In this document: positions 1-45,735 of the stretch, one piece after another
Position numbering within the stretch: the stretch's first letter is position 1
How the letters are laid out: every line of letters begins with the position of its first letter
DNA from: Singulisphaera sp. GP187
Lineage (GTDB): Bacteria > Planctomycetota > Phycisphaerae > Phycisphaerales > SM1A02
Assembly: GCA_945888705.1 (NCBI GenBank)
Contig: CAMDAQ010000004.1
Location: forward strand, 1-45,735
Length of the DNA stretch: 45,735 nucleotides
Direction of reading: 5' to 3'
Notes under the pieces: generated by a model
Told to the model about the DNA's origin: nothing
Databases searched by the model: none
What the model saw: only the letters and a program-made list of their open reading frames with translations
Program-made: the position numbers and the translations under genes

Positions 1-1037
1 TCCTTCATCACTCGGTTGAAGAGGAGGCGCCCGCGTGCGAGGCAGTCGGCATGGAAGACGGCGATGGGCGCAAGTCCGGGCCGCCTGGCGCACATCGACT
101 CCATCATGCGATCCATATCGTTGAAGATGCGATCCTCATCCCGAACAGTCAGCCAGAGCTGCGTTCCTTCGACCGCATCGGTGGCGTAGATCAACTCGCC
201 GGCCGCCGTGTGGTGCGTCACCGCGCGAAGGATGTGGTCATTGCCGTATTCGGCAGCAATCGCCGGCGGCAGTTCTTCGGCCAGCGCGCCAATCGGGATC
301 GTGTCGCCTTCCATCGCGTTGGGGCCGAGCCCGAGCCGTTCCAGGAAGATCGTCCATGCGGGCTCGCCCTCGAGCTCGATGATGCGGTTGCCGCGGGCCT
401 TGGTGATGGTCATGGTCGGACCGACAGCGATGAAGCCGTGGCTCGCCTGAGTCTCGAAGGCGAGCGTCGGGTCCCAGATGCCCACGGCGAACGCCGCATG
501 CTGGAAGCGCACGCCATCGATCGCCTGATAGGTGACCACGCCCTGCATCTGGTCGGAGCTGGTCGCCCCGAAGATCACCACGTCGGGACCGAGCACCGAC
601 TCGATCCCTTGGATGATGCGATCGTTGGCGATGTCGATGCCGGACGCGAGCAGGTAGACCATGCGCACCGGATGCGGCGTGCCGAGCAGGCCGCGCGCGA
701 GCTCGACCCCCTTGTCGAACGAACTGTCGCCGAAGAGGCCATCGACCTGCGAGACGGCGAACCCCTCGCCGGACACGCACATGATCGCGATGTCGTGCAG
801 CGACTCGCCGGGCCCCTCGCGGCCGATCACGCCGGCGCAGGACGCAGCGAGCACACGGGCGCCCGGGCAGCGCGCCTGCACGACCTTGGACAGCGTGGCC
901 ACGTCATGGCCGACGCAGGCATTGATGAACACCAGCCCGCACGCAGGCGACGACGAGCCAGTGGCAAGCTCGATGGCCTCGAGGACGGCACGTTCGGGAT
1001 TGACGGCACGGGTGTTGGCTGAGTGGAACTCGAGCAT
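1..1037 (-). CDS. FIST-domain sensory protein, 3' end cut by window edge
   Basis: This frame reads without a stop from an ATG at 1037 to the window edge, giving about 345 residues that start MLEFHSANTRAV. The order matches FIST_N (roughly residues 25-215, with LVFINACVGHD and VLAASCAGVIG) followed by FIST_C (roughly 220-345, with ELEGEPAWTIFLERLG and IAVFHADCLARGRLLFN). FIST domains are predicted small-ligand sensors, often fused or linked to histidine kinases, GGDEF proteins or chemotaxis proteins. No output domain lies in the visible part, so any partner would be in the missing tail or next door. A GGAGG sits 4 bases before the start, which supports it. The gene diverges from prfC. The family call is secure; the ligand is unknown. 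Confidence 0.85.
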   Translation of the reverse strand, partial: MLEFHSANTRAVNPERAVLEAIELATGSSSPACGLVFINACVGHDVATLSKVVQARCPGARVLAASCAGVIGREGPGESLHDIAIMCVSGEGFAVSQVDGLFGDSSFDKGVELARGLLGTPHPVRMVYLLASGIDIANDRIIQGIESVLGPDVVIFGATSSDQMQGVVTYQAIDGVRFQHAAFAVGIWDPTLAFETQASHGFIAVGPTMTITKARGNRIIELEGEPAWTIFLERLGLGPNAMEGDTIPIGALAEELPPAIAAEYGNDHILRAVTHHTAAGELIYATDAVEGTQLWLTVRDEDRIFNDMDRMMESMCARRPGLAPIAVFHADCLARGRLLFNRVMK

Positions 1038-1199
1038 GGGGCCTCCACGATTGGCTTGCAGGTCGCAGCCCCGGTGCTGCGGCATGGGGGCCATCTTCGT
1101 CGGATGCCGTCCGCCCGTGCGTCTCCAAGTCTACGCGTCAGCCGTGGCTCACCCCTCAAGCCGGAGCAAGGTTCCGTGTACCCTGATCGGCCCTTCGCC

Positions 1200-2858
<1,659 letters not shown>

Positions 2859-2934
2859 TCGCGCGCAGACCGGGGCCGCGGCCTCACGCGGCGTGCGCCG
2901 TCCTCGCCCAGCGCCCACGTGCGTCACGCACCGC

Positions 2935-3789
2935 TCAGTTCGGGGCCACCCTCGACGCGACGGCATCGAGCAGGCGGTCCGCCGCTGACGGCGCACGATC
3001 GAGGAAGAGCGACGGCTCGACGAGCTCCAGCTCCATGAGGAGCGGCTGGCCGCATCGGCCGATCGCCAGATCCACCCGCGCGTAGGCGGGCACGCCATGA
3101 CCGAGCCGATTCGTCGCGTCGAGCACGCGTTGCGCCACGTCGAGTTCCTCGGCGGTGGGCTCGACCAGACCCCGCGACTGCTCCGGCTCGCCTGACCACC
3201 GCGCTCCCTTGCGGACGGCATGCGAGAACGAGCCAGCGATCATGACGAGGTTCGTCTCGCCTCGATCGATGACACTCGGGAGGAAGGGCTGCACGAGCAG
3301 TTCGCGGTTCGCATGCTCCGCCCGGTGCGACGCTGCTCGAGCACGATCGCCCGCTGCCACGCGGATCGTGCCGAACGAACCTGCGCTCTCCGCGGGCTTG
3401 AGCACGAGTTCGCCATGGCGGGCAAAGGTCTCGTGCCAGTCGTGGGATTCGCCGGGGCTCAGCAGCGTCGTGGGCACGATCGGAACGCCGTGGGCCGCGA
3501 GGTCGAGCAGGTACCGCTTGTGCAGGTTCCAGTGCAGCGTCCGGGGTGGGTTCACGAGCAAGGTCCGTGCCCCAGTCGAGTCGATCCAGCGCCGGAACGC
3601 ATCGATCTTGCCGAGATAGTCCCACGTCGATCGCACGAGGACCGCATCGAACTCGCTCCACGCGACGGCTGCATCGTCCCACACGTGCGCCTGGCACGCC
3701 CAACCGCGATTCGACGCCGCCACCGTAAGCGCGGGCAGATCGCCGTCGGGCCGTGGAAGTTCGCGTGCGGTGACGAGAGCGATGCGCAT
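2935..3789 (-). CDS. ATP-grasp domain protein, substrate unknown
   Basis: A 284-residue soluble protein starting MRIALVTARELPRPDGD. The first 90 residues form a Rossmann-like preATP-grasp region (FDAVLVRSTWDYLGK). The ATP-grasp fold follows, with the nucleotide lysine in ELVLKPAESAGSFGT, the linker LLVQPFLP, and metal-binding acidic residues in YARVDLAIG and LLMELELVEPSLFL. It resembles the orphan ATP-grasp proteins related to the D-cycloserine enzyme DcsG and to glutathione synthetase, which join a carboxylate to an amine or thiol using ATP. No amino-acid or peptide pathway gene is adjacent, so the substrate cannot be inferred. The start is supported by TACGAT at 3796-3801, six bases upstream; an earlier in-frame start at 3852 would cover that box. 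Confidence 0.82.
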   Translation of the reverse strand: MRIALVTARELPRPDGDLPALTVAASNRGWACQAHVWDDAAVAWSEFDAVLVRSTWDYLGKIDAFRRWIDSTGARTLLVNPPRTLHWNLHKRYLLDLAAHGVPIVPTTLLSPGESHDWHETFARHGELVLKPAESAGSFGTIRVAAGDRARAASHRAEHANRELLVQPFLPSVIDRGETNLVMIAGSFSHAVRKGARWSGEPEQSRGLVEPTAEELDVAQRVLDATNRLGHGVPAYARVDLAIGRCGQPLLMELELVEPSLFLDRAPSAADRLLDAVASRVAPN

Positions 3790-3795
3790 CCAACG

Positions 3796-3801
3796 ATCGT
3801 A
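3796..3801 (-). promoter_or_regulatory. Leaderless -10 box of the ATP-grasp gene
   Basis: On the minus strand TACGAT is followed by CGTTGG and then the ATG at 3789. The six-base gap would put the transcript start on the start codon. No Shine-Dalgarno sequence is present. Confidence 0.5.
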
Positions 3802-3940
3802 CGACCCGGGCGCCAGATGCAGCGGGCCTGCGTCGCGCGGCAGCGACGGCACGATCCAGCGGCTGGTGGGGTTGTTCGGGTGGGCGGGTGGCGAAGCGAC
3901 ATGAGCACGTGCAGCGCGACGAGGCCAAGGCCCGGCGCCC

Positions 3941-6187
3941 TCACCCGCTTCGGCGCAGCAACCGCAGGCTGTTGAGCACGACGCTGACGCTGCTGAGGGC
4001 CATGGCCGCGCTGGCGAGCATGGGCGGCAGCATCCAGCCGGTCCACGGCCACAGCGCGCCGGCGGCCAGCGGGATCATCACCGCGTTGTAGCCGAAGGCC
4101 CAACACAGGTTCTGCTTGATCGTCCGCAGCGTGCGGCGCGCAGCACGCACCGCGATCGGCAGCGCAGCAAGGTCCCCGCGCATCAGCGTGATGTCCGCGG
4201 CCTCGAGCGCGATCGCGGCACCGCAACCCATGGCGATGCCCACCTCGGCCTGCGCGAGTGCAGGTGCATCGTTGATGCCGTCGCCCACCATGGCCACGCG
4301 CGCGCCGCCAAGCTGCAGTTCGATGATCGTGCCCGCCTTGTCATGCGGCAGCACGCCCGCGATCACGCGATCGATCCCTACCTCGGCGGCGATCGCCCTG
4401 GCCGGAGCCGCACGATCGCCGGTCAGCATCACTGGCTCGATGCCAAGCGCTCGCAGCGAGGCGACGGCCGCTCGACTGCTTGGACGCGATGCATCGCGGA
4501 GCTGGATCGATCCAAGCACGCGATCGTCCACGGCGACGAGGGCCATCGACGAGGCGTCGTCCTCGGTGGTCGGCACCGACACTCCGACCGTCGCGAGCCA
4601 CACTGGCGTCCCAACGCGAACGCGCTGGCCACCGACGATGCCCTCCACGCCCTGCCCCGGATGGGCAACGACCTCGGTGGAGGGCTTGGGCAGGATCCCC
4701 CGCTCATCCGCGGCGGCGACGATGGCCCGCGCCAGTGGGTGCTCGCTTGATCGCTCGACCGACGCAGCGACCGTGATCAGCTCGCGCTCGGTCGATCCGG
4801 CGAACGCGGTCACGCTCGAGACACGCGGTCGACCTTCGGTGATCGTGCCCGTCTTGTCGAGGACGATCGTGGTCGTGCACGCGAGCGCCTCGAGCGCTGC
4901 GCCGCCCTTGACGAGGATGCCCCGGCGCGCCGCCGCCGCCGTACCGGCCATGATGGCCGCGGGCGTCGCGAGCCCCATCGCGCATGGGCACGCGATGATC
5001 AGCGTCGAGACCATCGCCACGATCGCTCGGGCAACCCGGTCCTCGGCGGGCCCAAGCAGCAGCCACGCCGCCGCCGTGAGGACGGCGATCGCCAGCACCA
5101 CGGGCACGAAGCGCGCGCTGACGCGATCGGCCAATCGCGCGATCGGAGCCTTGCTTCCCTGCGCATCCTCGACCGCTCGCACGACCTGCGCAAGCACCGT
5201 GGCGCTGCCCACCTGCTTGGCGATCATGCGCAGCGCACCCGATCCGTTGACCGTTCCGCCGAGCACGCGATCGCCAGGGGCCTTGTCGACGGGCATCGGC
5301 TCGCCGGTCAGCATCGATTCATCCACGCTCGATCGCCCCGACTCGATCGTGCCGTCGACCGGCACGCGGCTGCCAGGGCGGATCACGACGAGATCCCCCA
5401 CGGCGACCTCCGTCGCGCTGATCTCGCATTCGGTCCCACCGCGAAGCACCACCGCCCGTGGCGGAGCAAGATCCACGAGCGATTCGATCGCGTGGCTGGC
5501 CGAGCGCGTGGCGCGCCATTCGAGCCATTTGCCCAGCGTGACCAGCACGACGATCGATGCCGCTGCCTCGAACTGCACCGGCGCGCCGTGCGCTTCGGCC
5601 GCGCCTGCATCGCGCACCATGTCGGCGATCGATGGAACCAGCAGGACCAGCATCGACCAGAGCCACGCCACGCCGCTGCCGAGCGCGACCAACGTGTCCA
5701 TCGACGTCGTGCCGACCATGGCCTGCCGCCAGGCGCGCACGATGAACGGCCAACCGCAGACGGCCATCGCCGCCGTGCCCAAGACCGCTTGCACCCAATC
5801 GGTCCACGCGCCGTGCAGCCACGCCACGCTGCCATGCGTCATCGCGATCGCCACGACTGGCGCCGCGAGCAGGATGCCCACGATCATCCGCGACTTCAGG
5901 TCGCATCCCTCTGCTTCGCGCGCGGCCACCATGGCGGCGCGCGGATCGTCGCCATCGCGCGGCACGATGGTGTGATAGCCCAGTCGTTCGACAGCCTGGG
6001 CGAGCACCTGCGACGTGACCCCTTCATCGCACTCGAGCGTCGCCGTACGGTTGGCGAAGTTGACGCTCGCCTTCCTGACACCGGGTACGGCGGCGAGCCC
6101 ACGCTCGATCTTGAGCGCACACGCGGCACACGACATGCCGCCGATCGGCAGCGTGCGGCGTTCGTCGTTCGGGGCGGCCTGGTCCAC
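3941..6187 (-). CDS. copA: Cu(I)-exporting P1B-type ATPase, CopA family
   Basis: A 748-residue inner-membrane pump that uses ATP to move Cu(I) out of the cytoplasm. An N-terminal HMA domain carries GGMSCAAC (Cys20, Cys23). Then come the TGE actuator ([10 protein letters not shown]), the membrane metal site CPC near residue 400, the phosphorylated aspartate in DKTGTIT near residue 443, the HP motif in SSEHPLARA and the hinge [10 protein letters not shown] in the seventh helix ([10 protein letters not shown]) and MALSS in the eighth are the Cu(I)/Ag(I) signature. The start is a GTG; TAGACT six bases before it suggests leaderless transcription. It lies 9 bp behind the acyltransferase gene, whose stop codon overlaps this -10 box. 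No CopZ or CueR/CsoR-like gene is next to it. Confidence 0.95.
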
Positions 6188-6193
6188 CCGGGC

Positions 6194-6199
6194 AGTCTA
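6194..6199 (-). promoter_or_regulatory. Leaderless -10 box of copA, overlapping a stop codon
   Basis: TAGACT, GCCCGG, then GTG at 6187 on the minus strand. The TAG of the hexamer is also the stop codon of the acyltransferase gene. copA may thus be transcribed alone as well as by read-through. Confidence 0.5.
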
Positions 6200-7384
6200 G
6201 GACCCACGCCGCGGCGCCACGATCATCAGCACCGCCTCGTAGCTGAGCACAAGGAGCACGGACACGATCACGAACGAGATCGAGAACCTGCCGAGCGCTC
6301 CGGCGGGCACCCCGCTCACGATCCATGGCACGACCACGCACAGCGGAAGGTGCACGAGGTAGATCCAGAACGAGGCGTCGACGAGCCACCGGATGGCAGG
6401 CCTCGGTCGCGCCAGCACCCGCTCGGCCACACCGATCAGGCCAAGCACAAGCAGCCAACACGCGACGGCGCTCGTGGCCTGCGCGGCAACCAAGAGCATC
6501 GGTGCAGGCCGTTGCCCGTGTCCCGTGACGGCAAACCACGCGATCGCCGCGACGAGCGCGACCACCAACGCGCCAAGGCCGAGCGACAGATGCAACCAGC
6601 CCGTCCTCACGAGCCGCTCCACCGTACCCGCCTCTCGACGGATGCACCAGCCGCCCACGAAGTACAGCGCGTAGCACGCCAGGATGGCCGGCGACACCAC
6701 GAACGAATGCGGCGTATCGATGCCCGGACGGTGCATCGGCAGCATGGTGATCGTCGTGAGCGCGGCGAGAACCGGAACGAGCAGCCAGCGTGCGCGACCC
6801 ATGAGGAGCGCATGCCGTGCGCGCGTCGCAAACGACCGGAGCGAACCGGGCGCCATCGCGGCCACAGCGACGACCGGCAGCGAGATGAGCTGGAAGATGA
6901 TCAGCACCTCAAGGAACCAGAGGTGGATCGGCACCGGATTGACCCACGGATGCTTGATCGCGGCTGCGAAGAGCGCGGCCCGTGTGGCGTCGTCGACTTG
7001 ATCGGTCTGCAACCGCACGAAGACGAAGGCCAGCATCGTCAGGGGAAACAGCACGAACCACGACACGACCGAGGGCAGCAGGATCCGCTGCGCACGGTTG
7101 CGGGCATAGCCCCACGCACCACGCCGCTCGATGAGCATCGCCGAGAAGTAGCCGCTCATGACGAAGAAGACCGGCATGCGGAAGGTGTGGATCGTGAGCA
7201 CGACGAGGCCCGCCAGCGGGCTGCGCGCCGGATCGCGGAAGGGCCACGTGCCATCCTCCGGTCCCTCGACGTAGTTGATCGCCAGATGCAGCACGACACC
7301 CAGCAGCATCATGCTGCCGCGCAGCGCATCGATGCCGTGGTGGCGTTCCGTCGGGATCGGCGGAGGGGGTGCGAACGACGACAT
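6197..7384 (-). CDS. Acyltransferase 3 family integral membrane protein
   Basis: A 395-residue polytopic membrane protein. It opens with the family hallmark HHGIDALRGSMMLLGVVLHLAINY (conserved Arg and His in the first helix) and FRMPVFFVMSGYFSAML (second helix), followed by about eight more hydrophobic stretches. It resembles the OpgC/MdoC branch, which transfers acyl groups such as succinyl or acetyl onto glycans at the periplasmic face. The true acceptor is unknown. The N-terminus MSSFAPPPPIPTE is proline-rich and cytoplasmic. A TAGTAC box six bases before the start is a weaker version of the local leaderless signal. It precedes copA by 9 bp, but I see no functional link to copper. Confidence 0.88.
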   Translation of the reverse strand: MSSFAPPPPIPTERHHGIDALRGSMMLLGVVLHLAINYVEGPEDGTWPFRDPARSPLAGLVVLTIHTFRMPVFFVMSGYFSAMLIERRGAWGYARNRAQRILLPSVVSWFVLFPLTMLAFVFVRLQTDQVDDATRAALFAAAIKHPWVNPVPIHLWFLEVLIIFQLISLPVVAVAAMAPGSLRSFATRARHALLMGRARWLLVPVLAALTTITMLPMHRPGIDTPHSFVVSPAILACYALYFVGGWCIRREAGTVERLVRTGWLHLSLGLGALVVALVAAIAWFAVTGHGQRPAPMLLVAAQATSAVACWLLVLGLIGVAERVLARPRPAIRWLVDASFWIYLVHLPLCVVVPWIVSGVPAGALGRFSISFVIVSVLLVLSYEAVLMIVAPRRGS

Positions 7385-7390
7385 GTCGTG

Positions 7391-7396
7391 GTACTA
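7391..7396 (-). promoter_or_regulatory. Possible leaderless -10 box of the acyltransferase gene
   Basis: TAGTAC, CACGAC, then ATG at 7384 on the minus strand. The last base departs from TANNNT, so this is the weakest member of the set. It overlaps the end of the upstream methyltransferase gene. Confidence 0.3.
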
Positions 7397-8005
7397 CCAC
7401 ACTCGCATCGCACGGGCACCCGTGCAGTGGTAGACGCCACCGGGCGGGACGTTGAGTCCCACAAACCTGAATCGGACGGTGCGAAAATACCGTCGGTAGA
7501 GACCACGGTAGAGCATCGGAAGCTCGGTCAGCTGGCTGAACGTGGCACCGGGTGTGGCGGCTGCCACGATCGACAGCACGGCGCGGCGCGCGGACTCAGG
7601 AAGGCTCGGGAACGGCAGCCCACTGATGACGAGGTCGAACGGGCCCGCTGCCTCAAGTCGCTCCCGCAGCTGCGTCACACAGCCGAAGAGAATCGTCGCG
7701 CGATCGGACCCGCGCTGCAGGAACGGCGCGAAATCATCGAGCAACTCGACCGCAACGAGCGCGCTGCCGGAGTGCATGCGGTGGAGGATCGTCCGGGTCA
7801 CCACGCCGGTTCCCGCCCCGAGTTCGAGAATCCGCTGCGGCCGCGTCGGATCGACCCACCGGCACAGCTCGCGGCACATCCATCGGCTCGATGGCGTGGC
7901 GCTGGCGATCGTCGTGCCGCGACGCAGCAGAGCCCGGAGGAACGCCAAGCGTTCGGCGAGTCGATCAGATGGTTCGATGGATCGGATCTGTCCATGAGTG
8001 GGCAT
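7394..8005 (-). CDS. SAM-dependent methyltransferase, PmtA-like (phospholipid N-methyltransferase)
   Basis: A 203-residue cytoplasmic enzyme from ATG 8005; ATG 8029 would add eight residues. The SAM-binding motif I is ILELGAGTGVVTRTIL, motif II is SALVAVELLDDFAPFL and motif IV is FDLVISGLPFPSLP. The C-terminal FVGLNVPPGGVY matches the N(I/V)PPA-x-VY ending of the PmtA group, which methylates phosphatidylethanolamine towards phosphatidylcholine. A basic, amphipathic N-terminus (RLAERLAFLRALLRRG) fits membrane association. A relative of the rRNA adenine dimethylases (KsgA fold) is less likely because the NLPY-type motif is absent. It ends 10 bp before the acyltransferase start and may share its transcript. 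Confidence 0.75.
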   Translation of the reverse strand: MPTHGQIRSIEPSDRLAERLAFLRALLRRGTTIASATPSSRWMCRELCRWVDPTRPQRILELGAGTGVVTRTILHRMHSGSALVAVELLDDFAPFLQRGSDRATILFGCVTQLRERLEAAGPFDLVISGLPFPSLPESARRAVLSIVAAATPGATFSQLTELPMLYRGLYRRYFRTVRFRFVGLNVPPGGVYHCTGARAMRVW

Positions 8006-8083
8006 GAGGGGATTCCACGGCCGATGCATGCAGACCGTGCGAACACGCAGTCAAGGATGCGTGACGATGATCAGTGTCCCGGG

Positions 8084-8089
8084 TAGGTT
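8084..8089 (+). promoter_or_regulatory. Possible short-leader -10 box of the SET gene
   Basis: TAGGTT lies nine bases before the ATG at 8099, slightly longer than the 6-7 seen elsewhere, giving a leader of about three bases. No Shine-Dalgarno sequence is visible. Confidence 0.35.
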
Positions 8090-8098
8090 CCGTGCCCG

Positions 8099-8599
8099 AT
8101 GCCGACCGATCCTCCCTTCGCCGTCCGGCCCGTGCGCAACGGCCGGGGCCTCGTGGCCCTGCAGCGATTCGAGCGCGATGCCGTGATCCTCGACCTGCGT
8201 GGCCGCATCGTGTCGGCAGCCGCGGTCTGGTCCATGTGGGACCGCGATCCGCGGCGCGCGGCCAATTGCATTCGCTTCGGGCCGGAGTCGTACCTCGATC
8301 CGGGCTCGCGGCCCGGCGCATTCGCGAACCACTCGTGCCGGCCGGCGACGGCCCTCTTCCGCGAGGGCCGACGACTGCTGGTCGTCGCGCTGCGCACCAT
8401 TCGAGTGGGCGATGAGCTCACGCACGACTACTCGACCTTCTTGGGTGCCGATGATGTCTGGACCATGGGCTGCAACTGCGGCGAGCGCGGATGCCGCGGG
8501 CGCATCGGGCGGTTCGACCGGCTTCCGCCGCGCACGCTGGCGGCCTACCGCGCCCAAGGCCTGATCCCGGACTTCATCGAAGCCACCGCGCAGGATTGA
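8099..8599 (+). CDS. SET-domain protein (putative protein lysine methyltransferase)
   Basis: A 166-residue protein that is essentially one SET domain. The N-terminal strand has NGRGLVALQRFERDAVI. The pseudoknot motifs are complete: FANHSCRPAT (NHSC) and GDELTHDYS (ELxxDY). A post-SET-like cysteine cluster follows (CNCGERGCRG), able to hold zinc with the SET cysteine. This matches functional SET proteins that move a methyl group from SAM to lysine. The bacterial substrate is unknown; candidates are ribosomal or DNA-binding proteins. It is divergent from the methyltransferase gene and 35 bp before the thioredoxin-like gene, which has its own start signal. The domain is common in eukaryotes and scattered in bacteria, so transfer is possible, though composition matches the neighbours. 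Confidence 0.88.
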   Translation: MPTDPPFAVRPVRNGRGLVALQRFERDAVILDLRGRIVSAAAVWSMWDRDPRRAANCIRFGPESYLDPGSRPGAFANHSCRPATALFREGRRLLVVALRTIRVGDELTHDYSTFLGADDVWTMGCNCGERGCRGRIGRFDRLPPRTLAAYRAQGLIPDFIEATAQD

Positions 8600-8621
8600 T
8601 CGTGGGCGAGCCCCCTCGCGG

Positions 8622-8627
8622 TAGCCT
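8622..8627 (+). promoter_or_regulatory. Leaderless -10 box of the DUF1573-thioredoxin gene
   Basis: TAGCCT, CTTGGCC, then ATG at 8635. The seven-base gap fits leaderless transcription and decides the start over longer in-frame alternatives that would overlap the SET gene. Confidence 0.5.
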
Positions 8628-8634
8628 CTTGGCC

Positions 8635-10161
8635 ATGCATGCTCGCCCGCTCCTGCGATGGATCTGCCGGCACGTGGCTGCGATCACCGTGGTGATCGAG
8701 CCAGCAACGCTCGACCTGGGTTCGATTCCGCTCGGCTCGGAGCGGTCGATGCCGGTCCTCCTTCGCAACACCGGAAGCGAGCCCGTGAAGGTGGTCACCG
8801 CGGCAGGCAATTGCGCGTGCACCACATCGACCTGGCCGACCGAACCCATCGCGCCAGGCGCCAGCGCCGAGGCGGTCGTCACCCTCAAGCCCAGCGAATC
8901 ACAGCGCGGCGAGCAACTCACGAAGAAGGTGAGCTTCGTGATCGAGGGCCAGGGCGTGGTCGATCTGGCGGTCGTCGCCAGCGTGCCCGCGGATCCTCAA
9001 ACTCCGACGGCTGCGCCGAGCAAGCCTGCACAGCCCGCGCGCCCCGCTACGCCGCTGCCGCCCAAGCCATCGACGGCCTTCGCTCGCGTCGATCCGCCGA
9101 TGAAGCCCGGCGTTCGCGCCGCCTTCCCTGCCTTCGATCACTGGATCGTGGGCGCACCGGAAACCGCCTGGGCGCCCGGCGTCATCTACGTGGTCGATTT
9201 CTTCGGCACCGACTGCAGCCACTGCAAGGAGTACGCCACGCTGATCGAGCAGGTCATGCGTGACTTCGGGGCCAAGGGCGTGCGCTTCATCGCGACGACC
9301 GACGAGCAGCCGGATGCGGTCCGCGCGTGGTACGGCAAGGCCGGCGTCGCTGACCACTTCCCCTGCGCGATCACGGCCGACCCGGATCGCAGCGTGCTCG
9401 CGCTCTTCCAGCACGGCACGTACCGCACCTCCACCCCGCGGTTCTTCATCATCAAGGACGGCGTCGTGCAGTGGTACGGCCACCCTAAGGTCAGCCGGCC
9501 GGTCCTCGATGCGCTGCTCGCCGGCACGTGGGACCCGCGCTCGGAGCTGGCCGATGCCGTCACCGAGAGCAACGTCGCGCGAGCGAAGAACGCGACCGAC
9601 ACGATGATCCGCTGGTGTGACCGCTCCGGCGACTGGCAGCCGCTGCTCGAGACCCTCGACAACGTCCGCGCGGCGATCCCCGAGCGCGCCGGGCAGTACG
9701 AATCGCAGCGGTTCCTGATCATGATCGGCCTGGCCAAGCAGGTCGAGCAGGGCTACGCGTTCGGCCGCGCGGTGGCGAAGGCCCGCGCCACCGAGATGGA
9801 GACGCTGCGGGCGATGTCGCGGGCGATCCTCGAGACGCCGTTCGTGAAGGTCCGTGACCTCGACTTCGCGATGGAGCTGGCCATCGCCGCCGACACCCTG
9901 GGCAAGGGCGAGGATGCCCGCGCCGCGGACACCCTCGCGCTGGCGAATTACTCGAAGGGCAACCGCGAGGCCGCCGTCACGAGCGGCGAGCGCGCGGTGC
10001 GGCTTGAGACCGATCCATCGATGAAGCGAAAGTATGAGCAGGCGCTGCAGAAGTACCGCACGGGCCCGATGGGGCCTGAGCCGAGCAAGGACCACGAGCC
10101 CGCTCCGGCCGATGCGCCCGCACAGCCGCCTCGACGCGGACAGCGCCCTGCAGGCCAGTGA
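8635..10161 (+). CDS. DUF1573 and thioredoxin-like fusion protein
   Basis: A 508-residue protein. Residues about 18-110 are a DUF1573 immunoglobulin-like domain (EPATLDLGSIPLGS, TGSEPVKVV, NCACTTS). A proline/alanine linker (about 115-150) leads to a thioredoxin-like domain with YVVDFFGTDCSHCKEY, whose CSHC is the redox pair, and the cis-proline region STPRFFIIKDG. The last 200 residues are helical and repeat-like, and the extreme C-terminus is rich in P, A and Q. DUF1573 and TlpA-like domains usually act in the periplasm. The N-terminus (MHARPLLRWICRHVAAITVVIEP) has no convincing signal peptide and runs straight into the first strand, which is odd. Role in thiol redox or envelope protein folding is inferred. 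Confidence 0.8.
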   Translation: MHARPLLRWICRHVAAITVVIEPATLDLGSIPLGSERSMPVLLRNTGSEPVKVVTAAGNCACTTSTWPTEPIAPGASAEAVVTLKPSESQRGEQLTKKVSFVIEGQGVVDLAVVASVPADPQTPTAAPSKPAQPARPATPLPPKPSTAFARVDPPMKPGVRAAFPAFDHWIVGAPETAWAPGVIYVVDFFGTDCSHCKEYATLIEQVMRDFGAKGVRFIATTDEQPDAVRAWYGKAGVADHFPCAITADPDRSVLALFQHGTYRTSTPRFFIIKDGVVQWYGHPKVSRPVLDALLAGTWDPRSELADAVTESNVARAKNATDTMIRWCDRSGDWQPLLETLDNVRAAIPERAGQYESQRFLIMIGLAKQVEQGYAFGRAVAKARATEMETLRAMSRAILETPFVKVRDLDFAMELAIAADTLGKGEDARAADTLALANYSKGNREAAVTSGERAVRLETDPSMKRKYEQALQKYRTGPMGPEPSKDHEPAPADAPAQPPRRGQRPAGQ

Positions 10162-10250
10162 CGGTGCTTGACGATTCGTGATGTGCGTGCCGGGCCGTGA
10201 TCGAGCCTGATGATTCGTGATCGTTGCGTACCGTATTGAGACGGATCGGA

Positions 10251-10279
10251 CGCGGGCGGGCCGCCCTGAGCTGCCCGCG
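10251..10279. terminator. GC-rich hairpin between convergent genes
   Basis: Arms CGCGGGC (10251-10257) and GCCCGCG (10273-10279) form a 7-bp stem, with a second small GC stem possible in the loop. It lies between the ends of the thioredoxin-like gene and uup. No T-run follows on either strand, so this is only a possible terminator. The rest of the 119-bp gap holds two copies of GATTCGTGAT (10173-10182 and 10212-10221) and nothing else I recognise. Confidence 0.3.
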
Positions 10280-10280
10280 G

Positions 10281-12155
10281 TCAGCGCAGCTTCGCTTCGA
10301 GCTCTTCCCAGCGTGCGTAGAGCCGGGCCACCTCGGTATGCGCCGCGGCCGACGCGTCGCAGGCCTTGCGGAACGCGACGTGGTTCGATTGCAGCGACGG
10401 CTCGTTCATGTGCTCATCGGCCTTGGCCGCAGCGAGCTCCGCAGCAGCGATCGAAGCCTCGATCGCGTCATACTCGCGCTGGTCGTTGTAGGAGAGCTTC
10501 TTGCGCTGCGGCTGCGCCGGCGCGCTCACGGCAGCCGGACGCGGCGCTGCAACCCGCGGCGCAAGCGACTCGGCGGCGGCTTCGAACGACTTGAGCGCGC
10601 GCAGCGCCTGATCCAGATCGGCCACCTGCGCCGACTGCCCACCCGGGCCGCCGAGCACGATGACCTGCGTGGCGAGCCGTTCGAGCATGGCACGGTCGTG
10701 CGTGACCAGGAGCACCGGACCGTCGAACTCCTCGATCGACTGCTCGAGCACGCCCAGCGTGGGCAGGTCAAGGTCGTTGGTGGGTTCGTCGAGCACGAGT
10801 ACGTCGGCCGGCTCGAGCATCATGCGCGCGATGTGCGCGCGTGCCAGCTCGCCGCCGGAGAGCCTCGACACCTGCTGCAGCAGCTGGTCGTCATCGAAGA
10901 GGAATCGGCGCGACCAGGCCGTGATGTGCATCTCGCCGTCGCGAAAGCGCACCTTGTCGCCGACCGGGCAGATCGCGTCCTTCAGCGTCATCGTGCCGTC
11001 GAGCTCCGCGCGCTGCTGCGAGAGCGTGACCACGCGCGGGGCTGGGTCGGCTCGGCCGACCGTCCCGGAATCAGGCGTGCGCTCCCCCACCAGCGTGCGC
11101 AGGAGCGTGGTCTTGCCAGAGCCGTTGGGGCCCATCACGGCCACGCAGTCGCCCGGCACGAGCTCGACATCGAGGCCCGTGAACAAGGTGCGACCACCGA
11201 GCGCGACCGAGATGCCCTCGGCCCACATCAGCCGGCGCGTGCGGCGCCCGCTGCCGGTGAAGTCCACGCGCGCTCCACCCGATGCCGCGGCGGCGTTTCG
11301 CTTGGCGAGCTCGGCCAGCTGATCGCGACGGTCCGCACTGTCGTCGATGCGCCCCTTGGCCTTCGTGCGCCGGGCCTGCGCACCACGGCCGAGCCATGCG
11401 TTGTCGATGCGCACTTCGTTGGCCAGCGAGGCCTGCGCTCGCGCTTGGGCCTCGAGGAACTCGGTCTTGCGGCGCGCGAACTCGTCGACTCCGCCGTCGG
11501 CGACGAAGACGCCGCCGGGATACGCACGCGACAGTTCGCCCACGCGCGTGGCGACGCGCTCGAGGAAGACACGATCATGCGTGACGAAGACGCTCGTCCC
11601 CGCGCGGATGTCCTGCGCGCCTTTCACCAGGAATCGCTCGAGCCATTCAAGGCCCTCGACGTCGAGGTGGTTGGTCGGTTCATCGAGCAGGAGCAGATCC
11701 GGCGTGCCGCCCGCGCGTGCGAGTCCCGCCGCGATCGAGCAGCGCTTGCGCCAGCCGCCCGAGAGCGTGGCGAGCGACACGTCCATCCGCTCCTCCTCGA
11801 ATCCGATCTTGCCGAGGACGACGCCAGCCAGCACCAGTGCTTCGTGCTCATCGCCGTGGCAGCGCGCACACTCGAGCGCCGCAGCCGCCACGGCTTCGCG
11901 TGCAGTCTGGCCCTCCGGGAAGTCATCGCGCTGTGGCACGTACACGCTCACGATCCCGCGCGGCGTGCGCACCGAGCCCGAGTCTGGGTCCTCACGCGCA
12001 GCGAGCATGCGCAGCAGCGTGCTCTTGCCCGCGCCGTTGGGACCGATGAGCGCAAGCCGGTCGCCCTCGGCGATCGACAGGGACACGCCCTTGAAGAGCG
12101 TGCGCATGCCGTGGGATTTCGCGAGGTCAGTGGCGGTCAGGAGCATCGGGGCCAC
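10281..12155 (-). CDS. uup: ABC-F ATPase, Uup family
   Basis: A 624-residue soluble protein with two ABC ATPase domains and no membrane segment. Domain 1 has Walker A GPNGAGKST, signature LSGGWRKR and Walker B LLLLDEPTNHLD. Domain 2 has GPNGSGKTT, LSGGELAR and LVLDEPTNDLD. The linker between them is basic (RRTKAKGRIDD). A C-terminal helical domain (KKLSYNDQREYDAIEASIAAAE ... ARWEELEAKL) is the Uup/ABC_tran_CTD coiled coil. ABC-F proteins act on ribosomes; Uup is tied to ribosome function and transposon excision in E. coli. ATG 12155 or ATG 12146 may be the start. Either overlaps the end of the serine hydrolase gene by about 20-29 bp, implying translational coupling. Confidence 0.92.
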   Translation of the reverse strand: MAPMLLTATDLAKSHGMRTLFKGVSLSIAEGDRLALIGPNGAGKSTLLRMLAAREDPDSGSVRTPRGIVSVYVPQRDDFPEGQTAREAVAAAALECARCHGDEHEALVLAGVVLGKIGFEEERMDVSLATLSGGWRKRCSIAAGLARAGGTPDLLLLDEPTNHLDVEGLEWLERFLVKGAQDIRAGTSVFVTHDRVFLERVATRVGELSRAYPGGVFVADGGVDEFARRKTEFLEAQARAQASLANEVRIDNAWLGRGAQARRTKAKGRIDDSADRRDQLAELAKRNAAAASGGARVDFTGSGRRTRRLMWAEGISVALGGRTLFTGLDVELVPGDCVAVMGPNGSGKTTLLRTLVGERTPDSGTVGRADPAPRVVTLSQQRAELDGTMTLKDAICPVGDKVRFRDGEMHITAWSRRFLFDDDQLLQQVSRLSGGELARAHIARMMLEPADVLVLDEPTNDLDLPTLGVLEQSIEEFDGPVLLVTHDRAMLERLATQVIVLGGPGGQSAQVADLDQALRALKSFEAAAESLAPRVAAPRPAAVSAPAQPQRKKLSYNDQREYDAIEASIAAAELAAAKADEHMNEPSLQSNHVAFRKACDASAAAHTEVARLYARWEELEAKLR

Positions 12156-13512
12156 GCACGGTACCGCGGCCGTCGAACCCCAGCACCAGCTTCAGGAACT
12201 GCGTGTCGTTGAAGTTGGCGCCGGCCTGGCCCATCTCGGCGAAGCGCACGATGACGAGCCCGTGCTCGGGCAGCAGATAGAGCCGCTGCTTGCCGGCGCC
12301 GGCAGCCATCACGGCCTTGATCGGCGTGCCGTTGGCATCGGGGATCGTGGCGGTCTGGCCAGCCGCGAAATCAGCCAGGCCTGGCTGCTCGCCACGACCC
12401 AGTCGCTTGCGCAGGCGGCCGCCCTCGCTGCCACCAACGTTGGCCACGGAGCCATCGGCGCCCGTCAGCAGCCACCACGTCAGCCCGTACTGAGGATTGG
12501 CGCGGCTGCCGATGAAGCACTGCTCCAGTGCCTCGCGGTCGACGACGGGCGTCCACGCAGCACCCGCCTCCGATCGCACCGCGCACCCACGGCGCACGAA
12601 CTCGCCCCACTGCGCCCACTCGCGTGCAGTCAGGTGCGCACCACCCGGCAGGTTGGGATTGCCCTGCTGGTCGAGCGCAAAGCGCGACTTGGGGAAATCG
12701 AGGCCCGCGGGCTTGAGCACGCGCGCGTGCATGTAGTCCCAGTAGTTCCGCTCTGGCCGCGAGCTCGCCGCGAGCTTGCGGGTGAGGAACTCGCCCCACG
12801 CGTAGAAGTGCGTCGGCCCGTAGCGGAACGTGCGCCCTGGCTCGGCCGTGACCGGCACCTTCACGACCGCGGCGTACCAGTTCTCGGGAGCCTTTTCGCG
12901 CCCACCGCCCTTGAGTCGCGATGCCAGGTCATTCGCACCGCCAAGGTCCTTGATGCCGTAGCCCTGCCGACCGAGCAACTCGCTGTTGGGCTCGAGCCCG
13001 CTCGTCAGGTTGAGCAGTTCGCGCACCGTGATGCGGCTCGCGCGCGGATCGGCCTTCCATTCGGTGATGGTGTCGCTCACGAGTTCATCGAGCGTGATCA
13101 GCGCATCCGTCACAGCAGCCGCCGCGGTGATGCCGGAGAAACTCTTGGTGCCGCTGGCCAGCGGATGCGGCCGATCGGCTGACCAGCCCTTCGCATACTG
13201 CTCGGCGATCACGACGCCATCCTTCATCACGAGCACGGCGCGGCCTGACTTCGACTCGCTGTACGCGATGGCCTTGGCGATCGCTTCGGCACTCGGCGCT
13301 GGCTTGGGCGCAGGTTCGGGATTGAGGAACCGCGGCCGATCGTTCGGCGCACTCAGGGCCGGAACCAATGGCGTCGCACTTGGTGGCGCGGCGGCCGGCA
13401 CGGTGCTTCCCGTCGCCGTGGCTGGTGGCGACTGCGCCAGCGCGGCACACCCCAACTGGAGCAGCAGCACCAGCGAACCCGCAGCACACGCGAAGGATCG
13501 ATGCGTCCTCAT
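12127..13512 (-). CDS. Exported serine hydrolase, beta-lactamase/transpeptidase-like
   Basis: A 461-residue exported protein from ATG 13512. The signal peptide is MRTHRSFACAAGSLVLLLQLGCAALAQ, with an AxA-type cut; LQLGC is a poor lipobox. A P/A-rich linker follows. The hydrolase fold begins near residue 70 (GRAVLVMKDGVVIAEQY). The nucleophile is in LASGTKSFSG (SxxK) and a tyrosine motif in FRYGPTHFYAWGE. This is the class C/6-aminohexanoate-dimer-hydrolase-like group, acting on esters or amides; the substrate is unknown. A GTG at 13560 overlaps the preceding stop as GTGA and could be used instead, adding a basic 16-residue extension. It sits between the Tat oxidoreductase and uup genes. Confidence 0.85.
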   Translation of the reverse strand: MRTHRSFACAAGSLVLLLQLGCAALAQSPPATATGSTVPAAAPPSATPLVPALSAPNDRPRFLNPEPAPKPAPSAEAIAKAIAYSESKSGRAVLVMKDGVVIAEQYAKGWSADRPHPLASGTKSFSGITAAAAVTDALITLDELVSDTITEWKADPRASRITVRELLNLTSGLEPNSELLGRQGYGIKDLGGANDLASRLKGGGREKAPENWYAAVVKVPVTAEPGRTFRYGPTHFYAWGEFLTRKLAASSRPERNYWDYMHARVLKPAGLDFPKSRFALDQQGNPNLPGGAHLTAREWAQWGEFVRRGCAVRSEAGAAWTPVVDREALEQCFIGSRANPQYGLTWWLLTGADGSVANVGGSEGGRLRKRLGRGEQPGLADFAAGQTATIPDANGTPIKAVMAAGAGKQRLYLLPEHGLVIVRFAEMGQAGANFNDTQFLKLVLGFDGRGTVRGPDAPDRH

Positions 13513-13556
13513 GGTCCCGGGGATTGTCGCCCGCCGTCCTCGCCGGACAGCGAAGT

Positions 13557-14909
13557 TCACGCGTGCGGTCGGACCGCTCGGCCCCGCAGCGCGTTCGCCC
13601 GCACCGCATGCGGGCCCGTGAACTCCTCGCGATCAGGGTCCCACGAGAGCGGCTGCCCGATCGTGTAGCCGATCACGGCGAGGTGGCAGAGCGTGGCCGT
13701 GCGGTGGCCCGTCTCGGCGGTGCAGATCGGCTCGTGGCCATCCACCATCGCCGTGAGGAAGTCATGCACGTGCGATCGGTTGCGCGGCAAGCGGACCTCG
13801 CCCGCCCCCGGCGGCCGCAAGAGTTCCATCGCCGGATCCGCGCGGCGATCCTCGCCCTTGTAGGCCTTGAGATGCCCGCGAGAGACCTCGATCGTGCCTT
13901 CGGTGCCGATGAACGTGCAGTCGGTCGGGCCACCGTGCACGAGTTCGATGCCGCTGGCGTAGGTGAACACGAGGCCCGTGCGCGCGCCGTCCGCCGGCGG
14001 CGTGATCTTCACCGGGCCCGACAGATCCATGCCCAGCGCCCACTGCGCGATGTCGAAGTGATGCGCCCCGAAATCAGCAAGCCCGCCGTTGGCGTACTCG
14101 GCGTAGTTGCGCCACGCTGGATAGTGACCATGCATGCCGATCGGGCAGAGCTCGTGATGGAACCCGCGCCATGGCGCCTGGCCGAGCCAGCCATCCCAGT
14201 CGATGCCCGGCGGCAGCGGCTCCTCTGGCAGGTCGCACGGCTTGGCCATCGGGCCCACGCCGGCGAGCACGCGCTTCACGGTGCCGATGCGGCCGTTGCG
14301 CACCGCTTCGGCGGCGGTCGCGAACATGTGGTTGAACTCCGATCGCTGCTGCGAGCCGACCTGGAAGGTCACGCCCGTCGCGCGCGCGGCTGCCGCGATC
14401 GCACGGCCCTCGGCAAGCGTGAGCGAGAGCGGCTTCTCGCAATAGACGTGCTTGCCGGCCAGGCATGCGGCGATCGAAGGCTCGGCGTGCCAGTGGTCGG
14501 GCGTCGCCACGATCACGGCATCCACGTTGGGATCCGCGACGAGCTCCCGCCACGAGCGTGCGGCCGTGCACACCGTGCGGCCGCGCTTGGTGTTCGCACG
14601 CCGGATGCACTCGTCGCGGCGAACATCGACGACTTCAGCCACGCTCACGACCTCGACGCCGGGATGATCCATGAAGGCATCGAGCAGTTCGCTCGCGCGC
14701 TTGCCGTAGCCCACGATGCCCACGTTGATGCGGCCCATCGGGCGGCCGGGCGGCGGAAGAGGAGCTGGAGCTGGAGCTGGAGCGGGCGCAGGCGCTGACT
14801 GGGCACCCGTCGCCGGCGGCGATGCGCAGGCGGCCAGTGCTGGCCCAACGGCAGCGAGCAGGCTCGCGGTGCGGACGAAGTCACGACGATCGGTCGGCAG
14901 GTTCGTCAT
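13557..14909 (-). CDS. Tat-exported Gfo/Idh/MocA family oxidoreductase, probable lipoprotein
   Basis: A 450-residue NAD(P)-dependent sugar or inositol oxidoreductase. The leader MTNLPTDRRDFVRTASLLAA carries a twin-arginine motif, and LAAC near residue 28 is a possible lipobox, so it is exported folded, with cofactor. A proline-alanine low-complexity linker follows. The Rossmann fold starts at INVGIVGYGKRASELL. HVYCEKPLSLT contains the conserved EKP lysine, and the substrate-domain motif is GGLADFGAHHFDIAQWALGMD. Planctomycetes carry many of these; most substrates are unknown. TAGCCT six bases before the start suggests leaderless transcription. It diverges from the fucose-type operon across only 37 bp, so shared regulation is possible but unproved. 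Confidence 0.9.
   Translation of the reverse strand: MTNLPTDRRDFVRTASLLAAVGPALAACASPPATGAQSAPAPAPAPAPAPLPPPGRPMGRINVGIVGYGKRASELLDAFMDHPGVEVVSVAEVVDVRRDECIRRANTKRGRTVCTAARSWRELVADPNVDAVIVATPDHWHAEPSIAACLAGKHVYCEKPLSLTLAEGRAIAAAARATGVTFQVGSQQRSEFNHMFATAAEAVRNGRIGTVKRVLAGVGPMAKPCDLPEEPLPPGIDWDGWLGQAPWRGFHHELCPIGMHGHYPAWRNYAEYANGGLADFGAHHFDIAQWALGMDLSGPVKITPPADGARTGLVFTYASGIELVHGGPTDCTFIGTEGTIEVSRGHLKAYKGEDRRADPAMELLRPPGAGEVRLPRNRSHVHDFLTAMVDGHEPICTAETGHRTATLCHLAVIGYTIGQPLSWDPDREEFTGPHAVRANALRGRAVRPHA
14761..14790. repeat. Short hexanucleotide repeat coding a Pro-Ala linker
   Basis: Nearly four copies of a GAGCTG-like unit, then degenerate copies, lie inside the Tat oxidoreductase gene. On the coding strand they give alternating Ala-Pro between the signal peptide and the enzyme. 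Copy number could vary by replication slippage without breaking the frame. Confidence 0.6.
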
Positions 14910-14915
14910 GGGTGC

Positions 14916-14921
14916 AGGCTA
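14916..14921 (-). promoter_or_regulatory. Leaderless -10 box of the Tat oxidoreductase gene
   Basis: TAGCCT, GCACCC, then ATG at 14909 on the minus strand. It shares a 37-bp divergent region with the plus-strand box at 14934-14939. Confidence 0.5.
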
Positions 14922-14933
14922 CCCCTGCTGCGC

Positions 14934-14939
14934 TAGGCT
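14934..14939 (+). promoter_or_regulatory. Leaderless -10 box of the deoxysugar operon
   Basis: TAGGCT, GCGCGGC, then ATG at 14947. Any -35 contact would fall on top of the opposing -10 box or inside the divergent gene. Confidence 0.5.
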
Positions 14940-14946
14940 GCGCGGC

Positions 14947-16017
14947 ATGACGATCCATCGCACCGTCGCCGTCCTCGCCACCGCCCTCTCGCTGTGCACG
15001 GCCATGGCCATCGCCCCTGCCGCCGACCTCGTCGCGGCCCAGAAGGAACGCATCGCCGGCTACGCCAAGCAGCCGATGAAGTCGCCCCACCTGTCGTTCG
15101 TGAGCAACGGCGTCGCCGACTTCTGGACGATCGCCAAGGCCGGCTCGCTCGCCGCAGGCAAGGACCTTGGCTGCGAGGTCACGGTCGTCTTCCCAGGTGC
15201 GGGCCTCAGCGACCAGAAGCGCATGCTGGAGGACCTTGTGATCCGCGGCATCGACGGCGTGTCGGTGAGCCCGATCGATCCCAAGAACCAAATGGAGGTG
15301 CTGAACCAGATCGCCGAGCAGGCCCTGCTCATCACCAACGACAGCGATGCGCCGGGTTCGGCGCGCCTCTGCTACATCGGCATGGACAACTACCTCGCCG
15401 GCCGCCAGTGCGGCGAACTCGCTCGCAAGGGCCTGCCCAACGGCGGCGAGGTCGCCATCTTCATCGGCCGGCTCGAGCAGGACAACGCCAAGCGCCGCTG
15501 GCAGGGCTTCGTCGATGGCCTGCTCAGCCGCAGCGTCGATGCCGAGCGCCGCGATGACCACACCAAGCCGTTCACCGAGGCCGGCTACACGATCGTGGGC
15601 ACGTGGACCGACTCCTTCGATCGCGCCAAGGCCAAGGCCAACATCGAGGACGTGATGACGCGCTATCCGAAGCTCGCGCTGGTCACGGGGCTCTTCGAAT
15701 ACAACTCGGTCCTCGCGGTCGAGGTCTTCCGCCAGGCCGGTCGCGCAGGCCAGATCAAGATCGCCGCCTTCGACGAGGGAGCCGACGTGCTCGTGGGCAT
15801 CCGCGAGGGCATCGTGCTCGGCACCGTGGTGCAGGATCCCTACGGCTACGGCTACGAGAGCATCAAGCTGCTCCACGCGCTGACCCAAGGCAAGCTCGAC
15901 GCGATCCCGAAGGATGGGGTCATGAACATCCCCGCGCGCACGATCACGAAGGACAACGTCGATGCCTTCTGGTCGGACCTGAAGGCGAAGCTCGCCGCGG
16001 GCAAGGCCGCGAAGTGA
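14947..16017 (+). CDS. Sugar ABC transporter substrate-binding protein (RbsB-like)
   Basis: A 356-residue periplasmic binding protein. Signal peptide MTIHRTVAVLATALSLCTAMAIAPAA. The type I (RbsB/Peripla_BP_4) fold is clear: SFVSNGVADFWTIAKAG near the start of the domain, IRGIDGVSVSPIDP, LITNDSDAPGSARLCYIGMDN, GEVAIFIG, and a second lobe with LALVTGLFEYNSVLAVEVF and GTVVQDPYGYGYE. It captures a monosaccharide and delivers it to the two following proteins. Given the L-fuconate dehydratase at the operon's end, L-fucose or a related 6-deoxysugar is the likely ligand (inference). It heads the operon; an 82-bp gap with a second start signal separates it from the ATPase gene. High expression relative to the other subunits would be usual. 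Confidence 0.92.
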   Translation: MTIHRTVAVLATALSLCTAMAIAPAADLVAAQKERIAGYAKQPMKSPHLSFVSNGVADFWTIAKAGSLAAGKDLGCEVTVVFPGAGLSDQKRMLEDLVIRGIDGVSVSPIDPKNQMEVLNQIAEQALLITNDSDAPGSARLCYIGMDNYLAGRQCGELARKGLPNGGEVAIFIGRLEQDNAKRRWQGFVDGLLSRSVDAERRDDHTKPFTEAGYTIVGTWTDSFDRAKAKANIEDVMTRYPKLALVTGLFEYNSVLAVEVFRQAGRAGQIKIAAFDEGADVLVGIREGIVLGTVVQDPYGYGYESIKLLHALTQGKLDAIPKDGVMNIPARTITKDNVDAFWSDLKAKLAAGKAAK

Positions 16018-16086
16018 TCCGGCTGAAGGCCGGAGTCCTGCCCCGCTGAAGCCGCGCCGTCGAGGCCGATCGCCCCGGCCCGCGGG

Positions 16087-16092
16087 TACAGT
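16087..16092 (+). promoter_or_regulatory. Internal leaderless -10 box before the ABC ATPase gene
   Basis: TACAGT, CCGATCC, then ATG at 16100, inside the operon. It would give the downstream five genes a second promoter, independent of the binding protein. Confidence 0.45.
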
Positions 16093-16099
16093 CCGATCC

Positions 16100-17629
16100 A
16101 TGGCGAGCGCTCCTCAAGTCCGCACGATCCTGCGTGCGCGCGGCATCGGCCGGCGCTTTGCCGGCGTGACGGCGCTCGATGGGATCGATGCCGACATCCG
16201 CGCCGGAGAAGTGCTCGCCATCGTGGGCGAGAACGGTGCCGGCAAGAGCACGCTGCTGAAGATCCTGTCGGGCGTGCTCGCGCCCAGCTCCGGCTCGCTT
16301 GAAGAGGTCGATGGACATGGCCACGCGCACGAACTGCGCCTGCGCAGCGTGGCCGATGCCGCCCAGGCCGGCATCGCGCTGGTGCACCAGGAACTGAACC
16401 TTGCCGAGAACCTCGACCTGGCCGGGGCGATCCTGCTCGGCCGCGAGCATCACCGCTTCGGCTGGCTCGACACGCGCTCGATGCGCGCCGAGGCCGGACG
16501 ATGGCTCGCGCGTGTGGGGCTCGACCTCGACCCGTCGACGCTCTGCGGCAGCCTGCCGATCGCGCAGCGACAGCTCGTCGAGATCGCCAAGGCGCTGAGT
16601 GCCAACGCGCGCATCCTCATCCTCGACGAACCGACCTCGAGCCTGAGTGCACGCGAGACCGAACGGCTGCTGTCGATGCTGGATGAACTGCGTCGGAGCG
16701 GCGTGGCGGTCGTCTACGTGTCGCATCACCTGGATGAAGTCCTCGCGATCGCCGACCGCGCACTCGTGCTGCGCGATGGACGAATGGCCGGAACGCTCGA
16801 CCGCTCGACGATGGACCGCAGCACGATCGAGCGGCTGATGGTCGGTCGCGACCTGCCGCCCGTGACCGTGCGGCCATCGCTCGATGACGCCTCGACCCGC
16901 CTTGCCGTGGATGGACTCATCAGCGCACACCGTCGCCGGCGACCGGTCTCGCTCACGGTCAGGCGCGGCGAGATCGTGGGGCTCGCGGGCCTCGTCGGTG
17001 CGGGTCGAACCGAGCTGCTCGAGGCCATCGCCGGCCTCGGCCATGCCAGCGGCAGCATCAGCCTCGATGGCCGCCCGCTCACGGGCACCATCGCCGAGCG
17101 CGTCGCCCGTGGTCTGGCGATCGTTCCCGAGGATCGCGCGCGCCACGGACTGTTCACGCTCGATCCCGTGCGCACGAACATCTCCATGGCCTGGCTGCCG
17201 CGCGGCGCACACGCTGGGCTGGTCGACCACGCTGGCGAGCGCGAGGTCGTCGGTGGCATGATCACGCGGCTGCGGCTGCGGCCGACCGATCCAGCCCGTC
17301 GCGTGCAGACGCTCTCGGGCGGCAACCAGCAGAAGACGATCCTCGGCCGGTGGCTTGCGGTCGAGCCGAGCGTGCTCCTGCTCGATGAGCCGACCCGCGG
17401 CGTCGACGTGGGTGCGCGCCACGACATCCACGAGGCCGTGCGCGCGGCCGCCGCGGCCGGCTGCGCGGTGCTCTTCGCTTCAAGCGACCTGGAAGAGGTG
17501 CTGCTCTTGGCCGACCGCATCCTGGTCATGCATGACGGCGCCATCGCGGGCGAGTTCCTGCGCGAAGCGGCGACCGACGTCGCCATCATGAGCTTGGCCA
17601 CGGGCGGCGCCCTGGAGGGTGCACGATGA
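16100..17629 (+). CDS. Sugar ABC transporter ATP-binding protein, two domains (RbsA-like)
   Basis: A 509-residue peripheral membrane ATPase with two ABC domains, as in RbsA, MglA and XylG. Domain 1 has VGENGAGKSTLLKILSG (Walker A), the Q-loop region ALVHQELNL and ILILDEPTSSLS (Walker B). The signature there is degenerate (GSLPIAQRQLVEIAKAL), normal for this family. Domain 2 lacks a full Walker A (GLVGAGRTELLEAI), also typical, but has LSGGNQQKTILGRWL and VLLLDEPTRGVDVGA. It powers uptake of the sugar captured by the preceding binding protein. The stop overlaps the permease start (ATGA, 17626-17629). Confidence 0.94.
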   Translation: MASAPQVRTILRARGIGRRFAGVTALDGIDADIRAGEVLAIVGENGAGKSTLLKILSGVLAPSSGSLEEVDGHGHAHELRLRSVADAAQAGIALVHQELNLAENLDLAGAILLGREHHRFGWLDTRSMRAEAGRWLARVGLDLDPSTLCGSLPIAQRQLVEIAKALSANARILILDEPTSSLSARETERLLSMLDELRRSGVAVVYVSHHLDEVLAIADRALVLRDGRMAGTLDRSTMDRSTIERLMVGRDLPPVTVRPSLDDASTRLAVDGLISAHRRRRPVSLTVRRGEIVGLAGLVGAGRTELLEAIAGLGHASGSISLDGRPLTGTIAERVARGLAIVPEDRARHGLFTLDPVRTNISMAWLPRGAHAGLVDHAGEREVVGGMITRLRLRPTDPARRVQTLSGGNQQKTILGRWLAVEPSVLLLDEPTRGVDVGARHDIHEAVRAAAAAGCAVLFASSDLEEVLLLADRILVMHDGAIAGEFLREAATDVAIMSLATGGALEGAR

Positions 17630-18606
17630 GGAAGCACTGGGGACTGCTCGGGATCTTCTTGGTGGTGTGCATCGTGACGGCGCTCTACGGGAAGAACTTC
17701 CTGACGGCGTACAACCTGATGAACCTCGTGCAGCGCACGGCGCTCTTCTCGATCCTGGCGCTCGGCGTGGGGTTCGTGATCGGGACCGGCGGCATCGATC
17801 TCTCGCTCGGTTCGGTGGTGTGCCTCGTCGGCATCGCGGTGCCCTGGCTGCTGATCGAGCATGGCTGGTCACCGTGGACCGTCGTCCCCGTTGTGCTTGC
17901 GGGGTCCGCGCTCATCGGGCTCGCGCACGGCCTGCTCGTCACGCGGCTCCGGCTGCAGCCGTTCCTCGTCACGCTCTGCGGGCTGCTCCTCTACCGCGGC
18001 ATCGCGCGCTGGATGACCGGCGACCAATCGCAGGGTTTCCAAGGCGAATTCGCCGAGTTGCGGTCGATCGCGGTTGGGCGCATCCCCTTGCCCGGACTGG
18101 AGACCTTCCGCCTGCCGGCGACGACCATCCCGCTGGTCGTGCTTGCCGTGATCGCGGCGCTCTTCCTCGCGCGAACGGTCTGGGGCAGGTGGCTGCTGGC
18201 GACCGGGAGCAACGAGGCCGCCGCGCGCTACAGCGGCATCCCCACGGCACGACTCGTCACGGGCGCCTACGTCGCCTGCAGCCTGCTCGCCGGGCTCGGC
18301 GGCATGCTGTTCATCTTCGATGTCGGCAGTGCGCAGCCAAGCGATTTCGGGAACTTCTACGAGCTCTACGCCATCGCCGCTGCGGTGCTTGGCGGCTGCA
18401 GCCTGCGGGGCGGCAGCGTGAGCGTGGTCGGCATCGTGCTGGGAACAGCCACCCTGCAGGTGCTGCGCAATTCGATCAACCTGCTCGGGCTTGGTTCGCA
18501 GCTGGAGTTCGCCGTCATCGGTGCCGTGCTGCTGGCTGGCGTGGCGGCGGATGAACTGGTGCGCCGCTGGCACGCTGCACGGCTCGAGCGCCGGGGTGCA
18601 GGATGA
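17626..18606 (+). CDS. Sugar ABC transporter permease (RbsC-like)
   Basis: A 326-residue integral membrane protein with about eight to ten hydrophobic helices, of the BPD_transp_2 family. Key marks are FVIGTGGIDLSLGSVVCLVGI near residue 45, the classic GGIDLSVG motif, and GSNEAAARYSGIPT, the cytoplasmic loop that contacts the ATPase. GGCSLRGGSVSVVGIVLG matches the GG(T/S)SLxGG motif. It forms the translocation path of the transporter. Coupled at both ends by 4-bp ATGA overlaps. Ends in a basic tail (RRWHAARLERRGAG). Confidence 0.94.
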   Translation: MRKHWGLLGIFLVVCIVTALYGKNFLTAYNLMNLVQRTALFSILALGVGFVIGTGGIDLSLGSVVCLVGIAVPWLLIEHGWSPWTVVPVVLAGSALIGLAHGLLVTRLRLQPFLVTLCGLLLYRGIARWMTGDQSQGFQGEFAELRSIAVGRIPLPGLETFRLPATTIPLVVLAVIAALFLARTVWGRWLLATGSNEAAARYSGIPTARLVTGAYVACSLLAGLGGMLFIFDVGSAQPSDFGNFYELYAIAAAVLGGCSLRGGSVSVVGIVLGTATLQVLRNSINLLGLGSQLEFAVIGAVLLAGVAADELVRRWHAARLERRGAG

Positions 18607-19697
18607 GCGCTTCGACCACCACCGACCTTGGTGCACTGCCTCAGGCGTGGCCCCTGCCGATGACACCGCGGCCGATCACCATCATCGGTGCCGGCTCGAT
18701 CGTCGCCGATGCGCACCTGCCGGCGTACCGCGCACTTGGCTTCACCGTCGAGGCGATCGTGGATCCTGATCTCGACCACGCGAAGGCGCTGGTCGACCGT
18801 TGGGGCATCGACCGCGCTGCAGCCAATCTTGCACCATCCACTTGGCATGCCGACACGATCTTCGACGTCGCGGTGCCGCCGCAAGCGCTCGACGACGTGC
18901 TCGCTGCACTGCCTGTCGGAGCCGCTGCACTCGTGCAGAAGCCCCTCGGGCTGGATCTCGCACATGCCACGCGCTTGCGGCGCCTGGCGCGCGAACGCGG
19001 ACTGCGCGCTGCCATGAACTTCCAGCTGCGCTTCGCACCATCGATGATCGCCCTGGCGCACCTCGTGCGCTCGGGCGCACTCGGCACGCTGACCGACCTC
19101 GAGGTCCGCGTCACGTGCTCGATGCCGTGGCACCAGTGGCCGTTCCTGAAGTCGCTCGAGCGGATCGAGTTCACGCAGCACTCGATCCACTACCTCGACC
19201 TGCTGCGATCGCTCGCGGGCGAGCCGCGCCAGGTCTGGGCGCGGGCGGTGCCTCACCCCGAGAGCGGCGGCCTGTCGGCCACGCGATCAAGCGCGATCCT
19301 GGACTTCGGCGAGCACATCCGCTGCACGCTCTCGATGAATCACCACCACGCGCACGGCCCGCGCCACGAAGCCAGCGAGCTGCGCGTCGAGGGCACGCGC
19401 GGCGCCGCGGTGGCGCGCATGGGCGTAAACCTCGACTATCCCGTTGGGCAGCCCGATGCGCTCGAGGTCGCACTCGATGGACAGCCCTGGCGGACCGTGC
19501 CGCTCGTCGGCTCGTGGTTCCCCACGGCGTTCCGTGGGCCGATGTGCAACCTCCAGCGCTTCGTCGCCGGCGAGGATGCAGCCCTGATCAGTCCACTCGA
19601 TGATGCGTGGCGCTCCATGCAGCTCGTCGAGGCGCTGTACGAATCGAGCGACCACGGCGGTACGCCGCTGCCCGCCGATCCGGATGCGGCGCCATGA
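18603..19697 (+). CDS. Gfo/Idh/MocA family oxidoreductase, candidate L-fucose dehydrogenase
   Basis: A 364-residue cytoplasmic protein without a signal peptide. The Rossmann start is PITIIGAGSIVADAHLPAYRALGF, followed by FTVEAIVDPDLDHA. The conserved EKP motif reads QKP here (ALVQKPLGLD, Lys113), keeping the catalytic lysine but losing the glutamate. The substrate domain contains QHSIHYLDLLRSLAG, where the family's catalytic histidine lies. The operon has a lactonase and an acid-sugar dehydratase but no aldo-keto or short-chain sugar dehydrogenase. This enzyme is therefore the natural candidate for oxidising the free sugar to its lactone (inference). An isomerising or accessory role is possible. 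ATGA overlaps join it to the permease and lactonase genes. Confidence 0.85.
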   Translation: MSASTTTDLGALPQAWPLPMTPRPITIIGAGSIVADAHLPAYRALGFTVEAIVDPDLDHAKALVDRWGIDRAAANLAPSTWHADTIFDVAVPPQALDDVLAALPVGAAALVQKPLGLDLAHATRLRRLARERGLRAAMNFQLRFAPSMIALAHLVRSGALGTLTDLEVRVTCSMPWHQWPFLKSLERIEFTQHSIHYLDLLRSLAGEPRQVWARAVPHPESGGLSATRSSAILDFGEHIRCTLSMNHHHAHGPRHEASELRVEGTRGAAVARMGVNLDYPVGQPDALEVALDGQPWRTVPLVGSWFPTAFRGPMCNLQRFVAGEDAALISPLDDAWRSMQLVEALYESSDHGGTPLPADPDAAP

Positions 19698-20560
19698 CCC
19701 ACCGTCGCATCGACAGCCACCAGCACTTCTGGCGGCCCTCGCGTGGCGACTACCACTGGCTCACGCCATCCATGACGGCGCTCTGGCACGACTTCGAGCC
19801 CGACCAGCTGCGCCCGCAGCTCCTCGCCCGCGGCATCAGCGGCTGCATCGCGGTCCAGGCGGCGGAAAGCGTGGAGGAATCACTCTTCCTGCTCGACCTG
19901 GCGCGGCAGCATCCATGGATCGAGGGCGTGGTCGGCTGGGTCGACCTGCGTTCGCCGACCGCGATCGCCGACCTCACGCGCCTGCGCACGCATGGCCCGC
20001 TCGTCGGCATCCGTCCGATGCTGCAGGATCATGCGGATGACCGCTGGATCCTCGATGCACGCTGCCAGCCTGCGCTCGCGTGGATGGCCACGCACGGCAT
20101 TCGTTTCGATGCGCTCGTGCGACCGCACCAGCTGGGCGCGATCGCGCGCCTGATGGATCGCTACCCGACGCTGCGCGTGGTCGTCGACCACATGGCCAAG
20201 CCATCGATCGCCCTTGGTCGCGACTGGCCCGAATCAGGCCCGTGGTTGCGCGGACTGCAGGGGCTCGCGCAGCGCGGTGCGTACATCAAGCTCAGCGGCG
20301 CGCTGACCGAAGCCAAGCCCGGCGCCGGGGCTCGCGACCTGCGGCCATTCGTGGACCCGGTGCTCGAAGCCTTCGGCCCATCACGCACCATGTGGGGCAG
20401 CGACTGGCCGGTCGTGCTCGGCGCCTCGAGCTACGCCCACTGGGACACGATCACGCAGGACCTGCTGGTCGGGATGCGCACCGCCGACCGCGAGCAGGTG
20501 CTCGGTGCATCCTGTGCACGCTTCTACGGCCTTCCCGAAACGACCCCCTCCTCGCCATGA
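19694..20560 (+). CDS. Amidohydrolase-family sugar lactonase (probable L-fuconolactonase)
   Basis: A 288-residue amidohydrolase-2 (COG3618) enzyme that would open L-fucono-lactone to L-fuconate. It begins MTHRRIDSHQHFW; DxHxHxW is the family's N-terminal metal motif and tryptophan. Further marks are GVVGWVDLRS, GIRPMLQD, VVVDHMAKPSI (the histidine-bearing strand) and MWGSDWPVV (the catalytic aspartate). COG3618 members hydrolyse L-fucono-, L-rhamnono-, L-galactono- and related lactones, so the exact sugar rests on the fuconate dehydratase that follows. ATG 19694 is chosen because the ATGA overlap with the preceding gene and the start just before the motif agree; the longer frame is a shadow of the upstream gene. 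Confidence 0.9.
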   Translation: MTHRRIDSHQHFWRPSRGDYHWLTPSMTALWHDFEPDQLRPQLLARGISGCIAVQAAESVEESLFLLDLARQHPWIEGVVGWVDLRSPTAIADLTRLRTHGPLVGIRPMLQDHADDRWILDARCQPALAWMATHGIRFDALVRPHQLGAIARLMDRYPTLRVVVDHMAKPSIALGRDWPESGPWLRGLQGLAQRGAYIKLSGALTEAKPGAGARDLRPFVDPVLEAFGPSRTMWGSDWPVVLGASSYAHWDTITQDLLVGMRTADREQVLGASCARFYGLPETTPSSP

Positions 20561-21876
20561 CCATGCCCACCATGAAGTCACTTGAGGTTCTCGATGTCCG
20601 CTTCCCCACGAGCGACCATCTTGATGGCTCCGACGCCGTGCACACCGACCCGGACTACTCCGCCGCCTACGTGATCCTGCGCACGGATGCCGCGGGCCTC
20701 GAGGGGCACGGCCTCGCCTTCACGATCGGTCGCGGCACCGAGGTCTGCGTCGCCGCCGTGCGCGCGCTCGAGCCCTTCGTGGTCGGCCGCTCGCTCGCGT
20801 CGATCACGGCGGACTTTGCGGGCTTCTGGCGCGCGCTCACCAACGAATCGCAGCTGCGGTGGATCGGCCCGGAGAAGGGCGTGCTGCACCTGGCCACCGC
20901 GGCCGTCATCAACGCCGTGTGGGACCTGTGGGCCAAGGAGCGCGGCCTGCCGCTCTGGCGCCTGCTCTGCGAGCTCACGCCCGAGGAGTTCGTGGCGTGC
21001 ATCGACTTCCGCTACCTGACCGATGCCCTCACGCCCGAGCAAGCGCTCGCAATCCTGCGCGAAGGCGAGGCCGGGAAGCGCGAGCGCATGGCGGAACTCG
21101 AGGCGCACGGCTATCCCGCGTACACCACCAGCGCCGGCTGGCTCGGCTACGACGATGCCAAGATCCGCCGGCTCTGCCGCGAGGGGATCGCCGCGGGCTG
21201 GAACCACTTCAAGCTCAAGGTCGGCGCGGACCTGGCGGATGACATCCGTCGCTGCGCGATCGTGCGCGAGGAGATCGGGCCGAACCGCAAGCTCATGGTC
21301 GATGCGAACCAGCGCTGGGACGTGCCGGTCGCCATCGAGTGGATGCGCCACCTTGCACGGTTCGATCCCTGGTGGATCGAGGAACCGACCTCGCCCGATG
21401 ATGTCCTGGGCCATGCCACGATCGCCCGCGCGGTCGCGCCGATCGGCGTGGCCACCGGCGAGCAGTGCCAGAACCGCGTGATCTTTAAGCAATTGCTTCA
21501 GGCCGAGGCGATCCGCTTCTGCCAGATCGATGCGTGCCGGCTGGGCGGCGTGAACGAGGTGCTCGCGGTGATGCTGCTGGCCAAGCGCTTCGGCGTCCCC
21601 TGCTGCCCGCACGCCGGCGGCGTCGGGCTGTGCGAGTACGTGAACCACCTCATCATGGTCGATCACGCGCGCATCGCCTGCTCGCACGAAGGTCGCGTGG
21701 CCGAGTGGGTCGACCACCTGCATGAGCACTTCGAGTCGCCCTGCGTCGTCCGCAACGGCCACTACATGCCGCCGACGGCGCCCGGTTATGGCATCACGAT
21801 GAAGCGAGCTTCGTTGGATGCACACACGTTCCCCGACGGCCCGGTCTGGTCAGCACGGCGCGCGGCCAAGCGGTGA
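20557..21876 (+). CDS. L-fuconate dehydratase (enolase superfamily)
   Basis: A 439-residue enolase-superfamily enzyme that removes water from L-fuconate to give 2-keto-3-deoxy-L-fuconate, using Mg2+. The residues fall one position from those recalled for the Xanthomonas enzyme. KxK is at Lys219/Lys221 (HFKLKVG), metal ligands at Asp249 (MVDANQRW), Glu275 (WWIEEPTSPDD) and Glu302 (VATGEQCQNR), and the general acid/base at His352 (CCPHAGGVGLCEYV). CPHAGGVGLCE and EFVACIDFRYLTDALTPEQ are strongly fuconate-dehydratase-like, separating it from rhamnonate and galactonate dehydratases. Starts at 20557 (ATGA overlap), 20563 or 20572 are possible. It is the last gene of the operon; no enzyme for the ketodeoxy product is in the window. 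Confidence 0.95.
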   Translation: MTMPTMKSLEVLDVRFPTSDHLDGSDAVHTDPDYSAAYVILRTDAAGLEGHGLAFTIGRGTEVCVAAVRALEPFVVGRSLASITADFAGFWRALTNESQLRWIGPEKGVLHLATAAVINAVWDLWAKERGLPLWRLLCELTPEEFVACIDFRYLTDALTPEQALAILREGEAGKRERMAELEAHGYPAYTTSAGWLGYDDAKIRRLCREGIAAGWNHFKLKVGADLADDIRRCAIVREEIGPNRKLMVDANQRWDVPVAIEWMRHLARFDPWWIEEPTSPDDVLGHATIARAVAPIGVATGEQCQNRVIFKQLLQAEAIRFCQIDACRLGGVNEVLAVMLLAKRFGVPCCPHAGGVGLCEYVNHLIMVDHARIACSHEGRVAEWVDHLHEHFESPCVVRNGHYMPPTAPGYGITMKRASLDAHTFPDGPVWSARRAAKR

Positions 21877-21882
21877 AGCAGC

Positions 21883-21916
21883 GCAGCCGTACGCACGGCC
21901 CAGCGACGGCGGCTGC
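21883..21916. terminator. Weak inverted repeat between convergent genes
   Basis: GCAGCCG (21883-21889) and CGGCTGC (21910-21916) can pair across a 20-base loop, between the ends of the fuconate dehydratase and porin genes. There is no T-run. It may be a bidirectional terminator or chance pairing in GC-rich DNA. Confidence 0.25.
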
Positions 21917-21942
21917 GTGCGGGATGCACGCCGGACGTACAG

Positions 21943-23214
21943 TCAAAACGCGATCTGAATCCTGATCGTTCCGATCAGCGCATCGTCGACGGTGGCGCCA
22001 TCGCCGCCGCCGGGCGTGCCGATCCACTGGAGGTCGGGCTGCAGCGTGATGCCGTGCGGCAGCGAGATCAGGTAGAAGGCCTCAAGCACGCTCTCCGCTC
22101 CGCCGGTCGATCCGAGCCGATTCACGTAGACGGCCGGATCGTCAGCGAACTCCGTCACCCCCGCGAGCACGCCCCACTGGTCATTGGGCCGACCAGGCAA
22201 GGGCGAAGAACAGACCGCACCGACCGCCAGGCTGAGGTCCGCCGCGTCACTCGCGGGCGCCGACCACCCGAACTGCGCGAACGCGTCCCAGCGTGAGCCC
22301 TGGTCATCGGGCGCGTGAAGCGCGTGCGTGAGCGTGGCGAACATGCCACTGGCGTCGTCGGCGATGGCGCCCGCGTTGCCCGTGGCCAAACGCGTCTCTC
22401 CACCCTGGAACCAGCCGCCCACCGTGAACGTGCCGGCCCACGACTGCTCGCCCACCGTCCACGCCGGCCCACCCTGCGCGATCCAGTACGGGCCCCAGTG
22501 TCCGTCGAACATGCTGGCCGGTCCGCGATTGCCCGTTCGCGGTCCGTTCTGCCCCGTCGATGGGTCGTAGGCGGCGTTCGATCCATCGAAGACGCCCGCA
22601 CGCGCCGACCACCCACGCAGTCCCTCGTCATCGAGCCCGCTCCACGACACGACCGCACCCATGGCCGGATTGGGGTACGTGGGCATGGTCACCAGCATCG
22701 TCGCGGGCATGGAGTCGGCCGTGTTGAGGAACGGTCCGGCATTGGGCACGGTCGCGAACATCCGGTTGGCATCGATCTTGCCGATCATGATCGCGAAGGC
22801 ACCGTCGGCGATCGTCTGCTGCCACCAGAGTTCGCTGAGCTGGAAGATCTCCTCGCCGATCGCCGGATTGATCGCATCCCATCCCCACCAGTCCCCGACC
22901 TGCGTGGGCGAGTCGCCGAACCAGTCCCACCACTGCAGGCTCGCGAAGACCTCGGCACCGGGCACCACGCCGAGTCGATCGAGGTTCGCCGTCACGGCCA
23001 CATCGATGAGCGCTTGGCCGATCGCGGGGCTGCCGATCCCCCCCGAGACCTTCGACAGGTCCATCGTCGCGAGCACGAGCGCATCGATGCCCTGCTCGCT
23101 CAGCCGACGACGCCACGGGAGTGGCTCATCGAGCAGTCGACGATCAAGATCGGGCGAACCCGGTACGACCACGCGCGGGCGCTCGGCCTCGGGCTGCAGC
23201 CCCGGCAGCTGCAT
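21943..23214 (-). CDS. OprB-like carbohydrate-selective porin, N-terminus unclear
   Basis: About 423 residues from ATG 23214; GTG 23232, TTG 23268 and ATG 23352 are in-frame alternatives. OprB features are plain: PLPWRRRLSEQGI near the front, then DLSKVSGGIG, ASLQWWDWFGDSP, IFQLSELWWQQTIADGAFAIMIGKIDANRMFA and YPNPAMGAVVSW. The rest alternates like beta strands and ends in phenylalanine (IRIQIAF), as outer-membrane barrels do. Such a porin must cross the inner membrane, yet none of the possible starts yields a hydrophobic signal peptide. The longer starts run inside the AbgT gene end. Either the 5' end has been lost or rearranged, or the start lies further off through a frameshift. Confidence 0.75.
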   Translation of the reverse strand: MQLPGLQPEAERPRVVVPGSPDLDRRLLDEPLPWRRRLSEQGIDALVLATMDLSKVSGGIGSPAIGQALIDVAVTANLDRLGVVPGAEVFASLQWWDWFGDSPTQVGDWWGWDAINPAIGEEIFQLSELWWQQTIADGAFAIMIGKIDANRMFATVPNAGPFLNTADSMPATMLVTMPTYPNPAMGAVVSWSGLDDEGLRGWSARAGVFDGSNAAYDPSTGQNGPRTGNRGPASMFDGHWGPYWIAQGGPAWTVGEQSWAGTFTVGGWFQGGETRLATGNAGAIADDASGMFATLTHALHAPDDQGSRWDAFAQFGWSAPASDAADLSLAVGAVCSSPLPGRPNDQWGVLAGVTEFADDPAVYVNRLGSTGGAESVLEAFYLISLPHGITLQPDLQWIGTPGGGDGATVDDALIGTIRIQIAF

Positions 23215-23257
23215 CGGCGAGGCCGGCTGCACAAGGGCCGGCGGATCCTGGATCGCC

Positions 23258-24808
23258 TCAGGTTCCAAGCGGAATGCCCAACGCGTTCCAGACCACGAGG
23301 AACACCGTCCACAGCACCAGCGCCCACATGCAGTACGGCAAGAGCAGCGCAATCAGCGTGCCCAGTCCAGCGTCGGGTTGCCAGCGCCGGATCGCGACCA
23401 GGATGATCACCAGGTACGCATTCATGGGCGCAATCGGGTTCGTGCAGGAATCTCCCACGCGGTACGCGACCTGCACGAGATCCGGCGACATGCCGGCGGT
23501 GCCGAGCATCGGCACGAGGATCGGCGCGAGGAACGCCCACTTGGCGCTGGCGCTCGAGACGACCAGGTTCAGGATGGCGACCACCACGACAATCGATGCA
23601 AGCATCGGGCCCTGACCGAAGCCCATCGCCTTGATCAGCTCGCCGCCCTCCACCCCGAGCAGCACCGAGAGGTTCGACTGCTTGAACCAGGCGATCGTCT
23701 GGCCGGCGAAGAACGCGAGCACCAGATATGTGCCCATGCCCGACATCGAGTCACCCATGCGCCTGGCCACGCAGCGGTCGCTCCTGATCTCGCCGCTCAC
23801 GAGCCCGAACGCCACGCCTGGCACGAGGAAGAGCAGCATGATCATCGGGACCAGCGCCTCGCTCCACGTCGGCACCGGTCGCCCCGTCGAGTGATGCGGC
23901 ACTTCGCCCGTCAACGGACCACCGGGCATGATGGCCATGGCCAAGAGCGCCCCGCCCACGACGAGGAACGAGACCAACGCCATGATGAGCCCGCGCACCT
24001 CGCCAGGCTGCATGACCAAGCCGCCGGCATCAAGCCCGCCCTGCTGCACCTGGCGATCGATCGCCGCTCGGTCGAAGCGCGGGGCCACGATCCGCTCCGT
24101 CACCCACCAGCCGATGCCGGTGAGCAGGAAGGTCGAGGCGATCATGAAGAGGTAGTTGCAGGTCGGCAGGACGCGGGCCGTGGGATCGAGCGAGCGCGCC
24201 GCCGACTCCGTCAGTCCGGACAGCAAGGGATCGAGGCTCGTGACCATCAGGTTGGCGCTGAACCCGCCGGCCACGCCGAAGGTCGCCGCGGCGATCCCGA
24301 CCAGCGGCGATCGACCCGTCAAGGCGAACACCCCGGCCGCCAGCGGCGGCAGCACCACATAGCCGGCATCGCTCGCGGCGCTCGAATTGACGCCGATGAA
24401 GACGACCACCGGCGAGAGCGCCCAGGCTGGCGTGACCCGCACCAGGAGCTTGAGCAGCGCCGGGAAGAGGCCCGTGCGCTCGGCCACGCCGATCCCGAGC
24501 ATGGCGACGAGCACGATGGCCAGCGGCGGGAAGTCGAGGAAGTTCCTGAGCGCGCTGGTCAGGATCCACTTGATGCCCTCGGCATCGACCAGATTGCGCA
24601 CGGTGGCCGAGGCACCCGGGGTACGCGGGTCCGCGACGGACCACTCCATGCGCGCGCCGATGAAGCTGAGCGCCAGGACGACCACGCCGAGCATGACAAA
24701 GAGCGTGGCAGGATCCGGCAGCCGGTTGCCCAGCCGCTCGACCATCGCCAACGCGCGCGCGGTCGCGCCGCGCTGCGCACCAAGACTCGATCCGCCGGCT
24801 TGCTCCAT
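23258..24808 (-). CDS. AbgT-family transporter
   Basis: A 516-residue inner-membrane transporter with about 11-13 hydrophobic segments. AbgT members move p-aminobenzoyl-glutamate in E. coli or export sulfonamides (MtrF, YdaH) using ion gradients. Diagnostic stretches are VERLGNRLPDPATLFVML, the hairpin region VNSSAASDAGYVVLPPLAAG, GGFSANLMVTSLDPLLSGLTE, FFAGQTIAWFKQSNL, VVSSASAKWAFLAPILVPM and YRVGDSCTNPIAPMNAYLVI. The start is certain: ATG 24808 has GGAGGT six bases upstream, and the longer frame is non-coding. A TACACT box at 24834-24839 is a likely promoter. It precedes and overlaps the porin frame, so the pair may work across both membranes (inference). Confidence 0.93.
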   Translation of the reverse strand: MEQAGGSSLGAQRGATARALAMVERLGNRLPDPATLFVMLGVVVLALSFIGARMEWSVADPRTPGASATVRNLVDAEGIKWILTSALRNFLDFPPLAIVLVAMLGIGVAERTGLFPALLKLLVRVTPAWALSPVVVFIGVNSSAASDAGYVVLPPLAAGVFALTGRSPLVGIAAATFGVAGGFSANLMVTSLDPLLSGLTESAARSLDPTARVLPTCNYLFMIASTFLLTGIGWWVTERIVAPRFDRAAIDRQVQQGGLDAGGLVMQPGEVRGLIMALVSFLVVGGALLAMAIMPGGPLTGEVPHHSTGRPVPTWSEALVPMIMLLFLVPGVAFGLVSGEIRSDRCVARRMGDSMSGMGTYLVLAFFAGQTIAWFKQSNLSVLLGVEGGELIKAMGFGQGPMLASIVVVVAILNLVVSSASAKWAFLAPILVPMLGTAGMSPDLVQVAYRVGDSCTNPIAPMNAYLVIILVAIRRWQPDAGLGTLIALLLPYCMWALVLWTVFLVVWNALGIPLGT

Positions 24809-24814
24809 CGCTGG

Positions 24815-24839
24815 ACCTCCTATGGGTCCGGCGAGTGTA
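24815..24839 (-). promoter_or_regulatory. -10 box and strong Shine-Dalgarno of the AbgT gene
   Basis: On the minus strand TACACT (24839-24834) is followed by a short leader and GGAGGT (24820-24815), six bases before ATG 24808. This gene thus uses a led transcript, unlike the leaderless genes nearby. Confidence 0.5.
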
Positions 24840-24849
24840 GCCCTGCGCC

Positions 24850-25347
24850 TCAAGCCTTCAGGTCGAAGCCGACGAGCACGGTCGTACCCTTGGCGGACTC
24901 GATCTCGACCCAGAGCTTGCTCCCAACGGGCATCGGATCCGGAACCTCGGCGTGCGTATGCCAGTTGTCGCGCTCGATCGCGGCCTTGGCCTTCAGCGAA
25001 CCAGCGGCATCCTGTGTACCGATCCAGAAGCGAACCGCCGACACAGGCTCTCCGCCAGTGATCCACACATCGATGGGGGCTTCGCCACCGACCTTCAGAT
25101 CCCCGTCGCGCGATGCCTTGACGGTGTAGCCGCCCTGCTCCACGCTGCCGAGCTCGATCACCGGTCCGTGACCATGATCGTCGCCCGCGGGAGCCTTCGA
25201 ATCGGCCGCATGATCATGCGAACCCTCGGCATGGTCATGACCATGATCCGCTGTGGGTGCAGCCGGCTTGGAGCCTTGGTCACCGCACGCGGCGAGCAGG
25301 ATGGTGGATGCGACGAGCGCGAGTGCGGTGCGAAGCGATTCGGACAT
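24850..25347 (-). CDS. His-rich lipoprotein of the metal-efflux operon
   Basis: A 165-residue exported protein. Signal peptide MSESLRTALALVASTILLAAC with lipobox LLAAC puts the cysteine at residue 21, so it is lipid-anchored. Residues about 30-70 are rich in histidine and aspartate (DHGHDHAEGSHDHAAD, DDHGHGP), fit to bind metal. A small beta domain follows (VIELGSVEQGGYTVKASRDG ... VRFWIGTQDAAG ... HTHAEVPDPMPVGSKLWVEIE). I do not know a named family. ATG 25347 is chosen because AGGAGG lies about five bases upstream and the lipobox fits. It is the last gene of the operon, 11 bp after the RND pump, so a metal-buffering or delivery role in the periplasm is inferred. Confidence 0.82.
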   Translation of the reverse strand: MSESLRTALALVASTILLAACGDQGSKPAAPTADHGHDHAEGSHDHAADSKAPAGDDHGHGPVIELGSVEQGGYTVKASRDGDLKVGGEAPIDVWITGGEPVSAVRFWIGTQDAAGSLKAKAAIERDNWHTHAEVPDPMPVGSKLWVEIESAKGTTVLVGFDLKA

Positions 25348-25358
25348 GGGTGCCTCCT

Positions 25359-28300
25359 TCATGGCAGGGTACGGGCCGCCGATGCGGCCGGAGTGTGGAC
25401 ACGCGGCGGCAGCAGGCTGCACGCCGCAGGAACGACGAAGAGGTTGAGCGCCGTCGACGAGACGAGGCCACCGAGCACGACCGCGGCCAGCGGCGCGAGC
25501 AGTTCGCTGCCCGGCTGGCCCCAAGCGATCACCAGCGGCAGCAACCCGAGCGCGGCCGTGAGCGCGGTCATCAGGATCGGCACGATCCGCTCCATCGCGC
25601 CGCGACGGATCGCATCCTGCTGCGGCACGCCCAGCGACTCGAGCGCGCCGACTTGGTTCACCAGGAGCAAGCCATTGCGCACCGCAATCCCGAACAGCGT
25701 GATGAAGCCGACGAACGAGGCGATCGAGAGGTTCGGAACCTGCAGCACGATCGAGCCATCACGCCACGACCAGCCCTCGATCAGCAGCACGGCCGCAACG
25801 CCACCGATGAGCGCCAAGGGCACGTTGAGCATGACGACCAGCGCATAGGCCAGCCGCCCGGTCGACCACCAGAGCAGCCAGAGCATCACGCCCATCGCCG
25901 CAGCGCCAGCGAACCAGAGCGTGCGCTGCGCGGACTGCTGCGCCTCGAACTGGCCGCCGAAGCGCACCGTGCACCCCTGGGCCATCACGATCGGATCGAC
26001 CTTCGCACGCGCCCGCTCCACGATGCCCGCGAGGTCCGCCCCGGGCTCGATGTTGCAGGTCACGATCGCACGGCGCCGACCGCCCTCGCGCGCAATCAGG
26101 TTGCTCGTGCGTTCGGCATCGATGCCCGCGACATCGCCCAGCTGGATCGGGCGCCCGAGCCGATCCTGCAGCACGAGCCCACGCACGTCATCGATGGTCG
26201 AACGATCCGGTTCATCAAGTCGAACGACGATGTCCAGCCGCCGCCTTCCATCGATCACCGTGCCCACGCGCTCACCCCCGAGAGACCAGCCCACCTGCCT
26301 CGCGGCGTCCCCGGGCGTCAGCCCCGCGATCGCCAGGTCCTGGGGCCGGTAGCGGATCGGCAGACTCGTCACGAGCACCTCGCGGCCAGCCGCGACTTCG
26401 CTCGTGCCGTCGATGCCTTCGAGCTCGCTCGCCACGCGCGTCGCCAGGCCGCGCAGCACGCCAAGGTCCTCGCCCTCGATGCTCACCGTCAAGGCCGCCG
26501 GCGTGCCCCCGAGCACGTGCGACAGCCGATGCTCGATCGGCTGGCCGAGCATGGTCGTCATGCCGGGAATCGCATCGGTCACAGCGAGGATTGCGCGACG
26601 CACCGCATCGGCATCCGCGTCGGGCGCCAAGGTGACCTCGAGCTCGGAATTGCTCACCGGCTCGGCGTGTTCGTCGCGCTCGGCGCGTCCCGTGCGGCGG
26701 GTCACCGTAGCCACACCGTCGATGCCGGTCAGTTGCAGCTCGATCGCGCGGGCGAGCCGGTCGCTCTCGGCGAGCGATGTCCCAGGGGGCGACATGAGGA
26801 AGACGTTCCAGGTGCCCTCGCGGAAGCTCGGCAGGAACGAACGGCCGAACGTCGACGCCAGCGCGAGCGATGCCACCGCGAGCACGCCTGCGGTCCAGAG
26901 CACCAACGATCGCCGCGCGATCACGGCCTCGAGCCACGGGCCATACATGCGCTTGATGGAACCGACGAGCGCCGGTTCATGCGATGCGCGGTCCACATCG
27001 GCGCGAAGCAGGAGCACGCACAGCGCCGGCGTGACGGTGAGCGCCACCAGCAGCGACGCGAGGATCGACACGATGTAGGCAATGCCCAGCGGCTGGAAGA
27101 ACCGACCTTCGAGACCGCCCAAGAGCAGCAGCGGCGCGAAGACCAGGCAGATGATCAGGGTGGCGAACACGACCGACCCACGCACCTCGTTGCTCGCGGC
27201 GATCACGGCATGCACGAGCGGCTCGCGGTCCTCCGGCGCGCGCCGTGCACGATCCCGCAGTCGCTTGACCACGTTCTCCACATCGATGATCGCATCATCG
27301 ACGAGCTCGCCGATCGCCACCGCCAAGCCGCCCAAGGTCATCACGTTCAGCGACAGCCCAAGCGCCCACAGCGCCGCGACCGCCGCGGCAAGCGAGAGCG
27401 GCAGCGCGGTCAGCGTGATCAGCGTGGCACGCCAGTGCCCGAGGAACAGCACCACGATCACGGCCACGACGATCGCCGCCTCGATGAGCACCTTGCGTAC
27501 GTTGGCCACCGAGCGTTCGATGAACCGAGCTGCCCGGAACGCCCCCCGGTTCAGCACCACGCCCGCCGGGAGCGACGCCTCGAAGGCATCGAGCTCGGCA
27601 TCGAGTCGAGCCGTGAGATCGAGCGTGTTCACCCCCGGCGACTTCTGCACGCTCACGACCACAGCCGCATGGCCGTCCTCGCTGGCCGTACCGCGCAGGG
27701 GCGCGGCCGCCACAAGCACGTCAGCCACGTCACCGATGCGGATCATCGCCTCGCCTCGCTGCGCCACCACGACTGCACGAAGGTCATCCACGCCGCCCAC
27801 ACGCGCGAACTGGCGGATCGGCAGCTCCATCCGGTCCACATCGGCCAGCACACCCGCCGACGCGGTGGCCTGCGCATCCCGCGCCGCCTCGACCACCTCC
27901 TCCATCGTCACGCCGAACGCGCGCAATCGATCCGGCGCGACGCGGACCTGGTACTGCGCCAGTTCACCGCCGATCGGCACGACCTGCGCCACACCGCCGA
28001 CCGACAGGAGGCGCGGCCGCAGGTCATGCTCGGCCAGCGACCGCAGCTCGAGCCCGGCCACGGATCCATCCGGCGAAGCGAGCGACACCAGCATGACCTC
28101 ACCGGTGATGCTCGTGATCGGTGCAATCTCGGCATGCACCCCCGTGGGAAGATCGTCCACTGCGGCCGAGAGACGCTCCGCCACCAGTTGCCGCGCGCGG
28201 TGCAGGTCGGTCCCCCACTCGAACTCGACCCAGACGATGCCCAGGCTGGTGCTGCTCGCGCTGCGCAGTCGCCGAAGGTCCGGCAGTCCCTGCACCGCCA

Positions 28301-28511
28301 CCTCGATGGGAAAGACGACCGCACGTTCGACATCCTCGGCCGCCAGCCCACCGGCCTCGGCCATGATCACGACGGTCGGTGCATTCAGCTCGGGGAAGAC
28401 ATCCACCGGCAGGCGTGGCAGCATCGAACCGACCGCCACCAAGGCACCGATCGCCATGAGCGCCACGACCATGGCGTGACGCGCCGACCATTCGATGAGG
28501 CGTTGCAGCAT
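25359..28511 (-). CDS. Heavy-metal efflux RND transporter, CusA/CzcA-like
   Basis: A 1050-residue inner-membrane proton-driven pump with the usual 12-helix, two-docking-domain RND plan. It starts MLQRLIEWSARHAMVVALMAI and has the family PRLPVDVFPELNAPTVVI. The helix-4 proton-relay region is GGLAVAIGELVDDAIIDVENVVKRL, the HME-type subclass with GELVDD rather than the drug-type motif. Helix 10-12 marks include PLALIGGVAAVLL, FGIAVRNGLLLVNQV and ALNLFVVPAAC. With the adaptor and TolC-like protein it forms a tripartite exporter for Cu/Ag or Co/Zn/Cd from the periplasm; CopA and CutC nearby lean to copper, but the metal cannot be read from sequence. Its start overlaps the adaptor stop by one base (TGATG). 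Confidence 0.94.
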   Translation of the reverse strand: MLQRLIEWSARHAMVVALMAIGALVAVGSMLPRLPVDVFPELNAPTVVIMAEAGGLAAEDVERAVVFPIEVAVQGLPDLRRLRSASSTSLGIVWVEFEWGTDLHRARQLVAERLSAAVDDLPTGVHAEIAPITSITGEVMLVSLASPDGSVAGLELRSLAEHDLRPRLLSVGGVAQVVPIGGELAQYQVRVAPDRLRAFGVTMEEVVEAARDAQATASAGVLADVDRMELPIRQFARVGGVDDLRAVVVAQRGEAMIRIGDVADVLVAAAPLRGTASEDGHAAVVVSVQKSPGVNTLDLTARLDAELDAFEASLPAGVVLNRGAFRAARFIERSVANVRKVLIEAAIVVAVIVVLFLGHWRATLITLTALPLSLAAAVAALWALGLSLNVMTLGGLAVAIGELVDDAIIDVENVVKRLRDRARRAPEDREPLVHAVIAASNEVRGSVVFATLIICLVFAPLLLLGGLEGRFFQPLGIAYIVSILASLLVALTVTPALCVLLLRADVDRASHEPALVGSIKRMYGPWLEAVIARRSLVLWTAGVLAVASLALASTFGRSFLPSFREGTWNVFLMSPPGTSLAESDRLARAIELQLTGIDGVATVTRRTGRAERDEHAEPVSNSELEVTLAPDADADAVRRAILAVTDAIPGMTTMLGQPIEHRLSHVLGGTPAALTVSIEGEDLGVLRGLATRVASELEGIDGTSEVAAGREVLVTSLPIRYRPQDLAIAGLTPGDAARQVGWSLGGERVGTVIDGRRRLDIVVRLDEPDRSTIDDVRGLVLQDRLGRPIQLGDVAGIDAERTSNLIAREGGRRRAIVTCNIEPGADLAGIVERARAKVDPIVMAQGCTVRFGGQFEAQQSAQRTLWFAGAAAMGVMLWLLWWSTGRLAYALVVMLNVPLALIGGVAAVLLIEGWSWRDGSIVLQVPNLSIASFVGFITLFGIAVRNGLLLVNQVGALESLGVPQQDAIRRGAMERIVPILMTALTAALGLLPLVIAWGQPGSELLAPLAAVVLGGLVSSTALNLFVVPAACSLLPPRVHTPAASAARTLP

Positions 28512-29824
28512 CAGTCCTCGCCCTCGTGGAAGGTGCCATCGGCATGGAAGTGGCCGCCCTTCGGGGCAGAGCCGCTCGAGGCGAGCATCAACTGGTACGC
28601 GCCATCGACGACCACCTCGTCACCCTCACGGACGCCGCTGCGGATGACCGTCCACGCGCCATCACTCGCGCCGACATCCGCCTCGAGGCGGATGACGCGG
28701 TCCGGATCCTTGGGATCGCGCCGGAAGAGCACGAGCGACGTGCCGTCACGCACGAGGGCCCGGACCGGTACGGCCAGCTGCGGCGTCTCGCTGCCACCCA
28801 AGACCGACAGCCGCACCGGCATGCCGGCGATCGCCCATGGCTCGAGGCGTTCCGGTCGCATCACGACGTGCACAGCACGCGAAGCGGGGTCCATCGCAGG
28901 CGCCACACCGATGATGCCGCGAAGGCTGGTGGCACCGGTGCCGGCAGCCGCGCCGACCGGATCCGCGCGTCCAATGCTTCCGTCGGAGAGCCGAGCCACG
29001 TCACGCGGGAGCGCGATCGCGTGCACCTCGAGTGCGGCCGGATCCTGCATGCGCAGCAAGGCCATACCGGAATCGACCCTTCGCCCGAACGCCTCGCGCT
29101 CCAGCATGACCACGCCTGGTTGGGTGGCGTGCAGCACGATCACGCCAGCGTCCTCGCCGGTGGAACCTCCTGCCCATGCCGTGATCGACTGCCGGCGTGC
29201 ACCGAGTGCCGCGTGGCGTGCCTGCGCAGCGGCATGGTCGACCACTGCCTGCGACTCATCGGCGATGGCCTCGGCCCGGGCGGCGCGCTGGGCCTGCAGC
29301 GCTGCTCGGGCATCGTGCAGTTGCGGGGCCGACGCACCGCCAGCCTCCCGCACGCGCTCGAGCTGCGCCAGCCGCGCCGTGCAGAGCTCGATCGAACCGT
29401 CGGTGGCCGTCACCCTGCCACGGCAAGCCTCGACGCGGCGCGACAGTGCATCGAGCTCGACCTTCGCGGCCTCGGCTTCGGCGACGAGCGCACGCCACTC
29501 CTCCGACTCGATGCGCGCGATCGGCTGTCCGGCCGTGACGCGTTCGAGATCGCGCACGAGCGGCGTGGCCACGCCGGCCACTGGGAGCCGCGACTCGGTG
29601 GCGCTGCCGGGAAGCGGTTCCAGCGTGCCCTGCAGCACGACTGCCCCGGCCACCGGGCGGCTGGTCACCGCCGTGAAGGACATCCCGAGGTTCCGGCGCA
29701 CCGCATCGGGAATCCCGATGCGATTGGTCGGCGCGGGAGCGTGCCCATCCTGCTCCGGCATCGGAGCATCGGAGCAGGCGGCCACCGCAACACCGACAGC
29801 GATCACGAGCACGAACTTGGTCAT
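28511..29824 (-). CDS. Efflux RND periplasmic adaptor subunit (CusB/CzcB-like)
   Basis: A 437-residue membrane-fusion protein anchored by a lipoprotein signal (MTKFVLVIAVGVAVAAC, cysteine at residue 17). It links the RND pump to the outer-membrane channel. The lipoyl half-motifs flank a long alpha hairpin (AEAEAAKVELDALSRRVEACRG ... QAQRAARAEAIADESQAVVDHAAAQARH); beta-barrel and membrane-proximal domains follow (GMPVRLSVLGGSETPQLAVPVRALV, SGVREGDEVVVDGAYQLM). The end GGHFHADGTFHEGED is a histidine-bearing tail found in metal-efflux adaptors and may bind the ion. Its start and the TolC-like stop overlap by four bases (ATGA). Confidence 0.92.
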   Translation of the reverse strand: MTKFVLVIAVGVAVAACSDAPMPEQDGHAPAPTNRIGIPDAVRRNLGMSFTAVTSRPVAGAVVLQGTLEPLPGSATESRLPVAGVATPLVRDLERVTAGQPIARIESEEWRALVAEAEAAKVELDALSRRVEACRGRVTATDGSIELCTARLAQLERVREAGGASAPQLHDARAALQAQRAARAEAIADESQAVVDHAAAQARHAALGARRQSITAWAGGSTGEDAGVIVLHATQPGVVMLEREAFGRRVDSGMALLRMQDPAALEVHAIALPRDVARLSDGSIGRADPVGAAAGTGATSLRGIIGVAPAMDPASRAVHVVMRPERLEPWAIAGMPVRLSVLGGSETPQLAVPVRALVRDGTSLVLFRRDPKDPDRVIRLEADVGASDGAWTVIRSGVREGDEVVVDGAYQLMLASSGSAPKGGHFHADGTFHEGED

Positions 29825-31209
29825 GGCATGGGGTCCTGGTTGGTCTGGGTCATCCCCTGCGCGGCCTCAGGGCCGAGCACACGGGCAAGATCGATCGCAG
29901 CGAGGGATTCATCGAGCCGCGCCTGCAGCCAGCGCATCCTGGCATCGCGCGATCGGGCCAGCCGATCGGCAGCATCGATCCGGTCGAGTTCACCCATGGC
30001 AACGAGCTCATGGATGAGTTCGGACTGTCGATCGAGCGAGGGCAGGAGCGATTCTTCGAGCTCGCCACGGATTCCATGCGAGGCCGCCAGGCGCCTGCAC
30101 GCCTGCGAGGCCTCGATCGCGGCGATCGCCACGGCATGTTCGACTTCCGCGCGAGCAACGCCGCGCAGCGCCACGGCCTCGGCGATGCCGCCTCGGTTGG
30201 CATTCAGGATCGGCACGGGAATGTTGAGGCCCAGCTGAAACTGCTCGAATCCATCCTGCTGGCCGAAACCGGGGCCGACCTGCAGGTCCGGGTACTGCTT
30301 GCGCACTTCGAGCACGAGTCGCGCTTCGGCCACCGCGTAGCGAACGAGCGCCCGCCGGATCGATGGACTTCCATCGATGATGCGCCGCTCCAGTGCGGCG
30401 GGTTCGTTGCACGCATCGGCCGGCCGAGTGTCCGCAAGCATGGGGACGAAGCCAGCACCCTCGGTCCGAGGCAATCCGAGGATGCGAAGCACGGCAGCCG
30501 ACTGGTCGCTCTCGCGAACCATCATCTGGGCCAGCTCGGCGCGGGCAACAGCGACGGCAGCGCGACGGACCTCGCTGTCGGTGCGGCCCGCTTCGCCAAG
30601 CCCGGCAAGCGCGGCAGCGGCTGACTCGGCCGCCTCAAGCAGGCGAGACTGATCGGCTGCACCATCGAGGGACTGCACCGTCGCACTCCAGCGAGCCCAC
30701 GCGGCCCGCAGGTCGCAGACCGTCGACCACTCAAGCGCCGCGACATCGGCCAGTGCGGCGCGACGCTCCTCACCACGCATCGCGACTTCGGCCTCGAGCC
30801 GGCCCGAGACCGGGATCGTGAACCACACCAGGCCGAAGAGTTCGTTCGGATTGTCGGTCGCATCGATCAACCGGCTGAACTGCAGGCCGATCGATGGATC
30901 AGGCCACAGCCCGGCGTGATCGGCACGTGCCTGCGTCACCCCCGCTTCCGCTCGAGCCACACGGAGTTCGGGGTTGAACACGAGCGCCACCCACGCGGCC
31001 TCGTCGAGCGTGAGTCCATCCGCAGGATCGATGGCAACCGGATGCAGGTCGAGCACCTCCCCGTGGGTGGCGATCCGGCCGATGGCCTCCCGACGAGCGT
31101 TGAACGCCCGAAGGTCGGCTTGTTGGTCGACAGGTTCAGGTGGCACGGACGTGCACGCCGCGAGGCATGCCGAGGCCACCGAAACCACGATGCACTGATG
31201 ATGGGACAT
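29821..31209 (-). CDS. TolC-family outer-membrane efflux protein
   Basis: A 462-residue outer-membrane factor with a lipoprotein-type signal (MSHHQCIVVSVASACLAAC). Two repeats of long amphipathic helices plus short strands are visible: LTLDEAAWVALVFNPELRVARAEAGVTQARADHAGLWPDP in the first half, and RRALVRYAVAEARLVLEVRKQYPDLQVGPGFG with the strand LGLNIPVPILNANRG in the second. The heme-degrading or CusC-like type cannot be told apart. It forms the trans-periplasm channel for the following adaptor and pump. It is 92 bp after the His-rich protein gene, so the operon probably starts upstream of that gene. Confidence 0.9.
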   Translation of the reverse strand: MSHHQCIVVSVASACLAACTSVPPEPVDQQADLRAFNARREAIGRIATHGEVLDLHPVAIDPADGLTLDEAAWVALVFNPELRVARAEAGVTQARADHAGLWPDPSIGLQFSRLIDATDNPNELFGLVWFTIPVSGRLEAEVAMRGEERRAALADVAALEWSTVCDLRAAWARWSATVQSLDGAADQSRLLEAAESAAAALAGLGEAGRTDSEVRRAAVAVARAELAQMMVRESDQSAAVLRILGLPRTEGAGFVPMLADTRPADACNEPAALERRIIDGSPSIRRALVRYAVAEARLVLEVRKQYPDLQVGPGFGQQDGFEQFQLGLNIPVPILNANRGGIAEAVALRGVARAEVEHAVAIAAIEASQACRRLAASHGIRGELEESLLPSLDRQSELIHELVAMGELDRIDAADRLARSRDARMRWLQARLDESLAAIDLARVLGPEAAQGMTQTNQDPMP

Positions 31210-31301
31210 TGCCGTGCTCTGCAGGAAGGCGCATTCCTCGAGGCCGGAATGCGATGGCCAACCGTAGCGCCGACCGGATGATCCGGTGCGCTTCGGTCAG
31301 C

Positions 31302-31823
31302 TCATACCTGAAGACGGACGGTGCGCAGCGCGTGCAGGACCGGTGGTGCACGGCCGCCACCACGATCGACTCCGTGCGCGTTGCCGCCATCGCATCGGGG
31401 CATCGACACGCCGTGCGCGGGCATCGCCACGGGTGGCATCGGTGATGCCGTCGGCACCCCCGGGTCGACACTGAATGACGATCGCGACACGCGCGCATCG
31501 TCAGCATCGACGTGCAGATGATCCGGCACGCACGGCGCCCCGGAGTGATCCGTGGATCCATCACGGGCCCCTTGCGAATCGGCATCGCCCGCCGCCGAAA
31601 AGAGCGCGCCGCCGTGCACATGCCCATGGCCGCGATCGACGGCGTGGTCATGATGATGGTCATGGTGACCATGGTGATGGCCGCCAGTCACGCCGTGGTG
31701 GCGGTCATGGCTCCGCACAGCCTGCGCCGAACGGCCCGGGTCGATCCCCACGACATGCCCTCGCCACAGTCCGCAGCAGAGCTGCGGGACGATCGCGAGC
31801 ATCATGAGAGCCAACCTGATCAT
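31302..31823 (-). CDS. Small exported His-rich metal-binding protein
   Basis: About 173 residues from ATG 31823; ATG 31832 would add MPT. The N-terminus MIRLALMMLAIVPQLCCGLW is a short signal-like segment with a possible lipid-type cysteine pair. A histidine cluster follows (HDRHHGVTGGHHHGHHDHHH, then DHAVDRGHGHVHGG), and further His, Asp and Met residues are spread to the end. I know no family name; comparable His-rich proteins precede metal RND operons. Position, direction and composition point to periplasmic metal binding as the first gene of the efflux operon. TATACT at 31834-31839, ten bases before ATG 31823, favours the shorter start. Much of the protein is low complexity, so the exact frame end is less certain than the cluster. 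Confidence 0.68.
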   Translation of the reverse strand: MIRLALMMLAIVPQLCCGLWRGHVVGIDPGRSAQAVRSHDRHHGVTGGHHHGHHDHHHDHAVDRGHGHVHGGALFSAAGDADSQGARDGSTDHSGAPCVPDHLHVDADDARVSRSSFSVDPGVPTASPMPPVAMPAHGVSMPRCDGGNAHGVDRGGGRAPPVLHALRTVRLQV

Positions 31824-31833
31824 GGTGGGCATG

Positions 31834-31839
31834 AGTATA
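31834..31839 (-). promoter_or_regulatory. Candidate -10 box of the metal-efflux operon
   Basis: TATACT on the minus strand is the closest match to TATAAT I noticed. It lies ten bases before ATG 31823 and just after the 13-bp hairpin at 31844-31873. No good -35 is present; the hairpin arm occupies that place. Confidence 0.45.
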
Positions 31840-31843
31840 AGCA

Positions 31844-31873
31844 GCGCGGACGACGAATCATCGTCGTCCGCGC
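31844..31873. terminator. Perfect 13-bp hairpin between helicase and metal operon
   Basis: GCGCGGACGACGA (31844-31856) and its exact reverse complement (31861-31873) enclose an ATCA loop. It starts about 30 bases after the helicase stop, so it is probably that gene's terminator, though only a short TTATACT follows instead of a T-run. Because it abuts the TATACT box it could also be an operator for the metal operon. Confidence 0.55.
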
Positions 31874-31902
31874 GCTGGGGATTCACTCGAACCGACTCGC
31901 GC

Positions 31903-33510
31903 TCACCGCCGCCCGCGCAGCGGACGGTTCCAACCGCGCCCCGGTGCCGGGCGGGCTGCATCGGCGGAGCCGCCTGACGTGGCGCTCGATCCTGCAGCGT
32001 TGGTGGATGAGCCAGGACGGTGCCCAGACTCGAACGCCGCGGCATCGCGCTGGTGACCCTTGGGCGAAGCATGCGGAGCACCATGGCTGCGGGCGGGCGA
32101 TCGGTCGCCACGGGGCTCGGGTCGACGCTCGCGCGCCTGCTCGCCCTGCTTCTCGCTTCGCTTCTCGCCGCGCTTGCTGGCCTGCCCACCGCGCTCGCCG
32201 CCACGCGACGAAGATTCGCCGCGCGAACGGCCCCGACCGCCGCGCTTGCCGCGACCGCCACGGCCTTCGCCGCCACCGGTCACGGGCTGCGGGGCCGATT
32301 CGCCCTGGACCGCGGCGCTCGCCGGCGGTTCCGCCAGCGACAGGTCGTTCGGGAGCGGCTGCACCGGGATCTGCTGGCGCGTGAGCTTCTCGATGTCACG
32401 CAGGAGCCCGCGCTCCTCGCCGTCACAGAAGCTGATCGCCGCACCGCTCGCACCCGCACGAGCCGTGCGGCCGATGCGGTGCACGTACGCCTCGGCTTCC
32501 ATGGGCAGGTCAACGTTCACCACATGCGTGATGCCGTCGATGTCGAGTCCGCGCGCCGCGATGTCGGTCGCCACGAGCACGCGCACGCGGCCCTCGCGGA
32601 ACGCCTCGAGCGCGCGGATGCGCTGGTTCTGGCCCTTGTTGCCGTGGATCGCCTCGCTCTTGATGCCATGCGCACGCAGGCGCTTCATGACACGGTCGGC
32701 GCCGTGCTTCATCTTGGTGAAGGCGACCACGCGCTCCATGCCAGGATCCTTGAGCAGGTGCACCAGCAGCGCGACCTTGTGCGCCTTGGGCACGTGGATC
32801 AGGGACTGCGTGATCTTCTCGACCGTGGTGGCCACGGGCGTGACGGCGACCTTGGCCGGATCACGCAGCAACTGGTTGGCCAGGTGCTGGATCTCGCTTG
32901 GCATGGTTGCGCTGAAGAGCATCGTCTGGCGATCCTTCGGCACCTTCGCGGCAATCCGCTGGATCGGCTTGATGAAGCCCATGTCGAGCATGCGGTCAGC
33001 CTCGTCGAGCACGAAGATGCTCACGCGGTCCAGATGCACGAAGCCCTGGTCCATCAGGTCGATGAGGCGACCCGGCGTGGCGACGAGGACATCGACGCCG
33101 GCCTTGAGCGCGTTCACTTGCGGGTTCTGGCCGACACCACCGAAGATCACGGCATGCCGGAGCGCCAGGTGCTTGCCGTAGGTGGCGAAGCTCTCGCCGA
33201 TCTGTGCAGCGAGCTCGCGCGTGGGTGCCAGGATCAGTGCGCGCGGGCGACGGCCCGTGCGCAGGTCGCCCTGCTCGCCTGACTTCATGCGGTGGAGGAT
33301 GGGCAGCGCGAACGCCGCCGTCTTGCCGGTGCCGGTCTGCGCGATGCCGAGCAGGTCGCGACCGGTCATCCCGATGGGGATCGTCTGCGCCTGGATCGGC
33401 GTGGGCGTGGTGTACCCCTCGGCCTCGACGGCCTTCAGGATCATGGGGTGGAGTCCGAGCTGGGAGAAGCCTGCGGTCGCGGGCACGGTCGAATGGGTCG
33501 ATTCAGTCAA
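31903..33510 (-). CDS. DEAD-box RNA helicase, RhlE-like
   Basis: About 535 residues. The helicase core is complete: FSQLGLHP and the Q motif TPIQAQTIP, motif I AQTGTGKT, Ia PTRELAAQ, Ib [27 protein letters not shown] and [10 protein letters not shown]. It unwinds short RNA duplexes in ribosome assembly or RNA decay. The C-terminal 150 residues are an arginine-glycine, serine and lysine-rich disordered tail ([20 protein letters not shown]), a usual RNA-binding extension. No ATG lies where the core begins: TTG 33510 (then [16 protein letters not shown]) or GTG 33486 are the best starts. The longer frame to 33696 is arginine-rich and probably leader. Confidence 0.9.
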
Positions 33511-33756
33511 AAGAGATAACCAAGTCTGATTGCAGCGTGAGCACGGATGCTGCAACCGGGATGAGGCTTGTTCGCGATTCCGGGGGCGCTCCGGCAACAA
33601 CCGGCGGGCGCGGAAACGGGAAAGGCCAGGAGCGACGCCACCCACCGCTTCCGTTGCGATTCGTGGCGTTGCCGGCGCAGTCCCAGAGGTTCGCAAGCGT
33701 TGGTCGCTCGCGCTGGTTCACCGGCTGAAGGCACGCAGCATAGCGCGCGCCGCCGA
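33511..33756 (-). other. Structured leader region upstream of the helicase gene
   Basis: This 246-base gap has no gene I can support. It contains two inverted repeats: TTGCAGC (33530-33536) with GCTGCAA (33549-33555), about 20 bases before the TTG start, and ACGCCAC (33635-33641) with GTGGCGT (33663-33669). Long leaders are usual for RhlE-type and cold-shock helicase genes. I recognise no known riboswitch. Confidence 0.4.
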
Positions 33757-35343
33757 TCAACGCAATGGCAACGTGATCGTGACCTCAAGATCGATCGGAA
33801 ACACGCGTTCCTGGCCGTTCACGATGGCGTCTTCGGGCGTGATGAGCGATCCATCGACGCGGAACTCGGGTTCATATGGGCCGCCGGCGGGTCCCGTCAC
33901 GACCACAGCGAAGCGAACCTTGAGCACGTGCTCGCCATCCTTCAGCGACTCGACCGGTGCCGTGATCGTGAAGCGATCGGGCTCCGCCAGCCGTCGCTTG
34001 AGCTGGGCCTGGACGTCGGCGGACTGTCCGGGCATCATGGCGAGCGTCGCCGCACGCTGGTCTGCATTCACATCGTCATCCGTGAGCGCGCGTGTATCCC
34101 CGAGCTCCATCGAGACGCCATCGAGCGCTGCCTCGAGCAGCACCACACGTGGCTCGACCCCTGCACTGCCAGGCACCGTGAACAGGTTCTCGCCGACCGT
34201 CGGCAGAAGATCGACCCTGAGGGCACCATCCTCAACGCGAGGTTCAGCGCGCACCATGACCCCCGCCAACGCCATGCGCTTGGCCCATGACTCATCGAGC
34301 ACGCCGCTCGCCAACGCGCCCGCCAGCAGACCGTTCGCGAAGACGCGCCGCTGGCCCGATCGCTCGATGGCTTCCAGCAAGAGTTCCGCGGCCTGCCGCG
34401 TCTCGCTCGGCGTGAGCTGCTGCTGCGAGAGCTCGTAGAACAGGAGCGGCGATGGCCCCGTGACGCGCGCCATCTGCAGCGAGAGCCACGGCGGCAAGGT
34501 CATCATCATGGTCGCGAACGGCACGGCGGCCCAGACCACGACCACCGCCAGCACGCCAACGATCCACGTCACGCGTCGCTGACCACGCTGCACGCTCGTG
34601 ACTGCGCCGGATCCGGCGAGGTCAGCGTTGCATTCCGGGCATCGGGCCGGAGGAAGATCGGCGAGCTCCTGCGTGCACGCGGCGCAGCGCGCGCGTCCGC
34701 GCTGGCCGGTGAGGGTCGGCATCATCACCACCCAGCAGGGCGCAGCGAGCAGCATCAGCATGACGAAGCCCGGCAGGTACACCCCGGTCAGGAACCGCAC
34801 GGCCAGCAGCACGGGCAGCACCAAGCCGAACGAACAACACGCGGCCACGAGCAATCGGCGGCGCATCGGTACGGCAGGATCGATGAGGCTGAACGTCACA
34901 CGCCAGACCGGATCGAGCCAGCGCATCCAGCGCCGATGCGCGGAGAGCTGCCGCCCGAGCGACATGGCCTCGACCACCTGCTGCGTCGCCACGGCTTCCC
35001 AGTACCGGATGAGCAACGGTTGCTGCCCAGCATGCACCCCATGCGTGCATGGATGCTCCCGTACCGAAGCCAGGCACGCCGGACACACGCAGCCCTCGTC
35101 ATCCCAGATGCGCTCCAACGCGCGCGAGCGTCGCCGGTTCTGCCGCAGCGCCGGAACCAGCGACACGAACACGCAGAGGTAGGCGACCCCGCCCATCCAT
35201 CGCAGCGGTGAACTCCCCAAGGCGAACAGGACACCGCCCGCGAGCACGCTCATGACCAAGCCGAGCAGCATGCCGCCGAACTGCTTGACCAGCGTGATCC
35301 GCTGGCCCATCCATTCAGCGCGGGTGATCGTCCAGGCCACCAT
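33757..35343 (-). CDS. Membrane protein with two zinc-ribbon motifs, unknown function
   Basis: A 528-residue protein. Two helices come near residues 25-65 (GGMLLGLVMSVLAGGVLF, GGVAYLCVFVSLVPAL). A cysteine motif follows (CVCPACLASVREHPCTHG), then two more helices (VAACCSFGLVLPVLLAV, VYLPGFVMLMLLAAPCWVVMM), a clear zinc ribbon CAACTQELADLPPARCPEC, a further helix (VTWIVGVLAVVVVWAAVPF) and a 260-residue outer domain with beta character. I recognise no named family; planctomycetes carry many such ribbon-membrane proteins. TACAGT six bases before ATG 35343 fixes the start, discarding ATG 35370. It lies 34 bp after the di-haem oxidoreductase gene on the same strand. Confidence 0.82.
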   Translation of the reverse strand: MVAWTITRAEWMGQRITLVKQFGGMLLGLVMSVLAGGVLFALGSSPLRWMGGVAYLCVFVSLVPALRQNRRRSRALERIWDDEGCVCPACLASVREHPCTHGVHAGQQPLLIRYWEAVATQQVVEAMSLGRQLSAHRRWMRWLDPVWRVTFSLIDPAVPMRRRLLVAACCSFGLVLPVLLAVRFLTGVYLPGFVMLMLLAAPCWVVMMPTLTGQRGRARCAACTQELADLPPARCPECNADLAGSGAVTSVQRGQRRVTWIVGVLAVVVVWAAVPFATMMMTLPPWLSLQMARVTGPSPLLFYELSQQQLTPSETRQAAELLLEAIERSGQRRVFANGLLAGALASGVLDESWAKRMALAGVMVRAEPRVEDGALRVDLLPTVGENLFTVPGSAGVEPRVVLLEAALDGVSMELGDTRALTDDDVNADQRAATLAMMPGQSADVQAQLKRRLAEPDRFTITAPVESLKDGEHVLKVRFAVVVTGPAGGPYEPEFRVDGSLITPEDAIVNGQERVFPIDLEVTITLPLR

Positions 35344-35349
35344 GCGCGG

Positions 35350-35355
35350 ACTGTA
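35350..35355 (-). promoter_or_regulatory. Leaderless -10 box of the zinc-ribbon membrane gene
   Basis: TACAGT, CCGCGC, then ATG at 35343 on the minus strand. It gives this gene a promoter separate from the imelysin operon upstream. Confidence 0.5.
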
Positions 35356-35377
35356 CGCCGCGGCACGCACCCTTCGT

Positions 35378-36760
35378 TCAGAGCGAGCGCAGGAACGCGA
35401 TCAGGTCATCGCGCTCCGCATTGCCGAGCCGCTCGAAGCCGGCACGGCTCCGCTCCGCCTCTCCGCCGTGCCAACGGATTGCTTCCTCGATCGAGCGCGC
35501 GCGGCCGTCATGCAAGAGCCGCGTGTGCCCGTTGACCGTCTCGATCAGACCGATGCCCCAGAGCGGCGGCGTGCGCCACTCGGAACCGCTGGCCGCGCCG
35601 TCGGGGCGACCGTCGGCGAGCCCTGGGCCAAGATCATGCAGCAGCAGATCGGTGTAGGCGGCGAACTCGACATCCCGGTACTGGCTGATCAGGGAGTGGA
35701 GGCCCGTTCGCATCGATGGCGTGTGGCACGAGGCGCAACCAATCGCCGCAAAGGTCGCAGCACCACGCTGCACGCTCGGACCGTCGGCGTTGCGTCGCGC
35801 GGGCACCGCCAGCACGCGGCAATAGTGGGCCAGACGCTGCACCTTCAGGTCATCGACTTCCGGATCGCCTCCGCTCGGTGCAAAGATCGTTGCGCGCTGT
35901 GCTGCAGTGAGTGACTCATGCCGATGCATCGACGTGGTCAACCCCATGTCGCCGTGGAGCGCCGCAGCGACCTGTGCGTCCAGTGTGGGCTGGGTCGCCT
36001 TCCATCCGAAGCGACCGACGCAGCGAGTGCCGCCAACATCGACCTCGTGTACCCGACCCGAGATCCCGTCACCATCGCGATCATCTGGATCCGCTGCGGC
36101 ACGAATCGTTGCGTCATCGACGGCTTCCAGCAGGCCAAGGCCGATCAACTGCGGCCCCATGCGCACCGACGGCACGGCATCATCGATCGGTTCACCGGCT
36201 GCGTTGCGCGCCTCCACACGCCACTGCACGAGCGGAGCCGCGCCACCCCGTTCGACCTCGACGGGCACCAGAAGAACGCTGCCCTCGGGCTCCACGCCGG
36301 GAATGGCTTGGTCCTGCAGCTGTGCACCGAGCAACGGATGCGGCCCCGACGGGTCGCTCGACGCACCAACGAACACCACCATGCCGATGCCGCGCTCGTC
36401 GTCGTGGAGCGGCGGCCTGCCGCGTCCGTCCTCCATATGGCACGCACTGCACGAGTTCGCAGCGAAGAGCGGCCCAAGTCCATCACGGCCCTCGGCGCTC
36501 GAGGGTGCCGGGACCCAGTTGTCACGGAAGAGCGCGTTGCCCACGCTGAAGGCGCGTCGCTCCTCGCGTGAGAGACCTGGGATCGAAAGACTGAACGCGC
36601 CGGGGCCGTCGGCCTGGACCGATGGTGCCGGGCGCGGGGGCGCCGCTGCAGCCTGGTTCGGGGCGCGCTGCGTGAGCCGGCCGAATTCCTCACGCGCCTT
36701 GGCGACGAGCACCACCGCCAACACCGCGCATGCGCCAAGCCCGATCGGTCGCAAGCTCAT
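35378..36760 (-). CDS. Di-haem oxidoreductase family c-type cytochrome (DHOR)
   Basis: A 460-residue periplasmic protein. An N-terminal helix (MSLRPIGLGACAVLAVVLVAKA) acts as signal or anchor. Two haem c sites are present, NSCSACHMEDGRG near residue 105 and GCASCHTPSMRTG near residue 340. Family marks are RDNWVPAPSSAEGRDGLGPLFAANSC, DGDGISGRV, GRFGWKATQPTL and WRTPPLWGIGL, ending in the helical RAGFERLGNAERDDLIAFLRSL. DHOR (DUF1111, formerly thiol oxidoreductase) genes pair with imelysin genes in iron-responsive operons; they are thought to change iron redox state outside the inner membrane. The start overlaps the imelysin stop by 4 bp (ATGA). Confidence 0.93.
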   Translation of the reverse strand: MSLRPIGLGACAVLAVVLVAKAREEFGRLTQRAPNQAAAAPPRPAPSVQADGPGAFSLSIPGLSREERRAFSVGNALFRDNWVPAPSSAEGRDGLGPLFAANSCSACHMEDGRGRPPLHDDERGIGMVVFVGASSDPSGPHPLLGAQLQDQAIPGVEPEGSVLLVPVEVERGGAAPLVQWRVEARNAAGEPIDDAVPSVRMGPQLIGLGLLEAVDDATIRAAADPDDRDGDGISGRVHEVDVGGTRCVGRFGWKATQPTLDAQVAAALHGDMGLTTSMHRHESLTAAQRATIFAPSGGDPEVDDLKVQRLAHYCRVLAVPARRNADGPSVQRGAATFAAIGCASCHTPSMRTGLHSLISQYRDVEFAAYTDLLLHDLGPGLADGRPDGAASGSEWRTPPLWGIGLIETVNGHTRLLHDGRARSIEEAIRWHGGEAERSRAGFERLGNAERDDLIAFLRSL

Positions 36761-37932
36761 CCCTGCGGTTCCGTGGGCAGCGTGTACCCCAGTGCACGGG
36801 CAGCCGCGGTGGTCGCCTCCGACAGCGACTCAAGCGACTCCATGATCGCGACCAAGCGACCGCGCTCCGGGCTCGACTCGCTCGACTGGATGGCGGCATC
36901 GAACGGATTCGGCATCGCTTGCATGCAGGTCTCTGCGTGGGCCAGCGCACGCACGAGTGCTTGCGCGGCGGCCCCATCGCGTTCCCGCACGACCGCGATG
37001 ACGCCATCATCGTTTGCTCCGCGCAGCACCAGGGCGATGCCCTCAAGGCCCGCCTTGAAGTCACGATCGGTCGTGTCGCTGAAGCAGCTGTGCTCCTGCT
37101 CCTGATCGCGCGACTCGAGCGCCGCAGCAAGCCGCTCGCCCGACATCTCGAAGCCGCTCAGCAGCGCCACGCCGCAGAGCACCGAGCGCAACGCAGCCTG
37201 GCGATCCGCGACGAATCGGCTTCGGTACGAACCGGGTCGGTCGGCCCACGCCGACTCGAGCTTGGCGAGGTCATCGCACAGAAGATCGGTCACTTCCAGC
37301 AGGAACTCGCGGCGGCGATCGGCATGATCGGCGGCGCCGTCCACGAAGTCGCGGAACGATCGGTCCCCCGGTCCGCGCGGCGAGCGGTCCTGGCCCCACA
37401 GCAGGAACTCGATCGCGTGCCAGCCCGTGCACACGTTGGTCTCGCCCCCGCGCTGGTTGTGCACACGCAGGATCGCCTTGCCCACCGACGGGTACTTCGA
37501 TGGATTCGCGATGATCCCCGGTGCGGCCGCACCATCGATCGCATCGATGTAGGACTCATCGACAGGCCAGGCGTTGACGAAGGTCTCCACGCCGCCGCGG
37601 GTCGAGTCGATCGGCCCGTTGCCGAAGCGGAACGCCTCAGTCCGACCGTAGAGCTCCCGTGCCGCGATCCACGTCGTGCGAGCGCGCTCGAGGCCCTCCT
37701 GCGAAGGCGCGGCGCAGAACGCCTCGATCGCCGCGCGCATCCGACGCGCCGCTTCAGCAGTTGCGGAGTACGCGCGCTCGACCGTGGCGGCGTACGCAGT
37801 CACGCAGCGCTCGACGGCCGCCAAACCTCCGCCCGCACCGGCGTCCACCACTGCCTGCGGTTCGCCCGAGTGCGCCGCACACGGCAACATCGGTGCCATC
37901 CACATCGCACCCAGCAGGAACCAGAGACGCAT
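36757..37932 (-). CDS. Imelysin family protein (IrpA-like), iron-linked
   Basis: A 391-residue exported protein with signal peptide MRLWFLLGAMWMAPMLPCAAHS. The imelysin/M75 fold is helical; its key GxHxxE motif is GWHAIEFLLWGQD near residue 170. Other family marks are YGRTEAFRFGNGPIDSTRGGVETFVNAWPVDESYIDAI and VGKAILRVHNQRGGETNVCTGW. Imelysins are no longer thought to be peptidases; they belong to periplasmic iron-uptake systems. TACTGT six bases before ATG 37932 suggests leaderless transcription. I could not see a Fur box in the 113-bp gap upstream. It is first in a two-gene operon with the di-haem oxidoreductase. Confidence 0.93.
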   Translation of the reverse strand: MRLWFLLGAMWMAPMLPCAAHSGEPQAVVDAGAGGGLAAVERCVTAYAATVERAYSATAEAARRMRAAIEAFCAAPSQEGLERARTTWIAARELYGRTEAFRFGNGPIDSTRGGVETFVNAWPVDESYIDAIDGAAAPGIIANPSKYPSVGKAILRVHNQRGGETNVCTGWHAIEFLLWGQDRSPRGPGDRSFRDFVDGAADHADRRREFLLEVTDLLCDDLAKLESAWADRPGSYRSRFVADRQAALRSVLCGVALLSGFEMSGERLAAALESRDQEQEHSCFSDTTDRDFKAGLEGIALVLRGANDDGVIAVVRERDGAAAQALVRALAHAETCMQAMPNPFDAAIQSSESSPERGRLVAIMESLESLSEATTAAARALGYTLPTEPQG

Positions 37933-37938
37933 GACTGG

Positions 37939-37944
37939 ACAGTA
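37939..37944 (-). promoter_or_regulatory. Leaderless -10 box of the imelysin operon
   Basis: TACTGT, CCAGTC, then ATG at 37932 on the minus strand; no Shine-Dalgarno sequence. Confidence 0.5.
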
Positions 37945-38045
37945 GTCCGACGAGCATGAGCATCAGGTGAGCAGCGCGTGAAACAACACTCCCTGAACGC
38001 TTCCTTCGCGGTTCGCTCACACGCACACGCGACCGTCCGCGCTCC

Positions 38046-39236
38046 ATGCTTCGCCCAATGGCCATCCTCGCACCCACCCTCGGCGCGCTCGTCGCCTTTC
38101 AGGCACCACTCGCAGCGCAGGCGCCACCGGCCGCCGCGCCACAGCGTCCGCAAGCCCTGCCTGGCGCCGAGAGCTTCGCCACGGCCAACGCCGAGCTGCG
38201 CGCCCTGAATGCGGCCGTGCGCCCGTCGGTCGTGACGGTGACCGCCTACGAACCGGTGCCCGAGGGCATTGCCCACGAAGGCCGCTGGGCGATCGCGGAT
38301 GAATCGCCGTATCCCGGCTTTGCGCGCATGACCGTGTCCAGCGGCTTCGTGGCCTCGGGCGACGGCACCGTGCTCTGCTGCTACACGCCGCTCACGTTTC
38401 CCAATGGAAGCCTGGTCGAGCGCGTCGATGTCGAAGCGGCGGATGGCTCGCGATTCGATGCCGAGCTTCTTGCCGCCGAACCCACGATCAATCTCGCGGT
38501 GCTGCGACTCAAGCCCATTGCCGACGGCAGCTTCGGCAGCCTCAGTCCCATCGTGCAGGGCTCCGTCGATGAACTCGAGATCGGCGATGCTGTGTTCGCC
38601 GTCGCGGATCCGTTCGGCTCGTCACGCACGTTCGCGCCTGGCGTGGTCATGGCTCTTCCTACGGCTGCGTGCTACCAAGCCGACCTCACCGGGAGCTTCA
38701 TCCATGGCAGCATGGCGATCGCGCCAGGCTCGGTGGGCGGCATCCTCGTGAATGGTTCGGGCCAGACCATGGGCATGCTCGTTCCTGCACCCAGTGCCGA
38801 CCCCACGGCGCGGCTCGAGCCGCAGCCGCACGTGACGCTGGCGATGCAGGTCCAGACGGCGCTCGGCGTTGCGGAAGCCCTGAAAACCAAGCGTTCCAAG
38901 GATTCCCCTTGGGTCGGCTTTTCCGTGATGAGCGCGCAGGAACTCCGCCGCAAGCTCAACGACCAGGCAGCCCTCGATGCACTCAGCAAGCCCGGCAACG
39001 GGCTTTACATCGATGACGTGTACGACCCGAGCCCCGCGGCGGCGGCTGGGATCAAGGTCGGCGATTGGATCATGTCGATGAACACCACGACCATCCACGG
39101 CGTGGTCGACTTCCAGCAGTCGCTCTACTACTTCGCCGGCACGCAGGTGCCCGCACGCATCTTCCGCGACGGCAAGGAGATGAACGTCACGCTCCGCATC
39201 GAGAAGCGACCGGCCGAGGCGAACCGCGTCCGTTGA
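38046..39236 (+). CDS. HtrA/DegP-like PDZ protein with a degenerate catalytic triad
   Basis: A 396-residue exported protein. Signal peptide MLRPMAILAPTLGALVAFQAPLAAQA. Residues about 50-270 follow the DegP chymotrypsin fold: ALNAAVRPSVVTVTA, SSGFVASGDGTVLCCYTPL, INLAVLRLKPI, VFAVADPFGSSRTFAPGVV, and SMAIAPGSVGGILVNGSGQTMGM. Aligned with DegP, the histidine of TNNHV is Thr, the aspartate of TDIAL is Asn, and the serine of GNSGG is Val (GSVGG). All three catalytic residues are thus missing. A PDZ domain follows (about 290-390, GLYIDDVYDPSPAAAAGIKVGDWIMSM). It is best read as a non-proteolytic scaffold or chaperone. It diverges from the imelysin operon and I see no clear start signal. Confidence 0.85.
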   Translation: MLRPMAILAPTLGALVAFQAPLAAQAPPAAAPQRPQALPGAESFATANAELRALNAAVRPSVVTVTAYEPVPEGIAHEGRWAIADESPYPGFARMTVSSGFVASGDGTVLCCYTPLTFPNGSLVERVDVEAADGSRFDAELLAAEPTINLAVLRLKPIADGSFGSLSPIVQGSVDELEIGDAVFAVADPFGSSRTFAPGVVMALPTAACYQADLTGSFIHGSMAIAPGSVGGILVNGSGQTMGMLVPAPSADPTARLEPQPHVTLAMQVQTALGVAEALKTKRSKDSPWVGFSVMSAQELRRKLNDQAALDALSKPGNGLYIDDVYDPSPAAAAGIKVGDWIMSMNTTTIHGVVDFQQSLYYFAGTQVPARIFRDGKEMNVTLRIEKRPAEANRVR

Positions 39237-39472
39237 TGCGCCTCGCTCCGTGAGCGCCACGCGCTTCATTTAGTGCAGCATCTGCAAGCGTTGCGTTCAG
39301 TGCATGGCACACCCGGCCAACACGGCTTGACGCGGTTTCACGCAGCCTGAATCGAACGTTCGCTGTTCACTTGCGATCGTGAGGCACCATTCCGTTCGCG
39401 AAGAGATCCGCAATCGGATCGAGTCGCACTGTGATCCAGACCATCAAGAGACGTCTCCAGGAGCAACGCATC
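39237..39472 (+). other. Leader and promoter region of the PhoX-like gene
   Basis: The 236-base gap holds no supported gene. TTGACG (39327-39332) is a fair -35, but the sequence 17 bases on is AATCGA, a poor -10. A 10-bp palindrome, CGAACGTTCG (39353-39362), and TTCGCGAA (39395-39402) could be operator sites. An AGGAG (39459-39463) nine bases before ATG 39473 is a good ribosome-binding site. Confidence 0.35.
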
Positions 39473-41134
39473 ATGCAGCGCATCAGCCTCGCCATCGTGC
39501 CCGCCCTCGCCGCGACCGTCGTCGCGTCGGCGCAGGTTCCCTCAGTCCGCACCGGTCCGTCGTCGTCGGCGACCCCCTACGCCCTGCCCGTGGCTGGCAG
39601 CCCGGTCATCGACCTCGTGTCGATCATGACCGTCGGTGATTCGGTCAACGGCTTCACGCTGTTCGGCTTGCCCGACGGCATGGGCGCCCTTGATGCCGGC
39701 TTCGGCGAGATGGACCTCTACACCAACCATGAGATGGGTGCGACCGTCGGCGGCCAGCGCCGCGCTCACCAGCCCGAGGGCTTTTCGGGCGGCGCCTTCA
39801 TCACCCGCCTGCGCGTGACCAACAGCACCTTCGCCGTGACCGCGGGCGCCGAGGCCATGCAGAACTGCCTGACCGTTTCCAACGGCACCGGCGGTTCGCT
39901 CTACAACTTCCAGCGCTTCTGCTCTGGCGAGATTCCCGAGGTGAGCGCGTTCTACAACGCCGCGACCGGCCTGGGCACCCAGACCCGCTTCTACGTGACC
40001 GGTGAGGAAGGCGGCACCCCGGGCCGCATGACCGCAACCAACCTCTCCAACGGTGACGTGTTCCAGATGACCGCGTTCGACCCGACGCAGGGCTCGTGGG
40101 AAAACGGCGTCGCCCGCCCCATGGCGAGCGATTCGACCGTCATGATGGGCCTCTCCGACGGCGGCGCGAACCGCGTCTTCGTCTACGTCGGCTCGAAGCA
40201 GGCGACGGGCACCAGCGCTGAGCGTGCGGGCCTGATGAACGGCACCGCCTTCGGCATCCAGGTGCAGGTCAACGGTGCGAACGTGACGGCCGAGAGCCGT
40301 GACTTCGCTCTCTCGGCCGCCGCACCGGCCGTCTACTCGGGCACCTTCACCCTCGCAGCGGGCGGCACTGCCGCCGGCACCACCTTCCTCCGTCCGGAAG
40401 ACGGTGCGTGGGATCCGATGAACCCAGCCGACTTCTACTTCGTGACCACCGACCGCATGTCGATCACCTCGTCGGGCGCTTCGCAGAGCTCGGGCAGCCG
40501 CCTGTGGCGTCTGCGCTTCAGCGACGTGAACAACATCGCTGCCGGCGGCACCATCGAGGCCCTGATCGAAGGCACGGGCTCCTACCCGAAGGCCATCGAG
40601 ATGGGTGACAACCTCACCGTGGTGAACACCCTCCAGGGCGGCACGCGCGTCATCATCACCGAGGACCCGGGCAACAACCCGCACGCGGCTCGCACCGTCT
40701 CGTACGACGTCGCGACCGACTCGACCACGATCGTGCTCGAGAGCGATCCGGCCCGCTTCGGCCAGCGCATCAATGGCCAGACGATCGCCGCGACCGCACC
40801 GTTCAACGCCGACGAGGAGATGTCGGGTGTCTTCGAGGCCACCGAGACCCTCGGCCGTGGCTGGTTCATCCAGAACACGCAGGCTCACTACGCGCTCGCC
40901 AACCCGCTCGTCGAGGGTGGCCAGCTCTACGCGTACTACGCTCCCGCCATCATCGGTTCATGCGTCGAAGACTGCGCGGAAACGCTCGATGGCATGGTCG
41001 ACAGCGCCGACATGGGTTCGCTCCTGAGCACCTGGGGCCAGGCGACCAACAGCCGCGTGGACATCAACCGCAACGGCTACGTCGATGGCGACGACTTCGC
41101 TCAGCTGCTGGCCAAGTGGGGCCCCTGCAACTGA
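39473..41134 (+). CDS. Secreted PhoX/DUF839-like protein with dockerin-like tail
   Basis: A 553-residue exported protein. Signal peptide MQRISLAIVPALAATVVASAQ. The main body resembles the PhoX (DUF839) propeller: MDLYTNHEMGA, VTGEEGGTPGRM, GAWDPMNPADFYFVTTDRM, SRLWRLRFSDV, EMGDNLTVVNT and VIITEDPGNNPH, parallel to the DNLxV and CEDG motifs of Ca/Fe-dependent alkaline phosphatases. Whether the metal ligands are complete I cannot judge. The final 45 residues carry two EF-hand-like loops (VDSADMGSLLSTWG, DINRNGYVDGDDFAQLLAKWG), the dockerin-like ending of Phycisphaerae secreted proteins. The frame is poor in rare codons, ends at a strong terminator and has a good ribosome-binding site, so it may be well expressed. 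Phosphatase activity is inferred. Confidence 0.78.
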   Translation: MQRISLAIVPALAATVVASAQVPSVRTGPSSSATPYALPVAGSPVIDLVSIMTVGDSVNGFTLFGLPDGMGALDAGFGEMDLYTNHEMGATVGGQRRAHQPEGFSGGAFITRLRVTNSTFAVTAGAEAMQNCLTVSNGTGGSLYNFQRFCSGEIPEVSAFYNAATGLGTQTRFYVTGEEGGTPGRMTATNLSNGDVFQMTAFDPTQGSWENGVARPMASDSTVMMGLSDGGANRVFVYVGSKQATGTSAERAGLMNGTAFGIQVQVNGANVTAESRDFALSAAAPAVYSGTFTLAAGGTAAGTTFLRPEDGAWDPMNPADFYFVTTDRMSITSSGASQSSGSRLWRLRFSDVNNIAAGGTIEALIEGTGSYPKAIEMGDNLTVVNTLQGGTRVIITEDPGNNPHAARTVSYDVATDSTTIVLESDPARFGQRINGQTIAATAPFNADEEMSGVFEATETLGRGWFIQNTQAHYALANPLVEGGQLYAYYAPAIIGSCVEDCAETLDGMVDSADMGSLLSTWGQATNSRVDINRNGYVDGDDFAQLLAKWGPCN

Positions 41135-41149
41135 ATCGGGACGGAGTCG

Positions 41150-41171
41150 GGACTGATCCCGGACTGATCCC
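41150..41171. repeat. Tandem 11-bp repeat after the PhoX-like gene
   Basis: GGACTGATCCC occurs twice without a gap (41150-41160 and 41161-41171), between the stop codon and the terminator. No function can be assigned. Confidence 0.6.
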
Positions 41172-41190
41172 GCACAAGCACTAGGCAGTT

Positions 41191-41227
41191 GCGCCCCCCA
41201 GGGTCGTCTTGGGGGGCGCTTTCTTTT
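41191..41227 (+). terminator. Strong rho-independent terminator of the PhoX-like gene
   Basis: GCGCCCCCCA and TGGGGGGCGC form a perfect 10-bp stem around a nine-base loop (41201-41209). TTTCTTTT follows at 41220-41227. This is the clearest intrinsic terminator in the window. Confidence 0.9.
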
Positions 41228-41313
41228 GGCCTCGCGATGATCTGCGAGCCTCGAATCTCGATGCACCGGCTCCAGGCGCCGTCACCCGCGTCACCGGACC
41301 CGTTTGACCCAGT

Positions 41314-41319
41314 TACCGT
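41314..41319 (+). promoter_or_regulatory. Leaderless -10 box of the class I methyltransferase gene
   Basis: TACCGT, TCCCCCC, then GTG at 41327. The seven-base gap selects this GTG over upstream ATGs at 41237 and 41261. Confidence 0.5.
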
Positions 41320-41326
41320 TCCCCCC

Positions 41327-42148
41327 GTGAGCAGTCCCACCGACTACGTCCTTGGCACGCACGATCCCGAGGCCGATCGCCTGCGCGTGCAGCATGAACT
41401 CTGGATCGACGAGGCCTCGCGCGCCTGGGATGCCATCGGCGTGGCTGCCGGAGCGCACGTGATCGATCTCGGCTGCGGACCGGGCCTCGTGACCGAAGCG
41501 CTTGCCGAACGCGTCGGACCCACGGGTCGCGCCGTCGGCATCGAGCTCTCGCCCGCTTTTGCGGCCCAAGCCCGTTCTCGCTGCGCGCGCTTCGGAAGCG
41601 CCGCAGCGATCGAGGAACTCGATCTCATGGCGGCCCATCTGCCGAACGACCTGCACCGCCAGTTCGATGCTGCATGGATCCGCTGGCTGCTCATGTTCCT
41701 TCCGGATCCGGGGCGCGTGCTCTCGCTCGCGCACGAGGCGCTTCATCCGGGCGGCCTGATCGCCATCCACGAATACGTGAACTACCCGACCTACGGCCTG
41801 CTCGATGGCAGCCCGCGCATTGCCGAGTTCGTGCAGTACGCCATGGCAAGCTTCGGCAAGGGCGGCGGCGATGCCAACATCGCCCGGCGACTGCCGGCAC
41901 TGCTCGCCATGCACGGGTTCGATCTCGTCCAGGTTCGGCCCATCGCACGCGTGGCACGGCCGAACGACTCGCTCTGGCATTGGCCTGCAGGCTTCGTGCG
42001 CACCTATGCGCCACGCCTTGTCGAGCTCGGCTTTGCAGACCATGCATGGCTCGAGGCCACGCTCGCCGAGCTCACCGCGGCAGAGCGTGATCCATCGAGC
42101 GTGCTCATGTGCCCAACCCTGCTTGAACTGGTGGCGCGACGGCGCTGA
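41327..42148 (+). CDS. Class I SAM-dependent methyltransferase, substrate unknown
   Basis: A 273-residue cytoplasmic enzyme starting (GTG)SSPTDYVLGTHDPEADRL. Motif I is VIDLGCGPGLVTEAL, motif II RAVGIELSPAFAAQA, motif III FDAAWIRWLLMFLPDP and motif IV LHPGGLIAIHEYVNYPTYGL. The opening YVLGTHDPEADRLRVQHELW is characteristic of a group of small-molecule methyltransferases in the UbiE/Methyltransf_25 range. The C-terminal half (RLPALLAMHGFDLVQVRPIARVARPND) matches that group too. No biosynthetic neighbours help with the substrate. It converges on rutE with a 24-bp gap. Confidence 0.88.
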   Translation: MSSPTDYVLGTHDPEADRLRVQHELWIDEASRAWDAIGVAAGAHVIDLGCGPGLVTEALAERVGPTGRAVGIELSPAFAAQARSRCARFGSAAAIEELDLMAAHLPNDLHRQFDAAWIRWLLMFLPDPGRVLSLAHEALHPGGLIAIHEYVNYPTYGLLDGSPRIAEFVQYAMASFGKGGGDANIARRLPALLAMHGFDLVQVRPIARVARPNDSLWHWPAGFVRTYAPRLVELGFADHAWLEATLAELTAAERDPSSVLMCPTLLELVARRR

Positions 42149-42172
42149 AGCGCGCCGACCTCGCACCTCCGA

Positions 42173-42760
42173 TCACGCGATTCGGCATGCGTCGACGAAC
42201 TCGAATCGTGGCGAGCGCGGGAAGAGCGCCGTTGTGTCTCCGTGCCCCAGATTGCAGAGCATGTTCGAGCGCCAGGTCGTGCCGGCCAGGAACTCTCGAT
42301 CGACCGCCGCCTTGTCGAACCCGGACATCGGGCCGCAGTCCAGCCCCAGCGCCCGCGCAGCCATCATGAAATAGGCGCACTGCAGGGAGCTGTTGCGGAA
42401 GGCCGACTCGTCGATCAGGGGCTGGTTGCCCGCGAACCAGCTTCGGGCGTCGGCGTGGGGAAAGAGCTTCGGTAGCTGCTCGTGGAACTCCGTATCCATC
42501 GCAAGGATCGCCGTCACCGGGGCAGCCTTGGTCTTCTCGACGTTGCCGGGCGCCACGCACGACAGCAACTTCGCCTTGGCGGCAGCGCCCTTCACGAACA
42601 CCACCCGCAGCGGGCAGCAATTGGCGCTGGTGGGCGCCCAGCGCAGCAGGTTCCAGATCTCATGAAGCGTGGCATCGTCGACGGGCTGCGACGTCCATCC
42701 GTTGTGCGTACGAGCCTTCAGGAAGAGCTGGTCGATCGCCGCGGGGTCGATGGTGTTCAT
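42173..42760 (-). CDS. rutE: Malonic semialdehyde reductase, RutE-like flavin nitroreductase family
   Basis: A 195-residue FMN-dependent enzyme. The match to RutE runs end to end: LFLKARTHNGWTSQPVDD, WAPTSANCCPLRVVFVKG, GNVEKTKAAPVTAILAMDTEF, LFPHADARSWFAGN, ESAFRNSSLQCAYFMMAARALGLDCGPMSGFD and NLGHGDTTALFPRSPRFEFVDAC. RutE reduces malonic semialdehyde to 3-hydroxypropionate, the last step of Rut pyrimidine breakdown. No other rut gene is nearby, so here it may detoxify semialdehyde from another source, or act on other electrophiles. TAGACT six bases before the start suggests leaderless transcription. It is 40 bp downstream of cutC on the same strand. Confidence 0.92.
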   Translation of the reverse strand: MNTIDPAAIDQLFLKARTHNGWTSQPVDDATLHEIWNLLRWAPTSANCCPLRVVFVKGAAAKAKLLSCVAPGNVEKTKAAPVTAILAMDTEFHEQLPKLFPHADARSWFAGNQPLIDESAFRNSSLQCAYFMMAARALGLDCGPMSGFDKAAVDREFLAGTTWRSNMLCNLGHGDTTALFPRSPRFEFVDACRIA

Positions 42761-42766
42761 GCGGCG

Positions 42767-42772
42767 AGTCTA
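42767..42772 (-). promoter_or_regulatory. Leaderless -10 box of rutE
   Basis: TAGACT, CGCCGC, then ATG at 42760 on the minus strand. It lies in the gap between cutC and rutE, giving rutE its own promoter. Confidence 0.5.
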
Positions 42773-42800
42773 GGCCGAGCCAAGGGATCCGGCAGCGACA

Positions 42801-43559
42801 TCACCCACCACCATCCAGCACCGCGCGCAGCGCGCGCCCTTCGGCGGCATCGAGCACGCCACCCACGCGGCAGCTCGAGTGCAGATCGCTCGACACACGC
42901 ATGAACTCGCGAGCGTTGCTCGACCGCACACCGCCGCCGGGCACGATCGTCACGCAGCGCAGGCCTCGTGCCGCAGCATGAGCCTCCGCAACCTGTGCGT
43001 CGCGCAGCAGGCGATCCACACGCGAGCCGACGGTGGCAACACCCGCATCCCATCCCAAGACGCCGGCGGTCACCACGCGCTCCATGCCGAGCTCGACGAG
43101 ATCACGCATGGCCCGGTCCCGATCACGCACCAGGTCCAGCGTGCGCAGGAAGGCCACGCCCAGCCCCAGCGCCCGCGCCGCTCCGGCGAGCCGCTCCATG
43201 GCCTCGACATCGATCGATGCATCGCTGCGCAGGAGTCCGATCGCCACATCATGGGCACCGACCCGAGCCATCGATTCGATCTCGCGCAGGCACGCCTCGA
43301 TGACGACGGGCGTGGCGACGAACGCCTCGAGCACCGGTGCGACGACGGCCCTCGGGACTCGCGGCCTGATCATCGCCACGACGCGTGCGCCGGGGCGGCC
43401 GGCCTCGTCCATCGCTCGGCGCACGCCCCGAACCAGGTCAGGGGTTGGCGTCCACCCCTCGGTCGACAGGTCGTCGCAGACCTCCAGGCGATCGGCGAAC
43501 GGCAACGACGCCATGGCACCTTCAAGGCTCTCGATCGGAACTTCCAGCACAGGTCTCAT
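42801..43559 (-). CDS. cutC: CutC family protein, putative copper homeostasis
   Basis: A 252-residue TIM-barrel protein (E. coli CutC has 248). Marks are LEVPIESLEGAMASLPFADRLEVCDDLSTEGWTPTPDLV at the front (RxELC...xGGxTPS in the family), VVAMIRPR, VIEACLREIESMARVGAHDVAIGLL, VAFLRTLDLV, MERVVTAGVLGW and CVTIVPGGGVRSSNAREF. The usual family arginine and cysteine positions are mostly kept. The copper role rests on old genetics in enterobacteria and is debated, so an unassigned enzymatic role is possible. ATG 43559 is supported by GAGGA about eight bases upstream. It is divergent from the protease gene and precedes rutE. Confidence 0.9.
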   Translation of the reverse strand: MRPVLEVPIESLEGAMASLPFADRLEVCDDLSTEGWTPTPDLVRGVRRAMDEAGRPGARVVAMIRPRVPRAVVAPVLEAFVATPVVIEACLREIESMARVGAHDVAIGLLRSDASIDVEAMERLAGAARALGLGVAFLRTLDLVRDRDRAMRDLVELGMERVVTAGVLGWDAGVATVGSRVDRLLRDAQVAEAHAAARGLRCVTIVPGGGVRSSNAREFMRVSSDLHSSCRVGGVLDAAEGRALRAVLDGGG

Positions 43560-43655
43560 TGGGGAATCCTCTGTTCGGACTGGGAAAGGCACGCGCGGCC
43601 CCCACGTCGGGCGGGCGGCTCCTCGCCCAAAGTGGCGAGTTCGACCGCTTCGGGC

Positions 43656-43683
43656 TTGGCAAGGTCCATTATGGGGCTAGATT
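43656..43683 (+). promoter_or_regulatory. Sigma-70-type promoter of the secreted protease gene
   Basis: TTGGCA (43656-43661) and TAGATT (43678-43683) are separated by 16 bases, upstream of ATG 43760. This is the best -35/-10 pair I found. A GGAG about ten bases before the start is a plausible ribosome-binding site. Confidence 0.5.
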
Positions 43684-43759
43684 CCGTCGAGCGTCCGGCC
43701 GGTCACCCGTCCGGGCTGTCTTGTCACCGCCTGAAGACCACCCACGGAGACTGAACGCC

Positions 43760-45735
43760 ATGCCACGACTCACCGTTCCGGCTGCTCTGACCCTGGTCGC
43801 CTGCGTGCTCGGCGCTCCGTCCGCACTCGCCGCCGATGACGGTGTCGACGGCCATCCGGCCATCGGTGCGCAGCAGCCTGCACAGGAGACGGCCGCGAGC
43901 CTGAGCGAAGTCTTCGGCATGGAGTTCGTGCCGGTGCCGCTGCACGTGCTGCCCCCGCAGGACAACGAATTCTTCATGACCGAGGATGTGATCCTTGGCA
44001 ATGGCACCGGACAGAACCCCTACCGCTTCGCCGTGCCCACCCCAGCGGCCCTCGAACTCGGCAGCGGCGAATGGCTCGATGTCGAAGGGGGCCGCCTGTG
44101 GCGGACCCGCATCGCGTCGCCGAACGCGACGACGGCGCGCCTTCACGTGAAGGGCATCGACCTCCCTGCCGGCCAGCAACTGCGCATGTCGGCACCAGGC
44201 TGGGCCGACTCGGTCATCGGGCCGATCGAAGGCGTTGGAGAGTTCGGCAACGGCGAGGCCTGGAGCCTGTCGCTGCCCACCAACGAAGTGCTTCTCGAGT
44301 GGTTCGTGCCCACCGGCTCGCCCGCGAAGGGCCTGCCGTTCCTTGAAGCCGACTACTACCACGGCTACCGCCAGATCTGGAAGCTCGAGGAAGAAGGCAG
44401 CGACGGCGGTCTCGCGGTCGGCACCTGCCACCTCGACCCGATCTGCTTCCCGACGTGGGTGGGCGAGTCCAACGGCACGGTGCGACTGATCTTCACCGGG
44501 TCGCTCTGCTCGGGCCAGCTCACGGCCACCACCGCCGTGGACGAGACCCCCTACGTCATGACCGCGAACCACTGCATCTCGACGCAGTCGATCGCCAACA
44601 GCTGCCAGTTCAACTTCTTCTACCGTCGCAACACGTGCGCCGCATCGGCAACCGCCTCGGCCGGCAGCAACATCACGGGTGGCGACCTGGTCGTCACGCA
44701 GGCTGCCAGCGACTGCACGCTGCTCATGATCCGCCCCACGCTGCCTGCCAACACCTATTGGGTCGGCTGGACCAACGCCAACGTCCCGACCAACACGGCC
44801 TCGACGTGCGTGCACCATCCTGATGGCAGCTACCAGCGCATCTCGTTCGGCACCAAGAACGCCGCGTCGTTCAACTGCGGCAGCCCGCAGACGAACTGGT
44901 CGAGCCTGTCGTGGAATCCTGCCACCCAGTACGGCGTGACCTCGACCGGCGTCACCGAGGGCGGCTCGTCCGGCAGCGCCATCTACCGCAACAGCGATCG
45001 ACGCATGTACGGCGTGCTGACCTGCGGCGCGAGCTTCTGCACCAACACGGCCGCGGATGACGGCTACGGCCGGCTTGACGTGGCGATCAGCAGCGGCGGC
45101 TTCGCCACGCCGCTGGCTGCCGGCACCGATGACACGCAGGAACCCAACGATTCCTGCGCCGCGCCGCGCGTCCTCGCCAACGGCACGTACAGCGGCCTCG
45201 TCGTCAAGCGACTCGATGAGGACTGGTACCAGCTGTCGAGCGCGCCGGGCACGGTCGTTTCCATCGGCGCGACCTACGTCCACGCCAATGGTGACGTCGA
45301 TCTGGAACTCTTCTCGTCCTGCGGCGGCACGGCGCTCGCCAGCGACGTGGCCAACGCGAACAACGCGGCGATCAACTACACGAACACGAGCGGCAGCAAC
45401 ACGCTGTTCCTGCGCGTGTTCCTCGGCAGCGACACCCGCAACGACTACTCGCTGACGGTCACGACGTCCGCTCCGCCCACCCCGGCCAACGACGAGTGCG
45501 CGGCGGCCATCGACATCACCGGATCGGTCGCCTTCTCGACCGTCGGCGCCACCGACAGCACGACGGGCACGATCCCGGCCAGCTGCAACGACGGCGCGGG
45601 CACGAGCATGCAGCGCGACATCTGGTACCGCATCTTCGCGCAGTGCACGGGCACGGCGACGGTGTCGACCTGCGGTGCATCGTTCGACACGCGCGTGGCG
45701 GTCTACCAGGGCTTCACCTGCCCGACCGCGTCGTC
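43760..45735 (+). CDS. Secreted trypsin-like (lysyl endopeptidase-like) protease, 3' end cut
   Basis: The frame is open from ATG 43760 to the window edge, 658 residues so far. Signal peptide MPRLTVPAALTLVACVLGAPSALA, then a propeptide-like region with GRLWRTRIASPNATTARLHV. The protease domain starts near residue 210 and has a complete triad: His271 (MTANHCIS), Asp318 (SDCTLLMI) and Ser404 (GGSSGSAIY). Many cysteines suggest disulfides. This layout matches Lysobacter/Achromobacter lysyl endopeptidase. After about residue 445 comes a PPC-like beta domain (DDTQEPNDSCAAPRVLANGTY ... DEDWYQLSSAPG ... NDYSLTV), then a second beta repeat (PANDECAAAIDITG ... IWYRIFAQCTGTATVSTCG). Extracellular protein digestion is likely. 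A Phycisphaerae-type tail may lie beyond the edge. Confidence 0.88.
   Translation, partial: MPRLTVPAALTLVACVLGAPSALAADDGVDGHPAIGAQQPAQETAASLSEVFGMEFVPVPLHVLPPQDNEFFMTEDVILGNGTGQNPYRFAVPTPAALELGSGEWLDVEGGRLWRTRIASPNATTARLHVKGIDLPAGQQLRMSAPGWADSVIGPIEGVGEFGNGEAWSLSLPTNEVLLEWFVPTGSPAKGLPFLEADYYHGYRQIWKLEEEGSDGGLAVGTCHLDPICFPTWVGESNGTVRLIFTGSLCSGQLTATTAVDETPYVMTANHCISTQSIANSCQFNFFYRRNTCAASATASAGSNITGGDLVVTQAASDCTLLMIRPTLPANTYWVGWTNANVPTNTASTCVHHPDGSYQRISFGTKNAASFNCGSPQTNWSSLSWNPATQYGVTSTGVTEGGSSGSAIYRNSDRRMYGVLTCGASFCTNTAADDGYGRLDVAISSGGFATPLAAGTDDTQEPNDSCAAPRVLANGTYSGLVVKRLDEDWYQLSSAPGTVVSIGATYVHANGDVDLELFSSCGGTALASDVANANNAAINYTNTSGSNTLFLRVFLGSDTRNDYSLTVTTSAPPTPANDECAAAIDITGSVAFSTVGATDSTTGTIPASCNDGAGTSMQRDIWYRIFAQCTGTATVSTCGASFDTRVAVYQGFTCPTAS

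Follow-up and report, generated by a model that had tools for sequence, protein, structure and literature searches.

What kind of protein is made by a gene that keeps the body of an HtrA protease and seems to have given up its catalytic residues? Such a gene lies at positions 38046-39236 of the stretch of DNA from Singulisphaera sp. GP187 analysed here (45,735 nucleotides, called the window below). A preliminary description, made from the letters alone, had read it as a selected pseudo-protease, perhaps a periplasmic chaperone or a decoy subunit for an active HtrA. The frame is exactly this ORF, without internal stops, and its parts are as follows.

38046..39236 (+): pseudo-HtrA gene, 396 aa (ORF, Pfam, fold), with a signal-peptide-like N-terminus, a dead trypsin-like domain and one PDZ domain
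38046..38123 (+): N-terminus resembling a signal peptide by eye, MLRPMAILAPTLGALVAFQAPLAAQA
38340..38777 (+): Trypsin_2 domain without catalytic triad, aa 99-244 (Pfam and alignment)
38385..38387 (+): T114 codon, aligned with the catalytic His
38490..38492 (+): N149 codon, aligned with the catalytic Asp
38733..38735 (+): V230 codon, aligned with the catalytic Ser
38994..39194 (+): PDZ_2 match, aa 317-383 (Pfam), with the W-x-G-F loop at aa 289-292 kept in the clade

By fold and by descent the protein belongs to the HtrA (S1C) family, with a trypsin-like domain followed by a PDZ domain. Pfam places both matches over their cut-offs (Trypsin_2, 57.4 bits against 27.6; PDZ_2, 35 bits), the best NCBIfam row, the Do family TIGR02037, reaches no more than 114 bits against a cut-off of 416, and among solved sequences DegP and DegQ are the closest (best E 6.4e-22). 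An AlphaFold2 model (pLDDT 79.0, pTM 0.77, from an 11-row alignment) falls into the HtrA fold when overlaid on DegQ (3pv2_A, Z 27.9, rmsd 4.8, 287 aligned residues), and the top Foldseek rows are DegQ, DegP and DegS, with E down to 5.5e-25. The intact frame and the retained DegP-type fold and PDZ domain of the preliminary description are thus borne out. The N-terminus would send the protein to the periplasm, and the W-x-G-F loop kept before the PDZ match makes peptide binding by this domain plausible. The triad had also been read correctly: aligned with 32 HtrA paralogues picked by similarity, all His-Asp-Ser and none with a triad residue lost, the protein has T114, N149 and V230 in the triad columns, and neither the His-Asp-Ser triad nor the GNSGG loop of an active HtrA (S1C protease) is found there.

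We then looked at relatives of the gene. When 400 genomes of the order were searched with a profile built from six orthologues (A1), members stood apart, at 293 bits or more, from ordinary HtrAs, at 149 bits or less; the one exception was a half-gene split by a run of N (156 bits). Members were present in 25 of the 400 genomes, all within the family of the window, and a contig search of genomes gave 10 loci, 9 of them pseudo-HtrA members. A broader profile (A6), searched in 324 genomes of the phylum, added three members from outside the class (349-402 bits, ordinary HtrAs at 177 or less). The sample thus comprises 31 member loci in 30 planctomycete genomes (28 loci and the 3 from outside the class), the named genomes being metagenome bins. 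In two quick trees, of 28 member against 31 HtrA rows and of 31 against 32, with the short L002 left out, one branch with support 100 separates the members from the active HtrAs, and this branch amounts in all to about 1.6 changes per column. The pseudo-HtrA clade itself splits into 23 rows of the window's type (support 99, the main clade) and 8 deep rows (support 95).

The catalytic Ser is missing from all 31 members, with V, I, L, A, F or Y in its place. At the Asp position 26 of 31 members have another residue (25 Asn, 1 Gln), L043, L052, L092, L096 and L097 keeping Asp, and His is replaced in 28 of the 30 members readable there, L122 and L124 keeping it. All three residues are lost in 23 of the 30 members readable at all three positions, a count that excludes L095, whose sequence is cut before the His. 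These counts indicate that the loss of Ser is clade-wide and that the His and Asp states are variable. The substitutions are therefore common to the homologues in kind, no member having Ser and Asp being mostly Asn, whereas the replacing residues themselves vary. Seven invariants of active HtrAs (T111, N112, S202, Q220, D222, N226 and N229) are also replaced in the main clade; six of these (226, 229, 220, 222, 202 and 111) are oxyanion-loop and activation positions that are fixed in the paralogues. Conversely, the main clade has some 60 positions with a residue fixed to 95% or more that active HtrAs rarely show, including C111, E145, T147, D188, P205, C209-Y210-Q211, S287-P288, Q357 and Y361. 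Like DegP, DegQ and DegS (HtrA, S1C peptidases), the protein thus has a trypsin-like and a PDZ domain, the same fold (Z up to 27.9) and an apparent export signal; unlike them it has no triad, has replaced oxyanion-loop and activation residues, and forms a separate clade. An annotation by domain only would give 'serine protease', a name that probably misdescribes every member of the pseudo-HtrA clade.

The pattern is supported as that of a conserved lineage under purifying selection and not of a decayed gene. Values of dN/dS (NG86) for the window gene against three congeners are 0.239, 0.116 and 0.089 (range within the genus 0.07-0.24), the comparison with G033, near saturation, having been excluded from the estimate. 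Frames are open in all members; L052 alone is split, by a run of N in the assembly, so the frameshift seen in L052 (G150) is only apparent, and a second pseudo-HtrA frame in L090 (L090_psb) was a shadow frame, removed before the counts. Chance or gene decay is ruled out by the triad counts, the low dN/dS and the conservation outside the triad, and with the intact frames and the support-100 clade these data uphold the preliminary view of a selected pseudo-protease. That the gene is a functionless relic, kept by linkage or hitch-hiking, is for the same reasons scarcely credible: the catalytic positions do drift, as would be expected of such a relic (six different residues stand in for Ser), but the low dN/dS, the clade-fixed positions and the open frames all speak against it.

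Two other trypsin-like proteins of this genome are worth recording. A protein encoded elsewhere (L003/L008, G000:C77:7781-8710) joins an intact trypsin-like domain (TAGHC, GGDSGG) to a degenerate Trypsin_2 with CMRMGGPL at the Ser loop, that is, a pseudo-protease domain in tandem with an active one. In the window, the frame at 43616-45733 (+), which runs off the end, encodes a second trypsin-like protein (Trypsin_2, 25.9 bits) that looks active, judging from its TANHC and GGSSGS motifs.

With whom, then, might a dead HtrA work? Its immediate neighbours in the window are the following.

36757..37932 (-): imelysin (Peptidase_M75, GWHAIE), divergent from the pseudo-HtrA gene; Pfam, 200.1 bits
35378..36760 (-): DHOR di-haem oxidoreductase with two CXXCH; Pfam, 267.2 bits
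39431..41134 (+): downstream gene c0, 567 aa, tentatively a PhoX-like propeller (Foldseek, poor model) with a GC-type dockerin tail

The imelysin carries the GxHxxE motif of M75 proteins as GWHAIE, and its closest PDB sequence is 7xrx, an insulin-cleaving metalloproteinase outer membrane protein (E 2.7e-43). The haem sites of the DHOR are CSACH and CASCH, the two CXXCH of a DHOR/DUF1111 protein, and its gene overlaps that of the imelysin by 4 nt. A frame of 537 aa (33757-35370, -) with no Pfam match at 0.001 follows the DHOR gene after 7 nt and probably shares its operon. Among the window neighbours that were compared with Pfam, no EfeU/Ftr1 permease is found.

This neighbourhood is persistent. 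DHOR and/or imelysin adjoin the pseudo-HtrA in 23 of 31 loci (20 of 28, and all 3 of those from outside the class, where the linkage extends to three families). In four of the unpaired loci (L041, L081, L088 and L095) the contig ends on the side of the pair, and in the four others (L043, L052, L096 and L097, from three genomes) no DHOR or strong imelysin occurs in the stretch examined; we call the latter marine-type, a working label, since only L052 (ALOHA) points to the sea. An intradiol-dioxygenase-like gene (PF00775) with a dockerin tail directly precedes the pseudo-HtrA in three of these (L043:8512-9273, L096:10164-10913, 72.5 bits, and L097:4501-5247) and was not seen in L052. The arrangement differs between the subclades: in the main clade the pseudo-HtrA is divergent from the pair, and in L050, L122, L123 and L124 it is convergent, the pseudo-HtrA being followed by DHOR and imelysin on the other strand. 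A linkage that is rearranged and yet persists argues for a shared function of the three proteins.

Co-occurrence points the same way. Among the matches listed for 124 genomes of the family, a strong imelysin (above 95 bits, or truncated at the end of a contig) is found in 20, and all 20 have the pseudo-HtrA, which is present in 25 of the 124; the remaining 99 have neither gene (Fisher p 9e-19, uncorrected for relatedness). The five genomes with a pseudo-HtrA and no strong imelysin are G007 and G281, with cut contigs, and G014, G150 and G316, of the marine type. Both states, module present and module absent, occur within six genera. Furthermore, in quick trees from which the near-identical rows L083, L084, L087 and L089 had been removed, one branch separates linked from unlinked imelysins of the same order (17 against 4 rows, support 100) and linked from unlinked DHORs (18 against 5 rows, support 98), and both trees echo the pseudo-HtrA split, with L050, L122, L123 and L124 apart from the window's family.

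The best Foldseek row of the downstream gene c0 is PhoX (3zwu, E 4.5e-7), from a poor model (pLDDT 49.5); neither Pfam nor the PDB sequences match it to PhoX, the Pfam match being to the tail only. A first neighbour cluster built on this gene was inflated by shared dockerin tails, its other entries being unrelated dockerin proteins; with the tails removed, the gene adjoining the pseudo-HtrA forms one family of 23. It is present in all 22 main-clade genomes of the 124-genome family set and also occurs alone (G226, G078, G115, G306 and partly G107). In several relatives the module also has PhoD-like and purple-acid-phosphatase-like proteins in its vicinity (L048:3649-5571, L094:3989-5848 and L094:1714-3723), so that phosphatases with a possible need for iron cluster with a putative iron module.

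In other bacteria, both imelysins and DUF1111 di-haem proteins have been linked to iron uptake, often under Fur control, and the way in which imelysins and their DUF1111/DHOR partners act in it is described as unclear (PMC3143127); an M75 protein is reported to bind Cu, Fe and Zn (PMC9174327). The window locus resembles the imelysin/DUF1111 and EfeUOB loci in having a GxHxxE imelysin and a di-haem DUF1111/DHOR in one putative operon, and differs in that the planctomycete module adds the pseudo-HtrA and usually the PhoX-like dockerin gene. Any link of the locus to iron would thus be inherited from the families of the neighbouring genes. On this basis we think it rather probable that the pseudo-HtrA is an exported, catalytically dead, dedicated non-proteolytic partner of an imelysin/DHOR iron-handling module in Planctomycetota, a model that rests on the fold, the clade-wide loss of Ser, purifying selection, linkage and co-occurrence, and the matching splits in three trees. 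Its PDZ groove and remodelled protease domain would hold or position the imelysin and/or the DHOR, as a scaffold; or it may bind metal or haem that these two pass on, by analogy with MamO. Candidate contacts were sought in the partners' ends. The imelysin tail LPTEPQG, which we take not to be a classic PDZ ligand, is kept in most linked members and missing in four unlinked ones, and is a lead only; the DHOR C-terminus FLxSL was rejected as a PDZ ligand, unlinked DHORs being similar and the motif therefore uninformative.

Some observations count against the partner model: the four marine-type loci without the pair, pairs without the pseudo-HtrA, and the lack of a Fur-like site. Thus, no HtrA-like gene occurs in the neighbouring stretch examined around the unlinked imelysin-DHOR pairs L103-L106, so that the pair can work without the pseudo-HtrA, and between the divergent genes no convincing Fur-like or shared palindromic site was found (best 8-11/19 matches). 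The two roles named in the preliminary description fare worse in the comparative evidence, which ties the gene to imelysin and DHOR and not to active HtrA. A regulatory or decoy subunit in mixed trimers with an active HtrA is favoured by the trimeric state of HtrAs and by the presence of an intact DegP-like gene (L001) in this genome. We nevertheless give this little credence, as an HtrA-type match is found in 60 of 61 relatives and the pseudo-HtrA in only 25 of the 124 family genomes listed, following imelysin/DHOR instead, and as the long branch sets it far from the active HtrAs. A general periplasmic holdase would fit the chaperone activity ascribed to the HtrA family beside proteolysis, but such a chaperone would not be expected to come and go with a single imelysin/DHOR pair, as it would have to in the six genera of mixed state, and we regard it as very improbable too.

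The remaining alternative makes the protein itself the binder, its dead protease domain taking up iron, copper or haem for the imelysin and the DHOR. MamO is an HtrA-fold pseudoprotease of magnetotactic bacteria that binds transition metal and is encoded in an iron gene cluster (PMC4794232), and the main clade has potential ligands at sites occupied by other residues in active HtrAs: C111 (22/22), C112 (19/22), M202 (23/23), C209 (23/23), H220 (22/23) and M223 (23/23). Against this, the MamO ligand beside the triad Asp corresponds to I148 here (I, L or V in the clade), no His occurs in the helix predicted to follow the protease domain, and the Cys/Met/His set, C209 excepted, is absent from the deep subclade, though this is partly linked to the same genes. 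We hold metal binding of this kind to be unlikely. A more ambitious proposal, in which the dead HtrA is a core subunit of a hitherto undescribed planctomycete iron/haem module, an independent, non-magnetosome case of an HtrA fold turned from proteolysis to a periplasmic iron and di-haem pathway, and the main-clade active site has been rebuilt with Cys, His and Met as a metal or haem site, is conceivable and looks doubtful to us.

The likeness to MamO is nonetheless instructive for the partner model. Both are pseudoproteases of the HtrA/trypsin fold with a degenerate triad, set in known or putative iron gene clusters, and both are among several independent catalytic losses in HtrA-type proteins (PMC4794232). 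They differ in that the pseudo-HtrA has no di-histidine site, with I148 before N149 and no His in the predicted helix 269-282 (the register being taken from residue numbers in PMC4794232, not from a structural overlay). It has a PDZ domain where MamO has a C-terminal transporter domain, its linked partners are imelysin and DHOR where that of MamO is MamE, and its Ser has given way to hydrophobic residues where MamO has Thr.

Pseudo-HtrAs as such are already known; one joined to imelysin and DHOR was not found described in the titles and abstract openings of the open-licence literature. If the model is true, the lineage would give a second setting, beside MamO, in which this fold serves an iron pathway without catalysis. 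That would bear on why the HtrA scaffold has been recruited repeatedly, and a pseudo-HtrA whose presence and absence follow those of imelysin and DHOR would be a new, testable component of iron uptake.
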